NCBI GenBank assembly: GCA_021323795.1
Contig: JAJPKH010000117.1
Span: 1-45,269, forward strand
Direction of reading: 5' to 3'
Length of the DNA: 45,269 bases
Source: Acidiferrobacteraceae bacterium
GTDB taxonomy: Bacteria > Pseudomonadota > Gammaproteobacteria > Acidiferrobacterales > Sulfurifustaceae
A program made the translations under genes and the position numbers. Below, piece by piece: positions 1-45,269 of this stretch. Under the pieces are notes generated by a model. That model saw nothing but the letters and a program-made list of their open reading frames with translations, was not told the DNA's origin and made no database searches. The number at the start of each line of letters is the position of its first letter. Within the stretch, counting starts at the first letter, position 1.

Positions 1-664
1 GGCGCACGAAGTTGCGCACCAGATTCTCGTCGCGATTGCTGGCGTCTTCGATCCAACGCAGTTGATGTTGCGCCGCATAGTCGGCAAGCGCCTCGCGCGC
101 GAAGCCGAGCAGCGGACGCGCGAGACGCCCTTGGGCGAATTCCGCTAGCGCCGGCATGGCGGCGAGACCGGCGACGCCGGCGCCGCGCATCAATTGCAGC
201 AACACGGTTTCCGCCTGGTCGTCCTGGTGGTGCGCCGTGAGCAGCACCGCACCCGGCGGAAGAAGGCGCGCCAACGCCGCGTAACGCGCATGACGCGCGG
301 CGTCTTCCAAGCCGCGCTCGGCGATATCCTGTACGACGATGCGCTCGGAACGGAACGGGATCGCGAGCGCCGCGCAAACGGCCGCGCCATGACGCTCCCA
401 CTCGGCGGAGCCCGGCTGCAATCCATGATCGATGTGCAGCGCGTGCACACGCCATGAGCCGCGCTCGCGCAGGCTCCCGAGCGCGTGCAGCAGCGCATGC
501 GAATCCATGCCGCCGCTATAGGCGACGTAGAGCGGTGTCGCTGGAGTGAGATGAAGCTCGGTGCTCAGCACGCGCGCGAGCGCGTCGGGCGTAAAGCGGC
601 GCCGGCGATGACGGCGTTCCTGCAGGAGCGACGCGATCGCGTCAGCCTTCTTGGAACTCTCCAT
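1..664 (-). CDS. tilS: tRNA(Ile)-lysidine synthase TilS, 3' end beyond the window
   Basis: TilS uses ATP to join lysine to C34 of the AUA-reading tRNA(Ile), changing both its decoding and its charging. The visible 221 codons hold the N-terminal PP-loop ATPase domain: SGGMDS at about residues 50-55 is the ATP-binding loop, followed by the family segments [17 protein letters not shown] and LMRGAG, and ending near RWIEDASN. The C-terminal tRNA-binding domains lie off the left edge. The ATG at 664 lies 23 bases inside the end of accA, so the two are translationally coupled; dnaE-accA-tilS is the standard gammaproteobacterial order. The family is certain; the rest of the gene cannot be judged. Confidence 0.95.
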
Positions 665-1595
665 GCTGCATCAGGCGCTGGTAGCGGCTTTCGATCAGGT
701 TATCAGGCGGCACGGCGCGCAGCCTATCGAGCTCGTCGGCGAGAGTCGACTTCAGTCGTCGCGCCGTTTCCTCCGCGTCCCGATGCGCCCCGCCGAGCGG
801 CTCCGGAACGACGACGTCGACGAGACCGAGTTTCGATAAGCGCTCGGCCGTGATTCCCATCGCCTCCGCCGCGGCGGTCGCCTTGTCGGCCGCGCGCCAG
901 AGGATCGAGGCGCAGCCTTCGGGAGAAATGACCGAATACGTGGCGTATTGCAGCATGAGCAGCCGATCGCACACGCCGATGGCGAGCGCGCCGCCCGAGC
1001 CGCCCTCGCCGATCACGATGCTCACGATCGGCGTTCCCAAACGCGACATCACGTACAAGTTGCGCGCGATCGCCTCGCTCTGCCCGCGCTCCTCCGCGCC
1101 GACGCCCGGATACGCGCCGGGTGTGTCGATGAAAGTAACGAGCGGCAGCCGAAAGCGCTCGGCGAGCCGCATCAGGCGCAGCGCTTTGCGATAGCCCTCG
1201 GGCCGCGGCATGCCGAAGTTGCGCCGCACCTTTTCGCGCGTATCGCGGCCTTTCTGGTGGCCGATGACGACCACCGGACGGCCCTCGAAGCGCGCGACGC
1301 CGCCGACGATGGCGGGATCGTCGGCGAAGCCGCGGTCGCCGTGCAGCTCTTCGAAGTCGGTGAACAGCCGCGCGACGTAATCGAGCGTGTACGGCCGCAG
1401 CGGATGGCGCGCCACCTGGGAAATCTGCCAGGGCGTGAGAGAAGTGAAAATCGACTCCGTCAGCCGCCGGCTCTTCGCCTCCAAGCGACTCACTTCGTCG
1501 GCGATGTCGGCGCCGTGCGATGCCGAGCGCAGCGCTTCGATCTTCGCCTCGAGCTCGGCAATGGATTGTTCGAAGTCCAGGTAGTTATGGTTCAT
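642..1595 (-). CDS. accA: acetyl-CoA carboxylase carboxyltransferase subunit alpha
   Basis: AccA forms the carboxyltransferase with AccD and moves the carboxyl group from biotin to acetyl-CoA, giving malonyl-CoA, the first committed step of fatty acid synthesis, in the cytoplasm. The 317 residues match the usual 315-320. Visible family segments are [14 protein letters not shown] at the N-terminus, [43 protein letters not shown] and the oxyanion-type loop [14 protein letters not shown]. It lies 53 bases downstream of dnaE, with a small hairpin between them, and overlaps tilS. The fab/lpx genes on the far side of the secretion operon use the same lipid precursor pool. Confidence 0.98.
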
Positions 1596-1618
1596 TGTTT
1601 AGTTGATGCAGACCCCTC

Positions 1619-1636
1619 TACGGCAGCCCTGCCGTA
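1619..1636. other. Perfect 8-bp hairpin in the dnaE-accA gap
   Basis: TACGGCAG and CTGCCGTA pair perfectly around a 2-base loop within the 53-base space between the dnaE stop and the accA start. No T-run follows on the minus strand, so it is not a standard intrinsic terminator. It may instead stabilise or process the dnaE-accA mRNA (inference). Confidence 0.45.
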
Positions 1637-1648
1637 CTGCGATCGGGA

Positions 1649-4600
1649 CTAGCGATATTCGACTTGCACGTTGCGCTCGCCCGCGAGACGGCTCAAACGC
1701 TCGAGCACCGCTTTGCTCGGACTCACTTTCCATTCTTCGCCCAACACGAGTTCGACCTCCGCCGCTTCGCTGCGGTAGCGTACCCATACCGGACAGGGCC
1801 CCTGGCTCGGGGCGAGGATTTGCCTGAGCTCGTCCATGAACCCGTTCGCCGCCGTGGTGGCGTCGACTGCAATAATGAGCCGGGACCCGAAAACGCCGCG
1901 TGCCTGATCGATATTATAGATCTCCTCCGCGGACATTTTGAATCCGCCGGTGTATTCGTCGACCGACACGTGCCCCTTAACCACGAGCAGCGTGTCCTTC
2001 ACCAGCAGCTCGCGGTGGCGCTCGAAGAGCTCGGAAAAGACGGCAAGCTCGAGGCGCCCGGTGCGGTCGTCGAGCGTTACGAACGCCATGCGATCGCCGC
2101 GCCGGGTCTGCATGACCCGCATCCCGACGACCAGGCCGGCGACCGTCACCGCGCGATCCTGCGTCGGGCGCAATTCGGCGATCGTCGCGCTCGTGATGTG
2201 CTTCAGCTCTTCGGCGTAACGCGCGATCGGATGCCCGGTGAGGTACAGGCCGAGGGTTTCTCTTTCGCCGTCGAGCCGCTGCTCCTCGCTCCATTCCGGT
2301 AGTTGCTCGTAAACCGGCGCATCGGACGGTGCTCGCACCCCGCCGAAGAGATCCGACTGCCCCGCTTCGCTGTTGCTCGCGTGCTGATCAGCCTCGGCGA
2401 GCGCTTTGGTGAGGGACGCCATGAGCGCCGCGCGGTGGGTGCCGAACGCGTCGCACGCGCCGGCTTTGATGAGCGACTCGAGCACGCGGCGGTTCACGCG
2501 GCGGCCGTCGATGCGCTTGCAGAAATCGAACAGATCGCGAAACGGCCCGTCGGCGCCGCGCGCCTGCATGATGGCCTCGATCGCGGACTGCCCGAGCCCC
2601 TTGATCGCGCCGAGACCGTAGAGAATCGTGTTGCCGTCGATCGGCACGAATTCGAATTCGCAACGATTGATGTCCGGTGGCAGCACTTTGATTTTCATGT
2701 CGCGGCATTCGGCGATCATCGTGACCACCTTGTCGGTCTTGTCCATATCGGACGAGAGCACCGCCGCCATGAACGCCGCCGGATAATGCGCCTTGAGCCA
2801 TGCCGTCTGGTACGCGATGAGCGCGTACGCCGCCGAGTGCGAGCGGTTGAAGCCATAGCCCGCGAACTTCTCGATCAAGTCGAAAATTTCCGTCGCGAGC
2901 TTTTCGTTCACCCCACGTTCGCGCGCGCCCTCGACGAAGCTCGCGCGCTGCTTCGCCATCTCCTCCGGTTTTTTCTTTCCCATCGCGCGGCGCAGCAAAT
3001 CGGCGCCGCCGAGCGTGTAACCGGAGAGCACTTGTGCGATCTGCATCACTTGTTCCTGATACAGGATCACGCCATACGTGGGTTTGAGAATCGGCTCGAG
3101 GCTCGGGTGCGGATACTTGACCGGGATACGCTTGTGCTTGCGATTGATGTAATCGTCCACCATGCCCGACTGCAGCGGGCCCGGACGGAACAATGCGACG
3201 AGCGCGACGATTTCCTCGAACTGATCCGGTTTGAGGCGATTGATCAGATCCTTCATGCCGCGCGATTCGAGCTGGAACAGCGCGGTGGTCTTGCAGGACT
3301 TGAGCAGCGCGTAGGTCGCCGCATCGTCGATCGGCAGATGATCGATGACGAGCGGCGCGTCGCCCTTTTGCGCGCGCTCGCGGTTGATGATTTTCACCGC
3401 CTTGTCGATGATCGTGAGCGTGCGCAAGCCGAGGAAGTCGAACTTCACGAGCCCGACCTTTTCCAGATCCTCCATGTCGAACTGCGACACGGCTTCGTGT
3501 CCGCCCTGCTCGCAGTAGAGCGGCATGAAGTCGGTAAGCTCGCTCGGCGCGATGACGACGCCGCCCGCGTGCTTACCGGCGTTGCGCGCGAGACCTTCGA
3601 GCATCTTCGCGGTGTCGAGCAGCGACCTGACGTCCTCTTCCTTGTCGTAGCGTTCCTTGAGCAGCGGCTCGACTTCGAGCGCGCGGTCGAGCGTCATGCC
3701 GATCTCGAAGGGAATGAGCTTCGCGATCTTGTCGCAAAAACCGTACGGATGGCTCAGCACGCGGCCGACATCGCGCACCACTGCGCGCGCCGCCATCGTG
3801 CCGTGCGTGATGATCTGCGCCACCTTGTTGGCGCCGTAACGTTGTTTTACGTACTCGATCACTTCGTCGCGCCGCTCCATGCAGAAGTCGACGTCGAAGT
3901 CGGGCAGCGACACGCGCTCCGGATTCAGGAAGCGCTCGAACAGCAGCTCGTACTTGATGGGATCGAGCTCGGTGATGCCGAGGCTGTAAGCGACCAGCGA
4001 GCCGGCGCCGGAACCGCGGCCGGGCCCGACGGGAATGCCGTTACTCTTCGCCCATTGGATGAAGTCCGCCACGATCAAGAAGTAGCCGGCGAAACCCATC
4101 TTGATAATGACGTCCAGCTCAAGATCGAGGCGCGCCGCGTACTCGGTTCGCGCCGCGGCGCGAACCGACTCCGGCAGCAAGCTCAAGCGCCGCTCGAGCC
4201 CGGCGCGGCTGTTCTCCCGCAAGCTTTCGTTTTCGTCACCGCCGGTTTCGAACTTGGGCAGGTAGTACTTGCCGAACTCGATGCGGTAGTTGCAGCGGCG
4301 CGCGATCTCGATCGTGTTGGCGAGCGCTTCCGGCACGTCCGCGAAGAGCTGCTGCATTTCCGCCACCGAGCGGAAGTATTGCTGCGTGGTATGCCGGCGC
4401 GGCCGGCGGCTGTCGGTCAGCACCCGGCCTTCCTGTATGCATACCCGTACCTCGTGCGCCTCGAATTCCTCCGGCTTGAGAAACATCACCGGGTTGGTCG
4501 CGACCACCGGCACGCCGACCTCCGCCGCGAAGGCGACGGCCGCGTGGTTGTATTCTTCCTGACGCGGCTGTCCGATGCGCTGCAATTCCAAATAGAAGCG

Positions 4601-5089
4601 GTCCGGAAACCAGCGGCGGTATTCGTCGGCCGCCGCCTGCGCCGCGGCGCGGTTGCCGCCCAGAAGCGCATTGCCGATCTCCCCTTCGTGCGCCCCGGAC
4701 AACGCGATCAGGCCCGCGGACGCTTCATCCAGCCAAGCGCGCTCGAGGCAAGGCCGGCCCGACTTCTGACCCTCCCGGTAAGCGGCCGTCAGCAAGCGCG
4801 ACAAATTACGATAACCGGCCACGCCTTGGCACAGGAGCGTGAGGCGTAACGGCTTATGGGGGTCCGAGGGGTGAGCCACCCACACATCCGCGCCGACCAG
4901 AGGCTTCACGCCGGCGGCGACGGCCGCCTGATAAAGCTTCGCGGCGCCGAAGACGTTACAGAGATCGGTGAGCGCCACCGCAGGCATCGAAGCAGCCGCG
5001 GCCGCGGCGACGAGGTCCGGAATGCGAACAATCCCGTCGGCCAGCGAAAATTCTGAGTGAACTCGAAGGTGGACGAACGATGCGCTCAC
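1649..5089 (-). CDS. dnaE: DNA polymerase III subunit alpha
   Basis: The replicative polymerase catalytic subunit. It has an N-terminal PHP domain (FVHLRVHSEFSLADG), a C-family polymerase core with the catalytic acidic residues in PDFDVDFCMERRDE (D399 and D401 from the GTG start) and GRGSGAGSLVAYSLG, then helix-hairpin-helix and OB-fold regions, and QSDLFGG before the OB-fold. I chose the GTG at 5089 because family members start only a few residues before FVHL. An in-frame ATG at 5131 would add 14 residues without homology to expect there and would give 1160 residues. In E. coli dnaE follows lpxB and rnhB; here its upstream neighbour is a divergent DUF3187 gene. Confidence 0.97.
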   Translation of the reverse strand: MSASFVHLRVHSEFSLADGIVRIPDLVAAAAAASMPAVALTDLCNVFGAAKLYQAAVAAGVKPLVGADVWVAHPSDPHKPLRLTLLCQGVAGYRNLSRLLTAAYREGQKSGRPCLERAWLDEASAGLIALSGAHEGEIGNALLGGNRAAAQAAADEYRRWFPDRFYLELQRIGQPRQEEYNHAAVAFAAEVGVPVVATNPVMFLKPEEFEAHEVRVCIQEGRVLTDSRRPRRHTTQQYFRSVAEMQQLFADVPEALANTIEIARRCNYRIEFGKYYLPKFETGGDENESLRENSRAGLERRLSLLPESVRAAARTEYAARLDLELDVIIKMGFAGYFLIVADFIQWAKSNGIPVGPGRGSGAGSLVAYSLGITELDPIKYELLFERFLNPERVSLPDFDVDFCMERRDEVIEYVKQRYGANKVAQIITHGTMAARAVVRDVGRVLSHPYGFCDKIAKLIPFEIGMTLDRALEVEPLLKERYDKEEDVRSLLDTAKMLEGLARNAGKHAGGVVIAPSELTDFMPLYCEQGGHEAVSQFDMEDLEKVGLVKFDFLGLRTLTIIDKAVKIINRERAQKGDAPLVIDHLPIDDAATYALLKSCKTTALFQLESRGMKDLINRLKPDQFEEIVALVALFRPGPLQSGMVDDYINRKHKRIPVKYPHPSLEPILKPTYGVILYQEQVMQIAQVLSGYTLGGADLLRRAMGKKKPEEMAKQRASFVEGARERGVNEKLATEIFDLIEKFAGYGFNRSHSAAYALIAYQTAWLKAHYPAAFMAAVLSSDMDKTDKVVTMIAECRDMKIKVLPPDINRCEFEFVPIDGNTILYGLGAIKGLGQSAIEAIMQARGADGPFRDLFDFCKRIDGRRVNRRVLESLIKAGACDAFGTHRAALMASLTKALAEADQHASNSEAGQSDLFGGVRAPSDAPVYEQLPEWSEEQRLDGERETLGLYLTGHPIARYAEELKHITSATIAELRPTQDRAVTVAGLVVGMRVMQTRRGDRMAFVTLDDRTGRLELAVFSELFERHRELLVKDTLLVVKGHVSVDEYTGGFKMSAEEIYNIDQARGVFGSRLIIAVDATTAANGFMDELRQILAPSQGPCPVWVRYRSEAAEVELVLGEEWKVSPSKAVLERLSRLAGERNVQVEYR

Positions 5090-5181
5090 GAACGCAATTT
5101 GACCCCAAATACCGTGGGGACGGAAGAGCATAAACGACCAACCCGATGCTCAGCCGGTTCGGCGGCTCTCCGAGGATGTGT

Positions 5182-5211
5182 TTCGCGATTCACTCGCACC
5201 GTCGTTATACT
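5182..5211 (+). promoter_or_regulatory. Possible sigma-70 promoter of the DUF3187 gene
   Basis: A good -10 box, TATACT, lies at 5206-5211, 29 bases before the chosen ATG at 5240. The -35 region around 5182-5188 (TTCGCG) is poor. The rest of the gap between the dnaE start and this gene shows no other clear signal, so the dnaE promoter is not identified. Confidence 0.35.
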
Positions 5212-5239
5212 CGCGCCGCCGAATCGGACATCGGAAGAA

Positions 5240-6235
5240 ATGACGCCAACCACCCGACGCTGGACCGCGGTTCTCCTCATTTCCTTCTTCCCCTTCCCAT
5301 CGTCCGCGGACGACTTCGCGCCGCTTGCCATAACCAACCAAAGCCCGCTGATACAGATCTATGGCCTGCCCACGCTTGGCGGCCCGCGGTTGTTGAAAGG
5401 CGGGCAGCTCGAGGTGGGCCTCGGTTTTGAAACCGCCAGCAATTTTTTCTCCGGGGCGACAGCCTCGGAAACATTACTACTGGACGGCGAAACTCATCGT
5501 ACCGCCCTTACGGTCCGCTACGGGACGAACCAAGCCGAGTGGGGAATTGAAGTGCCCTACCTGTCCCACAGCGGTGGCTTCATGGATAGCTTTATCGAGA
5601 ACTGGCACGACACGTTCGGCATGCCCAACGGGGGCCGCGATCAAGCCCCCCGAAATCGGCTCGCGTATATTTATCAGCGTAACGGCAGCGACTTACTGCG
5701 ATTTACTCAAGCGACTCGAGGAGTCGGCGATGTGCGATTGTATGGCGCTTGGCCCTCACGGGTGGATCGAGGCGCGGTCGATATCGCTTTGAGGAGCAGT
5801 CTGAAACTTCCGACCGGAAAGTCATCCGAGCTGCTCGGCAGCGGTGCCACTGATCTCGCCGTCTGGCTCTCGATCGGCTGCTCCGCCACCGCCTGCCCCG
5901 GCCGCTTGCGGTGGACAGCCGGCGGCGGGGTCCTGGGGCTTGGGCAAGGCGATGTATTGCCGGACATGCAGCGTAGCCTCGTCGCATTCGGAGGGCTCGG
6001 ACTCGCGTGGCGGGCCTTAGCGCCGGTGGTGCTAAAAGCGGACTTGCTGGCTCACAGTCCGTTCTACGCCGACAGCGCGCTCAAACCCCTCGACGCGTCC
6101 ACCGTACAACTCTTACTGGGAGGGACCTGGAACATCACGGCGCGGACCGCGTTGGACGTCGGTCTTTCGGAGGACCTGCGCCTTTATACCGCTCCGGATG
6201 TAAGCCTGTTGATTGGTTTGCGCGCAACGTTCTGA
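5240..6235 (+). CDS. DUF3187-type outer-membrane protein, function unknown
   Basis: A predicted exported protein of 331 residues. The N-terminus MTPTTRRWTAVLLISFF followed by PFPSSA is a signal peptide with likely cleavage after SSA. The mature start holds NQSPLIQIYGLPTLG, which I recognise as the DUF3187 family opening. The rest alternates hydrophobic and polar residues in short strands and ends in an aromatic residue (LIGLRATF), as expected for an outer-membrane beta-barrel. The ATG at 5240 is preceded by CGGAAGAA, a plausible ribosome site; an open frame from 5057 lacks signal-peptide logic. It is divergent from dnaE and lies upstream of the type II secretion genes but appears separately terminated. 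Role unknown. Confidence 0.8.
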   Translation: MTPTTRRWTAVLLISFFPFPSSADDFAPLAITNQSPLIQIYGLPTLGGPRLLKGGQLEVGLGFETASNFFSGATASETLLLDGETHRTALTVRYGTNQAEWGIEVPYLSHSGGFMDSFIENWHDTFGMPNGGRDQAPRNRLAYIYQRNGSDLLRFTQATRGVGDVRLYGAWPSRVDRGAVDIALRSSLKLPTGKSSELLGSGATDLAVWLSIGCSATACPGRLRWTAGGGVLGLGQGDVLPDMQRSLVAFGGLGLAWRALAPVVLKADLLAHSPFYADSALKPLDASTVQLLLGGTWNITARTALDVGLSEDLRLYTAPDVSLLIGLRATF

Positions 6236-6286
6236 CCAGCCAGCTTCATGACCGGAACACGAAGGAGTGAATGAACGGTACCTCTC

Positions 6287-6320
6287 AACGGATAAGACGC
6301 TCGAACCGAGCCGTTCTTTT
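6287..6320 (+). terminator. Probable intrinsic terminator after the DUF3187 gene
   Basis: An outer AACG/CGTT pair encloses GCTCG-AAC-CGAGC (6299-6311), and TTCTTTTAT follows at once. This fits a Rho-independent terminator separating the DUF3187 gene from the gsp operon. The stem is interrupted, so strength is uncertain. Confidence 0.45.
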
Positions 6321-6348
6321 ATAGTTTCAAGGAGATACATAGTATACT
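6318..6348 (+). promoter_or_regulatory. Candidate promoter of the gsp operon
   Basis: TATACT at 6343-6348 is a strong -10 match only 6 bases before the gspC ATG at 6355. A weak -35 (TTTATA, 6318-6323) sits 19 bases upstream of it. AAGGAG at about 6329-6334 is too far from the ATG (about 20 bases) to be its ribosome site. If this promoter is used, the gspC mRNA would begin at or near its start codon. Confidence 0.35.
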
Positions 6349-6354
6349 GCTTGC

Positions 6355-7257
6355 ATGGACTTATCAGGGACCCAAACGGCGCCGGGCGGACATGCGACGA
6401 ACCCGCGCGTGCTGGAACAGCTCGAGCAGTGGCTTACCAAGCGCTGGGTGCTCGGTCTCATTAATCTCGCCGTCCTCGCGCTGCTCAGCTTCAGCCTTGC
6501 ACGCGGCACGTGGCGCCTATTTACGCCACCTGCTCCTTCAGAATCGGTCCCGATCGTTCCATCGAACGAATTAACCGGCGACTACAACCTCCCGGCGCTG
6601 CTGTCCGCGAACCTGTTCGGGCAGGCGGCTCCGGCGACGAAGCCCGGCGTATCGCTCGAGACCATTCCACTCAGCAGTCTCAACCTGGTTCTCACCGGCG
6701 TGATGGTGACGCCGGCCGCAAGCTTTGCGTTGATCAGCGCCGACGGCAGCCCGGAAGCGCCGTTCGCCATCGGGCAGGATATCGTCTCGGGCGTCACGCT
6801 CTACGCGGTTTACTCCGACCGCGTATTGATCCGCCGCGGCGGCGCGACCGAAAGCCTCATGCTTAAAGATACGGGTGCCAACCTCCCCGACGGTTCCATT
6901 GTCGCGGCCCCGCCGCGTCCGGCTCCGACCTCGGGCGTGCAGCGCCGCGGCGACAATAATTACGCGGTCAGCCGGCAACAGCTGACGCAACAAATGCAGA
7001 AGCCGGACTTTCTAAGCCAGGCGCTCATGGTGCCGAACGCCGGAGGCGGATTCCTGGTGCGCGAAATCCAGCCGGGCAGCATGTACGAGAAACTCGGGTT
7101 GCGCGTCGGGGACGTGATTCAGTCGGTGAATGGCCAGGCGGTCAACACCGTGGACGATGTGATGCGGCTGTATCAGCAGTTCGAGTCGGTGGCGAACGTA
7201 TCCGTCGAGGTGCGCCGCGCCGGCCGAGTGGAAACGCTCGTATATAACTTTCAATAA
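6355..7257 (+). CDS. gspC: Type II secretion system inner-membrane protein GspC
   Basis: GspC links the inner-membrane platform to the secretin GspD and helps select substrates. The 300 residues show a cytoplasmic N-terminus, one membrane segment at about residues 31-50 (VLGLINLAVLALLSFSLA), a periplasmic homology region (NLVLTGVMVTPAASFALIS, IGQDIVSGVTLYAVYSDRVLI), a proline-rich linker and a C-terminal PDZ domain (GGFLVREIQPGSMYEKLGL, VGDVIQSVNGQAV). It opens the gspC-N operon and is 14 bases from gspD. No ribosome site is visible at a normal distance, which fits the leaderless possibility noted for its promoter. Confidence 0.95.
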   Translation: MDLSGTQTAPGGHATNPRVLEQLEQWLTKRWVLGLINLAVLALLSFSLARGTWRLFTPPAPSESVPIVPSNELTGDYNLPALLSANLFGQAAPATKPGVSLETIPLSSLNLVLTGVMVTPAASFALISADGSPEAPFAIGQDIVSGVTLYAVYSDRVLIRRGGATESLMLKDTGANLPDGSIVAAPPRPAPTSGVQRRGDNNYAVSRQQLTQQMQKPDFLSQALMVPNAGGGFLVREIQPGSMYEKLGLRVGDVIQSVNGQAVNTVDDVMRLYQQFESVANVSVEVRRAGRVETLVYNFQ

Positions 7258-7271
7258 AGCGATTACTGCAA

Positions 7272-9557
7272 ATGACTGCGACTGCACATGCCGGCTGGCG
7301 CTACGGGCTGATCGCCCTTGCGCTCGCGGCCGTCACATCTCTGTACGCGGCTGATCCGGATGACGACGAAGGTGACGCGGAGCCGACTCCTCCGCCGGTA
7401 AACGATCGAGCCGTACCGCCGAGCGGCCAGCGTCCCACGGTACCGGCCCCGAGCAACGCCCAGGCGCCGATCCCGCCGGGGCCGCCCGCCGGGGCCGCTC
7501 CGGCTCCGCCCGCGTCGACCTCACCGGCTCCGCCCGTAACCAAGGTGAGCAGCAACGAAGTGCTGCTCAACTTCCAGGCGGCGGATATCCAAGCGGTGGT
7601 GAAAGCCGTTTCGCAGATGACCAATCGGAACTTTCTGCTCGACCCGCGGGTAAAGGGCCAAGTCACGATCATCTCCGCGAAACCGGTGCCGCGATCGGCG
7701 GCGTATCAAATTTTTCTCTCGGCGCTCAAGGCCCAAGGCTTCACCGCCGTCGAGGGCCCCGGCGGGCTGGTGCGGATCATTCCCATTGCAGAGGCCAAGC
7801 AAGGCGCGGACGTGCATAAAGACGTGCCGCGCGGCGGTGAGCAGGTGACGACGCACGTCGCCATATTGCAGAACGTTTCCGCCAGTCAGATCGTACCGAT
7901 ACTGCGTCCACTCATGGCGCCCACGAGCCAACTCTCGGCTTATGACGCCGCGAACGCGCTCATCATCACGGATTTCGCCGACAACATTCGCCGCTTGCTC
8001 GCGATTATCGACCGCATCGATCAGCCGGCCGCAAGCGAAGTCACGGTCGTGCCGCTGAAGTACGCCTCCGCCCTCGACATCGCCGATCTCATCACGCGTC
8101 TCGCGGTGACGCCGGGCGCGACCCCGGGCGCGCCGAGCGGCGTACCCATCCAGCCCGGCGGTGTGCCGGCGGGCGATCGTTTCACCATTATTCCCGATCT
8201 GCGCACCAACAGCCTGCTCATTCGTACCGAGAACCCGGGCCGCCTCGCGCAGCTGCAATCGTTGATCACCAAGCTCGACGTACAGGCGACCACCGGCGGA
8301 CAGACACGCGTCATTTACTTGCGCAACGCCGAGGCGGTGAAACTCGCGGAAGTGCTGCGCGGGTTGTTGGCGGGCGAAGCGCGCGCGCAACAAGCGGCGG
8401 CGCCGTCGGCCGTGCCAGGCGCGGCGCGTCCCGTCGGTGCGGCGCGCGGGGGCGCTGAAGCTTCGCTCGTGCAAGCCGACGAGGCGACCAACGCGCTCAT
8501 CATCAACGCGTCGGACGCCGTTTATAACAACCTGCGCGCCGTCATCGAAAAGCTCGACGTGCGGCGCGCGCAGGTGTTCGTCGAAGCGCTGATCGCCGAA
8601 ATCAGCATGGACAAGGCGAGCGAGCTCGGCTTTCAATGGGCATCCGTGGGCGGCGCCGGCTCGGGCGCGGTGGCGGGCGTCAGCAATTTCCGCAGCGGCA
8701 CCCAGCAAGGCATCATCGCCGCGACGGCCGATCCCAAAACGCTGGCCGGGGCGACCGGCCTCACGCTCGCCTTCCTCGGGCGCACCATCACCCTGCCGGA
8801 CGGAAGACAGGTGCGCAGCATCGGGGCGCTCGCCCGCGCCCTCGAATCAGACAGCCAAGCCAACATTCTTTCTACGCCGAACCTGCTGACCCTCGATAAT
8901 GCCGAGGCCAAGATCATCGTCGGCCAGAACGTGCCCTTCGTGACCGGCGGTTTTCTTCCCACCGCGTCGACCGCGAACGCCGCGACGGGCGTGAACCCGT
9001 TCCAAACGATCGAACGCCGCGACATCGGCATACAGTTGCGCATCAAGCCGCAAATCTCCGAGGGCGGCGGCGTGAAGCTCGATATCTTTCAGGAAATCTC
9101 GACAGTCACCGCCCCGCCGCCCGGTGTTACCGCTTCCGACATCATCACCAATAAACGCTCCGTGGAAACCAAAGTTCTGGTGGACGACGGCGCGACCGTG
9201 GTTCTCGGCGGCCTGATCGAAGACAACACCACCGATACGCAGGCGCGTGTGCCCTTACTGGGGCGTATCCCACTGCTCGGCGCGCTGTTCCGTTCCAAAG
9301 AACAGACGAAGCGGAAGACGAATTTGATGGTGTTTTTGAAACCGACGATCATTCGTACCGTCGAAGACCACTACCGCGTTACCACCGATCGCTACGACTA
9401 TATCCGCGCGCAAAGCGAGGAGGAACGCCAGCGCAGCCAGCAATTCGAACGGTTCCGCCCGGTACCACCTGCGCCTAAACCGGCCGAACCGGAGAAGGAA
9501 AAGACGGAGAAACCCGTAACACCCGCGCCACCCGCTGGCTCCGGCAATCCCGGCTGA
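7272..9557 (+). CDS. gspD: Type II secretion system secretin GspD
   Basis: GspD forms the outer-membrane channel through which folded exoproteins leave. The 761-residue protein has a signal peptide ending near LYAA, an acidic and then proline/alanine-rich linker (about residues 28-88), the N0 domain starting at VLLNFQAADIQAVVKAV, three N1-N3 ring modules (TTHVAILQNVSASQIVPIL; VVPLKYASALDIADLI; VIYLRNAEAVKLAEVL) and the C-terminal secretin core with VPLLGRIPLLGALFR. The tail is rich in proline, lysine and glutamate and may be the S-domain or pilotin contact; no gspS is present here. The long proline linker before N0 is unusual for the family. Confidence 0.97.
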   Translation: MTATAHAGWRYGLIALALAAVTSLYAADPDDDEGDAEPTPPPVNDRAVPPSGQRPTVPAPSNAQAPIPPGPPAGAAPAPPASTSPAPPVTKVSSNEVLLNFQAADIQAVVKAVSQMTNRNFLLDPRVKGQVTIISAKPVPRSAAYQIFLSALKAQGFTAVEGPGGLVRIIPIAEAKQGADVHKDVPRGGEQVTTHVAILQNVSASQIVPILRPLMAPTSQLSAYDAANALIITDFADNIRRLLAIIDRIDQPAASEVTVVPLKYASALDIADLITRLAVTPGATPGAPSGVPIQPGGVPAGDRFTIIPDLRTNSLLIRTENPGRLAQLQSLITKLDVQATTGGQTRVIYLRNAEAVKLAEVLRGLLAGEARAQQAAAPSAVPGAARPVGAARGGAEASLVQADEATNALIINASDAVYNNLRAVIEKLDVRRAQVFVEALIAEISMDKASELGFQWASVGGAGSGAVAGVSNFRSGTQQGIIAATADPKTLAGATGLTLAFLGRTITLPDGRQVRSIGALARALESDSQANILSTPNLLTLDNAEAKIIVGQNVPFVTGGFLPTASTANAATGVNPFQTIERRDIGIQLRIKPQISEGGGVKLDIFQEISTVTAPPPGVTASDIITNKRSVETKVLVDDGATVVLGGLIEDNTTDTQARVPLLGRIPLLGALFRSKEQTKRKTNLMVFLKPTIIRTVEDHYRVTTDRYDYIRAQSEEERQRSQQFERFRPVPPAPKPAEPEKEKTEKPVTPAPPAGSGNPG

Positions 9558-9566
9558 TCCTCCGCT

Positions 9567-11075
9567 ATGCAATCGCCAACGACCATCGACACTCTCGATC
9601 CGCAATGGATTGATCGCCTGCCCTACCACTTCGCCAAACGCCACGGCGTGCTGGCGGCGCGCCAATGCGAGGCGGGGCTCGAGGTGTGGGCGCGCCCGGG
9701 CGTCTCGAGCACCGTGCTCGCGGAGCTGCAACGGGCGCTCGGACAGCCGATACAGCTGCGCGAGCTGACCGTCGAAGCTTTCGATACCGCGCTTCACCGC
9801 GCCTACGAGCGCGGCAAGCACCACGCGATGGAAATCGTGGACGGGCTCGATACCGATCCGGATCTCACGGATCTCACGCAAGGACTCCCCCGCGTCGAGG
9901 ACCTGCTTGAGAGCGAGGACGACGCGCCGATCGTGCGGCTGATCAATGCGCTGCTCTCGCAGGCGGTGCGCGAAGGCGCCTCGGATATCCATGTCGAACC
10001 GTTCGAAACGCGCTCGGTCGTGCGTTATCGCATCGACGGCGTGCTGCGCGATGTCATCGAGCCGCCGCAAGCGGCGCACGGTCTCATCGTGTCGCGCGTG
10101 AAAATCATGGCGCGGCTCGACATCGCCGAGAAACGCATGCCGCAGGACGGACGCATCACGCTGCGCCTCGCCGGTCGGCCGGTCGACGTGCGCGTCTCCA
10201 CCCTGCCGACGGCTCACGGCGAGCGCGTCGTCATGCGTCTGCTCGACAAGCAGGCCGGCCGGCTGACGCTGCCGGCCATCGGCATGTCGCCGGAAATGCT
10301 CACCATACTCGATGGGCTGATCAATCAACCGCACGGCATTATCCTGGTAACGGGTCCCACCGGTTCCGGTAAGACGACGACGCTCTACGCGGCGCTGTCG
10401 CAGCTCGACACCAAGAGCCACAACATCATGACGGTCGAGGATCCGATCGAGTACGACTTGGACGGCATCGGCCAGACGCAAGTCAACCCCAAGACCGATC
10501 TCAGCTTCGCGCGTGCCCTGCGCGCCATTCTGCGCCAGGACCCGGACATCATCATGATCGGCGAGATACGCGATCTCGAGACGGCGCAGATCGCGGTGCA
10601 GGCGTCCCTCACCGGCCATTTGGTGCTCGCCACGTTGCACACGAACGATTCCGTCGGCGCGGTGACGCGCCTCGTCGATATGGGCATCGAGCCGTTTCTC
10701 GTCGCTTCGAGCCTGCTAGGCGTACTGGCGCAGCGATTGGTCCGGCGCCTGTGCCCGCAGTGCCGCAAGCCGCACGCGCCGGACGCGGCGGAGCGGCGGC
10801 TGCTGCAGCTTTCCGCGGAAGATGATCGGCAGATCAACATGCCGGTCGGCTGCGCCGAGTGCGCGAGCAGCGGTTACCAGGGACGCACCGGCGTGTTCGA
10901 GCTTCTCACCGTCGACGACGCGCTGCGCACGCTGATTCACGACGGCGCTTCCGAAGAACGCCTGCGCGACCACGCGCGCCACCGGGGCATGCACTCGATC
11001 CGCGAAGACGGGCTGCGCTGGGTGCTCGCCGGCGAAACCAGCCTCGATGAAGTCCTGCGCGTCTCGCGCGAGTAG
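9567..11075 (+). CDS. gspE: Type II secretion system ATPase GspE
   Basis: GspE is the cytoplasmic hexameric ATPase that drives pseudopilus assembly through GspL and GspF. The 502 residues carry an N-terminal GspL-binding domain, Walker A GPTGSGKT (263-270), an Asp box around VEDPIEYDL, Walker [11 protein letters not shown] (327-336), a His box ATLHTNDS and the zinc-binding module with C396, C399, C429 and C432. All catalytic motifs are intact. It is 9 bases from gspD. The following gap to gspF (107 bases) is the largest between gene ends and likely starts in the front half of the operon and holds a palindrome. Confidence 0.98.
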
Positions 11076-11128
11076 GATCTCCCATGAGCCGTCATCACCA
11101 AAACGCTGTTACAAGCGCTAACGCCTGT

Positions 11129-11159
11129 CGCTCGTTCTCCCGCCGGGAGAGAGGGAGCG
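11129..11159 (+). repeat. GC-rich palindromic element between gspE and gspF
   Basis: TCTCCC (11136-11141) and GGGAGA (11145-11150) pair around a GCC loop, inside an outer pair CGCTC/GAGCG (11129-11133, 11155-11159). Similar elements lie before gspI and inside the lpxB 5' end. It may reduce expression of the downstream genes by attenuation, or act only as a dispersed repeat. Confidence 0.6.
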
Positions 11160-11182
11160 AAGGAAAAAGGGGCCGGTAAAAC

Positions 11183-12403
11183 TTGGCGGGCTTCGAATAT
11201 CAGGCACTGGATTCCACCGGCCGTGCGGTGCGCGGCGTCATCGACGGCGACGCCGAGCGCCAGGTGCGCGCGCTGCTGCGCGAGCGCGGGCTCACGCCGC
11301 TTTCGGTCGACGCCATCCGCGAGCAGCAGACGCGCGCGGGCGGCGGCAAGGCGCCGCGCGTGCGCCGCGGCATTTCCGGCAGCGAACTGGCGCTCGTCAC
11401 GCGTCAGTTCGCGACGCTGGTGCGCGCCGGCTTGACGCTCGAGGAATGCCTCACCGCGCTCATCGAGCAGACGGACAAACCACGCACGCGCAACGTGCTC
11501 GCCGGTGTACGCGGGCGCATGGTCGAAGGCCAGTCGCTCGCGCGCAGCATGGGCGCGTTTCCGCAGGCGTTTCCCGATATTTATCGCGTCATGGTCGACG
11601 CGGGCGAGCAGTCGGGCCGGCTCGTCGAAGTGCTCGAGCGTCTGGCGGATTACACCGAGAACCGGCAGGCGCTGCGGCAAAAAGTCGTGCTCGCGTTCAT
11701 TTACCCCGCCCTCGTGACGTTCGTGGCGATCAGTGTCGTGTCGCTGCTGCTGGTCTACGTCGTACCGCAGGTCACGCGCGTGTTTACCAACACCGGCCAG
11801 GCCCTGCCGTTGGTGACGCGCGTCTTGATCGCGATCAGCGACGCCGCGCGCGCCAGCGGAATTTTCTGGGTGATCGGCATTGGGGTGGCGATCATTGGGG
11901 GGCTGTTTGCATTGCGCAATCCGGCGGTGCGCTTCCGTTGGCACGGCGTGATGCTGCGCCTGCCCGTCGTCGGGCGGCTGGTGCGCGGCATCAACGCGGC
12001 GCGCTTCGCCGATACGCTCGGCATCCTGACCGCGAGCGGCATTCCGCTGCTGCCGGCGCTGCAGTCGGCGGTTCCCGTGGTGAACAACCTGCCGATGCGC
12101 GCCGGCGTCGAAGAAGCGTTGCGGCAAGTGCGCGAAGGCGGAAGCCTGTCGCGCGCGCTCGGCAAATCCAAGCTGTTCCCGCCGCTCGTCGTGCACCTGA
12201 TCGCGAGCGGCGAAGCGAGCGGACGCCTCGATGCCATGTTGCAGCGCGCGGCGGAGGCGCAAGCGCGCGAGCTCGAAAACTGGGTGAAGGCGTTGACCGC
12301 GTTGCTCGAGCCCGTGTTGATTCTGGTCATGGGCGTCATCGTGCTCTTTATCGTGATCGCGATACTGCTGCCCATCTTTGAAATGAACCAATTGATCAAA
12401 TGA
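11183..12403 (+). CDS. gspF: Type II secretion system inner-membrane platform protein GspF
   Basis: GspF is the polytopic platform protein that connects the GspE motor to pseudopilin assembly. The 406 residues hold two repeated cytoplasmic domains (FYQALD-like start FEYQALDSTGRAVRG; FATLVRAGLTLEECL; later FADTLGILTASGIPLLPAL) and three membrane segments (about 172-192, 225-242 and 377-400). The start is a TTG at 11183, preceded by AAAAAGGGGCC, giving MAGFEYQALD as in the family. An upstream ATG at 11084 is in the same frame but hits TAA at 11177, two codons before the TTG. The 3' end overlaps the ATG at 12400. Confidence 0.96.
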   Translation: MAGFEYQALDSTGRAVRGVIDGDAERQVRALLRERGLTPLSVDAIREQQTRAGGGKAPRVRRGISGSELALVTRQFATLVRAGLTLEECLTALIEQTDKPRTRNVLAGVRGRMVEGQSLARSMGAFPQAFPDIYRVMVDAGEQSGRLVEVLERLADYTENRQALRQKVVLAFIYPALVTFVAISVVSLLLVYVVPQVTRVFTNTGQALPLVTRVLIAISDAARASGIFWVIGIGVAIIGGLFALRNPAVRFRWHGVMLRLPVVGRLVRGINAARFADTLGILTASGIPLLPALQSAVPVVNNLPMRAGVEEALRQVREGGSLSRALGKSKLFPPLVVHLIASGEASGRLDAMLQRAAEAQARELENWVKALTALLEPVLILVMGVIVLFIVIAILLPIFEMNQLIK

Positions 12404-12411
12404 GGTTTTAC

Positions 12412-13017
12412 ATGCAGGAAGGACAAAACCGCGCATTCCGTCGCCGTCAAGAACGCATAGAACGGCGTCAACCCTCACTCTTATTCCCTGTCCCGCCCGC
12501 GCCGGAGACGGCCGCTTTCGCGCGTCCCGCGCTTCGCCGCATTCGCGCGTCCTTGGGCAGCAGAGCGAGCCGAAGCACGCTACCCGCGCACGTTATCGGG
12601 TCGCGCGGGTTTACGTTGATCGAGGTGCTCGTCGTGGTCGTGATCCTCGGCATCCTCGCCGGGCTCATCGTGCCGCGCATCATGGACCGGCCGGATCAGG
12701 CGCGCGTCGTGGCGGCGAAGAACGACATCCACGCGATCACCAACGCGCTCAAGCTGTACCGCCTGGATAACGGCACCTATCCGTCCGCCGATCAGGGGCT
12801 GACGGCGCTCGTGCGCAAGCCCGAGACCGGCGAGGTGCCGCGCAACTGGAAGAGCGGCGGTTATCTCGAGCGTCTGCCGAAAGACCCCTGGGGCGGCGAC
12901 TACCAATATCTGAACCCCGGCATCCATGGCGAAGTGGACGTGCTCAGTCTCGGCGCCGACCGCCAGCCCGGGGGCGAGGGCTACAATGCCGACATCGGCT
13001 CGTGGGATGCGAACTGA
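12412..13017 (+). CDS. gspG: Type II secretion system major pseudopilin GspG
   Basis: GspG is the main subunit of the pseudopilus. Prepilin peptidase should cut after the glycine in SRG before FTLIEVLVVVVILGIL; the mature part (about 135 residues) has the GspG calcium-site segment LGADRQPGGEGYNADIGSW. I chose the ATG at 12412 because TGAGG lies 7 bases before it; the ATG at 12400 is also possible. Either gives a leader of about 66-70 residues, against about 6-10 normally. A TTG at 12553 would give a 19-residue leader but has no ribosome site. The extra leader is arginine-rich and looks non-homologous. Confidence 0.93.
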   Translation: MQEGQNRAFRRRQERIERRQPSLLFPVPPAPETAAFARPALRRIRASLGSRASRSTLPAHVIGSRGFTLIEVLVVVVILGILAGLIVPRIMDRPDQARVVAAKNDIHAITNALKLYRLDNGTYPSADQGLTALVRKPETGEVPRNWKSGGYLERLPKDPWGGDYQYLNPGIHGEVDVLSLGADRQPGGEGYNADIGSWDAN

Positions 13018-13071
13018 GGCGAGGCGAACGCCTGTCCCGGTGAAAAAGCGGGTCGAGGTCAGGAAGCGAAT

Positions 13072-13620
13072 ATGATGTTTCGCCGCCCTCGCCTTCGCCC
13101 CTACGCGGCCAGAGAGCAGGAAGCGCGCCGATTCGTGCACGCGCACGGATTCACTTTAATCGAACTGGTCGTCGTCATGCTCGTGCTCACGATCATCCTC
13201 GGCATGGTCGGCGTGCGCTTGACGCGCGATCAAACCGACATTCTTCGCGACGAGGCCGGCCGCCTGGTGCTCGTGCTGCAAAACGCCCAGCAGCAGGCGA
13301 TTCTCGAAGGGCAACCGTACGCCTTCGCGTTCACGGACGAGGGTTACCGATTTCTGCGCATCGACACTAAAGGCAAGCTCGTCCCCATCGAAGCCGATGA
13401 GTTGCTCGCGCCGCGCAAGCTTCCGCCGCCCTTAATGCTGGGTCCCGTCAAACCGCGCGATGCGACGTCGCGGCGACCGGAGGTGATCCTGTTCGATCCG
13501 AGCGGGGAATTTCCGGCCTTCGCGATGGTGCTCACCTTCGGCGATATCTCGTGGTACGTACAAGGCTCGAGCGATGGCAGCATTCAATCTTCCCCGGTCC
13601 TTGCGCCGGCGGCCGCTTAA
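13072..13620 (+). CDS. gspH: Type II secretion system minor pseudopilin GspH
   Basis: A minor pseudopilin near the pseudopilus tip. HAHG before FTLIELVVVMLVLTIILG is the prepilin cleavage site and transmembrane helix; the rest is a soluble GspH domain (LVLVLQNAQQQAILEGQPY, RFLRIDTKGKLVPI). The ATG at 13072 has AGGAAG nearby and gives a 26-residue leader. A GTG at 13135 would give a 5-residue leader with AGGAAG 12 bases upstream, so the start is not settled. The 54-base gap after gspG contains a small AGGCG-AA-CGCCT hairpin. Confidence 0.92.
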   Translation: MMFRRPRLRPYAAREQEARRFVHAHGFTLIELVVVMLVLTIILGMVGVRLTRDQTDILRDEAGRLVLVLQNAQQQAILEGQPYAFAFTDEGYRFLRIDTKGKLVPIEADELLAPRKLPPPLMLGPVKPRDATSRRPEVILFDPSGEFPAFAMVLTFGDISWYVQGSSDGSIQSSPVLAPAAA

Positions 13621-13765
13621 CGCCGTGCGCGCGCACTTCCCGCTCCCTCATGCTGCTCCCGCCGGGGCGCGCGAACGCCCGCGCGCCCGTTCGGCGGCGC
13701 GAATGTCCGCTGGACATTCGCGCGACCACCGCCCCGATCCCCTCGCGGGGGGAGGGAGACGGGCC
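13621..13765 (+). repeat. Palindromic repeat block between gspH and gspI
   Basis: This 145-base stretch is read through in frame by an ORF from ATG 13574 but lies before the conserved GspI start. It holds a perfect 12-bp hairpin, GCGCGAATGTCC (13697-13708) with GGACATTCGCGC (13712-13723) around GCT. Before and after are C-runs and G-runs: CTCCC...GCCGGGG on the left, CCCC...GGGG at 13739-13750 on the right. The right part shares CCCCGATCCC and GGGGAGG-like words with the element in the lpxB 5' end. Confidence 0.65.
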
Positions 13766-14149
13766 GTGGCGCACGCGGCGCGTCGGCACTTCCTGATATC
13801 GGGCTTCACGCTGGTCGAAGTGCTGGTAGCCCTCGCCATTCTCGCCATCGCGCTGGCCGCGGTTCTGCGCGCCATGGGCCAGGCGATCGACCTCTCTACC
13901 GATCTGCGCGAACGCACGCTCGCGCTGTGGGTGGCCGAGGAGCGCGCCACCGAGTACCAGTTGAAACGCGACTGGCCGGGACTGGATACCAAGGAAGGCA
14001 CCATGGAGTTCGGCGGCCGGGAATGGCGCTGGCGCGACCGCATTTCCTCGACGCCGCTCGCCGAGCTGCGTCGCGTCGATATCGAGATCCGCACGCCGAA
14101 CTCGCCGGACGTCCTCGCGCACCTCGCCGTTTTCCTGCGCCAGCCATGA
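13766..14149 (+). CDS. gspI: Type II secretion system minor pseudopilin GspI
   Basis: A minor pseudopilin that forms the tip complex with GspJ and GspK. The GTG at 13766 follows GGAGG (13751-13755) by about 10 bases and gives a 13-residue leader ending in ISG before FTLVEVLVALAILAIALA, then the GspI core (LWVAEERATEYQLKRDWP). An ATG at 13574 in the same frame would add 64 residues encoded by the palindromic block and overlap gspH; I consider that unlikely. The stop overlaps the gspJ ATG in ATGA. Confidence 0.9.
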   Translation: MAHAARRHFLISGFTLVEVLVALAILAIALAAVLRAMGQAIDLSTDLRERTLALWVAEERATEYQLKRDWPGLDTKEGTMEFGGREWRWRDRISSTPLAELRRVDIEIRTPNSPDVLAHLAVFLRQP

Positions 14150-14808
14150 ACGGCGACATCCGCGCGCGCGGCTTCACGCTGTTGGAAATTCTCATCGCGG
14201 TCGCCGTGTTCGCGATATTTTCCGCGATGGCGTACGGCGGTCTGATGCGGCTGCTCGACAACCGCGAGCGCATCGATGCGGAACGGAGTTTCTGGCGCGA
14301 GGCCGCGCTCGGGTTCACGCGCCTCGAGCAAGACTTCGCGCTCGCGCGCAAGCGCCCTATCCGCGACAACGACGGCACCGAAAAGCCGGCCTTCACCGGC
14401 CAGCCGACGGATACGCGCGCGGTCGGCGAACCGAGCGTCGAGTTCACGCGCGGCGGAATACTGGTTCCGAACGGCTTCACCGCCGACTTGCAACGCGTCG
14501 CGTATCGACTGGTGGACGACAATCTCATGCGTATGACGTGGCCGGTGCTCGACCGCGCGCCGTTGACCAAGCCCGTCATGACGCCGCTGTTGCACAACGT
14601 CGAAGAATTCCAGGTGCGTTTCTTCATGAGCGGCAACGCGGTCGGAGCGGCCAGCGGCGCGGCGAGCGGCGCATGGATCGATCGCTGGCCGCCGCCGGCC
14701 CAGCAGGGCAGTAATTTCACGCCGCTGCCGCGTGCCGTGGAAGTCACCGTGGCGCTCAAGGGGCGCGGCAAGTACAAGCGCGTGTTCCTCGTGGGCGACG
14801 ATAAATGA
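14146..14808 (+). CDS. gspJ: Type II secretion system minor pseudopilin GspJ
   Basis: A minor pseudopilin of the tip complex. The 220 residues begin MNGDIRARG before FTLLEILIAVAVFAIFSAM, a 9-residue leader with standard cleavage and a glutamate at mature position 5. The rest is the GspJ beta domain (RLEQDFALARKRPIRDNDG, LQRVAYRLVDDNLMRMTWP). The ATG at 14146 overlaps the gspI stop and the TGA overlaps gspK, so the tip genes are tightly coupled. A longer frame from 13927 overlaps gspI and is rejected. Confidence 0.95.
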   Translation: MNGDIRARGFTLLEILIAVAVFAIFSAMAYGGLMRLLDNRERIDAERSFWREAALGFTRLEQDFALARKRPIRDNDGTEKPAFTGQPTDTRAVGEPSVEFTRGGILVPNGFTADLQRVAYRLVDDNLMRMTWPVLDRAPLTKPVMTPLLHNVEEFQVRFFMSGNAVGAASGAASGAWIDRWPPPAQQGSNFTPLPRAVEVTVALKGRGKYKRVFLVGDDK

Positions 14809-15785
14809 GAGCGCGCCAGCGAGGCGTCGCGCTGATCACGGCGATGCTCATCGTCGCGATCGTCGCCACGCTCGCGACTTCGCTCGCGCTCGGCCAGCAG
14901 GTATGGCTGCGCCAGACGCAGAATCTCGTCGACCTCGCGCAGGCGGAGCGCTTACGCCAAGGCGCGCTCGAGTTCGCCGCCGCGATCCTCGCGCGCGACG
15001 CCAAGAACGGCCAAACGAGCGGGACCGATAATCTGGACGAAGATTGGGCCAAGACGATACCGCCGTTGCCGGTGGAAGGCGGCGCGATCCTGATTTCCAT
15101 CGCCGATGCGCAGGCCCGTCTCAACCTGAACAACCTGATACAGCCTCCGCGACCGGGGCAGGCTCAGAGCGGCGGGCCGAGCACGGATTACGTGGGCGCC
15201 TACCGGCAGCTCTTGACGCTGCTCGGGTTGAATCCGCAGCTCGCCGATGCGCTGCTCGACTGGATGGACACCGATGCAACCGCGCAAGCCGACGGCGCGG
15301 AGGACATCGACTACTTGAACCACGATCCGCCCTACCGCGCCGCCAATCGCCCGCTGACGTCCGTCGATGAGCTGCGTCTCATCAAGGGCTACACCGAAGA
15401 CGTCGTCGAGAAGCTGCGTCCTTACGTCATCGTGTTGCCCGCGCCGGGACAATCCCCCGTCAACGTCAACACGGCCTCGGCGACGGTTCTTGCCGCGCTG
15501 ACGAACACGAGCATTGCGCAAACGGAGCAGATCGTCAGCGCCCGAGCGAACAATCCGTTCAAAGACGTCGGTCAGTTTCAAAAGCTGCTGCCGGGCAAGA
15601 CGCTCAACCCGTCGAACTATGCTGTGACCAGCGGGTATTTTATAGTGTCGGTCGAAACCCGTATCGGCCGGACGCAACGCCGCAGCGAGGCATTGGTCGA
15701 GCGCCCCGCGGGAGGCGCGAACGTGCGCGCGTTGTGGTATCGGCAACCTGCCGTCAAGATCGTATTGGATGAAGACAAGGCTTAA
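14805..15785 (+). CDS. gspK: Type II secretion system minor pseudopilin GspK
   Basis: GspK caps the pseudopilus; its large insert blocks further addition. The 326 residues start MRARQRG before VALITAMLIVAIVATLATSL. As usual for GspK the fifth mature position is not glutamate (VALIT). The alpha domain contains LTLLGLNPQLADALLDWMD and the helix-hairpin-helix-like segment NVNTASATVLAAL. It starts in ATGA with gspJ and its last 17 bases overlap the gspL start. Confidence 0.95.
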   Translation: MRARQRGVALITAMLIVAIVATLATSLALGQQVWLRQTQNLVDLAQAERLRQGALEFAAAILARDAKNGQTSGTDNLDEDWAKTIPPLPVEGGAILISIADAQARLNLNNLIQPPRPGQAQSGGPSTDYVGAYRQLLTLLGLNPQLADALLDWMDTDATAQADGAEDIDYLNHDPPYRAANRPLTSVDELRLIKGYTEDVVEKLRPYVIVLPAPGQSPVNVNTASATVLAALTNTSIAQTEQIVSARANNPFKDVGQFQKLLPGKTLNPSNYAVTSGYFIVSVETRIGRTQRRSEALVERPAGGANVRALWYRQPAVKIVLDEDKA

Positions 15786-17088
15786 AGACCGCTTCGGCGA
15801 CTGGCTCGGCGCGCTGAACGCCGGCTCCGCCTTGCTCGGCGGACGCGGCACCCAGCTGCTGTTGCCGCGCGGGTGGCCGGAAGGCAATCCTTCGGTCTAC
15901 TGGTGGACGCGCGGGCCGGACACGCGCAGCACGCGTGCGGGGCGCGAAGAGAATATCACGCAGTTGCCGCCGGCGTTGCGCGCCGGCCCGGTGCACGCGT
16001 GGACGCCACCGGGCGATACGTTGCTCACGCGCACCAAGCTCCCGACGCGTTCGCGCGCGCGCATACTTCAGGCCCTGCCCTACGCGCTGGAAGATCAGCT
16101 CCTCGATGAGCCGGAGAATCTTCATTTCGCGTACGCTCTGGAAGCGGACGGGAGCCTCGCCGTCGCCGTTACGCAGCGGGCGCGCCTGAATGTCTGGCTG
16201 GAAATCTTCAAGAGTGCCGGCGTGCGGCCGGCGAGCCTGTGTCCCGCGAATCTCGCGCTGCCGCTCTATCCCGACGCGTGGTCGGCGGCGTTTGTCGACA
16301 ACGAGCTCTGGGTGCGTAGCGGCGCGCACACGGGTTTCGTCAGCAGCGCCGCTCCCGACGCGCCGCCGCCGTTGCTCGAGGCCGCCTTGAAGGAAGCGAG
16401 CGCCCAAAACGCGGCTCCGCAGCAACTCATTCTCTATGCGCCCCCGGCCGATCTCGATTCCGAGCGCTGGGCCACGGCGCTTCACGTGCCGATCGTCGTC
16501 GAAACCGGAGATTTCTGGGAAACGGCACGCGCGCCCGCGCTCAATCTGCTGCAAGCGGACTTCGGGCAAGTCGCCCACGTGCAGCAAATCTTCCGGCCGC
16601 TGCGTCCGGCCGCGGTGATGCTCGGGGTTTGGCTCGTCGCGATGGTGATCATGGACGCGATCGAATGGGGGCGCTTGCGTCATGAACACAATGTGTACGC
16701 CGCCGAGATGCGGGAGATTTTTCAGCGCAGCTTCCCGGAAGTAAAAACGGTGCTCGATCCCGCCGCGCAGATGCAGAAACAGCTCGACGCGCTGCAGTCG
16801 CGCGGCGGCGGGCCGGCCGACCTGCTGCCGCTGCTGACGCGCGTCGCTCCGGCGTTACAGAACCAGCAAGGCCGCGTCAAACTTCAGGGCGTCAAGTACA
16901 CCGAGCGCAGCCTCACGCTCGAGCTCGCGCTGCCCGATTATCAGGCGCTCGATGCGATGAAGAACGCGCTGCAGGCGGCCAGCTTGGACGTCGAGGTGCT
17001 CGCCGCCAACGGCCGCGGCAATGAAGTCGAAGGCCGGCTGCGGGTGCAGCCGGGCGGACTGAAGATCAAACCGAAGCAGCCTTCATGA
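15769..17088 (+). CDS. gspL: Type II secretion system inner-membrane protein GspL
   Basis: GspL is a bitopic platform protein whose cytoplasmic actin-like domain binds GspE and whose periplasmic part binds GspM. The 439 residues have the N-terminal cytoplasmic domain (ALPYALEDQLLDEPENLHFAY is typical), a single membrane helix at about 282-299 (VMLGVWLVAMVIMDAI) and a C-terminal ferredoxin-like periplasmic domain (LQGVKYTERSLTLELALP). The start overlaps gspK and lacks a clear ribosome site, so translation is probably coupled. Confidence 0.93.
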   Translation: MKTRLKDRFGDWLGALNAGSALLGGRGTQLLLPRGWPEGNPSVYWWTRGPDTRSTRAGREENITQLPPALRAGPVHAWTPPGDTLLTRTKLPTRSRARILQALPYALEDQLLDEPENLHFAYALEADGSLAVAVTQRARLNVWLEIFKSAGVRPASLCPANLALPLYPDAWSAAFVDNELWVRSGAHTGFVSSAAPDAPPPLLEAALKEASAQNAAPQQLILYAPPADLDSERWATALHVPIVVETGDFWETARAPALNLLQADFGQVAHVQQIFRPLRPAAVMLGVWLVAMVIMDAIEWGRLRHEHNVYAAEMREIFQRSFPEVKTVLDPAAQMQKQLDALQSRGGGPADLLPLLTRVAPALQNQQGRVKLQGVKYTERSLTLELALPDYQALDAMKNALQAASLDVEVLAANGRGNEVEGRLRVQPGGLKIKPKQPS

Positions 17089-17597
17089 AGATGGACAGCG
17101 AGCTCTACCAAAGGACCCTCACTTACTGGCGCGGGCTCGCCCCTCGCGAACAGCTGGTGGTCGGCATCGGCGGCGTTGCCGCGGTCGTTCTCTTGCTTTA
17201 CGCGTTTCTTTGGGCGCCGCTCCAGCACGATCTCGACCGCCTGCGCGCCGAAGTGCCGCGCGAACAACAGCAATTGCAGTGGATGCGGGCGCAGGTCAAC
17301 CGCATCAATCAACTGCGCGCCGCCGCGCCAAGCGGCGTCCGGGGCGGAGGGCTGCTGAGCTTTGTCGAGCAGTCGGCGCAAACCTACGGTATCCGTACCA
17401 GCATCAAGCGCGTCGAGCCCGAAGGTCCCAACGCCGTACGCCTCGCGATCGACGGCGTCGCGTTCAACAGCCTCGCCGAGTGGCTCGCGAATCTGCAAAA
17501 GCAAGGCGGCGTGCGTATCGACAACGCCACGCTCGAACCATCGCCCACTCCCGGCGTCATCAACGCGCGGCTGTTATTGCGCGCTCCCGGTTCATGA
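17085..17597 (+). CDS. gspM: Type II secretion system inner-membrane protein GspM
   Basis: GspM partners GspL in the inner membrane. The 170 residues show a short cytoplasmic tail with LTYWRGLAPREQLVV, one membrane helix (GIGGVAAVVLLLYAFLWAPL), a coiled-coil stretch (LDRLRAEVPREQQQLQWMRA) and a small periplasmic domain ending LEPSPTPGVINARLLLRA. Length and topology match the family. The start and stop share ATGA overlaps with gspL and gspN. Confidence 0.94.
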   Translation: MKMDSELYQRTLTYWRGLAPREQLVVGIGGVAAVVLLLYAFLWAPLQHDLDRLRAEVPREQQQLQWMRAQVNRINQLRAAAPSGVRGGGLLSFVEQSAQTYGIRTSIKRVEPEGPNAVRLAIDGVAFNSLAEWLANLQKQGGVRIDNATLEPSPTPGVINARLLLRAPGS

Positions 17598-18403
17598 GCA
17601 ATGTGCGGCGCTTGCGGCGAGGCGCAGGCTATTTAATCCTCGGCCTTGTTCTTTACCTGATCTTCCTGCTGGCGACGGCCCCCGCCGTTTGGCTCGCCGA
17701 AGCCACGACGCGGCTGAGCGACGGCGCGCTCACGCTCGCGAGCCCGCGCGGCACCTTCTGGCGCGGCGCCGGCGAGCTCTATGCCGGAGGTCCGGCGACC
17801 GGCGTGCGGCATCTCGGCACGCTGCATTGGCAAGTGAACCCGTTGTGGCTGTTCGTCGGTCGCGCACAGCTCGCGATGCGGCTCGAGGGCGAACCCGCCC
17901 GAGGACAAGCCTCCGTGCGCGTGGGACTGCAGCGCAACATCAACGTGCGGGACCTGAACGCCTCGCTCCCGGCCCAGCTCACGCCGCTGATCTATCCGCC
18001 CGCCGCCTTCTTCGCGCCGACCGGCACGATTGAAATACAAGCGCCGAGCGTCGACGTGAGTCGCGAAGGCCTGGTGGCCGTTGCGGAAGCGCAGTGGCGC
18101 GGCGCCGGCGGGCGCTTCACCGGACCCGAGGGATTGGGCGACTATCGCGTCGAGATCACCGGCCGCGGCGATCTCGCGACATTTCGTCTCACCACATTGC
18201 GCGGTAACCTGGATCTCGCAGGCGAGGGGCAATGGCGCGTAACGGGCGACGGCGAGCTCCGGTTTAACGGCAGCGCGACGCCGAAAGGAAATGCCGCGCA
18301 ACTCGAGCCGCTCCTGCGCGCGCTCGGTCGCGATCTCGGCGGCGGCCGGCGCGAGATCCGCTTTGTCGGTAAGTTTCCGGTCATGCAGCAATTGGGATAT
18401 TAA
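17594..18403 (+). CDS. gspN: Type II secretion system protein GspN
   Basis: GspN is an accessory inner-membrane protein found in only some type II systems; its exact role is not established. The 269 residues begin with a basic tail and one membrane helix (AGYLILGLVLYLIFLLATAP), then a periplasmic beta-rich domain (SDGALTLASPRGTFWRGAG; LHWQVNPLWLFVGRAQLAM; LDLAGEGQWRVTGDGELRF). The ATG at 17594 overlaps the gspM stop. It closes the operon and converges on lpxB. Confidence 0.92.
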   Translation: MSNVRRLRRGAGYLILGLVLYLIFLLATAPAVWLAEATTRLSDGALTLASPRGTFWRGAGELYAGGPATGVRHLGTLHWQVNPLWLFVGRAQLAMRLEGEPARGQASVRVGLQRNINVRDLNASLPAQLTPLIYPPAAFFAPTGTIEIQAPSVDVSREGLVAVAEAQWRGAGGRFTGPEGLGDYRVEITGRGDLATFRLTTLRGNLDLAGEGQWRVTGDGELRFNGSATPKGNAAQLEPLLRALGRDLGGGRREIRFVGKFPVMQQLGY

Positions 18404-18439
18404 GGCAGCGTCCCGCGCGATCTAGTCGAAATAATAGAA

Positions 18440-18521
18440 TCGGGTCGAACATATCCCGACCGCGGTTCGGGAACCGCAATTACGTTTGTTAACAACTCGA
18501 CGACGCGCCGAGCGGCGCTCG
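18440..18521. terminator. Hairpin cluster between convergent gspN and lpxB
   Basis: The 164-base gap holds three stems: TCGGG/CCCGA (18440-18459), GCGGTTC-GG-GAACCGC (18462-18477) and CGAGC-GGC-GCTCG (18509-18521). None is followed by a long T-run on either strand. Position between convergent operons suggests transcription ends here in both directions, but Rho dependence cannot be excluded. No gene is visible in 18404-18567. Confidence 0.45.
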
Positions 18522-18567
18522 ATTAAGAGAACAAAAACCGGGATTCCGATTACTGAGATCGGGGCTA

Positions 18568-19806
18568 CTATTCTGCTCGAGCGGAATCGCCAAGATTCCT
18601 CTCGATCAGCACCTCCATCACCGCTTCCGCCGCGCGCGCGTCCGCGTCTTGCTTGAGCGCCCGATGCATTTCGGCGAGCGCGGCTTGCACCGACTCCGCC
18701 TGCTCGGGGTGTTCCAGATACTGCTCGACGGCGGCGCCGAGCGCTTCCGGCGTGGCCTCGTCCTGCATTATTTCCGGCACCAAGCGGCGGCCGGCGAGAT
18801 GGTTCGGCAGCGCGTACATCTTTACGTGCGCGAACAAGCGGATCAACACCTCGGAAAGCGCCGACACCTTGTAGGTGACGACCATCGGTTTCTTCAGCAA
18901 CGCCGCCTCGAGCGTGGCGGTGCCGGAGGCGAGCAACGCGACGTCGCAGGCCGCGAGGGCGTCGCGCGAATGGTTCAAGAGCAGTGTGAGCGGCAAATCG
19001 GCCGCGCTCTCGCGCGCCAACGCCTGCTCGAACAGCACGCGCGTCGCGCGGCTCGCGAACGGCGCGACGAAATGCAATCCCGGACGTCGGGCGTGCAGCC
19101 ACCGGGCGGTACGCACGAACAGCGCCGCATGGCGCCTGAGCTCGCCGACCCGGCTGCCGGGGAGCAAGGCGACGAGCGTCCGATCGACGGGCAGGGTTAA
19201 ACGTTCGCGAATCGCCCGAGCGTCGTAGTTGTCGGGAATTTGATCCGCAAGCGGATGCCCGACGAAAGTAACGGGGACCTTGCGCTCCTCGTAGTAGCGC
19301 GCCTCGAAGGGAAACAGCGTCAACATCCGATCGACCGCGCGATGGATTTTGCGCAGACGGTAGCCGCGCCACGCCCATACCGTGGGACTGACGTAATGTA
19401 TCGTCGGAATGCCGGCCGCGCGCAGGCGCTGCTCGACGGCGAGATTGAAGTCGGGCGCATCGACGCCGATATAGAGATCCGGCGGTTTCGCGAGAAAGTG
19501 CGCGGCCAAACGGCGGCGCGTGAGGAGAACGCCCGGGAGCCTGGCGATCCCTTCGAGCCCGATGACCGATAGGCGCTCCATGTCGTAAAGACTGCGGCAA
19601 CCTTCGGCCTGCATATGCGCGCCGCCGATGCCCTCGAAGGCGACGCCCGGCAGCCGTAGCTTCAGCTCGCGCATCAAGCCCGCGCCGAGGAGATCGCCCG
19701 ATACTTCGCCGGCGACGATGCCGATCTTATAGATAAAACCCCTTCCTCCCCGGCCGGGGAGGGATCGGGGAGAGGGGGCAGCGTTCGACAGCGTGGTGTT
19801 TTCCAT
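18568..19806 (-). CDS. lpxB: Lipid-A-disaccharide synthase
   Basis: LpxB (GT19 family) joins UDP-2,3-diacylglucosamine to lipid X, giving the lipid A disaccharide at the inner face of the membrane. The catalytic protein is recognisable from YKIGIVAGEVSGDLLGAGLM onward, with GIGGAHMQAEGCRSLYDME, INPTVWAW-like YVSPTVWAWRGYRLRKI, LLPGSRVGELRRH and LLASGTATLEAALLKKPMVV. The only ATG is at 19806; it adds about 25 residues (PSPRSLPGRGGRG-type) encoded by a GC-rich palindrome, with GGAGGG 12 bases upstream. A non-ATG start nearer residue 25 cannot be excluded. In E. coli rnhB and dnaE follow; here the convergent gsp operon does. Confidence 0.95.
   Translation of the reverse strand: MENTTLSNAAPSPRSLPGRGGRGFIYKIGIVAGEVSGDLLGAGLMRELKLRLPGVAFEGIGGAHMQAEGCRSLYDMERLSVIGLEGIARLPGVLLTRRRLAAHFLAKPPDLYIGVDAPDFNLAVEQRLRAAGIPTIHYVSPTVWAWRGYRLRKIHRAVDRMLTLFPFEARYYEERKVPVTFVGHPLADQIPDNYDARAIRERLTLPVDRTLVALLPGSRVGELRRHAALFVRTARWLHARRPGLHFVAPFASRATRVLFEQALARESAADLPLTLLLNHSRDALAACDVALLASGTATLEAALLKKPMVVTYKVSALSEVLIRLFAHVKMYALPNHLAGRRLVPEIMQDEATPEALGAAVEQYLEHPEQAESVQAALAEMHRALKQDADARAAEAVMEVLIERNLGDSARAE
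19745..19762 (-). repeat. 18-bp perfect palindrome inside the lpxB 5' coding end
   Basis: CCTCCCCGG joins its exact reverse complement CCGGGGAGG with no loop. Flanking minus-strand words CCCTCTCCCCGATCCC and GGAAGGGG extend the resemblance to the block before gspI. A second small palindrome, CCTGCGCAGG (19822-19831), lies in the lpxA-lpxB gap. The palindrome is translated as part of the extra LpxB N-terminus. Confidence 0.6.
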
Positions 19807-19862
19807 AAATTAGTGGTCCCTCCTGCGCAGGCAGAGGGGCCGGGGCGATAACGCCGCCTGGC

Positions 19863-20633
19863 TTACCGCACGATGCCGCGCTTCGACGCCTTGATGAATT
19901 CGACGAAGCGCGCGATTTCCGGCTGTGATTGCCCGACGCGTTCCAGCTCTTGCACCGCTTCCGTCAGTTTCAGCTCCGAGTGGTACAGCGTCTTGTACGC
20001 GCGCTTGATGATGAGAATGGTTTCTTCGCTGAAACCCCGGCGCCGAAGTCCGCGCGCGTTGATGCCGTGGGGAACACCGCCTTGGCCGGCGACCGTCACA
20101 AACGGCGGCACGTCCTTGAAGAGCGTGGTATTGACGCCCGTCATGCAATGCGCGCCGATGCGGCAGAACTGATGGACCAGCGTGAACCCGCCGAGCACCG
20201 CATAATCACCGATGTGGACGTGGCCGGCCAGGCTCGACGCGTTGGCGAAAATCGTGTGGTCCCCGACCTGGCAGTCATGCGCGATATGCGAATAGGCCAT
20301 GAGAAAATTGTCGCTCCCGAGCCGGGTTACTCCCCCGCCCGCCACGGTCGCGCGGTTGAGCGTGCAGTATTCGCGGATGACGTTGCGGTCGCCGATCTCC
20401 AGGCGCGTCGGTTCGCCTTTGTACCCGGTATGCTGCGGCGCATCGCCGAGCGAACAGAATTGGTAGATGCGGTTTTCCTTGCCGATGCGCGTCGGCCCGA
20501 GGATCACGACATGGGGTGCGATCCGGGTCGAATCGCCGATCTCGACGTCCGCCCCGACAATCGCGTACGCGCCGACCTCGACGCCCTGCCCCAAACGCGC
20601 GCGGCCGTCCACCACCGCGGTCGGATGGATCAC
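19863..20633 (-). CDS. lpxA: UDP-N-acetylglucosamine acyltransferase
   Basis: LpxA moves a 3-hydroxyacyl chain from ACP to O3 of UDP-GlcNAc, the first step of lipid A synthesis. The 256 residues show the hexapeptide-repeat left-handed beta helix from [19 protein letters not shown] on, the catalytic histidine in HIAHDC (H119), and the C-terminal helical domain (NARGLRRRGFSEETILIIK). Acyl-chain length choice cannot be read with confidence. The start overlaps the fabZ stop by 4 bases; the 56-base gap to lpxB carries repeat-like sequence. Confidence 0.97.
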   Translation of the reverse strand: MIHPTAVVDGRARLGQGVEVGAYAIVGADVEIGDSTRIAPHVVILGPTRIGKENRIYQFCSLGDAPQHTGYKGEPTRLEIGDRNVIREYCTLNRATVAGGGVTRLGSDNFLMAYSHIAHDCQVGDHTIFANASSLAGHVHIGDYAVLGGFTLVHQFCRIGAHCMTGVNTTLFKDVPPFVTVAGQGGVPHGINARGLRRRGFSEETILIIKRAYKTLYHSELKLTEAVQELERVGQSQPEIARFVEFIKASKRGIVR

Positions 20634-21085
20634 TCCGATCCCCCTATCCCCTTATACGTACACATCAACTCCGCGCTACAGCAGAGCTCGCCGTCGACCG
20701 ACGCCGACGCATCGAAGAGCCAGATGCCCTTCATCTTGCGCTTGACCGCGACTTCGATGCGCATCTGATCTCCGGGGCCGACGGCGCGCTTGAACCGCGC
20801 CTTGTCGATGCCGAGGAAATAGTAGACCGAGCTCTCGTCCGGCACTTGCTCGAGGGTTTTCATCGAGAGGATGGCGCACGCCTGCGCCATGGTCTCGAGG
20901 ATCAGCACGCCGGGCATGACGGGCTGATGCGGAAAGTGCCCGGGAAAGAACGGCTCGTTGATCGTCACGTTCTTGATCGCCGTCAATCGCTTGTCGGCTT
21001 CGTAATCGAGCACGCGGTCGACCAGCAAGAACGGAAAGCGGTGCGGCAGATACTTGCGCACTTCGCGGATATCAAGCGGCTTCAA
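20630..21085 (-). CDS. fabZ: 3-hydroxyacyl-ACP dehydratase FabZ
   Basis: FabZ dehydrates 3-hydroxyacyl-ACP in fatty acid elongation and so competes with LpxA and LpxD for the same substrates. The hot-dog fold active site is intact: H50 in [15 protein letters not shown] and E64 in LILETMAQ. I chose the TTG at 21085 because GAGGAG precedes it by 5 bases and it yields 151 residues, the E. coli length. It overlaps the lpxD stop in TTGA. The ATG at 21184 would add 33 residues from within lpxD and is not favoured. Confidence 0.95.
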
Positions 21086-22116
21086 GATCGCTCCTCGTTG
21101 AGTTTCGCAATTTCCTTTTCGAGTTGTTTGACGCGGCGCGCGAGCTCGTCGAGCTGCTGGAGTCGGACCACCTGGCGCCGCCAATGCTCCGCGCGCTCGG
21201 CCGGAATCCCGGACGAATAAGCGCCCGCTTGGCCGATCGAGCTCGCGACCATCGATTTACCCAGCACCACGACGTCGTCGGCGATGTCGATGTGATCGAC
21301 GATGCCGACCTGCCCGGCGAACATGCAACGCCGCCCGATGGTTACGCTGCCCGAAACGCCGACGCAGGCGGCCATCGCCGTATGTTCCCCGATCCGCACG
21401 TTGTGCCCGATATGCACCAGATTGTCGAGTTTCACGCCGTCGGCGATCTGCGTGTCGTTGAACGTACCGCGGTCGATCGTCGTATTCGCCCCGATCTCGA
21501 CATCGTCGCCGATAATCACGCGTCCCAACTGTGGAATCTTGACCCAGCGCTCGCCGTCCTTCGCGTAGCCGAAGCCGTCGCCGCCGATCACCGCGCCCGG
21601 GTGCAGCAAACAGTTCTTTCCGATCACGCAGCGTTCGCCGACCCACACGCGCCCCGTCAACCGGGTTCCCGCCCCGATCGCCGCTTCGCGGCCGACGTAC
21701 GAGCCCGCGCCGATCTCCGTTCCTTCACCGATCACCGCCCCCGCCTGGACGACCGCGTGCGGCCCGATGCTCGCCGTCGCGGAAACGCGCGCCGCGCTGT
21801 CGACCACCGCGCTCGCGTGTATGCCGGGCCGCGGGGTCGGCGACGGATGGAGGAACCCCGCGATGCGCGCAAAGTGGAGCTGCGGCTGCTCGACGATCAG
21901 CGCGTTGCCGCCGTATTCGGCGGCGTCCGCTTCGGTGAGCACGACCGCGCCCGCCCGGCACGCGCCCAGCAGGCGTCGATGCTTGGGGTCGTTGACGTAA
22001 GAGATTTCGTGGGACTGCGCCCGCTCGAGCGGAGCGACACCGGTGATCTCGACGTCGCCCACGCCGCGCAACCGCCCTCCGAAGCGCCGGGCGAGCTCTG
22101 CTAGGGTGGCCGCCAT
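21082..22116 (-). CDS. lpxD: UDP-3-O-acylglucosamine N-acyltransferase
   Basis: LpxD adds the second 3-hydroxyacyl chain at the 2-amino group of the lipid A precursor. The 344 residues have the N-terminal uridine-binding domain ([21 protein letters not shown]), hexapeptide repeats (GADAV-like [20 protein letters not shown]), the conserved [19 protein letters not shown] and the active-site histidine in [12 protein letters not shown], ending in a C-terminal helix. It lies 8 bases downstream of skp and overlaps fabZ. Confidence 0.97.
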
Positions 22117-22124
22117 CGTTGCTG

Positions 22125-22658
22125 CTACTTCTTTCCCAACTTCTGCAAAACCTTGTCGGTCAAATCGACTTTCTTGCTCGCGTAAATCGTGCCTTCGTGC
22201 AAGATCAGGTCGTAGTTCTCCTGCTTGGCGATTTCGACGATCGCCTTGTACACGACCTTCTGCAGCGAGGCGAGTTCCTCGTTGCGCCGCAGATTATAGT
22301 CCTCGCGGAATTCCTGCGTCTCGCGGCGCGCGTCGCGCTTCAGCACCACGATCTCGTGTTCCTTGGCGCGGCGATCCGCCTCTTTCATGAGCAGGCCGTT
22401 TTTTTCCAACTCGTCCTCGAGCTGTTTGATCCGGGCCTGCATCGCGACCAGCTTTTTGTCGCGCGGTCCGAACTCGGCTTCGAGTTTTTTCAACGCCGCC
22501 TGGCCCTGCGGCGCTTCCTCGATGACTTTGACGGCGTTGACGTAACCGACCTTGAGCTCTTGCGCATGGAGCGAGCCCGCATCCGCCAGCACCGCGATGC
22601 CTGCGGCGGCCAACAGTATGGCGCGGATCATGTGCTTGGAAAAAAAACCTCTCATCAT
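22125..22658 (-). CDS. skp: Periplasmic chaperone Skp/OmpH
   Basis: Skp holds unfolded outer-membrane proteins in the periplasm on their way to BamA. From the ATG at 22658 (overlapping the bamA stop as ATGA) the protein has 177 residues: an extended signal peptide ([19 protein letters not shown] followed by SLHAQ), the core [20 protein letters not shown], a long charged helical-tentacle region ([19 protein letters not shown]) and a return strand [13 protein letters not shown]. ATGs at 22655 and 22631 are alternatives; the latter gives the most compact signal peptide. A frame from 22766 inside bamA is rejected. Confidence 0.93.
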
Positions 22659-24937
22659 CTGAACGGGACGCCTAGCGTAAACTGGAACTGCTCTTTTTGG
22701 TCGCCCGGCTTGTTGTTCAAAGGTTTCGCGTAGCTGAAACTCAAGGGGCCGACCGGCGAAAACCAATTAAACGCCAAACCCGCGGAATAACGCAACTCCC
22801 CGAGATCCACGCGCTCGCCCGGTCCGTACACCATTCCGGTATCGACGAAGAGGCTCATGCGCATCGACTTGTCGTCGCGCGTCGTTCCCGGCACCGGGAA
22901 GAAGTATTCCATATTGCCGAGCACGCGGCGATTGCCGCCGATCGTTTGATCCACGGAAGGGTCGCGCGGCCCGAGCGAGCTCCCCCGGTAGCCGCGTACC
23001 GTGGAGCTTCCCCCCGCGTAGAAATTCTTGAAGAACGGCAAGGTCGTCGTATCGCGATAGCCGTCGCCGTAACCTAGCTCGGCCTTCGCACGCAAGGTGG
23101 TCGTTTCGGTCAAAGGCCAGTAGCGACCGAGCAGGTAATTCAACTTGTAGTACGTTATATCGCTGCCGGGGACCGCGACTTCGCCGCTGATGCGTTGGAG
23201 CGAGCCGCGCGTGGGAAATATCGCGCTGTCGAGACTGTCGCTCGACCATCCCAGGCTCAGTTTGTACGCTTTGACCGGCGAACCTTCCAGCGCAACGAAG
23301 TCTTTCGCCACCTGGGCGCTGGTATCGCGCGTCTCGATTCCTATGCTTTCGTAGTCGAGGCCGACGTTCAGCCGGTTGTATTCCGTGAGCGGAATTCCCC
23401 AGAACACGCCGGCGCCGACCGTCTTGGTGTTGTACGCCGCCGTATCGAGCTGGCTGGTGTCTATTGAGTTCGAGAACAACGTGAAACCGCGGCTGATCCC
23501 GTCGGGGGTATAATAAGGATTGACATAACGAACGCTGAAGTTGCGCGTCGCCTTGGTGTTGTCCACTCGGAAAGACAGCTCCTTGCCCGAACCAAAGAGA
23601 TTGCTTTCGGTGACGGCCGCATTGATGCCGAGACCGACGTCCGAATAACCGACGCCGAGCATCAGGCTTCCGGTCGAACGTTCCTTGACGGTGATGTTCA
23701 CGTCCACCTGATCGGAGGTGCCGGGCACGGCGGGCGTCTCGATGTTGACGTCTTCAAAATAGCCGAGACGCTGCAGGCGCTCGCGCGAGCGGCGGATCTT
23801 CTCCGCCGAATACCACGTACCCTCGAGCTGGCGCAGTTCGCGGCGCAACACTTCGTCGTGCGTCGCGACGTTGCCGCCGAAATTCACCCGCCGGACGTAC
23901 GTACGCCGGCCGGGATCGACGAAAAAATTGAAACTGACGGTACGGCTGTCCTTGTTGATATCCGGAACGGCGTTGACATTGGCGAACGCATAACCGTCGT
24001 TCGCCAAGCGATCGGAGATGCGCTTGGAAGATTCGGTGACCTCTTTGCGCGAAAACACGGCGCCCGGCTTCAAACTGATCAGGTCGCGCAATTCCTTTTC
24101 GGCGACGGGAAACTTTCCCGTCAGGCGGACGTTGGAGACGGTATAGCGTTTGCCTTCCGAAACGTTCACCGTGATGTAAATCGCTTCTTTGTCCGGCGTT
24201 ATGGAGACCTGCGTCGAGTCGATGTTGAATTCAAGAAATCCGCGATCCTGGTAGAAATTCCTCAGTCGCTCGAGATCGCCCGCCAGCTTCTGTTTCGAAT
24301 ACTGGTCGCGGCTGGAAAAAACCGCCCACCACGAGGCGGGGCCGAGCGTGAACAGATCGAGCAACTCCTTGGTGGAGAATTCCTGATTACCGACGATAAT
24401 GATCTCGCGGATGCGCGCGGGCGGTCCTTCCGTCACCGCAATGTCGATGTCCACGCGGTTGCGCTCGAGCGGCGTCACCGTCGGCTGGATGCTGACCGCG
24501 TAGAACCCCTTGCTGAAGTATTGCGATCGCATCTCTTGCTCGACGCGATCCAGCAGCGAGCGGTCGAAGATACGCGCCTCGCTCAGCCCGATCTCCTTCA
24601 AGCCTTTCTTGAGATCGTCCTGGGAGAACTCGTGCGTGCCGGTGATGCGGATACTGCCGATGGAAGGCCGCTCCACCACGGAGACGATAAGCACGTCGCC
24701 TTTGCGCTCCAGGCGCACGTCCTTGAAGAAGCCGGTTTTGTACAGGGCGCGAATGGCGTTCTCGGCGCCCTTTTCGGTGAGCCTGTCACCCACCTTGACG
24801 GGAAGGTAATTGAAAACCGTGCCCGCCGCGATGCGCTGCAAACCCTCGACGCTGATATCCTTGACCACGAACGGCTCGAGCGCCCACGCGAGCGCGGGCA
24901 GCAAGGCGATGAAGAGCGCCGCGAGAAATCGATTCAT
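22655..24937 (-). CDS. bamA: Outer membrane protein assembly factor BamA
   Basis: BamA is the Omp85 barrel that folds and inserts outer-membrane proteins. The 760 residues have a signal peptide ending near AWA, five POTRA domains (about 20-420; first one [19 protein letters not shown]) and a 16-strand barrel with the loop-6 motif [17 protein letters not shown], which carries the VRGY/F signature. The C-terminal strand is [10 protein letters not shown]: the usual terminal aromatic is followed by one arginine, created by the ATGA overlap with skp. It lies 33 bases downstream of rseP. Confidence 0.98.
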
Positions 24938-24970
24938 TATGGTTCTTGGAGTCGGCGGCGTTGACAGAGA

Positions 24971-26332
24971 CTAGCTGAATATCCTCGTTAAGTCGTTATA
25001 AAAAGCGAGCAGCATGAGCCCGGCCAGGAGCGCGATGCCGAGCTGCTGGCCGACGAGCATCACGCGCTCCGATACCGGCCCGCCCTTGATCGCCTCGATG
25101 ACGTAATACATCAAATGTCCGCCGTCCAGGACGGGAATGGGCAGGAGATTGAGCACGCCGAGACTGATGCTGATGACGGCGAGAAACATCAGGAACTGCG
25201 TTCCGCCGGTCTTGGCCGAATAGCCGGCGTATTGCGCGATGGTGATCGGACCGCTGATGTTCTTGCTCGAGATCTCGAGCGTCGCCATGCGATAGAGCAT
25301 CTGGAGCGTCAGCGCCGTCATGGCCCAGGTGTTCTGCGCCGATTCCCCGAGCGCTTCGAGCGGACCGAGTCTGACGCGCACACGCATGTCCGGCGGAATG
25401 TCGGCGATTTGCGGACGCACGTTGATCCTCCCGACCGTGCGCTCGCCCTGCGGCACCGTCTCGGGCGTAACTTCTACGCTGAGGCGTTGTCCGTTGCGCT
25501 CGACCTCGACGGGAACCGTCTGCCCCGCGCGCGGGCCGATCAGCGCGACGATATCCTCCCATCCCTTAACCGGCTGGCCGGCGATACGTATGAACCGGTC
25601 ACCGACCTGAATCCCGGCGCGCTTGGCGGGGCCGTCCTCGAGCGCGCCCACGACCGGAAGCACTTGCGGCAATACCGGCGACAATCCGATGGCGCGCTCC
25701 ATCAAGCTCGCGTCGACCGCCGATGCCGGAACATCGCGCAGATCGAGGCGGCGCGTTTCGAGCCGGCCCTGCGGGTCTCTCACTTCCACGTTCAGGACGG
25801 AATGATCGAGCGCGCGCTGAAATACGTACAACCGCCGTTGCCCCCAGCTCTGCACTTCGTGGCCGTCCATCGCGAGGATTTGATCGCCCTCCTTGAAGCC
25901 GGCGCGTTCGGCGATCGAGCCCGCCGCGACGTTTCCGATCACGGGTCGAATGCCTTCGATGCCGATCATGTAGACCGCCCAATACGCAAGGATGGCAAAC
26001 AGGAAATTGAAGATCGGGCCGGCGGCGACGATCGGAAAACGCTTCCATACCGGCTGGCGATTGAAGGCCCGATGCGCCTCGTCCTTGGGCACGGGCCCTT
26101 CCGTTTCGTCGAGCATCTTGACGTAGCCACCGAGCGGAAGCGCGGCCACGACGAGCTCGGTACCGTCCGGACCGAACCGGCGGCGCCACAGCGGCTTGCC
26201 GAAACCGACGGAAAAGCGCAGAACCTTGACGCCGAGGCGCTTCGCCACCCAGTAGTGCCCGAATTCATGCACGACGATCAGGACACCGAGCGCGATGACG
26301 AAGGCGGCCGCGTAAAAAAGGATATCAATCAT
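24971..26332 (-). CDS. rseP: RIP zinc metalloprotease RseP
   Basis: RseP cuts the anti-sigma factor RseA inside the membrane during the envelope stress response and clears signal-peptide remnants. The 453 residues carry the HExxH zinc motif in [15 protein letters not shown] near the N-terminus, two periplasmic PDZ domains ([36 protein letters not shown]) and the C-terminal LDGGHLMYY metal-ligand motif. At least four hydrophobic membrane stretches are visible. It starts in ATGA with dxr and precedes bamA, the standard order. Confidence 0.97.
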
Positions 26333-27564
26333 AGTGCCCCATGTTGCTTTCGAGCGGTGACTGCCGCAATGAGTTCCCCGGTAACTTGCCGTGCGCGCGC
26401 GTCGTCCGCAAGCACCTGTTCCAGCGTTTGATCGGGCCCGCCGGCCACTTCATCGAGTGTCCGCGCGATAAACCGCGGGATATCGGTGAAGGCGATGCGC
26501 CGCTCGAGAAACGCCGCCACGGCGACCTCGTTGGCGGCATTCAAAATCGCCGGCACGGTTCCTCCCGCCGCCGCGGCCTCGCGCGCGAGCCGCAGACACG
26601 GGAAACGCTCGAGGTCGGGCGCGGCGAAATCGAGCCGCGCGGTTTCGAGCAGATCGATCGGCCGGGCGCCGGATTCGATGCGCTCGGGCCAGCAAAGCGC
26701 GTGCGCGATCGGGATGCGCATATCGGGATTGCCGAGCTGCGCCAGCACCGAGCCGTCCGCGTACTCGACCATCGAATGAATGACGCTTTGCGGATGGATC
26801 ACCACTTCGATCTGCCCGGGCGCCACGCCGAACAACCGGCACGCCTCGATCAGCTCGAGCCCTTTGTTCATCAACGTCGCGGAATCGACGGAAATCTTGC
26901 GTCCCATCACCCAGCGCGGATGCGCGCACGCCTGTTCGGGCGTCACGTGCGTCAAACGCTCCGCCGGCGTCCTGCGAAACGGCCCACCCGAGCACGTCAG
27001 CAGTATGCGCCGCAGGCCGCGCGGCGCTTCGCCGGCCGTGAAGTCCGCGGGCAGGCATTGGAAGATGGCGTTGTGCTCGCTGTCGAGCGGAAGCAGCAGC
27101 GCGCCGGCGGCGCGCGCCGCCTCGATCAGCAATCGGCCGCCCATGACGAGCGGCTCCTTATTCGCGAGCAGCACGCGCTTGCCGGCGCGCACGGCGGCGA
27201 GCGTCGGGCGCAGCCCCGCCGCGCCGACGATCGCGGTGATGACGATGGGCGCGTCCTGATGCGCCGCGGCGGCTTCCAGTTCTTCGATGCCGGTGCGCAC
27301 TTCGGTATCGACACCCGCCGCGCGCAACCGCCCGGCGAGCGTGGCGGCGGCGGAGGCATCCAGCATCACCGCGAGGCGCGGCCGAAAACGGCGGCACTGT
27401 TCGAAAATAACGTCGACTTGTTTATTCGCCGTTAACACGGCGATGCGAAACCGCGCGGGATGGCGCGCGATCACATCGAGCGCGGTGACGCCGATCGAGC
27501 CCGTGGAGCCGAGAATAACCACGCCCTGGCCGGCTACTTCACGATCGGAACGAGGCGTGCTCAT
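26329..27564 (-). CDS. dxr: 1-deoxy-D-xylulose-5-phosphate reductoisomerase
   Basis: Dxr makes MEP from DXP, the second step of the non-mevalonate isoprenoid pathway that feeds UppS. The ATG at 27564 overlaps the cdsA stop (ATGA) and gives 411 residues beginning [12 protein letters not shown]. The NADPH site is [26 protein letters not shown] and [19 protein letters not shown] bind metal and substrate. A longer frame from 27810 reads into cdsA and is not supported. Confidence 0.97.
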
Positions 27565-28388
27565 GCGCGAGCGTAAAACAATTCCATCCAGCCGAGTGCG
27601 AACACCGGCGCCGCCGCCGTCAAGGCGTCGATGCGATCGAGCACACCGCCGTGACCCGGCAGCAACGTGCCGCTGTCTTTGACGCCGGCGATGCGCTTCA
27701 TTTTGCTTTCCGCTAAATCGCCGACAACCGATACGAGTCCGGCGACCGCGCATAACGCAACCCACATACCGAGAACCATGCCCTGAAAATTCCAGATGAT
27801 TCTCCCACAAATATATGCCAGCAACATCACGCCCAGGAACCCGCCGAGCACGCCCTCCACGGTCTTGCCGGGACTGATCGACGGCGCGAGCTTGGTGCGC
27901 CCAAACGCATGTCCCGCCGCATACGCCGCCGTGTCGGCCACGGCGACGAGCACGATAAGGAACAACAATAAGAACGGGCGCCGCGGATCGGCCGCGTGGA
28001 GGAAGCTGAGCGCGGCCCAGGCGGGCAGCAGCGTGAGCAATCCTGCCGTCGCGCTGCCGCCGGCGCTATGGAGCATGCTGCCTGTCGGACGCATGAGCGC
28101 CACGACGGGCACCGCCAGCCACCACAACGCGCCCGCGAGTAAAACGACGTAAGCGGCGACCACCGACGTGAGCACGGCGGCGACGCAAATGCTGCCCGCT
28201 CCGATCACCACCGCGGTGTAGCCGTGGCGCGCCGTCCGCCCCCACTGACATAGCCCGCTCCATTCCCACGCCCCTATTGCAACGATGATGCCGAGCAACA
28301 GCGCCACGCCGACCGCGGGAAGCAGAAAAAGCCCCGCGACCAGCGGCGGCGCCAGCACCACCGCCGTGATGATTCGCTGCTTAAGCAT
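27561..28388 (-). CDS. cdsA: Phosphatidate cytidylyltransferase
   Basis: CdsA makes CDP-diacylglycerol, the branch-point precursor of all phospholipids, in the inner membrane. From the ATG at 28388 the protein has 275 residues with about eight hydrophobic segments. The CTP-transferase signature is complete near the C-terminus: [13 protein letters not shown], then [13 protein letters not shown]. The start lies 8 bases inside uppS, so the two are coupled. A frame from 28466 would extend into uppS. Confidence 0.96.
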
Positions 28389-29142
28389 TCCGCGCCGCGT
28401 CGATCTGCTCGCCGGTAAAACCGAAACGGCGTTCGCGCGCGGCAAACCAAGCGAGGGCGGCGGCAAATTGCTCGCGATCGAAATCGGGCCACAGCACCGG
28501 GGTGAAATAAAGCTCCGTGTACGCGAGCTGCCATAGCAGGAAATTACTGATGCGCTGCTCGCCGCCGGTGCGGATGAAGAGATCGGGCTCGGGCAACGCG
28601 CCCGTCGCCAGACGCTGCTCCACCATTTCCGGCGTGATGCGCGCGGGATCGATGGCGCCGGAAACGGCGGCGCGCGCGAGCTCGGCGCACGCGCGCGTGA
28701 TGTCCCAGCGGCCGCCGTAGTTCGCCGCGATGCTGAGCGTCAACGCCGTATTGCCGCGCGTGAGCGCCTCCGCGGCGCGGATGCGTTCGACGATCTTGTC
28801 GCCGAAACGCGCGGTATCGCCGATGACCTGGAAGCGCACGCCGTTCTCGTGCAACCGCGCGACTTCCTGATCGAGCGCGGCGAGAAAAAGATCGAGCAGC
28901 AGTTCGACTTCTTGCGCGGGGCGGCGCCAGTTCTCGCTCGAGAAGGCGAAGAGCGTGAGATAGCGCACGCCGCTCTCCCCCGCCGCCTCCACCAGCTCGC
29001 GCACGCGCTCCCTGCCTTTGCGGTGACCGGCGACGCGCGGCAGGCCACGGCTCTTGGCCCAACGGCCGTTGCCGTCCATGATGACGGCGACATGGCGCGG
29101 GATGTTGCTCGCGCCGGCGGGATGGGGAGCGGAGCGTGTCAT
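28381..29142 (-). CDS. uppS: Undecaprenyl diphosphate synthase (cis-prenyltransferase)
   Basis: UppS condenses isopentenyl diphosphate units onto farnesyl diphosphate, giving the C55 carrier for peptidoglycan and O-antigen. The 253 residues have the catalytic region HVAVIMDGNGRWAK with the metal-binding aspartate, RVAGHRKG, YLTLFAFSSENW, and the C-terminal DLFIRTGGEQRISNF and YTELYF motifs. All signature residues are intact. It follows frr by 28 bases. Confidence 0.97.
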   Translation of the reverse strand: MTRSAPHPAGASNIPRHVAVIMDGNGRWAKSRGLPRVAGHRKGRERVRELVEAAGESGVRYLTLFAFSSENWRRPAQEVELLLDLFLAALDQEVARLHENGVRFQVIGDTARFGDKIVERIRAAEALTRGNTALTLSIAANYGGRWDITRACAELARAAVSGAIDPARITPEMVEQRLATGALPEPDLFIRTGGEQRISNFLLWQLAYTELYFTPVLWPDFDREQFAAALAWFAARERRFGFTGEQIDAARNA

Positions 29143-29170
29143 AAGGAATGAATCGCGAGATCAGCAGAAG

Positions 29171-29737
29171 TTAAATCTGCATGATCTCCTTTTCTTTCGC
29201 GGCGACCAGCTTGTCGACTTCGGCGATGGAGCGGTCGGTCATCTTCTGCACCGCGTCCTCGGCGCGCTTGTCGTCGTCCTCCGTGATCAGCTTTTTCTTC
29301 AACTGCTCCTTCAGGTGCTGATTGCTGTCGCGACGCACGTTGCGGATCGCGATCTTGGCGTTTTCGCCTTCCTTGTGCACGTGCTTGGTCAGCTCGCGCC
29401 GGCGCTCCTCCGTCAACGCGGGCAACGGCACGCGCAGCGTTTGACCGGCGGCCGCGGGATTGAGGCCGAGATCCGATTCGCGGATCGCCTTCTCGATCGC
29501 GCTCAACGAGCCTTTGTCGTACGGCGTGACCGTCAGCGTGCGCGCGTCGGCGGTACTGATATTCGCGAGCTGATTCAGCGGCGTCTTGGTGCCGTAGTAA
29601 TCGACGCGGACATGATCGAGGAGTCCCGCGTGCGCGCGCCCGGTTCGAATCTTGCCCAGATCGGTCTTCAGCGCCTCGATCGACTTCGCCATCCGGGCTT
29701 CGGCATCCTTCTTGATCTGGTCCAGCGTTTGCGGCAT
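29171..29737 (-). CDS. frr: Ribosome recycling factor
   Basis: RRF splits post-termination ribosomes together with EF-G. The 188 residues (E. coli 185) have the two-domain arrangement: helical-bundle segments [20 protein letters not shown] and [18 protein letters not shown]-type, and the beta domain [16 protein letters not shown]. The ATG at 29737 lies 4 bases after the pyrH stop. Confidence 0.97.
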
Positions 29738-29741
29738 GGCT

Positions 29742-30470
29742 TCACCCCTTAAGCAAGGTACCCTCGGGTTCCCCGCGCAAAATGCGCAGCATCGCCCCGG
29801 GCTTATTCATATTAAAGACACGCACGGGCAGATTTTGATCCCGGCAGAGCGCGATGGCGGTCGCGTCCATGACGCCTACGCGCTCGGCCAGGGCTTGATT
29901 GTAGCTGATCTCGTCGTAACGTTTGGCGTTCGGGTGCTTCATCGGGTCGCGGTCGTAGACGCCGTCCACCTTGGTCGCCTTCAAGACGATCTCGGCGCCG
30001 ACTTCGGCGGCGCGCAAAGTCGCCGCTGTATCCGTCGTGAAGAACGGATTGCCCGTGCCCGCGGCGAATATCACCACGCGGCCGCTCTCGAGATGCCGCA
30101 GCGCCCGACGACGCACGTACGGCTCTACCACTTGATCCACTCGCAGAGCCGACTGCACGCGCACCGCAACCCCGGCCCGCTCGAGCGCGTCCTGCATCGC
30201 CAGCGCGTTGATCACGGTGGCGAGCATACCGATGTAGTCCGCCGAGGCGCGATCCATCCCTTCCGCCGCGGGGGCGACGCCGCGAAAAATATTACCGCCG
30301 CCGACGACGACGGCGATCTGCGCGCCGGCCGCCAGCGCCGCCTTCAGTTCCTGGGCGATGCGGTCGATGACGGCGCGATTGAGGCCGTGGCTATCGGACC
30401 CCATCAAGGCTTCGCCGCTCAACTTGAGCAGCACGCGTCGGTAAGCGAGCGGCTCTTTGGTGGTCACCAT
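29742..30470 (-). CDS. pyrH: Uridylate kinase (UMP kinase)
   Basis: PyrH phosphorylates UMP to UDP in pyrimidine synthesis, thereby supplying the UDP-sugars used by the lpx genes. The 242 residues of the amino-acid-kinase fold start with [15 protein letters not shown] and contain [15 protein letters not shown] and [24 protein letters not shown] lies about 7 bases before the ATG. A 141-base gap with a hairpin separates it from tsf. Confidence 0.97.
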
Positions 30471-30573
30471 CGAAGCACCTGTGCTATCGCGTTAATTTTT
30501 CCCGCCGTCCTGGCACAGCGTCTCGACTTCGATCGACCCCGGCCCGCCATGTCCGTGGGCAAGCGTTTGCCGG

Positions 30574-30600
30574 CGCGGAGACAGATTAAGCGCCTCCGCG
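30574..30600. other. 7-bp hairpin in the tsf-pyrH gap
   Basis: CGCGGAG (30574-30580) pairs with CTCCGCG (30594-30600) around a 13-base loop, 12 bases after the tsf stop on the minus strand. No T-run follows, so it may be a processing or partial attenuation site between the rpsB-tsf part and pyrH. The rest of the 30471-30611 gap shows only an AT-rich patch before pyrH. Confidence 0.35.
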
Positions 30601-30611
30601 AAAACCTCGGC

Positions 30612-31499
30612 TCACTTGTTTACCTGCGCCATGACTTCGGCGGCGAAGTCGCCTTTGTTCTTTTCAATACCTTCGCCGACTTCGAAGCGGGCGAAACGCA
30701 CGACCTTGGCGCCCGCCGACTTAAGTAGTTTCTCAACCGTCGTATCGGGATCTTTCACGAACGCTTGTCCGAGCAGCGTGATTTCGTTTATGTACTTGTT
30801 GATCCGGCCCATGACCATTTTTTCGATGATCTCCTTGGGCTTGCCGCTCGCCGCCGCCTGCTCGGTGTAGATTTCCTTTTCCTTCGCCACCGTCGCGGCC
30901 GGCACTTGGTCGCGCGACACGTATTCGGGTTTGCTGGCCGCGATATGCATGGCGATGTCCTTCGCCAAACTCTCATCGCCGCCTTCAAGCTCGACCAGCA
31001 CGCCGATCTTGCGGGTGCTGTGCACATACGAACCGATGTGGCCCTTGGTGGTCGCGGCGTAGCGCACGAAACGGCGCACGCCGATATTCTCGCCCTGCTT
31101 CATGACCAGCGCCTCGCGCGCCTGCGCCACCGTCTCGGTTCCGGAATTGGCCGGCAGCGTGTAGAGCGCATCGACGTCCGCCGGATTACGCGCAGCGACG
31201 ACGGCCGCGACCGCGTTCGCGAAAGCGGAGAAATTGTCGCCCTTCGCCACGAAATCGGTCTCGCAATTGACTTCGGCGATCGCAGCGAGCTTGCGATCGG
31301 CGCTCACGTTAAGCCCGATCACGCCCTCCGCCGCCGTGCGCCCGGCCTTCTTCTCGACCTTCGCGCCCGCTTTCTTGCGCAGGAGGTCCGCCGCCGCTTC
31401 CATGTCGCCGCCGGTCTCGCTCAGCGCCTGCTTGCACTCCATCATGCCGAGACCCGTGCGCTCGCGCAGTTCCTTCACCTGTGTCGCTGAAATGCTCAT
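30612..31499 (-). CDS. tsf: Translation elongation factor Ts
   Basis: EF-Ts exchanges GDP for GTP on EF-Tu. The 295 residues start with the UBA-like helix [20 protein letters not shown]; the N-terminal and core domains follow with [15 protein letters not shown] and the family ending [15 protein letters not shown]. Length matches the gammaproteobacterial form (about 283-295). It is 22 bases downstream of rpsB, in the usual order. Confidence 0.97.
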
Positions 31500-31521
31500 G
31501 GCTTACTCCCACTTGCCGCCG

Positions 31522-32433
31522 TCATTCCGTTTCGTCGTCCGCGATAACGGCCGCCTTGCCGCTGGGACGCGCGCGGTTGCGCGCCGGGCGTTTCGCCGGC
31601 GCCGCTTCGCGCTTCGACTTCTCTGCGCCGTCCGCGGCGGCGACTTCGGCTTGCGCCGCGGCGCGGCGCTTCGGCGCCACCTTGACCTTCACCGCCTCTT
31701 CCTTGACCTCGACGAAATCTTCGTCGTCCTTGACCTCGGCGATCTCCATTTGCGTGCGCCCGTCGAGCACGGCGTCGCCGGCCGCCTGGGCGTAAAGGCG
31801 AATGGCGCGGATCGCGTCGTCGTTGCCGGGGATGATGTAATCGACGCCGTCGGGCTTGCAATTGGAATCGACCACGCCGACGACGGGAATGCCGAGCTTG
31901 TTGGCTTCGCTGATCGCGATGTATTCGTGACCGACGTCGATCACGAACAACGCGTCCGGCAACCCGGGCATGTCCTTGATGCCACCCAGGCTCTGTTCAA
32001 GCTTGACGCGCTCGCGCTCGAGGTTCAGCAGCTCCTTTTTGGAAAGCTTCTGCCCGCTCGTTTCATCGGCGAGAGTCGTTTCGAGCAACTTCAGCCGCTC
32101 GATGGATTTGCGCACCGTGCGGTAATTGGTCAACATGCCGCCGAGCCACCGGTGGTTGACGTAGGGTGCGCCGGCGCGGATCGCTTCTTCGCGAACGATC
32201 TCCTGCGCCTGTCGCTTGGTGCCGACAAAAAGCACCGTGCCCTTGTTCGCCGTAAGACGCCTGAGGAATTGCATCGCCTCCTGAAACAGAGGCAACGTTT
32301 TCTCGAGGTTGATGATGTGGATCTTGTTGCGCTCGCCGAAAATATAGGGGCGCATCTTGGGATGCCAGAAACGCGTCTGGTGGCCGAAATGCACGCCGGC
32401 CTCCAGCATCTGGCGCATGGTAACAGCGCTCAT
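31522..32433 (-). CDS. rpsB: 30S ribosomal protein S2 with extended C-terminus
   Basis: S2 is a late-assembling small-subunit protein that sits on S1. The first about 235 residues are standard ([58 protein letters not shown]). The last about 65 residues, from roughly 31530 to 31720, are an alanine-, lysine-, arginine- and glutamate-rich tail ending DDETE, not found in E. coli S2 (241 residues). GGAG lies 5 bases before the ATG. A structured leader of about 170 bases precedes it. Confidence 0.97.
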
Positions 32434-32602
32434 CGTTGCTCCTATTGGGTTTTTCCGCCACGGATTCCGTGCATCGACCCGGCAGTCTCACGAAGACGCC
32501 AGGCACCCGGATGCACGCGCAAGAACCCGTGTGAGGGTTGATGTAACCCGCGACCTTCACGGCTCGGCCGCGGGAATTTCTCGTCGTTACTGGCGACGAG
32601 GG
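32434..32602 (-). promoter_or_regulatory. Structured rpsB mRNA leader, candidate S2 autoregulatory region
   Basis: From the predicted start near 32602 to the rpsB ATG the leader can form three stacked stems: CTCGTCG/CGACGAG (32580-32600), CCCGCG/CGCGGG (32547-32574) and AACCC/GGGTT (32524-32539). In E. coli and relatives the rpsB leader is a known target of S2 feedback; similarity here is by position and structure, not sequence. GGAG before the start is the ribosome site. Confidence 0.5.
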
Positions 32603-32608
32603 CCCGCA

Positions 32609-32638
32609 CTTATACCACAATGTCAGGCGCTTAAACAA
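32609..32638 (-). promoter_or_regulatory. Predicted rpsB-tsf promoter
   Basis: On the minus strand TTGTTT (32638-32633) and TATAAG (32614-32609) are spaced by 18 bases. The -35 hexamer is the inner end of one arm of the 16-bp inverted repeat. Confidence 0.55.
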
Positions 32639-32686
32639 TGAGAATCAAGGAGTTTGGTGCGCGCAGCCCTTTGTTTAAGCGCCTGA
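32623..32686. repeat. 16-bp perfect inverted repeat between rpsB and map
   Basis: TCAGGCGCTTAAACAA (32623-32638) and TTGTTTAAGCGCCTGA (32671-32686) are exact reverse complements separated by 32 bases. Each arm supplies the -35 box of the outward promoter on its side. The structure is a candidate operator for co-control of rpsB-tsf and map-glnD, or a promoter duplication by inversion. Confidence 0.85.
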
Positions 32687-32698
32687 ATGACCGACAAT
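32671..32698 (+). promoter_or_regulatory. Predicted map-glnD promoter
   Basis: TTGTTT (32671-32676) mirrors the rpsB -35 box; GACAAT (32693-32698), 16 bases on, matches the -10 consensus at 4 of 6 positions. A start near 32705 would leave only about 7 untranslated bases before the map ATG. Confidence 0.4.
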
Positions 32699-32711
32699 AG
32701 CCGTCTGCTTT

Positions 32712-33476
32712 ATGTCCGCGACGATCAAAACCCCGGAGGAGATCGAAAAAATGCGCCTGGCCGGCCGCTTGGCCGCCGACGTGCTCGACATGATTGCGCC
32801 CCATGTGGTGGCCGGCGTTACCACCGGCGAGCTCGATCGCATCTGCCACGACTATATTGTCAACAAGCAACAGGCGATTCCGGCGCCGCTCAATTACAAA
32901 GGCTTTCCGAAGTCGATCTGCACCTCGGTGAATCATCAGGTATGCCACGGCATCCCCGGCGAGAAGCGGTTGAAAAAGGGCGACATCATCAACATCGACG
33001 TCACCGTCATCAAGGACGGTTATCACGGCGATACCAGCCGGATGTACTTCATCGGCGAACCGCCGATCCAGGCGCGCCGGTTGGTGCAAGTCACGCGGGA
33101 GTGCATGTATCTCGGCATTGAACAGGTGCGCCCGGGGGCACGGCTTGGAGACATCGGCCACGCGATCCAGACGCATGCGGAGCGCAACGGCTTCTCGGTG
33201 GTACGCGAATATTGCGGTCACGGGATCGGCCGGGTATTTCACGAAGACCCGCAAGTCCTGCACTACGGCCGCCCCGGCACCGGCGAAGAGCTGGTCCCCG
33301 GAATGACTTTCACCGTGGAGCCGATGATCAACGCCGGCCGCCCGGAAGTAAAACTGCTGCCGGACAACTGGACGGTCGTCACGCGCGATCACTCGCTCTC
33401 CGCGCAGTGGGAGCACACCGTCCTCGTCACGGAAACGGGGCACGAAATACTCACCCGCTCGCCGGGCGCGTCATGA
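32712..33476 (+). CDS. map: Type I methionine aminopeptidase
   Basis: Map removes the initiator methionine from nascent proteins. The 254 residues have all five metal ligands in context: two aspartates in INIDVTVIKDGYHGDTSR, the histidine in YCGHGIGR, and glutamates in FTVEPM and WEHTVLVTE. NHQVCHGIPG is also typical. No ribosome site is visible before the ATG, which agrees with the short or absent leader. It is divergent from rpsB and coupled to glnD by ATGA, as in E. coli. Confidence 0.97.
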   Translation: MSATIKTPEEIEKMRLAGRLAADVLDMIAPHVVAGVTTGELDRICHDYIVNKQQAIPAPLNYKGFPKSICTSVNHQVCHGIPGEKRLKKGDIINIDVTVIKDGYHGDTSRMYFIGEPPIQARRLVQVTRECMYLGIEQVRPGARLGDIGHAIQTHAERNGFSVVREYCGHGIGRVFHEDPQVLHYGRPGTGEELVPGMTFTVEPMINAGRPEVKLLPDNWTVVTRDHSLSAQWEHTVLVTETGHEILTRSPGAS

Positions 33477-36172
33477 GCGCGCGGCTCGGCAAGGACCTGG
33501 TCCTCGATACCGCGGCGCTCGATCGCGCCTTAGCGCAATCGAACGAACCGCTCGCCGTTTTCCGCACCGCCCTGCACGACGCGCGCGAAGCGCTGAAGCG
33601 CCATTACCTCGACGAACCGCGCCAGGCGTCCCATCTCGTCACGCTGCAAGCCTGGCTGGTCGACGAGCTCCTGGTTCGCGCCTGGAGCCAACATACCGCC
33701 CTCGCCCCGAAGCGGCTGCCGCTCGCGCTCGTTGCCGTCGGCGGCTACGGCCGCGGCGAGCTGCATCCGGCGTCGGACGTGGACATTCTGATTCTGCTGA
33801 AGAAGAGCTCGCCCAAAGCCGGTCCGTTCATCGAATCGTTCGTGCGTTTTCTGTGGGATATGGGGCTCGAGATCGGACACAGCGTGCGCAGCATAAAAGA
33901 GTGCGTGCACGAGGCGAAAGGCGACGTCACGATCGCGACCAACTTGATGGAGACTCGCCTGCTCGCCGGCGACGCCGCGCTCTTCAGGAAAATGCGCAAG
34001 CTCACCAGCCCGAGGAAAATATGGCCGAGCGCGAAATTCTTCGCGGCCAAGCGCGAGGAGCAGCGCGAGCGCCATCTGCGTTTCGACGACACCGCGTACA
34101 ACCTCGAGCCGAACATCAAGGAAGGGCCCGGCGGCCTGCGCGACATCCAGATGATCTCGTGGGTCACGCAACGGCATTTCAACACCCAGTCGCTGCACGA
34201 GCTGGTCGAGCACGGCTTCCTGAGCGAGCAGGAGTACCGCACGCTCATGCGCGGTCGCGAGTTGCTCTGGCAGATCCGCTGCGGCCTGCACTATCTCGCC
34301 GGACGCCGCGAGGAGCGGCTGCTGTTCGATCATCAGCGCGCGCTCGCGAAGCTCTTCGGCTATCGCGATCGGCCCGGCGCGCTCGCGGTCGAGCTGTTCA
34401 TGAAGCGCTATTACCGCACCATCAAAGAGCTGTCCGTGCTGAACGAAATCTTATTGCAGCACTTCGATGAAGCGATTCTGACGCGCGGGCGCGCCAAGAT
34501 CGTTCCGCTCAACCGGCGCTTTCAATCGCACAACGGTTTTCTCGAAGTGCGCAACGCGCGCGTCTTCGAGCGCCACCCGTTCGCGCTGCTCGAGCTGTTT
34601 CACCTGATGCAGCTGCATCCGGAGCTCAAGGGCGTTCGCGCCGACACCATCCGGCTGGTGCGCGCCAACCTGCACCGCATCAACCCGGGATTCCGGCGCG
34701 ACATCGCCTGCCGCAGCCTGTTCATGGAAATCCTGCGCGCGCCGCAGGGCATCACGCACGAATTCCGCCGCATGGCCCGTTACGGCGTGCTCGGGCGCTA
34801 CCTCCCGGCCTTTGGCCGCATCGTCGGGCAGATGCAGCATGACCTGTTCCATGTCTATACCGTGGACCAGCATTCGCTGTTCGTGCTGCGCAACCTGCGC
34901 CGGTTCATGCTGGCGCAGCATCAGCATGAATTTCCGCTGGCGAGCGCCATCGCCCAGGGCCTGGTGAAGCGCGAGCGGTTGTACCTCGCCGGCCTGTTCC
35001 ACGATATCGCCAAGGGTCGCGGCGGGGACCATTCCGTTCTCGGCGAGCAGGACGCGGAAGCGTTCTGCCGCCTGCATCAAATGAGCGAATACGACACGCG
35101 GCTGGTGCAATGGCTGGTGCGCTACCACCTGTTGATGTCCGAAACCGCGCAACGCCAGGACATCTTCGATCCGCAGGTGGTGCGCCGCTTCGCCGAGCAA
35201 GTGGGCGACAAGGAGCGCCTGGATAATTTGTACCTGCTCACCGTCGCCGACATGCGCGGCACCAGCCCCAAGGTGTGGAACATGTGGCGCGACCGGTTGC
35301 TCTCCATGCTTTACCATTCGACCTTGCACGAGCTGCGCATGGGCGTGGCGAAGCCGCTCGACCTCGAGGCACGCGTTAAGGACTTGCGCGCGGAAGTGAT
35401 CCGGCGGCTCGCCGCCAAAGGTATCGCCGAATCCGTCGTCGAAGAGCACTTGGCGCGCATGGATACCGATTACTTCCTGCGCCACGACGCCGAAAGCCTC
35501 GCGTGGCATGCGGAAGTGATCATCGGCACGCCCGCATCCGAGCTTCCGCTCGTCGCCGTACGCTACCATCCGGAGGCCGGCGGCACCGTGATTCTCGTCT
35601 ATACGCCCGATCGCGACGGCCTGTTCGTGGACCTCACCGCCGGCATCGACCGGCTCAACCTGTCGATCTGGGACGCACGCATCCATACCACGCGCTACGG
35701 CTTTGCGCTCGACACTTACGTGGTGCTCGACCAGGACGGCAAGCCGATCACCGACGCGACCGAGCTGGCGCAGGTCCAGCGTGCGATGCGCGAGCAATTG
35801 CTGAACCCGCGTCCGGGTCGCGACGTTCATCACGCGCAGCTACCGCGCACCCTCAAGCATTTCCCCATCGAAACGCGCGTCACTTTCGGCGCAGCGCAGA
35901 ACGGTCAAACAACCGTCATGGAAGTGACCGCGCAAGACCGCCCGGGCCTGCTTTACCAGGTCGCGCTCGCGCTCGTCGCGTGCAAGGTGCGGCTCGTCAC
36001 GGCGAAGGTCGCGACGTTCGGCGAGCGCGCGGAGGATATTTTCTTCGTGCTGACTCGCGACGGCCAGCTGGTCAACGACCCGGCGCTGCAAAAATCCCTC
36101 GCGCGCGAAATCGCCCAGCGCCTCGACCCGCCGCCGGCCGCGCTTCCGGAAGTTAGATCGCTCCAGGCATGA
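33473..36172 (+). CDS. glnD: Bifunctional uridylyltransferase/uridylyl-removing enzyme GlnD
   Basis: GlnD senses glutamine and adds or removes UMP on PII proteins, steering nitrogen assimilation. From the ATG at 33473 (ATGA with the map stop) it has 899 residues. The nucleotidyltransferase motif GGYGRGELHPASDVDIL is at 90-106; the HD hydrolase site is in LAGLFHDIAKGRGGDHS; two C-terminal ACT domains follow (VYTPDRDGLFVDLTAGIDR and VTAQDRPGLLYQVALAL). All activities appear intact. No glnB lies in the window. A frame from 33212 overlaps map and is rejected. Confidence 0.97.
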   Translation: MSARLGKDLVLDTAALDRALAQSNEPLAVFRTALHDAREALKRHYLDEPRQASHLVTLQAWLVDELLVRAWSQHTALAPKRLPLALVAVGGYGRGELHPASDVDILILLKKSSPKAGPFIESFVRFLWDMGLEIGHSVRSIKECVHEAKGDVTIATNLMETRLLAGDAALFRKMRKLTSPRKIWPSAKFFAAKREEQRERHLRFDDTAYNLEPNIKEGPGGLRDIQMISWVTQRHFNTQSLHELVEHGFLSEQEYRTLMRGRELLWQIRCGLHYLAGRREERLLFDHQRALAKLFGYRDRPGALAVELFMKRYYRTIKELSVLNEILLQHFDEAILTRGRAKIVPLNRRFQSHNGFLEVRNARVFERHPFALLELFHLMQLHPELKGVRADTIRLVRANLHRINPGFRRDIACRSLFMEILRAPQGITHEFRRMARYGVLGRYLPAFGRIVGQMQHDLFHVYTVDQHSLFVLRNLRRFMLAQHQHEFPLASAIAQGLVKRERLYLAGLFHDIAKGRGGDHSVLGEQDAEAFCRLHQMSEYDTRLVQWLVRYHLLMSETAQRQDIFDPQVVRRFAEQVGDKERLDNLYLLTVADMRGTSPKVWNMWRDRLLSMLYHSTLHELRMGVAKPLDLEARVKDLRAEVIRRLAAKGIAESVVEEHLARMDTDYFLRHDAESLAWHAEVIIGTPASELPLVAVRYHPEAGGTVILVYTPDRDGLFVDLTAGIDRLNLSIWDARIHTTRYGFALDTYVVLDQDGKPITDATELAQVQRAMREQLLNPRPGRDVHHAQLPRTLKHFPIETRVTFGAAQNGQTTVMEVTAQDRPGLLYQVALALVACKVRLVTAKVATFGERAEDIFFVLTRDGQLVNDPALQKSLAREIAQRLDPPPAALPEVRSLQA

Positions 36173-36178
36173 ATCGCG

Positions 36179-36253
36179 ACCGCGCGAAGCGCGGTACGGT
36201 CGGGTTTCAGCTATTACATCGACAATCGCAGGAGCCGCGCGAACGCGCGGCTC
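36179..36253. terminator. Two hairpins between convergent glnD and amiC
   Basis: ACCGCGC-GAA-GCGCGGT (36179-36195) directly follows the glnD stop and is trailed by GGGTTTC. GAGCCGCGCG-AA-CGCGCGGCTC (36232-36253) sits 2 bases from the amiC stop. The second is a perfect 10-bp stem and lacks a T-run on either side. Together they probably end both transcripts. Confidence 0.55.
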
Positions 36254-36255
36254 AT

Positions 36256-37527
36256 TCACCGACTCACTACGGCACTCCCACCGCGCGATGCACTCTCGCC
36301 TTGCGCGAGCGCCGTCCCCCGACTCGGCGAACGGTTGGCCGCCGTGGCCGAACCGCCGGCGTTGCGCACCGCGTAGCGCTCGATGCCCTGAAAGATCCCT
36401 TGCGCCATCTGGCGCTGGAAACGCGCGCTGCGCAGCTTCTTCTCTTCGGCCGGATTGGAAATGAAAGCGGTCTCGATGAGCACCGACGGTATGTCGGGCG
36501 CCTTCAGCACCGCGAAGCCGGCCTGGCGCACGTGCGTCGTATGAATGGGCCCGACACGTCGCAGTTCGGACAACAGATCCCCGCCGAACATGAGGCTGTC
36601 CTGGATGGTCTTGGTGTGCGACAGATCCAGCAGCACCTTGGCGAGGACCTCGTCCTTGTCGTTCAGCGTCACGCCGCCGATCAAGTCCGCGGCATTTTCC
36701 TTTTCCGCGAGCTGGCGCGCCATCGCGTCGGTCGCGCCTTTTTCGGAGAGCGCGTAGACCGACGAGCCGGATGCCTGTCGCCCGGGCACGGCATCGGCGT
36801 GGATCGAGATGAACAAGTCGGCGCGATGGGCGCGCGCTTTCGAAAAACGGTTTTGCAAACCGACGTAATAATCGCCGTCGCGAATCAGCAACGCGCGCAT
36901 GCCCGGTTTCTGATTGACGAGGCGCGCGAGCTCGCGCGCGATCGCGAGCGTCACGTCTTTCTCCCGCGTGCGGTAACGCCGCCCGAGGGCGCCCGGGTCT
37001 TCGCCGCCGTGGCCGGCGTCAATGGCGACAACGAACGCTTTCGGAGCGGCCGGGCGCGCGGGGGCGCGCTTCGGTTCGCGCACGGGCGGAGATTCCGGTT
37101 GAAGCGCGGCCTTGCTCTCCTCCTCGACCGCGTTGCTGTCGAGCAGGTCGATGACCAAGCGATGCCCGTATTGTCCGGCCGGCCCGAGCACGAAGGTGCG
37201 GGGCTGCGCCGGTGCTTTCAGATCGAGGACGATCCGCAGCGTCCCGCCTTCGGGCTTGCCGGTTCGAACCGCGGCGAGCAACGAACCGCTCGAGTCGAGC
37301 TCCGGCAGCGGGCTACTCAACTCGGCGTCGTCGAGGTCGATGACGACCCGGTCGGGATCGGTCAGGACGAATACCCGGTGCTCGAGCGGGCCGCTCAAAT
37401 CGAAAACCAGCCGCGTGTGATCGGGCGCGCGCCATTGCCGCAGATTGTGGACGGCGACGGCGGCGTCGGCGATGAAGGATGTGAAGTAAAGCAGAGAGAA
37501 TAAAACAGCGGCCCGGAGGAGCTTCAT
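36256..37527 (-). CDS. N-acetylmuramoyl-L-alanine amidase, AmiB/AmiC type
   Basis: This periplasmic zinc amidase cuts peptide side chains from septal peptidoglycan so that daughter cells separate. From the ATG at 37527 (ATGA with tsaE) the 423 residues comprise a signal peptide (KLLRAAVLFSLLYFTSFIA), an AMIN domain (about 25-115; VHNLRQWRAPDHTRLVFDL), a linker and an Amidase_3 domain with VAIDAGHGGEDPGALG, the second histidine in FISIHADA and the glutamate in VLIETAFISNPAEE. No LysM is seen at the C-terminus. In E. coli mutL follows amiB; here the convergent glnD does. Confidence 0.94.
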   Translation of the reverse strand: MKLLRAAVLFSLLYFTSFIADAAVAVHNLRQWRAPDHTRLVFDLSGPLEHRVFVLTDPDRVVIDLDDAELSSPLPELDSSGSLLAAVRTGKPEGGTLRIVLDLKAPAQPRTFVLGPAGQYGHRLVIDLLDSNAVEEESKAALQPESPPVREPKRAPARPAAPKAFVVAIDAGHGGEDPGALGRRYRTREKDVTLAIARELARLVNQKPGMRALLIRDGDYYVGLQNRFSKARAHRADLFISIHADAVPGRQASGSSVYALSEKGATDAMARQLAEKENAADLIGGVTLNDKDEVLAKVLLDLSHTKTIQDSLMFGGDLLSELRRVGPIHTTHVRQAGFAVLKAPDIPSVLIETAFISNPAEEKKLRSARFQRQMAQGIFQGIERYAVRNAGGSATAANRSPSRGTALAQGESASRGGSAVVSR

Positions 37528-37985
37528 GAAAACGCGCCGAGCGCCGCTGCGCCGGCTTGAGTGAGCGCCTGCACCTGCACCTCTCGTCCCTCGTTGTTGC
37601 TTGGACGAATCATAACGTCTAGATCCGGCCGCGGCAAAAGCGCGCCCGCCCGCTCGGGCCATTCAAAGACGCAAATAGCATCGCTCCCAATGTAGTCACG
37701 CAGCGCCAGGAATTCGAGCTCCCGCGGATCGGCGATGCGGTAAAGATCGAAATGACAGAGCGAAACGGCGCCGATCTGGTACGGTTCGACCAAGGTAAAA
37801 GTGGGGCTTTTGACCGGCCCTCCGTGCCCGAGGCCGCGAAGCAGCCCACGCACGAACGTGGTCTTTCCCGCCCCGAGCGGCCCGCGAAGATAAATGAGAT
37901 GCAGCGTGGGCAGCACGGGTGCAAGCCGACGACCGAGCGCCTCGGTCTGCGCCTCGCTCGCCGTCTCAAGATGCAGCGTCGTCAT
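37524..37985 (-). CDS. tsaE: tRNA threonylcarbamoyladenosine biosynthesis ATPase TsaE
   Basis: TsaE is the small ATPase that works with TsaB and TsaD to make t6A37 on ANN-decoding tRNAs. The 153 residues have Walker A GPLGAGKTTFVRG, the switch-like segment KSPTFTLVEPY, HFDLYRI and FEWPERAGALLP. All are conserved. It overlaps nnrD by 20 bases and amiC by 4 bases. Confidence 0.96.
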   Translation of the reverse strand: MTTLHLETASEAQTEALGRRLAPVLPTLHLIYLRGPLGAGKTTFVRGLLRGLGHGGPVKSPTFTLVEPYQIGAVSLCHFDLYRIADPRELEFLALRDYIGSDAICVFEWPERAGALLPRPDLDVMIRPSNNEGREVQVQALTQAGAAALGAFS

Positions 37986-39462
37986 GCGCGAGCCGGTTCA
38001 GCCGGGAGCGAATCGGCGGGTAAAGATCGGACGCGAGGAGGCCCGCCTGCCCCTGCAGGGCCGCGTCATCGCCGGCCGCGGCATGCAGCCAGACGCCGAG
38101 GCGCGCGGCATCGAGCGCGGAGACTGCCTGGGCGCGCAGCCCGGCGATGACGCCGGTCAGCACATCGCCGGTGCCGCCGCTCGCCATGCCGGGATTCCCG
38201 CGATCGCACAGCCACAGGTCCTCGCTCGTGGCGATCAACGTCCCCGCCCCTTTCAGCACGCACACGCCGCCGAAACGCTGCACCAGATTCTTAACCGCCG
38301 CGAAGCGGTCGCGCTGTATGACGTCCGTCGTGGCCTTGAGCAAACGCGCGGCTTCGCCCGGGTGCGGGGTCAGGATCCATTCTTTCTTTCGGATCGCTTT
38401 GGCGGCGGCGAGCAAGTTGAGGCCGTCGGCGTCGACAATCAGCGGCAGATCATGACTGAGCGCGGCACGCCAAAGCCCGGCGGCCCAGAAGTCTTGCGAA
38501 AGACCGGGGCCGAGCGCAACGACCGTGGCGCGCTCGATCAGCGGTTTCAATTCACGCGCGCTGTGCACGCCGTGCACGAGCAACTCCGGCCGCGCCGCGT
38601 TGAGCGCCGCGGCGTGATCCGGATGGGTCGCGATCGTAACGAGGCCCGCGCCGACGCGTAGCGCCGCTTCGCCGCACATCCGGGCGGCGCCGGACATGCC
38701 CTTGCCGCCGCCGATCACAAGCACATGCCCGAAGCGGCCTTTGTGGGCGTTGCGTGCGCGCCGCGGCACAATGCCGCGCAGCGCAGCGGCGCAAAGGCGG
38801 CGCGCGAGCGGCACGATGTCGTTGTAGAGCCCGGGCGGCACGTCGAGGTCATCGAACAAAATCTCGCCCGCGTGCTCCGGGCCGTCGCCCGTAAAGAGAC
38901 CCGCCTTCAGTCCGATGAAGGACACCGTGACGTCCGCGCGCACGGCCGCGCCCATCGCGGCGCCGGTGTCGGCATTGAGTCCCGAAGGAATATCGATCGC
39001 GATGACCGGGCGATTGCTTGCATTGATCGCCTCGATGGCCGCGCGCCACTCGCCCTCGACCGCGCGCTGCAAGCCGGTCCCGAGCAACGCATCTACTATT
39101 ATGTCGCTCGCGGTGAGTTGTGCGCCGGCGAAGGGTTGCGCATTCACACCCGCGGCCAGACACCGCCCTCGCATCTGCGCGGCGTCCCCCGCTTCCCGCG
39201 GAGCACCCACCGTAAGCACCAGAGGCTCCAGCCCTGATGCCTTCGCGAGCCGCGCCACCACGTATCCGTCGCCGCCGTTATTTCCCGGCCCGCATACCAC
39301 GGCGATCCGGCGTGCGCGCGGAAAGCGCACCCGCAAAGCGCGAAACGCCGCTTTGCCCGCCCGCAGCATCAGCTCGGCGCCCGGAACACGATGCACCTCG
39401 ATCGCCCGCCGGTCGAGCTCACGTACCTGGTTCGCGCTATATAAAGGTGACGGCAGATCCAT
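37966..39462 (-). CDS. nnrD: Bifunctional NAD(P)HX epimerase/dehydratase
   Basis: This enzyme repairs hydrated NADH and NADPH. The 498 residues join an N-terminal YjeF_N epimerase domain (VVCGPGNNGGDGYVVARLA) to a C-terminal ribokinase-like ADP/ATP-dependent dehydratase (VIGGGKGMSGAARMCGEAA; LTPHPGEAARLL; GNPGMASGGTGDVLTGVIA). Both halves look intact. It heads the nnrD-tsaE-amiC unit and is divergent from queG, as E. coli yjeF is from queG. The gene name nnr or yjeF is also in use. Confidence 0.95.
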   Translation of the reverse strand: MDLPSPLYSANQVRELDRRAIEVHRVPGAELMLRAGKAAFRALRVRFPRARRIAVVCGPGNNGGDGYVVARLAKASGLEPLVLTVGAPREAGDAAQMRGRCLAAGVNAQPFAGAQLTASDIIVDALLGTGLQRAVEGEWRAAIEAINASNRPVIAIDIPSGLNADTGAAMGAAVRADVTVSFIGLKAGLFTGDGPEHAGEILFDDLDVPPGLYNDIVPLARRLCAAALRGIVPRRARNAHKGRFGHVLVIGGGKGMSGAARMCGEAALRVGAGLVTIATHPDHAAALNAARPELLVHGVHSARELKPLIERATVVALGPGLSQDFWAAGLWRAALSHDLPLIVDADGLNLLAAAKAIRKKEWILTPHPGEAARLLKATTDVIQRDRFAAVKNLVQRFGGVCVLKGAGTLIATSEDLWLCDRGNPGMASGGTGDVLTGVIAGLRAQAVSALDAARLGVWLHAAAGDDAALQGQAGLLASDLYPPIRSRLNRLAHDDAAS

Positions 39463-39771
39463 CGCTGCTGCGTAGTGTAGCCCGGAGCGAAACGCCCGGG
39501 TTAAGCTTGCTCGATGCAGAATGTACTCCTCTTCCCGCGGTCAAGCTTCTCGCCGTTCCCATGGTAGGCTGGGCCGGACGCTGGCTCGCGCTTGCGGGCA
39601 GGTACTTCGGCGGCGGCGTCGCCTTTGCCGCGCTCCCACCCGCCTCCGCCGCTTATATCCGTAGGTACGCATGGGCGGCGATGGCCCGGGCGTGGCATGG
39701 CTCGTCTCTGCCGGTACACTGGCGGCCATGGTTACTCTGACGCCCTGGACCAGCCGGCTCGTATAACGCGT
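39463..39771. other. Intergenic region nnrD-queG with a REP-like stem
   Basis: This 309-base stretch has no convincing gene; a 72-codon minus-strand frame and the upstream extension of the queG frame show no family features. CCCGG/CCGGG at 39481-39500, within GTAGCCCGGAGCG, resembles small extragenic palindromes of the REP type. TACACT at 39715-39720 could be a -10 box for queG; nothing convincing was found for nnrD. Confidence 0.4.
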
Positions 39772-40842
39772 ATGTCCGCCACCGCCCGACACATGGATCT
39801 CGCGCCGCTCGCCGCTCGCATCAAAACCTGGGGCAAGGAGCTCGGCTTCGAGCAGGTCGGCATCGTCGACACGGTGCTCGATGAGGCGGAAACGCATCTC
39901 TTGAATTGGCTGCAACGCGACCGCCACGGCGAAATGCGGTACATGGCGGCGCACGGCGTGCGGCGCAGCCGCCCGGCGGAGCTGGTGCCGGGCACGGCGC
40001 GCGTCATCAGCGCCCGCATGAACTATCTTCCCGCGGGCGCGGATCCGCAGGCGGTGCTCGACGATCCGAACGCGGGTTATGTATCCCGTTACGCGCTCGG
40101 CCGCGATTATCACAAAGTGTTGCGCGCGCGGCTGCGCCGGCTCGCGGCGCGCATCGAGCACGAAGTAGGTCCGTTCGGATACCGCGTGTTCAGCGACAGT
40201 GCGCCGGTGCTCGAGAAGCCGCTCGCCGAACGCGCCGGGCTCGGCTGGATCGGCAAGCATACGAATTTGATTTCGCGCGATGCCGGGTCGTGGTTCTTTC
40301 TCGGCGAGATATACACCGACTTGCCGCTTCCCGTGGATACGCCGGCGGCGAACCATTGCGGCACGTGCCAGGCGTGCATCGACGTCTGTCCCACGCGGGC
40401 GATCGTCGCGCCCTACCAGCTCGACGCCCGCCGCTGCATCTCCTATCTCACGATCGAGCTGCGCGGTTCGATTCCCGTAGAGCTGCGCCCGTTGCTCGGC
40501 AACCGCATCTACGGCTGCGACGACTGTCAGCTCGTCTGTCCTTGGAATCGTTTCGCGCACATGACAACCGAGCCGGACTTCGCCCCGCGCCACCGCCTCG
40601 ATGCGCCCGAACTCATCGAGCTCTTCAGCTGGTCGGAGGAAGAGTTCTTAAAACGCACGGAAGGTTCGGCGATCCGCCGCATCAATCACGAGCAGTGGCT
40701 GCGCAATATCGCCGTCGCGCTTGGCAACGCGCCGACCGGCGAAGCGGTCGTGCAGGCGCTACGGGCGCGCCGCGATCATCCCTCGATTCTCGTGCGGGAA
40801 CATGTCGCCTGGGCGCTCGCCCGGCACCGGGCCGTTGCTTAA
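39772..40842 (+). CDS. queG: Epoxyqueuosine reductase QueG
   Basis: QueG reduces epoxyqueuosine to queuosine in tRNA, using cobalamin and two 4Fe-4S clusters. The 356 residues from the ATG at 39772 have the N-terminal domain (GFEQVGIVD), SDSAPVLEKPLAERAGLGWI with KHTN, and ferredoxin-type cysteines C196, C199, C202, C206, C222, C249, C252 and C256. A HEAT-like C-terminal stretch ends REHVAWALARHR. A second ATG at 39793 is possible; neither has a good ribosome site. E. coli QueG has 379 residues. Confidence 0.95.
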   Translation: MSATARHMDLAPLAARIKTWGKELGFEQVGIVDTVLDEAETHLLNWLQRDRHGEMRYMAAHGVRRSRPAELVPGTARVISARMNYLPAGADPQAVLDDPNAGYVSRYALGRDYHKVLRARLRRLAARIEHEVGPFGYRVFSDSAPVLEKPLAERAGLGWIGKHTNLISRDAGSWFFLGEIYTDLPLPVDTPAANHCGTCQACIDVCPTRAIVAPYQLDARRCISYLTIELRGSIPVELRPLLGNRIYGCDDCQLVCPWNRFAHMTTEPDFAPRHRLDAPELIELFSWSEEEFLKRTEGSAIRRINHEQWLRNIAVALGNAPTGEAVVQALRARRDHPSILVREHVAWALARHRAVA

Positions 40843-40889
40843 TCCCGCCATCCTCCGCAAACTCTTCTCGCGAACCCAGGTTCGGCACA

Positions 40890-40956
40890 AGCTCTGAACA
40901 AGTCTCATTGCGAGGAGGCCGCAGGCGACGACAGGCGTGGGTACTTGTTCAGAGCT
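40890..40956. repeat. 67-bp inverted-repeat element upstream of the kelch gene
   Basis: AGCTCTGAACAAGT (40890-40903) and ACTTGTTCAGAGCT (40943-40956) are exact reverse complements around a 39-base core containing TCATTGCGAGGAGGCCGC. The core resembles dispersed CATTGCGAGGAG-type repeats known from several proteobacterial genomes. It lies between queG and the lipoprotein gene. Confidence 0.7.
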
Positions 40957-40974
40957 CCCCTAGGATGGAAAACG

Positions 40975-42432
40975 GTGACTAGACCCGTTCCCCAGTTATT
41001 CTTTCTGGCCGCGATCACAGCGGTCCTCATGCTCGCTAGTTGCGGAGGCGGCGGGAGCGGTTCGGGAACTCCGGATACAACGCCGCCTACTGTCACCGCG
41101 GTAGATCCGCCGGACAACGCCGTCGGCGTGCAGCTGACCGACCCCATCATCGTGACCTTCAGCGAGACAATCGATCCCGCCTCGGTCGGCGCGAACAGTT
41201 TTGTCGTGCGCAATTCGGCCGGTACGGCCGCCAACGGCACCGTCAGCGCGAGCGGCCGCACCGCGCGCTTTACGCCGGCCCCGGGCGCGCTCGTCAAGTC
41301 CGCCCTCTATCAGGCGACGCTCACGCCGGGTATCAGGGACTCCGCCGGCAACGCGCTGGCGGCGGATTTCACCTGGAACTTTACGACCACAACGGATGCA
41401 TGGCTCTCTACCGCCATCGCCGCCTCTACCGCGACGCCGCGCGCCGATCACACGGCGATATGGACAGGAAACGAAATGGTCGTCTGGGGCGGCGCCGATA
41501 CCATCGGCGTCACGAACACCGGCGCTCGCTACAACCCGAGCACCAATACCTGGACCGAGACGGAGACAAGCGGCGCGCCGCTCGCACGTACCGGCCACAC
41601 GGCGGTATGGACGGGCAGCGAGATACTGGTTTGGGGCGGCGATCTCGGCGGAATACTCGGATCCACGAACACCGGCGGGCGTTACCTGCCTACCGCCGGC
41701 GCCGGCTCATGGTCGGTCGCGCCGGGAATGAACAATTCCGGCCTGCTCGGCCGGCGCCTACACACCGCGGTGTGGACTGGGAGTGAAATGATCGTGTGGG
41801 GCGGCCTCACCGACGCAGGAATACTAGCGGGTAACGGCGCGCGCTACCGGCCGGCCACGGACAGTTGGACGAATGTCTCCAGCAGCGGCGCGCCCAGCCC
41901 TCGCTCGGGTCACACCGCCGTATGGACGGGAACGGAGATGATCGTATGGGGCGGCAATGAATTCGCGCCGGCAATCGTCGGCACCGGCGGGCGCTTTCGC
42001 CCCGCGACCGGTGACTGGCGCAGCGTTTCGATCGTCGGCGCGCCGTCGGCGAGAACAGGCCATACCGCGATTTGGACGGGAACGGAAATGATCGTATGGG
42101 GCGGAAATGACGGCCTACCGACCAATACCGGCGCGCGCTACAACCCGGCGAGCGATACCTGGAGCAAAATCGCCGATGCCCCCGCTGCCCTCACCGGCCA
42201 TACCGCCATCTGGACCGGAACCGAGATGATTGTGTGGGGCGGCGACTCATCTTCCGATCGAGGCTACGCGTACCGGCCATCCACCAACACCTGGCGCGCA
42301 ACGACGATTACCGCCGCGCCCACTCCGCGCAGGAATCACACGGCCGTGTGGACCGGGAGCGAAATGATCGTGTGGGGAGGCGTTGATACTACCGGCGGCA
42401 TCACCAATGCCGGTGGCCGCTACGCGCCCTAG
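40975..42432 (+). CDS. Lipoprotein with Ig-like and kelch-type beta-propeller domains
   Basis: A predicted surface or periplasmic lipoprotein. From the GTG at 40975 it has 485 residues: signal peptide MTRPVPQLFFLAAITAVLM with lipobox LASC (Cys23), a glycine/serine linker, an SbsA-type Ig-like domain (about 32-135; TFSETIDPASVGANSFVV) and seven repeats of about 50 residues, each with an HTA-WTG-EM-VWGG core, starting near 41449, 41596, 41760, 41911, 42061, 42199 and 42338. Seven blades suggest a closed propeller that binds a partner or glycan. No enzyme motif is visible. A TTG at 40945 would place the start inside the inverted repeat. Confidence 0.8.
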   Translation: MTRPVPQLFFLAAITAVLMLASCGGGGSGSGTPDTTPPTVTAVDPPDNAVGVQLTDPIIVTFSETIDPASVGANSFVVRNSAGTAANGTVSASGRTARFTPAPGALVKSALYQATLTPGIRDSAGNALAADFTWNFTTTTDAWLSTAIAASTATPRADHTAIWTGNEMVVWGGADTIGVTNTGARYNPSTNTWTETETSGAPLARTGHTAVWTGSEILVWGGDLGGILGSTNTGGRYLPTAGAGSWSVAPGMNNSGLLGRRLHTAVWTGSEMIVWGGLTDAGILAGNGARYRPATDSWTNVSSSGAPSPRSGHTAVWTGTEMIVWGGNEFAPAIVGTGGRFRPATGDWRSVSIVGAPSARTGHTAIWTGTEMIVWGGNDGLPTNTGARYNPASDTWSKIADAPAALTGHTAIWTGTEMIVWGGDSSSDRGYAYRPSTNTWRATTITAAPTPRRNHTAVWTGSEMIVWGGVDTTGGITNAGGRYAP

Positions 42433-42437
42433 GGAAG

Positions 42438-42557
42438 CTCTGATTAATTCCCGCCGTTCCTGGCGAGCCTATCGAACCATGAACGGCGGGCGCGGTGAAT
42501 CCATGTTTTGCGCTGTTCGTCCTTCGACAAGCTCAGGACGAACGGAATTAACCAGAG
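42438..42557. repeat. Nested palindromic element downstream of the kelch gene
   Basis: Three inverted repeats are combined. The outer arms CTCTGATTAATTC (42438-42450) and GAATTAACCAGAG (42545-42557) pair at 12 of 13. CCCGCCGTTC (42450-42459) pairs exactly with GAACGGCGGG (42481-42490). GTTCGTCCT (42515-42523) pairs with AGGACGAAC (42535-42543) around TCGACAAGCTC, a widely dispersed proteobacterial repeat. It separates convergent kelch and rraA genes and may also act as a terminator. Confidence 0.75.
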
Positions 42558-42584
42558 ATTCCTTAGCCAAAAAGGCACCGACGG

Positions 42585-43067
42585 CTACTCGAGTTTCCGA
42601 TCGGCAACCACAATCCCGTCTTCGTCGGCGTATACATAAGCGCCCGGCTTGAAGGTCGCGCCGTGAAAGCAAACGGTAACACCCGCTTCCCCAAATCCGT
42701 TTTTTCTCGGCTTGACCGGGTTGGTCGCGAGCGCAAAGACGGCAAGGGTGGTCTGCGCCAGCTCGATCGAATCGCGCACGCAGCCGTACACAATCACGCC
42801 CGCCCATTTATTATCCGCCGCGAGCTTCGCGAGGTTGCCGCCGACGAGCGCGGTGCGTAAGCTGCCGCCGCCGTCGATCACGAGCACTTTGCCCGCGCCG
42901 TTCTTTTCAAGCTCGCCGCGCACGAGCTTGTTGTCTTCGTGCACGCGCAGCGTGACGATCTGGCCGGCACAAGCCGACTTTCCGCCGAAACTCCGCAGAC
43001 CCGGTTCCACCACCTGGAGGAGCTGTTCGTATTTATCGCAAAGATCCGCCGTCTTTATCGTCATCAT
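42585..43067 (-). CDS. rraA: RraA family protein (ribonuclease E activity regulator-like)
   Basis: In E. coli RraA binds RNase E and lowers its activity; relatives are aldolases, so the biochemical role is inferred. The 160 residues match RraA closely in length and order: TADLCDKYEQLLQVVEPGLR, FGGKSACAGQIVTLRVHEDN, VLVIDGGGSLRTALVGGNL, VIYGCVRDS and the end VYADEDGIVVAD. ATGs at 43067 and 43064 are adjacent; AAGGGC just before suits the second. The gene starts 4 bases after a decayed transposase, so its promoter must lie in or beyond that remnant. Confidence 0.9.
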   Translation of the reverse strand: MMTIKTADLCDKYEQLLQVVEPGLRSFGGKSACAGQIVTLRVHEDNKLVRGELEKNGAGKVLVIDGGGSLRTALVGGNLAKLAADNKWAGVIVYGCVRDSIELAQTTLAVFALATNPVKPRKNGFGEAGVTVCFHGATFKPGAYVYADEDGIVVADRKLE

Positions 43068-43071
43068 GCCC

Positions 43072-43293
43072 TTACTTGATAGCGGTACTCGCTGGATAAC
43101 TTACCATATTAGCGCGTACGGGATTTAGCTCAATGTAGCGGTAGCAGCTAAGCACGTATTCGCTCCGGGCGAGGCAGGAGCGGAACCGTCCTTCCCAGGC
43201 GTGCCGCTGCGGCGGTAAGCACGACCGTATGCGCCGGATGATGAATTGAATGGATTCGTCCAACGCTAACTCGCTGAAGAATGGCGCCGGCAA
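43072..43293 (-). pseudogene. Remnant of a REP-associated tyrosine transposase
   Basis: The 73-codon frame contains HAWEGRFRSCLARSEYVLSC and YRYIELNPVRANMVSYPA, matching the middle of the intact transposase nearby (WEGRYKASLVDSD, MRYIEMNPVRAAMV). The HUH motif, the catalytic tyrosine region and the C-terminus are missing, so it cannot be active. Confidence 0.85.
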
Positions 43294-43316
43294 GCGCGGG
43301 CCGACGCCGCGACTTC

Positions 43317-43366
43317 AGGATAAATCGGAGGATAAATCGGGGACAGGAGGATAAATCGGGGACAGA
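43317..43366. repeat. Three direct copies of AGGATAAATCGG
   Basis: AGGATAAATCGG occurs at 43317-43328, 43329-43340 and 43348-43359; the last two are followed by GGACAG. A fourth copy, AGGATAAACCGG, is at 43520-43531 next to the IS3 remnant. The word lies beside both transposase remnants and probably marks ends of REP-associated transposase units. Confidence 0.7.
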
Positions 43367-43398
43367 CTGGAGCGTCCCCACAACGACGAACAGTTAAG

Positions 43399-43518
43399 TT
43401 AAGCAACAACCCGCTCTTCATACCGCACCGGCGATACGTAGTCGAGCGTTTGATGTAGTCGTTGCCGGTTGTAGAACACCTCGATGTAATCGAACACAGC
43501 AGCTCTTGCCTCGTCGCG
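43399..43518 (-). pseudogene. C-terminal fragment of an IS3-family transposase (OrfB)
   Basis: Forty codons read on the minus strand give AVFDYIEVFYNRQRLHQTLD, then YVSPVRYEERVVA and a stop at 43399. This is the typical IS3 integrase tail (YNRxRxH...SP). The upstream part ends abruptly where AGGATAAACCGG begins, so the fragment was probably cut by a later insertion. It has no start codon of its own. Confidence 0.85.
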
Positions 43519-43557
43519 GAGGATAAACCGGGTCAGAGAGGATTTTCCCCGAACACG

Positions 43558-44271
43558 CTACTCGATGGAATACACGCCCGCCTCTTCTTCCGCGCGCGGT
43601 CGGCCGGCGAGGCGAAGCCGGGTTTGCCGCTGGGTCATGGCTTCGATGCGGTCTTTGAAATAGGAGCGCCCCCGCACCAGTTCGTGGTTCAAGGCCTCGC
43701 GGATCTCATGTAACGCGGTATGGTCGAGATGATGTCGAAAGAGTTCGCGGTAGGCGTGTTGGCGTTCGGCAGCGGTAGCGCCAAGCGCGAGGTACAACGG
43801 GTGCGGTGAGAGTAGCGCATCCGCTCGGCCCTGGGCGTTGGCCCCGTAACTCGACCACTTGTACTCTCCGGCATGGTTGACCATTGCCGCCCGTACCGGA
43901 TTCATTTCGATGTAGCGCATGCAGGTGAGCAGATAGGCGTCGGAATCCACAAGGCTCGCCTTGTAGCGGCCTTCCCACAGGGTGCCGGTGCGCCCGTAGG
44001 TCTTGTTAATGTAATACACGTAACGCCGCCCCAGTGCCTGCATCATGTCGCCGATCCCGCGTTCCTCTAGCGGAGTCAGCAATAAGTGCACATGGTTCGT
44101 CATGAGGACGTAGGCATGGAGGCGGCAGACGTATTGCTGCGCCGACGCCTGCAGGTCGTCGAGATAACGCCGATAGTCCGCGTCGGTGAGGAAACACGGC
44201 TCGCGGTTATTGCCGCGCTGGATCACGTGCTGCGGGACTCCCGGCAGCGTAAAGCGCGGTTTGCGGGGCAT
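43558..44271 (-). CDS. REP-associated tyrosine transposase (Y1_Tnp family)
   Basis: A single-strand DNA transposase of the IS200-like/RAYT group, thought to mobilise or maintain extragenic palindromes. The 237 residues start MPRKPRFTLPGVPQHVIQRG; the HUH pair is in MTNHVHLLLTP (H60, H62), the catalytic tyrosine region is GRRYVYYINKTYGRTGTLWE, and YIEMNPVRAAMV, WSSYGANAQG and a C-terminal basic region follow. The sequence looks full length and intact. No exact REP pair flanks it; AGGATAAACCGG lies 27 bases beyond its stop. Confidence 0.93.
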   Translation of the reverse strand: MPRKPRFTLPGVPQHVIQRGNNREPCFLTDADYRRYLDDLQASAQQYVCRLHAYVLMTNHVHLLLTPLEERGIGDMMQALGRRYVYYINKTYGRTGTLWEGRYKASLVDSDAYLLTCMRYIEMNPVRAAMVNHAGEYKWSSYGANAQGRADALLSPHPLYLALGATAAERQHAYRELFRHHLDHTALHEIREALNHELVRGRSYFKDRIEAMTQRQTRLRLAGRPRAEEEAGVYSIE

Positions 44272-44536
44272 GGCGGGTCTCCCTTACGTGATGTTGTTGG
44301 TTTCCGCTGCTCGCTTTCGGTGGGGCGAGGTCAGCATAGATCATACGCCGCTTCGTACATCGACGAGAAATGCTCTCTGGCCCGGTTTTCTCACGGTTTT
44401 CTCTAGGCCTTGCTGTCAGCATCGACAAAACGAGGGCGCAAATTCCCAGTTCTGACGTATAAGCGCGAAATTCGCCGTTCACCCGAGGGGCATTGTCTGA
44501 AACAATAATCGTAACCTGTATCAGGACCGATTCTTG
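44272..44536. other. Intergenic region upstream of the transposase and the last gene
   Basis: No gene is supported in these 265 bases, which separate two divergent genes and are less GC-rich than the core. A short direct repeat, CGGTTTTCTC, occurs at 44383 and 44394. No clear promoter was found for either gene. Confidence 0.4.
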
Positions 44537-45259
44537 ATGATGAAACAGCTGGTTGTGCTATTGCTGCGTAGCCCGTTGCGCCGTCCATTAGAGGCACTGT
44601 TCGAGCGGCTGAACGCATGGACGATTGAAGTCATGAAGCGTGCCCACAAATCTTACGTCCGGCCGCGCAACTGGTCGAACGCGGAGCTGCGGAAATTCGC
44701 GCCTCTCTATTCCGGCGATGTCATTAATGTGAGCGGCTGGAAAGATGAGGACAAGAACGGAGGCAAGTATCGCGACTACTTCAGCAACGCCGCAAGCTAC
44801 TCCATTTCCAACACGCAGGGCGCACGCGGCGTAAGTACGCCAACCGATATTTATCTCGACCTAGAGGGCGAGCTACCGGAACATTTGAAGCACCGGTATC
44901 AAATCGCGTTTAACCACACGGTTCTGGAACATATCTACGACATCAAGAAGGCGGTGGCGAACATCTGCGCGCTGAGCAACGATACGGTCATTCTCGTGAC
45001 ACCTTTCCTGCAACAGGTGCACTACGAGCCCGGTTCGTACGGCGACTATTGGCGCCCGACGCCGGCGGCCATCGAGCGCATGCTGGCGGACAACGGGTTT
45101 ACCGTCATTTATCAAAGCGCGAACGACAACCCCTGGTATATCGTTTATTTGTTTACGGTCGCGACGCGGCGGCCGGCGTTATACGCCACGCTCCCTATGA
45201 CGCGCATGCCTGATCGGGGGCTTGGGATGTCGGCGTTTGGGTTGAGCGAGGGTTCTTAG
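44537..45259 (+). CDS. Class I SAM-dependent methyltransferase-like protein
   Basis: The 240-residue protein has the methyltransferase-type segment FNHTVLEHIYDIKKAVANIC, then NDTVILVTPFLQQVHYEP and YWRPTPAAIERMLADNGF, which match the post-motif-I part of methyltransferase type 11 proteins often found in surface polysaccharide clusters. The expected glycine-rich motif I is not visible; instead INVSGWKDEDKNGGKYRDYF occupies that place. The ATG at 44537 follows a TTG in frame at 44534 and AGGA 11 bases upstream. Substrate unknown. The neighbouring genes beyond the window could decide the pathway. Confidence 0.65.
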   Translation: MMKQLVVLLLRSPLRRPLEALFERLNAWTIEVMKRAHKSYVRPRNWSNAELRKFAPLYSGDVINVSGWKDEDKNGGKYRDYFSNAASYSISNTQGARGVSTPTDIYLDLEGELPEHLKHRYQIAFNHTVLEHIYDIKKAVANICALSNDTVILVTPFLQQVHYEPGSYGDYWRPTPAAIERMLADNGFTVIYQSANDNPWYIVYLFTVATRRPALYATLPMTRMPDRGLGMSAFGLSEGS

Positions 45260-45269
45260 TTCTATAGAA

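Follow-up and report, generated by a model that had tools for sequence, protein, structure and literature searches.

The rpsB and map genes of an Acidiferrobacteraceae bacterium (GenBank assembly GCA_021323795.1) face away from each other, and the DNA between them carries an exact inverted repeat that presents the same hexamer, TTGTTT, outwards on both sides. Is this symmetry a device that controls the two genes together, or is it the product of mutation laid over two ordinary promoters? We examined the question in the window, a stretch of 45,269 nucleotides (contig JAJPKH010000117.1), and in related genomes. A first-pass annotation of the window had described mirrored TTGTTT boxes in exact 16-bp arms, and the sequence agrees with this in every respect. 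The two arms (TCAGGCGCTTAAACAA and TTGTTTAAGCGCCTGA) are complementary at 16/16 positions and are separated by a spacer of 32 nt, within an rpsB-map intergenic region of 278 bp. The spacings that had been given for the two candidate promoters are also correct; 18 nt lie between TTGTTT and TATAAG on the minus strand, and 16 nt between TTGTTT and GACAAT on the plus strand. Among exact inverted repeats in the window with spacers of up to 100 nt, this pair is the longest. The minus strand carries rpsB and tsf, and the plus strand carries map and glnD. The coordinates of the features are listed in Table 1. We also observed moderate conservation, within the family, of the flank directly upstream of the rpsB -35 (32639-32660; CAATGTTTTCA-GGGTTTGG-like on the plus strand), to an extent that exceeds the need of a mere gap between promoters.

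Table 1. Features of the rpsB-map region, with positions in the window.
Feature	Position	Strand	Description
rpsB (30S ribosomal protein S2), then tsf	31522..32433	-	TIGR01011, TIGR00116
rpsB 5' leader, t44 / S2 autoregulatory RNA-like	32449..32553	-	Rfam RF00127, 40.6 bits against a gathering score of 44
rpsB -10 (TATAAG)	32609..32614	-	Extended by TG one base upstream; TGnTATAA in 19/19 family intergenic regions
Left arm	32623..32638	-	Holds the rpsB -35 (TTGTTT, 32638-32633) and the first 10 nt of the rpsB promoter spacer
Repeat spacer, 32 nt	32639..32670		Left part flanks the rpsB -35 on its upstream side
Right arm	32671..32686	+	Holds the map -35 (TTGTTT, 32671-32676) and the first 10 nt of the map promoter spacer
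map -10 (GACAAT)	32693..32698	+	GACAAT in 15/19 family regions
map (type I methionyl aminopeptidase)	32712..33476	+	TIGR00500

The promoters themselves were examined by comparison within the family, using 20 genomes including the present one, 19 of which yielded both rpsB and map. Judged by eye, a TTG-hexamer stands 17-18 nt upstream of the rpsB -10 in all 19. In the four regions that do not have GACAAT, the map -10 reads CAGAAT, GAAAAT, GAAAAT and GAGAAT, the candidates having been picked by a search pattern that itself named those variants. The two -10 hexamers stand at a distance of 81-95 nt in 18 regions; G007 is the exception, with 219 nt. The map -35 of the relatives is mostly TTTTTA-like (CTTTTTAAA) and is less well defined. 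TTG is found at this position in the present genome, G008, G006 and G018, and also in G010, which is not close to the present genome in the tree and whose map -35 is CCTTTGTTTAA. A generic sigma-70 scan called neither promoter (0 found), and support for the promoters was therefore taken from conservation instead; a terminator scan gave no terminator-like site. Because the elements on both sides and the distance between the two -10 hexamers are conserved in the family, divergent sigma-70-type promoters for rpsB and map are very probably real and conserved, and the TTGTTT/TATAAG and TTGTTT/GACAAT pairs that had been put forward as promoters lie inside them.

The symmetry behaves differently from the promoters. 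When the two promoter strands were compared in the inverted register, the longest common stretch was 16 nt in the window and 4-6 nt in each of 18 relatives. None of these 18 family members, all of which have both promoters, carries the inverted repeat, and G001, the one other genome of the same genus, is among them. A conserved mirror design was rejected, as the similarity of the two promoters within a genome (mean 4.83 nt in the 18 relatives) equals that between genomes (4.92 nt); these pair-identity tests leave out G010, in whose available DNA rpsB was not found. In a tree of rpsB and map, the nearest genome is G001 and the next is G004. Neither has the repeat, so that its origin is most simply placed on the branch of the present genome itself. 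Comparing the intergenic region in relatives had been named in advance as a check on shared control through the repeat, and the outcome speaks against such control, the promoters being kept and the inverted register missing in 18/18.

This result bears directly on the proposal that the arms form a recently evolved operator, on which a dimeric regulator would co-control rpsB and map. The arms are indeed placed symmetrically over both -35 elements, the symmetry is perfect, and a protein bound there could block both promoters. In this they resemble the palindromic operators of dimeric regulators found between divergent genes. They differ from these in that there is no conservation, no further site is present, and the half-sites are far apart, at 48 bp from centre to centre. 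Such a distance is unusual for one dimer. We consider an operator decidedly unlikely, as it is missing in 18/18 relatives in spite of the conservation of both promoters, and as the genome has no other site with 0 or 1 mismatch to the arm that would point to a regulon.

The search for further copies of the arm was carried out at several levels. The exact 16-mer occurs twice in the genome, that is, in the arm pair only, and sites with 0 or 1 mismatch were found nowhere else. Two sites with 2 mismatches are present, against a chance expectation of about 1.8 calculated by hand, and with up to 3 mismatches the count is 34, compared with 25 for a reversed control. A regulon of the arm was rejected on these counts, no site beyond the pair having fewer than 2 mismatches. 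The exact 16-mer is also absent from 368 other genomes of the class, the paired-arm pattern was not found in any of 56 further genomes of the order or in any viral contig, and the 201-bp stretch around the repeat gave no plasmid match. A dispersed extragenic element present at unrelated loci had been named beforehand as the observation that would overturn the regulatory reading; our searches of the genome, class, order, viral and plasmid sequences revealed none, and a dispersed element was rejected for want of further copies in the genome or its relatives. Such repeats do exist in this genome, an example being AGCTCTGAACAAGT with 8 sites, which would favour regarding the arms as the remnant of a dispersed palindromic element (MITE or REP). 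In addition to the missing copies, the intergenic region falls within the family range of 235-493 bp and thus gives no sign of an insertion, and we regard a remnant as extremely improbable. The AGCTCTGAACAAGT repeat itself is a 14-bp inverted repeat with a 39-nt spacer at 40890-40956. With no more than 1 mismatch, it has 8 sites in the genome, compared with 0 for controls; another inverted pair, on contig C165, is among the 8, and the repeat is probably a small dispersed element.

The presence of the repeat in one genome only, a draft of 317 contigs and 89.8% completeness, also raises the question of an assembly or amplification artefact. On both sides, however, the sequence that follows the arm is that of the expected conserved promoter and gene. 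A fold-back chimera would not typically continue in this way, and an artefact seems markedly improbable to us.

We then considered how far a repeat of this length exceeds chance. In 3000 first-order Markov simulations of the 278-bp region, no arm of 16 nt was obtained (maximum 15), and none was obtained in 400 dinucleotide shuffles (maximum 13). The inverted repeat is non-random. Real genomes give another picture. Repeats with arms of at least 16 nt and spacers of 9-100 nt were found 3 times in 294,594 bp from 80 gammaproteobacterial loci and 6 times in 104,322 bp from 29 loci of the same family, corresponding to about 1 to 6 comparable exact repeats per 100 kb of related DNA. The earlier statement that the arm is far longer than chance thus stands against random sequence (0/3000), but not against real genomes, in which such repeats are fairly frequent. 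Exact repeats are in general far above random expectation, and are therefore made by mutational or repeat-copying processes. That an exact repeat covers two promoters does not prove it functional.

The same figures weigh on a coincidence, in which two similar -35 hexamers would happen to be followed by 10 matching nt. Some resemblance between the two -35 elements is expected, and on sequence grounds TTGTTTAA could arise on the map side without copying, as the map -35 of G010 shows. The 8 to 10 additional exact matches, on the other hand, have a probability of about 1e-5 to 1e-6 per promoter pair (calculated by hand with equal base frequencies), 0/3000 simulations reach 16, and no common stretch exceeds 6 in the other 18 relatives. 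Coincidence is in our judgement unlikely.

A further possibility was that the repeat acts as a supercoiling sensor, folding into a cruciform or hairpin and thereby adjusting both promoters. A single strand is predicted to fold as a 16-bp stem with a free energy of -18.2 kcal/mol (z = -4.2), but this fold follows from the repeat itself. The loop would be 32 nt, whereas screens for cruciforms, according to the portion of PMC6060812 available to us, usually take spacers of 0-8 nt, with larger loops also able to form. The structure is not conserved in the relatives, and, as far as the -10 positions indicate, both arms would lie outside the two predicted transcripts. As neither arm should then be transcribed, an RNA hairpin is unlikely, and we judge a cruciform or hairpin function very improbable. 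Since the symmetry is absent in relatives, the 16-mer is unique and similar repeats are not rare, the sequence leaves both a dimeric operator and a functional cruciform unsupported.

The known control of rpsB is exerted by the S2 (t44) leader. S2 represses its own mRNA via the leader, features of which are conserved across gammaproteobacteria, according to the part of PMC10931766 that we could consult. The present locus resembles the gammaproteobacterial rpsB-tsf operon with its S2 leader (t44, RF00127) in that tsf follows rpsB, a leader RNA lies upstream of rpsB and the extended -10 is conserved. It differs in that the leader score is under the Rfam cut-off and in that the repeat lies outside the leader. 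All 9 relatives tested have a t44 leader above the gathering score, that of the window being just below it. The leader is located downstream of the rpsB promoter and has no overlap with the inverted repeat.

The explanation that we favour, and hold to be rather more probable than not, is that the repeat is a lineage-specific product of mutation by template switching, lying over two ordinary conserved divergent promoters. In the ancestor, the rpsB -35 would already have been TTGTTT. Through a short similarity between the rpsB and map promoters, a stalled polymerase would have changed its template and copied some 16 nt of the strand of the rpsB -35 and spacer, inverted, into the map promoter. 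TTGTTT would thereby have replaced the usual TTTTTA-like -35 of map, and the copy, leaving map with a usable -35, would have been tolerated. rpsB would be transcribed leftwards from its extended -10 promoter and map rightwards from its own, with a dedicated regulator or cruciform function being unnecessary.

The direction of copying is suggested by the nearest relatives. On the rpsB side, TCTCATTGTTT is identical and in register in the same-genus G001, and the window and G001 have in common, again in register, the -35 TTGTTT and the TCTCA that flanks it. On the map side, both G001 and G004 agree with the window only over CCTTT. The simplest order is therefore that the rpsB segment is the older one and was copied into the map promoter. 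In G001 and G004, which are too distant for the change of one arm as a block to be visible, the map arm departs from that of the window; an exact match of the rpsB arm to G001 is limited to the part with TTGTTT. In G004, the rpsB spacer includes AAGCGCCTG, 9 nt that also occur in the arm but are shifted by 6 nt. Across 135 genome pairs no common stretch is longer, and a length of 9 was attained in 2 of 20,000 random pairs; the match, being shifted, could be a coincidence. G001 and G004 each have at most 5 nt common to their own two promoters, and neither is the true ancestor. The copying is thus read from its product, and the nearest two genomes, whose map proteins are 86% identical to that of the present genome, are too diverged to catch the event. 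Template switching, the copying direction and an effect that may have been neutral or mildly promoter-strengthening are our inferences.

Events of this kind have precedents. In E. coli, imperfect inverted repeats become perfect through template switching (PMC7202029), and in yeast this process made a repeat with 16-bp arms from one of 5 bp (PMC8604942), as reported in the sections of these papers accessible to us. The present repeat resembles these quasipalindrome mutations in being perfect, in occurring in one lineage only and in having a map-side arm unlike its orthologues. It differs in that neither the ancestral imperfect repeat nor the event between close strains is observed, and in its spacer; template switching favours short spacers according to the accessible section of PMC8604942, and 32 nt is long.

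Even a palindrome that is striking, statistically significant and placed over two essential promoters thus need not be regulatory, since the promoters are conserved across the family and the palindrome is not. If the copying took place as proposed, the locus provides an example of a promoter element moved between divergent genes in one step. A tentative extension, which we regard as doubtful, is that inverted copying between back-to-back promoters can transplant a working -35 and spacer in a single mutation and may so match divergent promoter strengths, map in this case having gained the -35 of a ribosomal protein promoter. In the portion of the literature on rpsB/map divergent promoters that we could consult, nothing on the present case was apparent.

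Several minor features of the region were noted. Only 13 nt (32699-32711) separate the map -10 from the ATG, and the predicted map mRNA would have a leader of about 6 nt with no visible Shine-Dalgarno sequence; in G017 the corresponding distance is only 5 nt. Elsewhere in the window, two exact tandem copies of GGAGGATAAATCGGGGACA are present at 43327-43365, the core of which is found only there in the genome. At the level of the order, 58 loci were collected and used only for exact repeats with arms of at least 12 nt. Five loci without rpsB were dropped (L043, L145, L146, L152 and L179, with L043 and L179 deriving from the same genome, G010). The remaining 53 all had rpsB, and apart from the window only L041 and L178 among them have such repeats; those of L041 lie in the leader region and farther upstream of rpsB. 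In L041 (from G016), L038 and L048, all of genus g6, the intergenic region is enlarged by about 200 bp, and that of L041 contains a 17-bp inverted repeat, together with a 22-bp perfect stem in the rpsB leader region.
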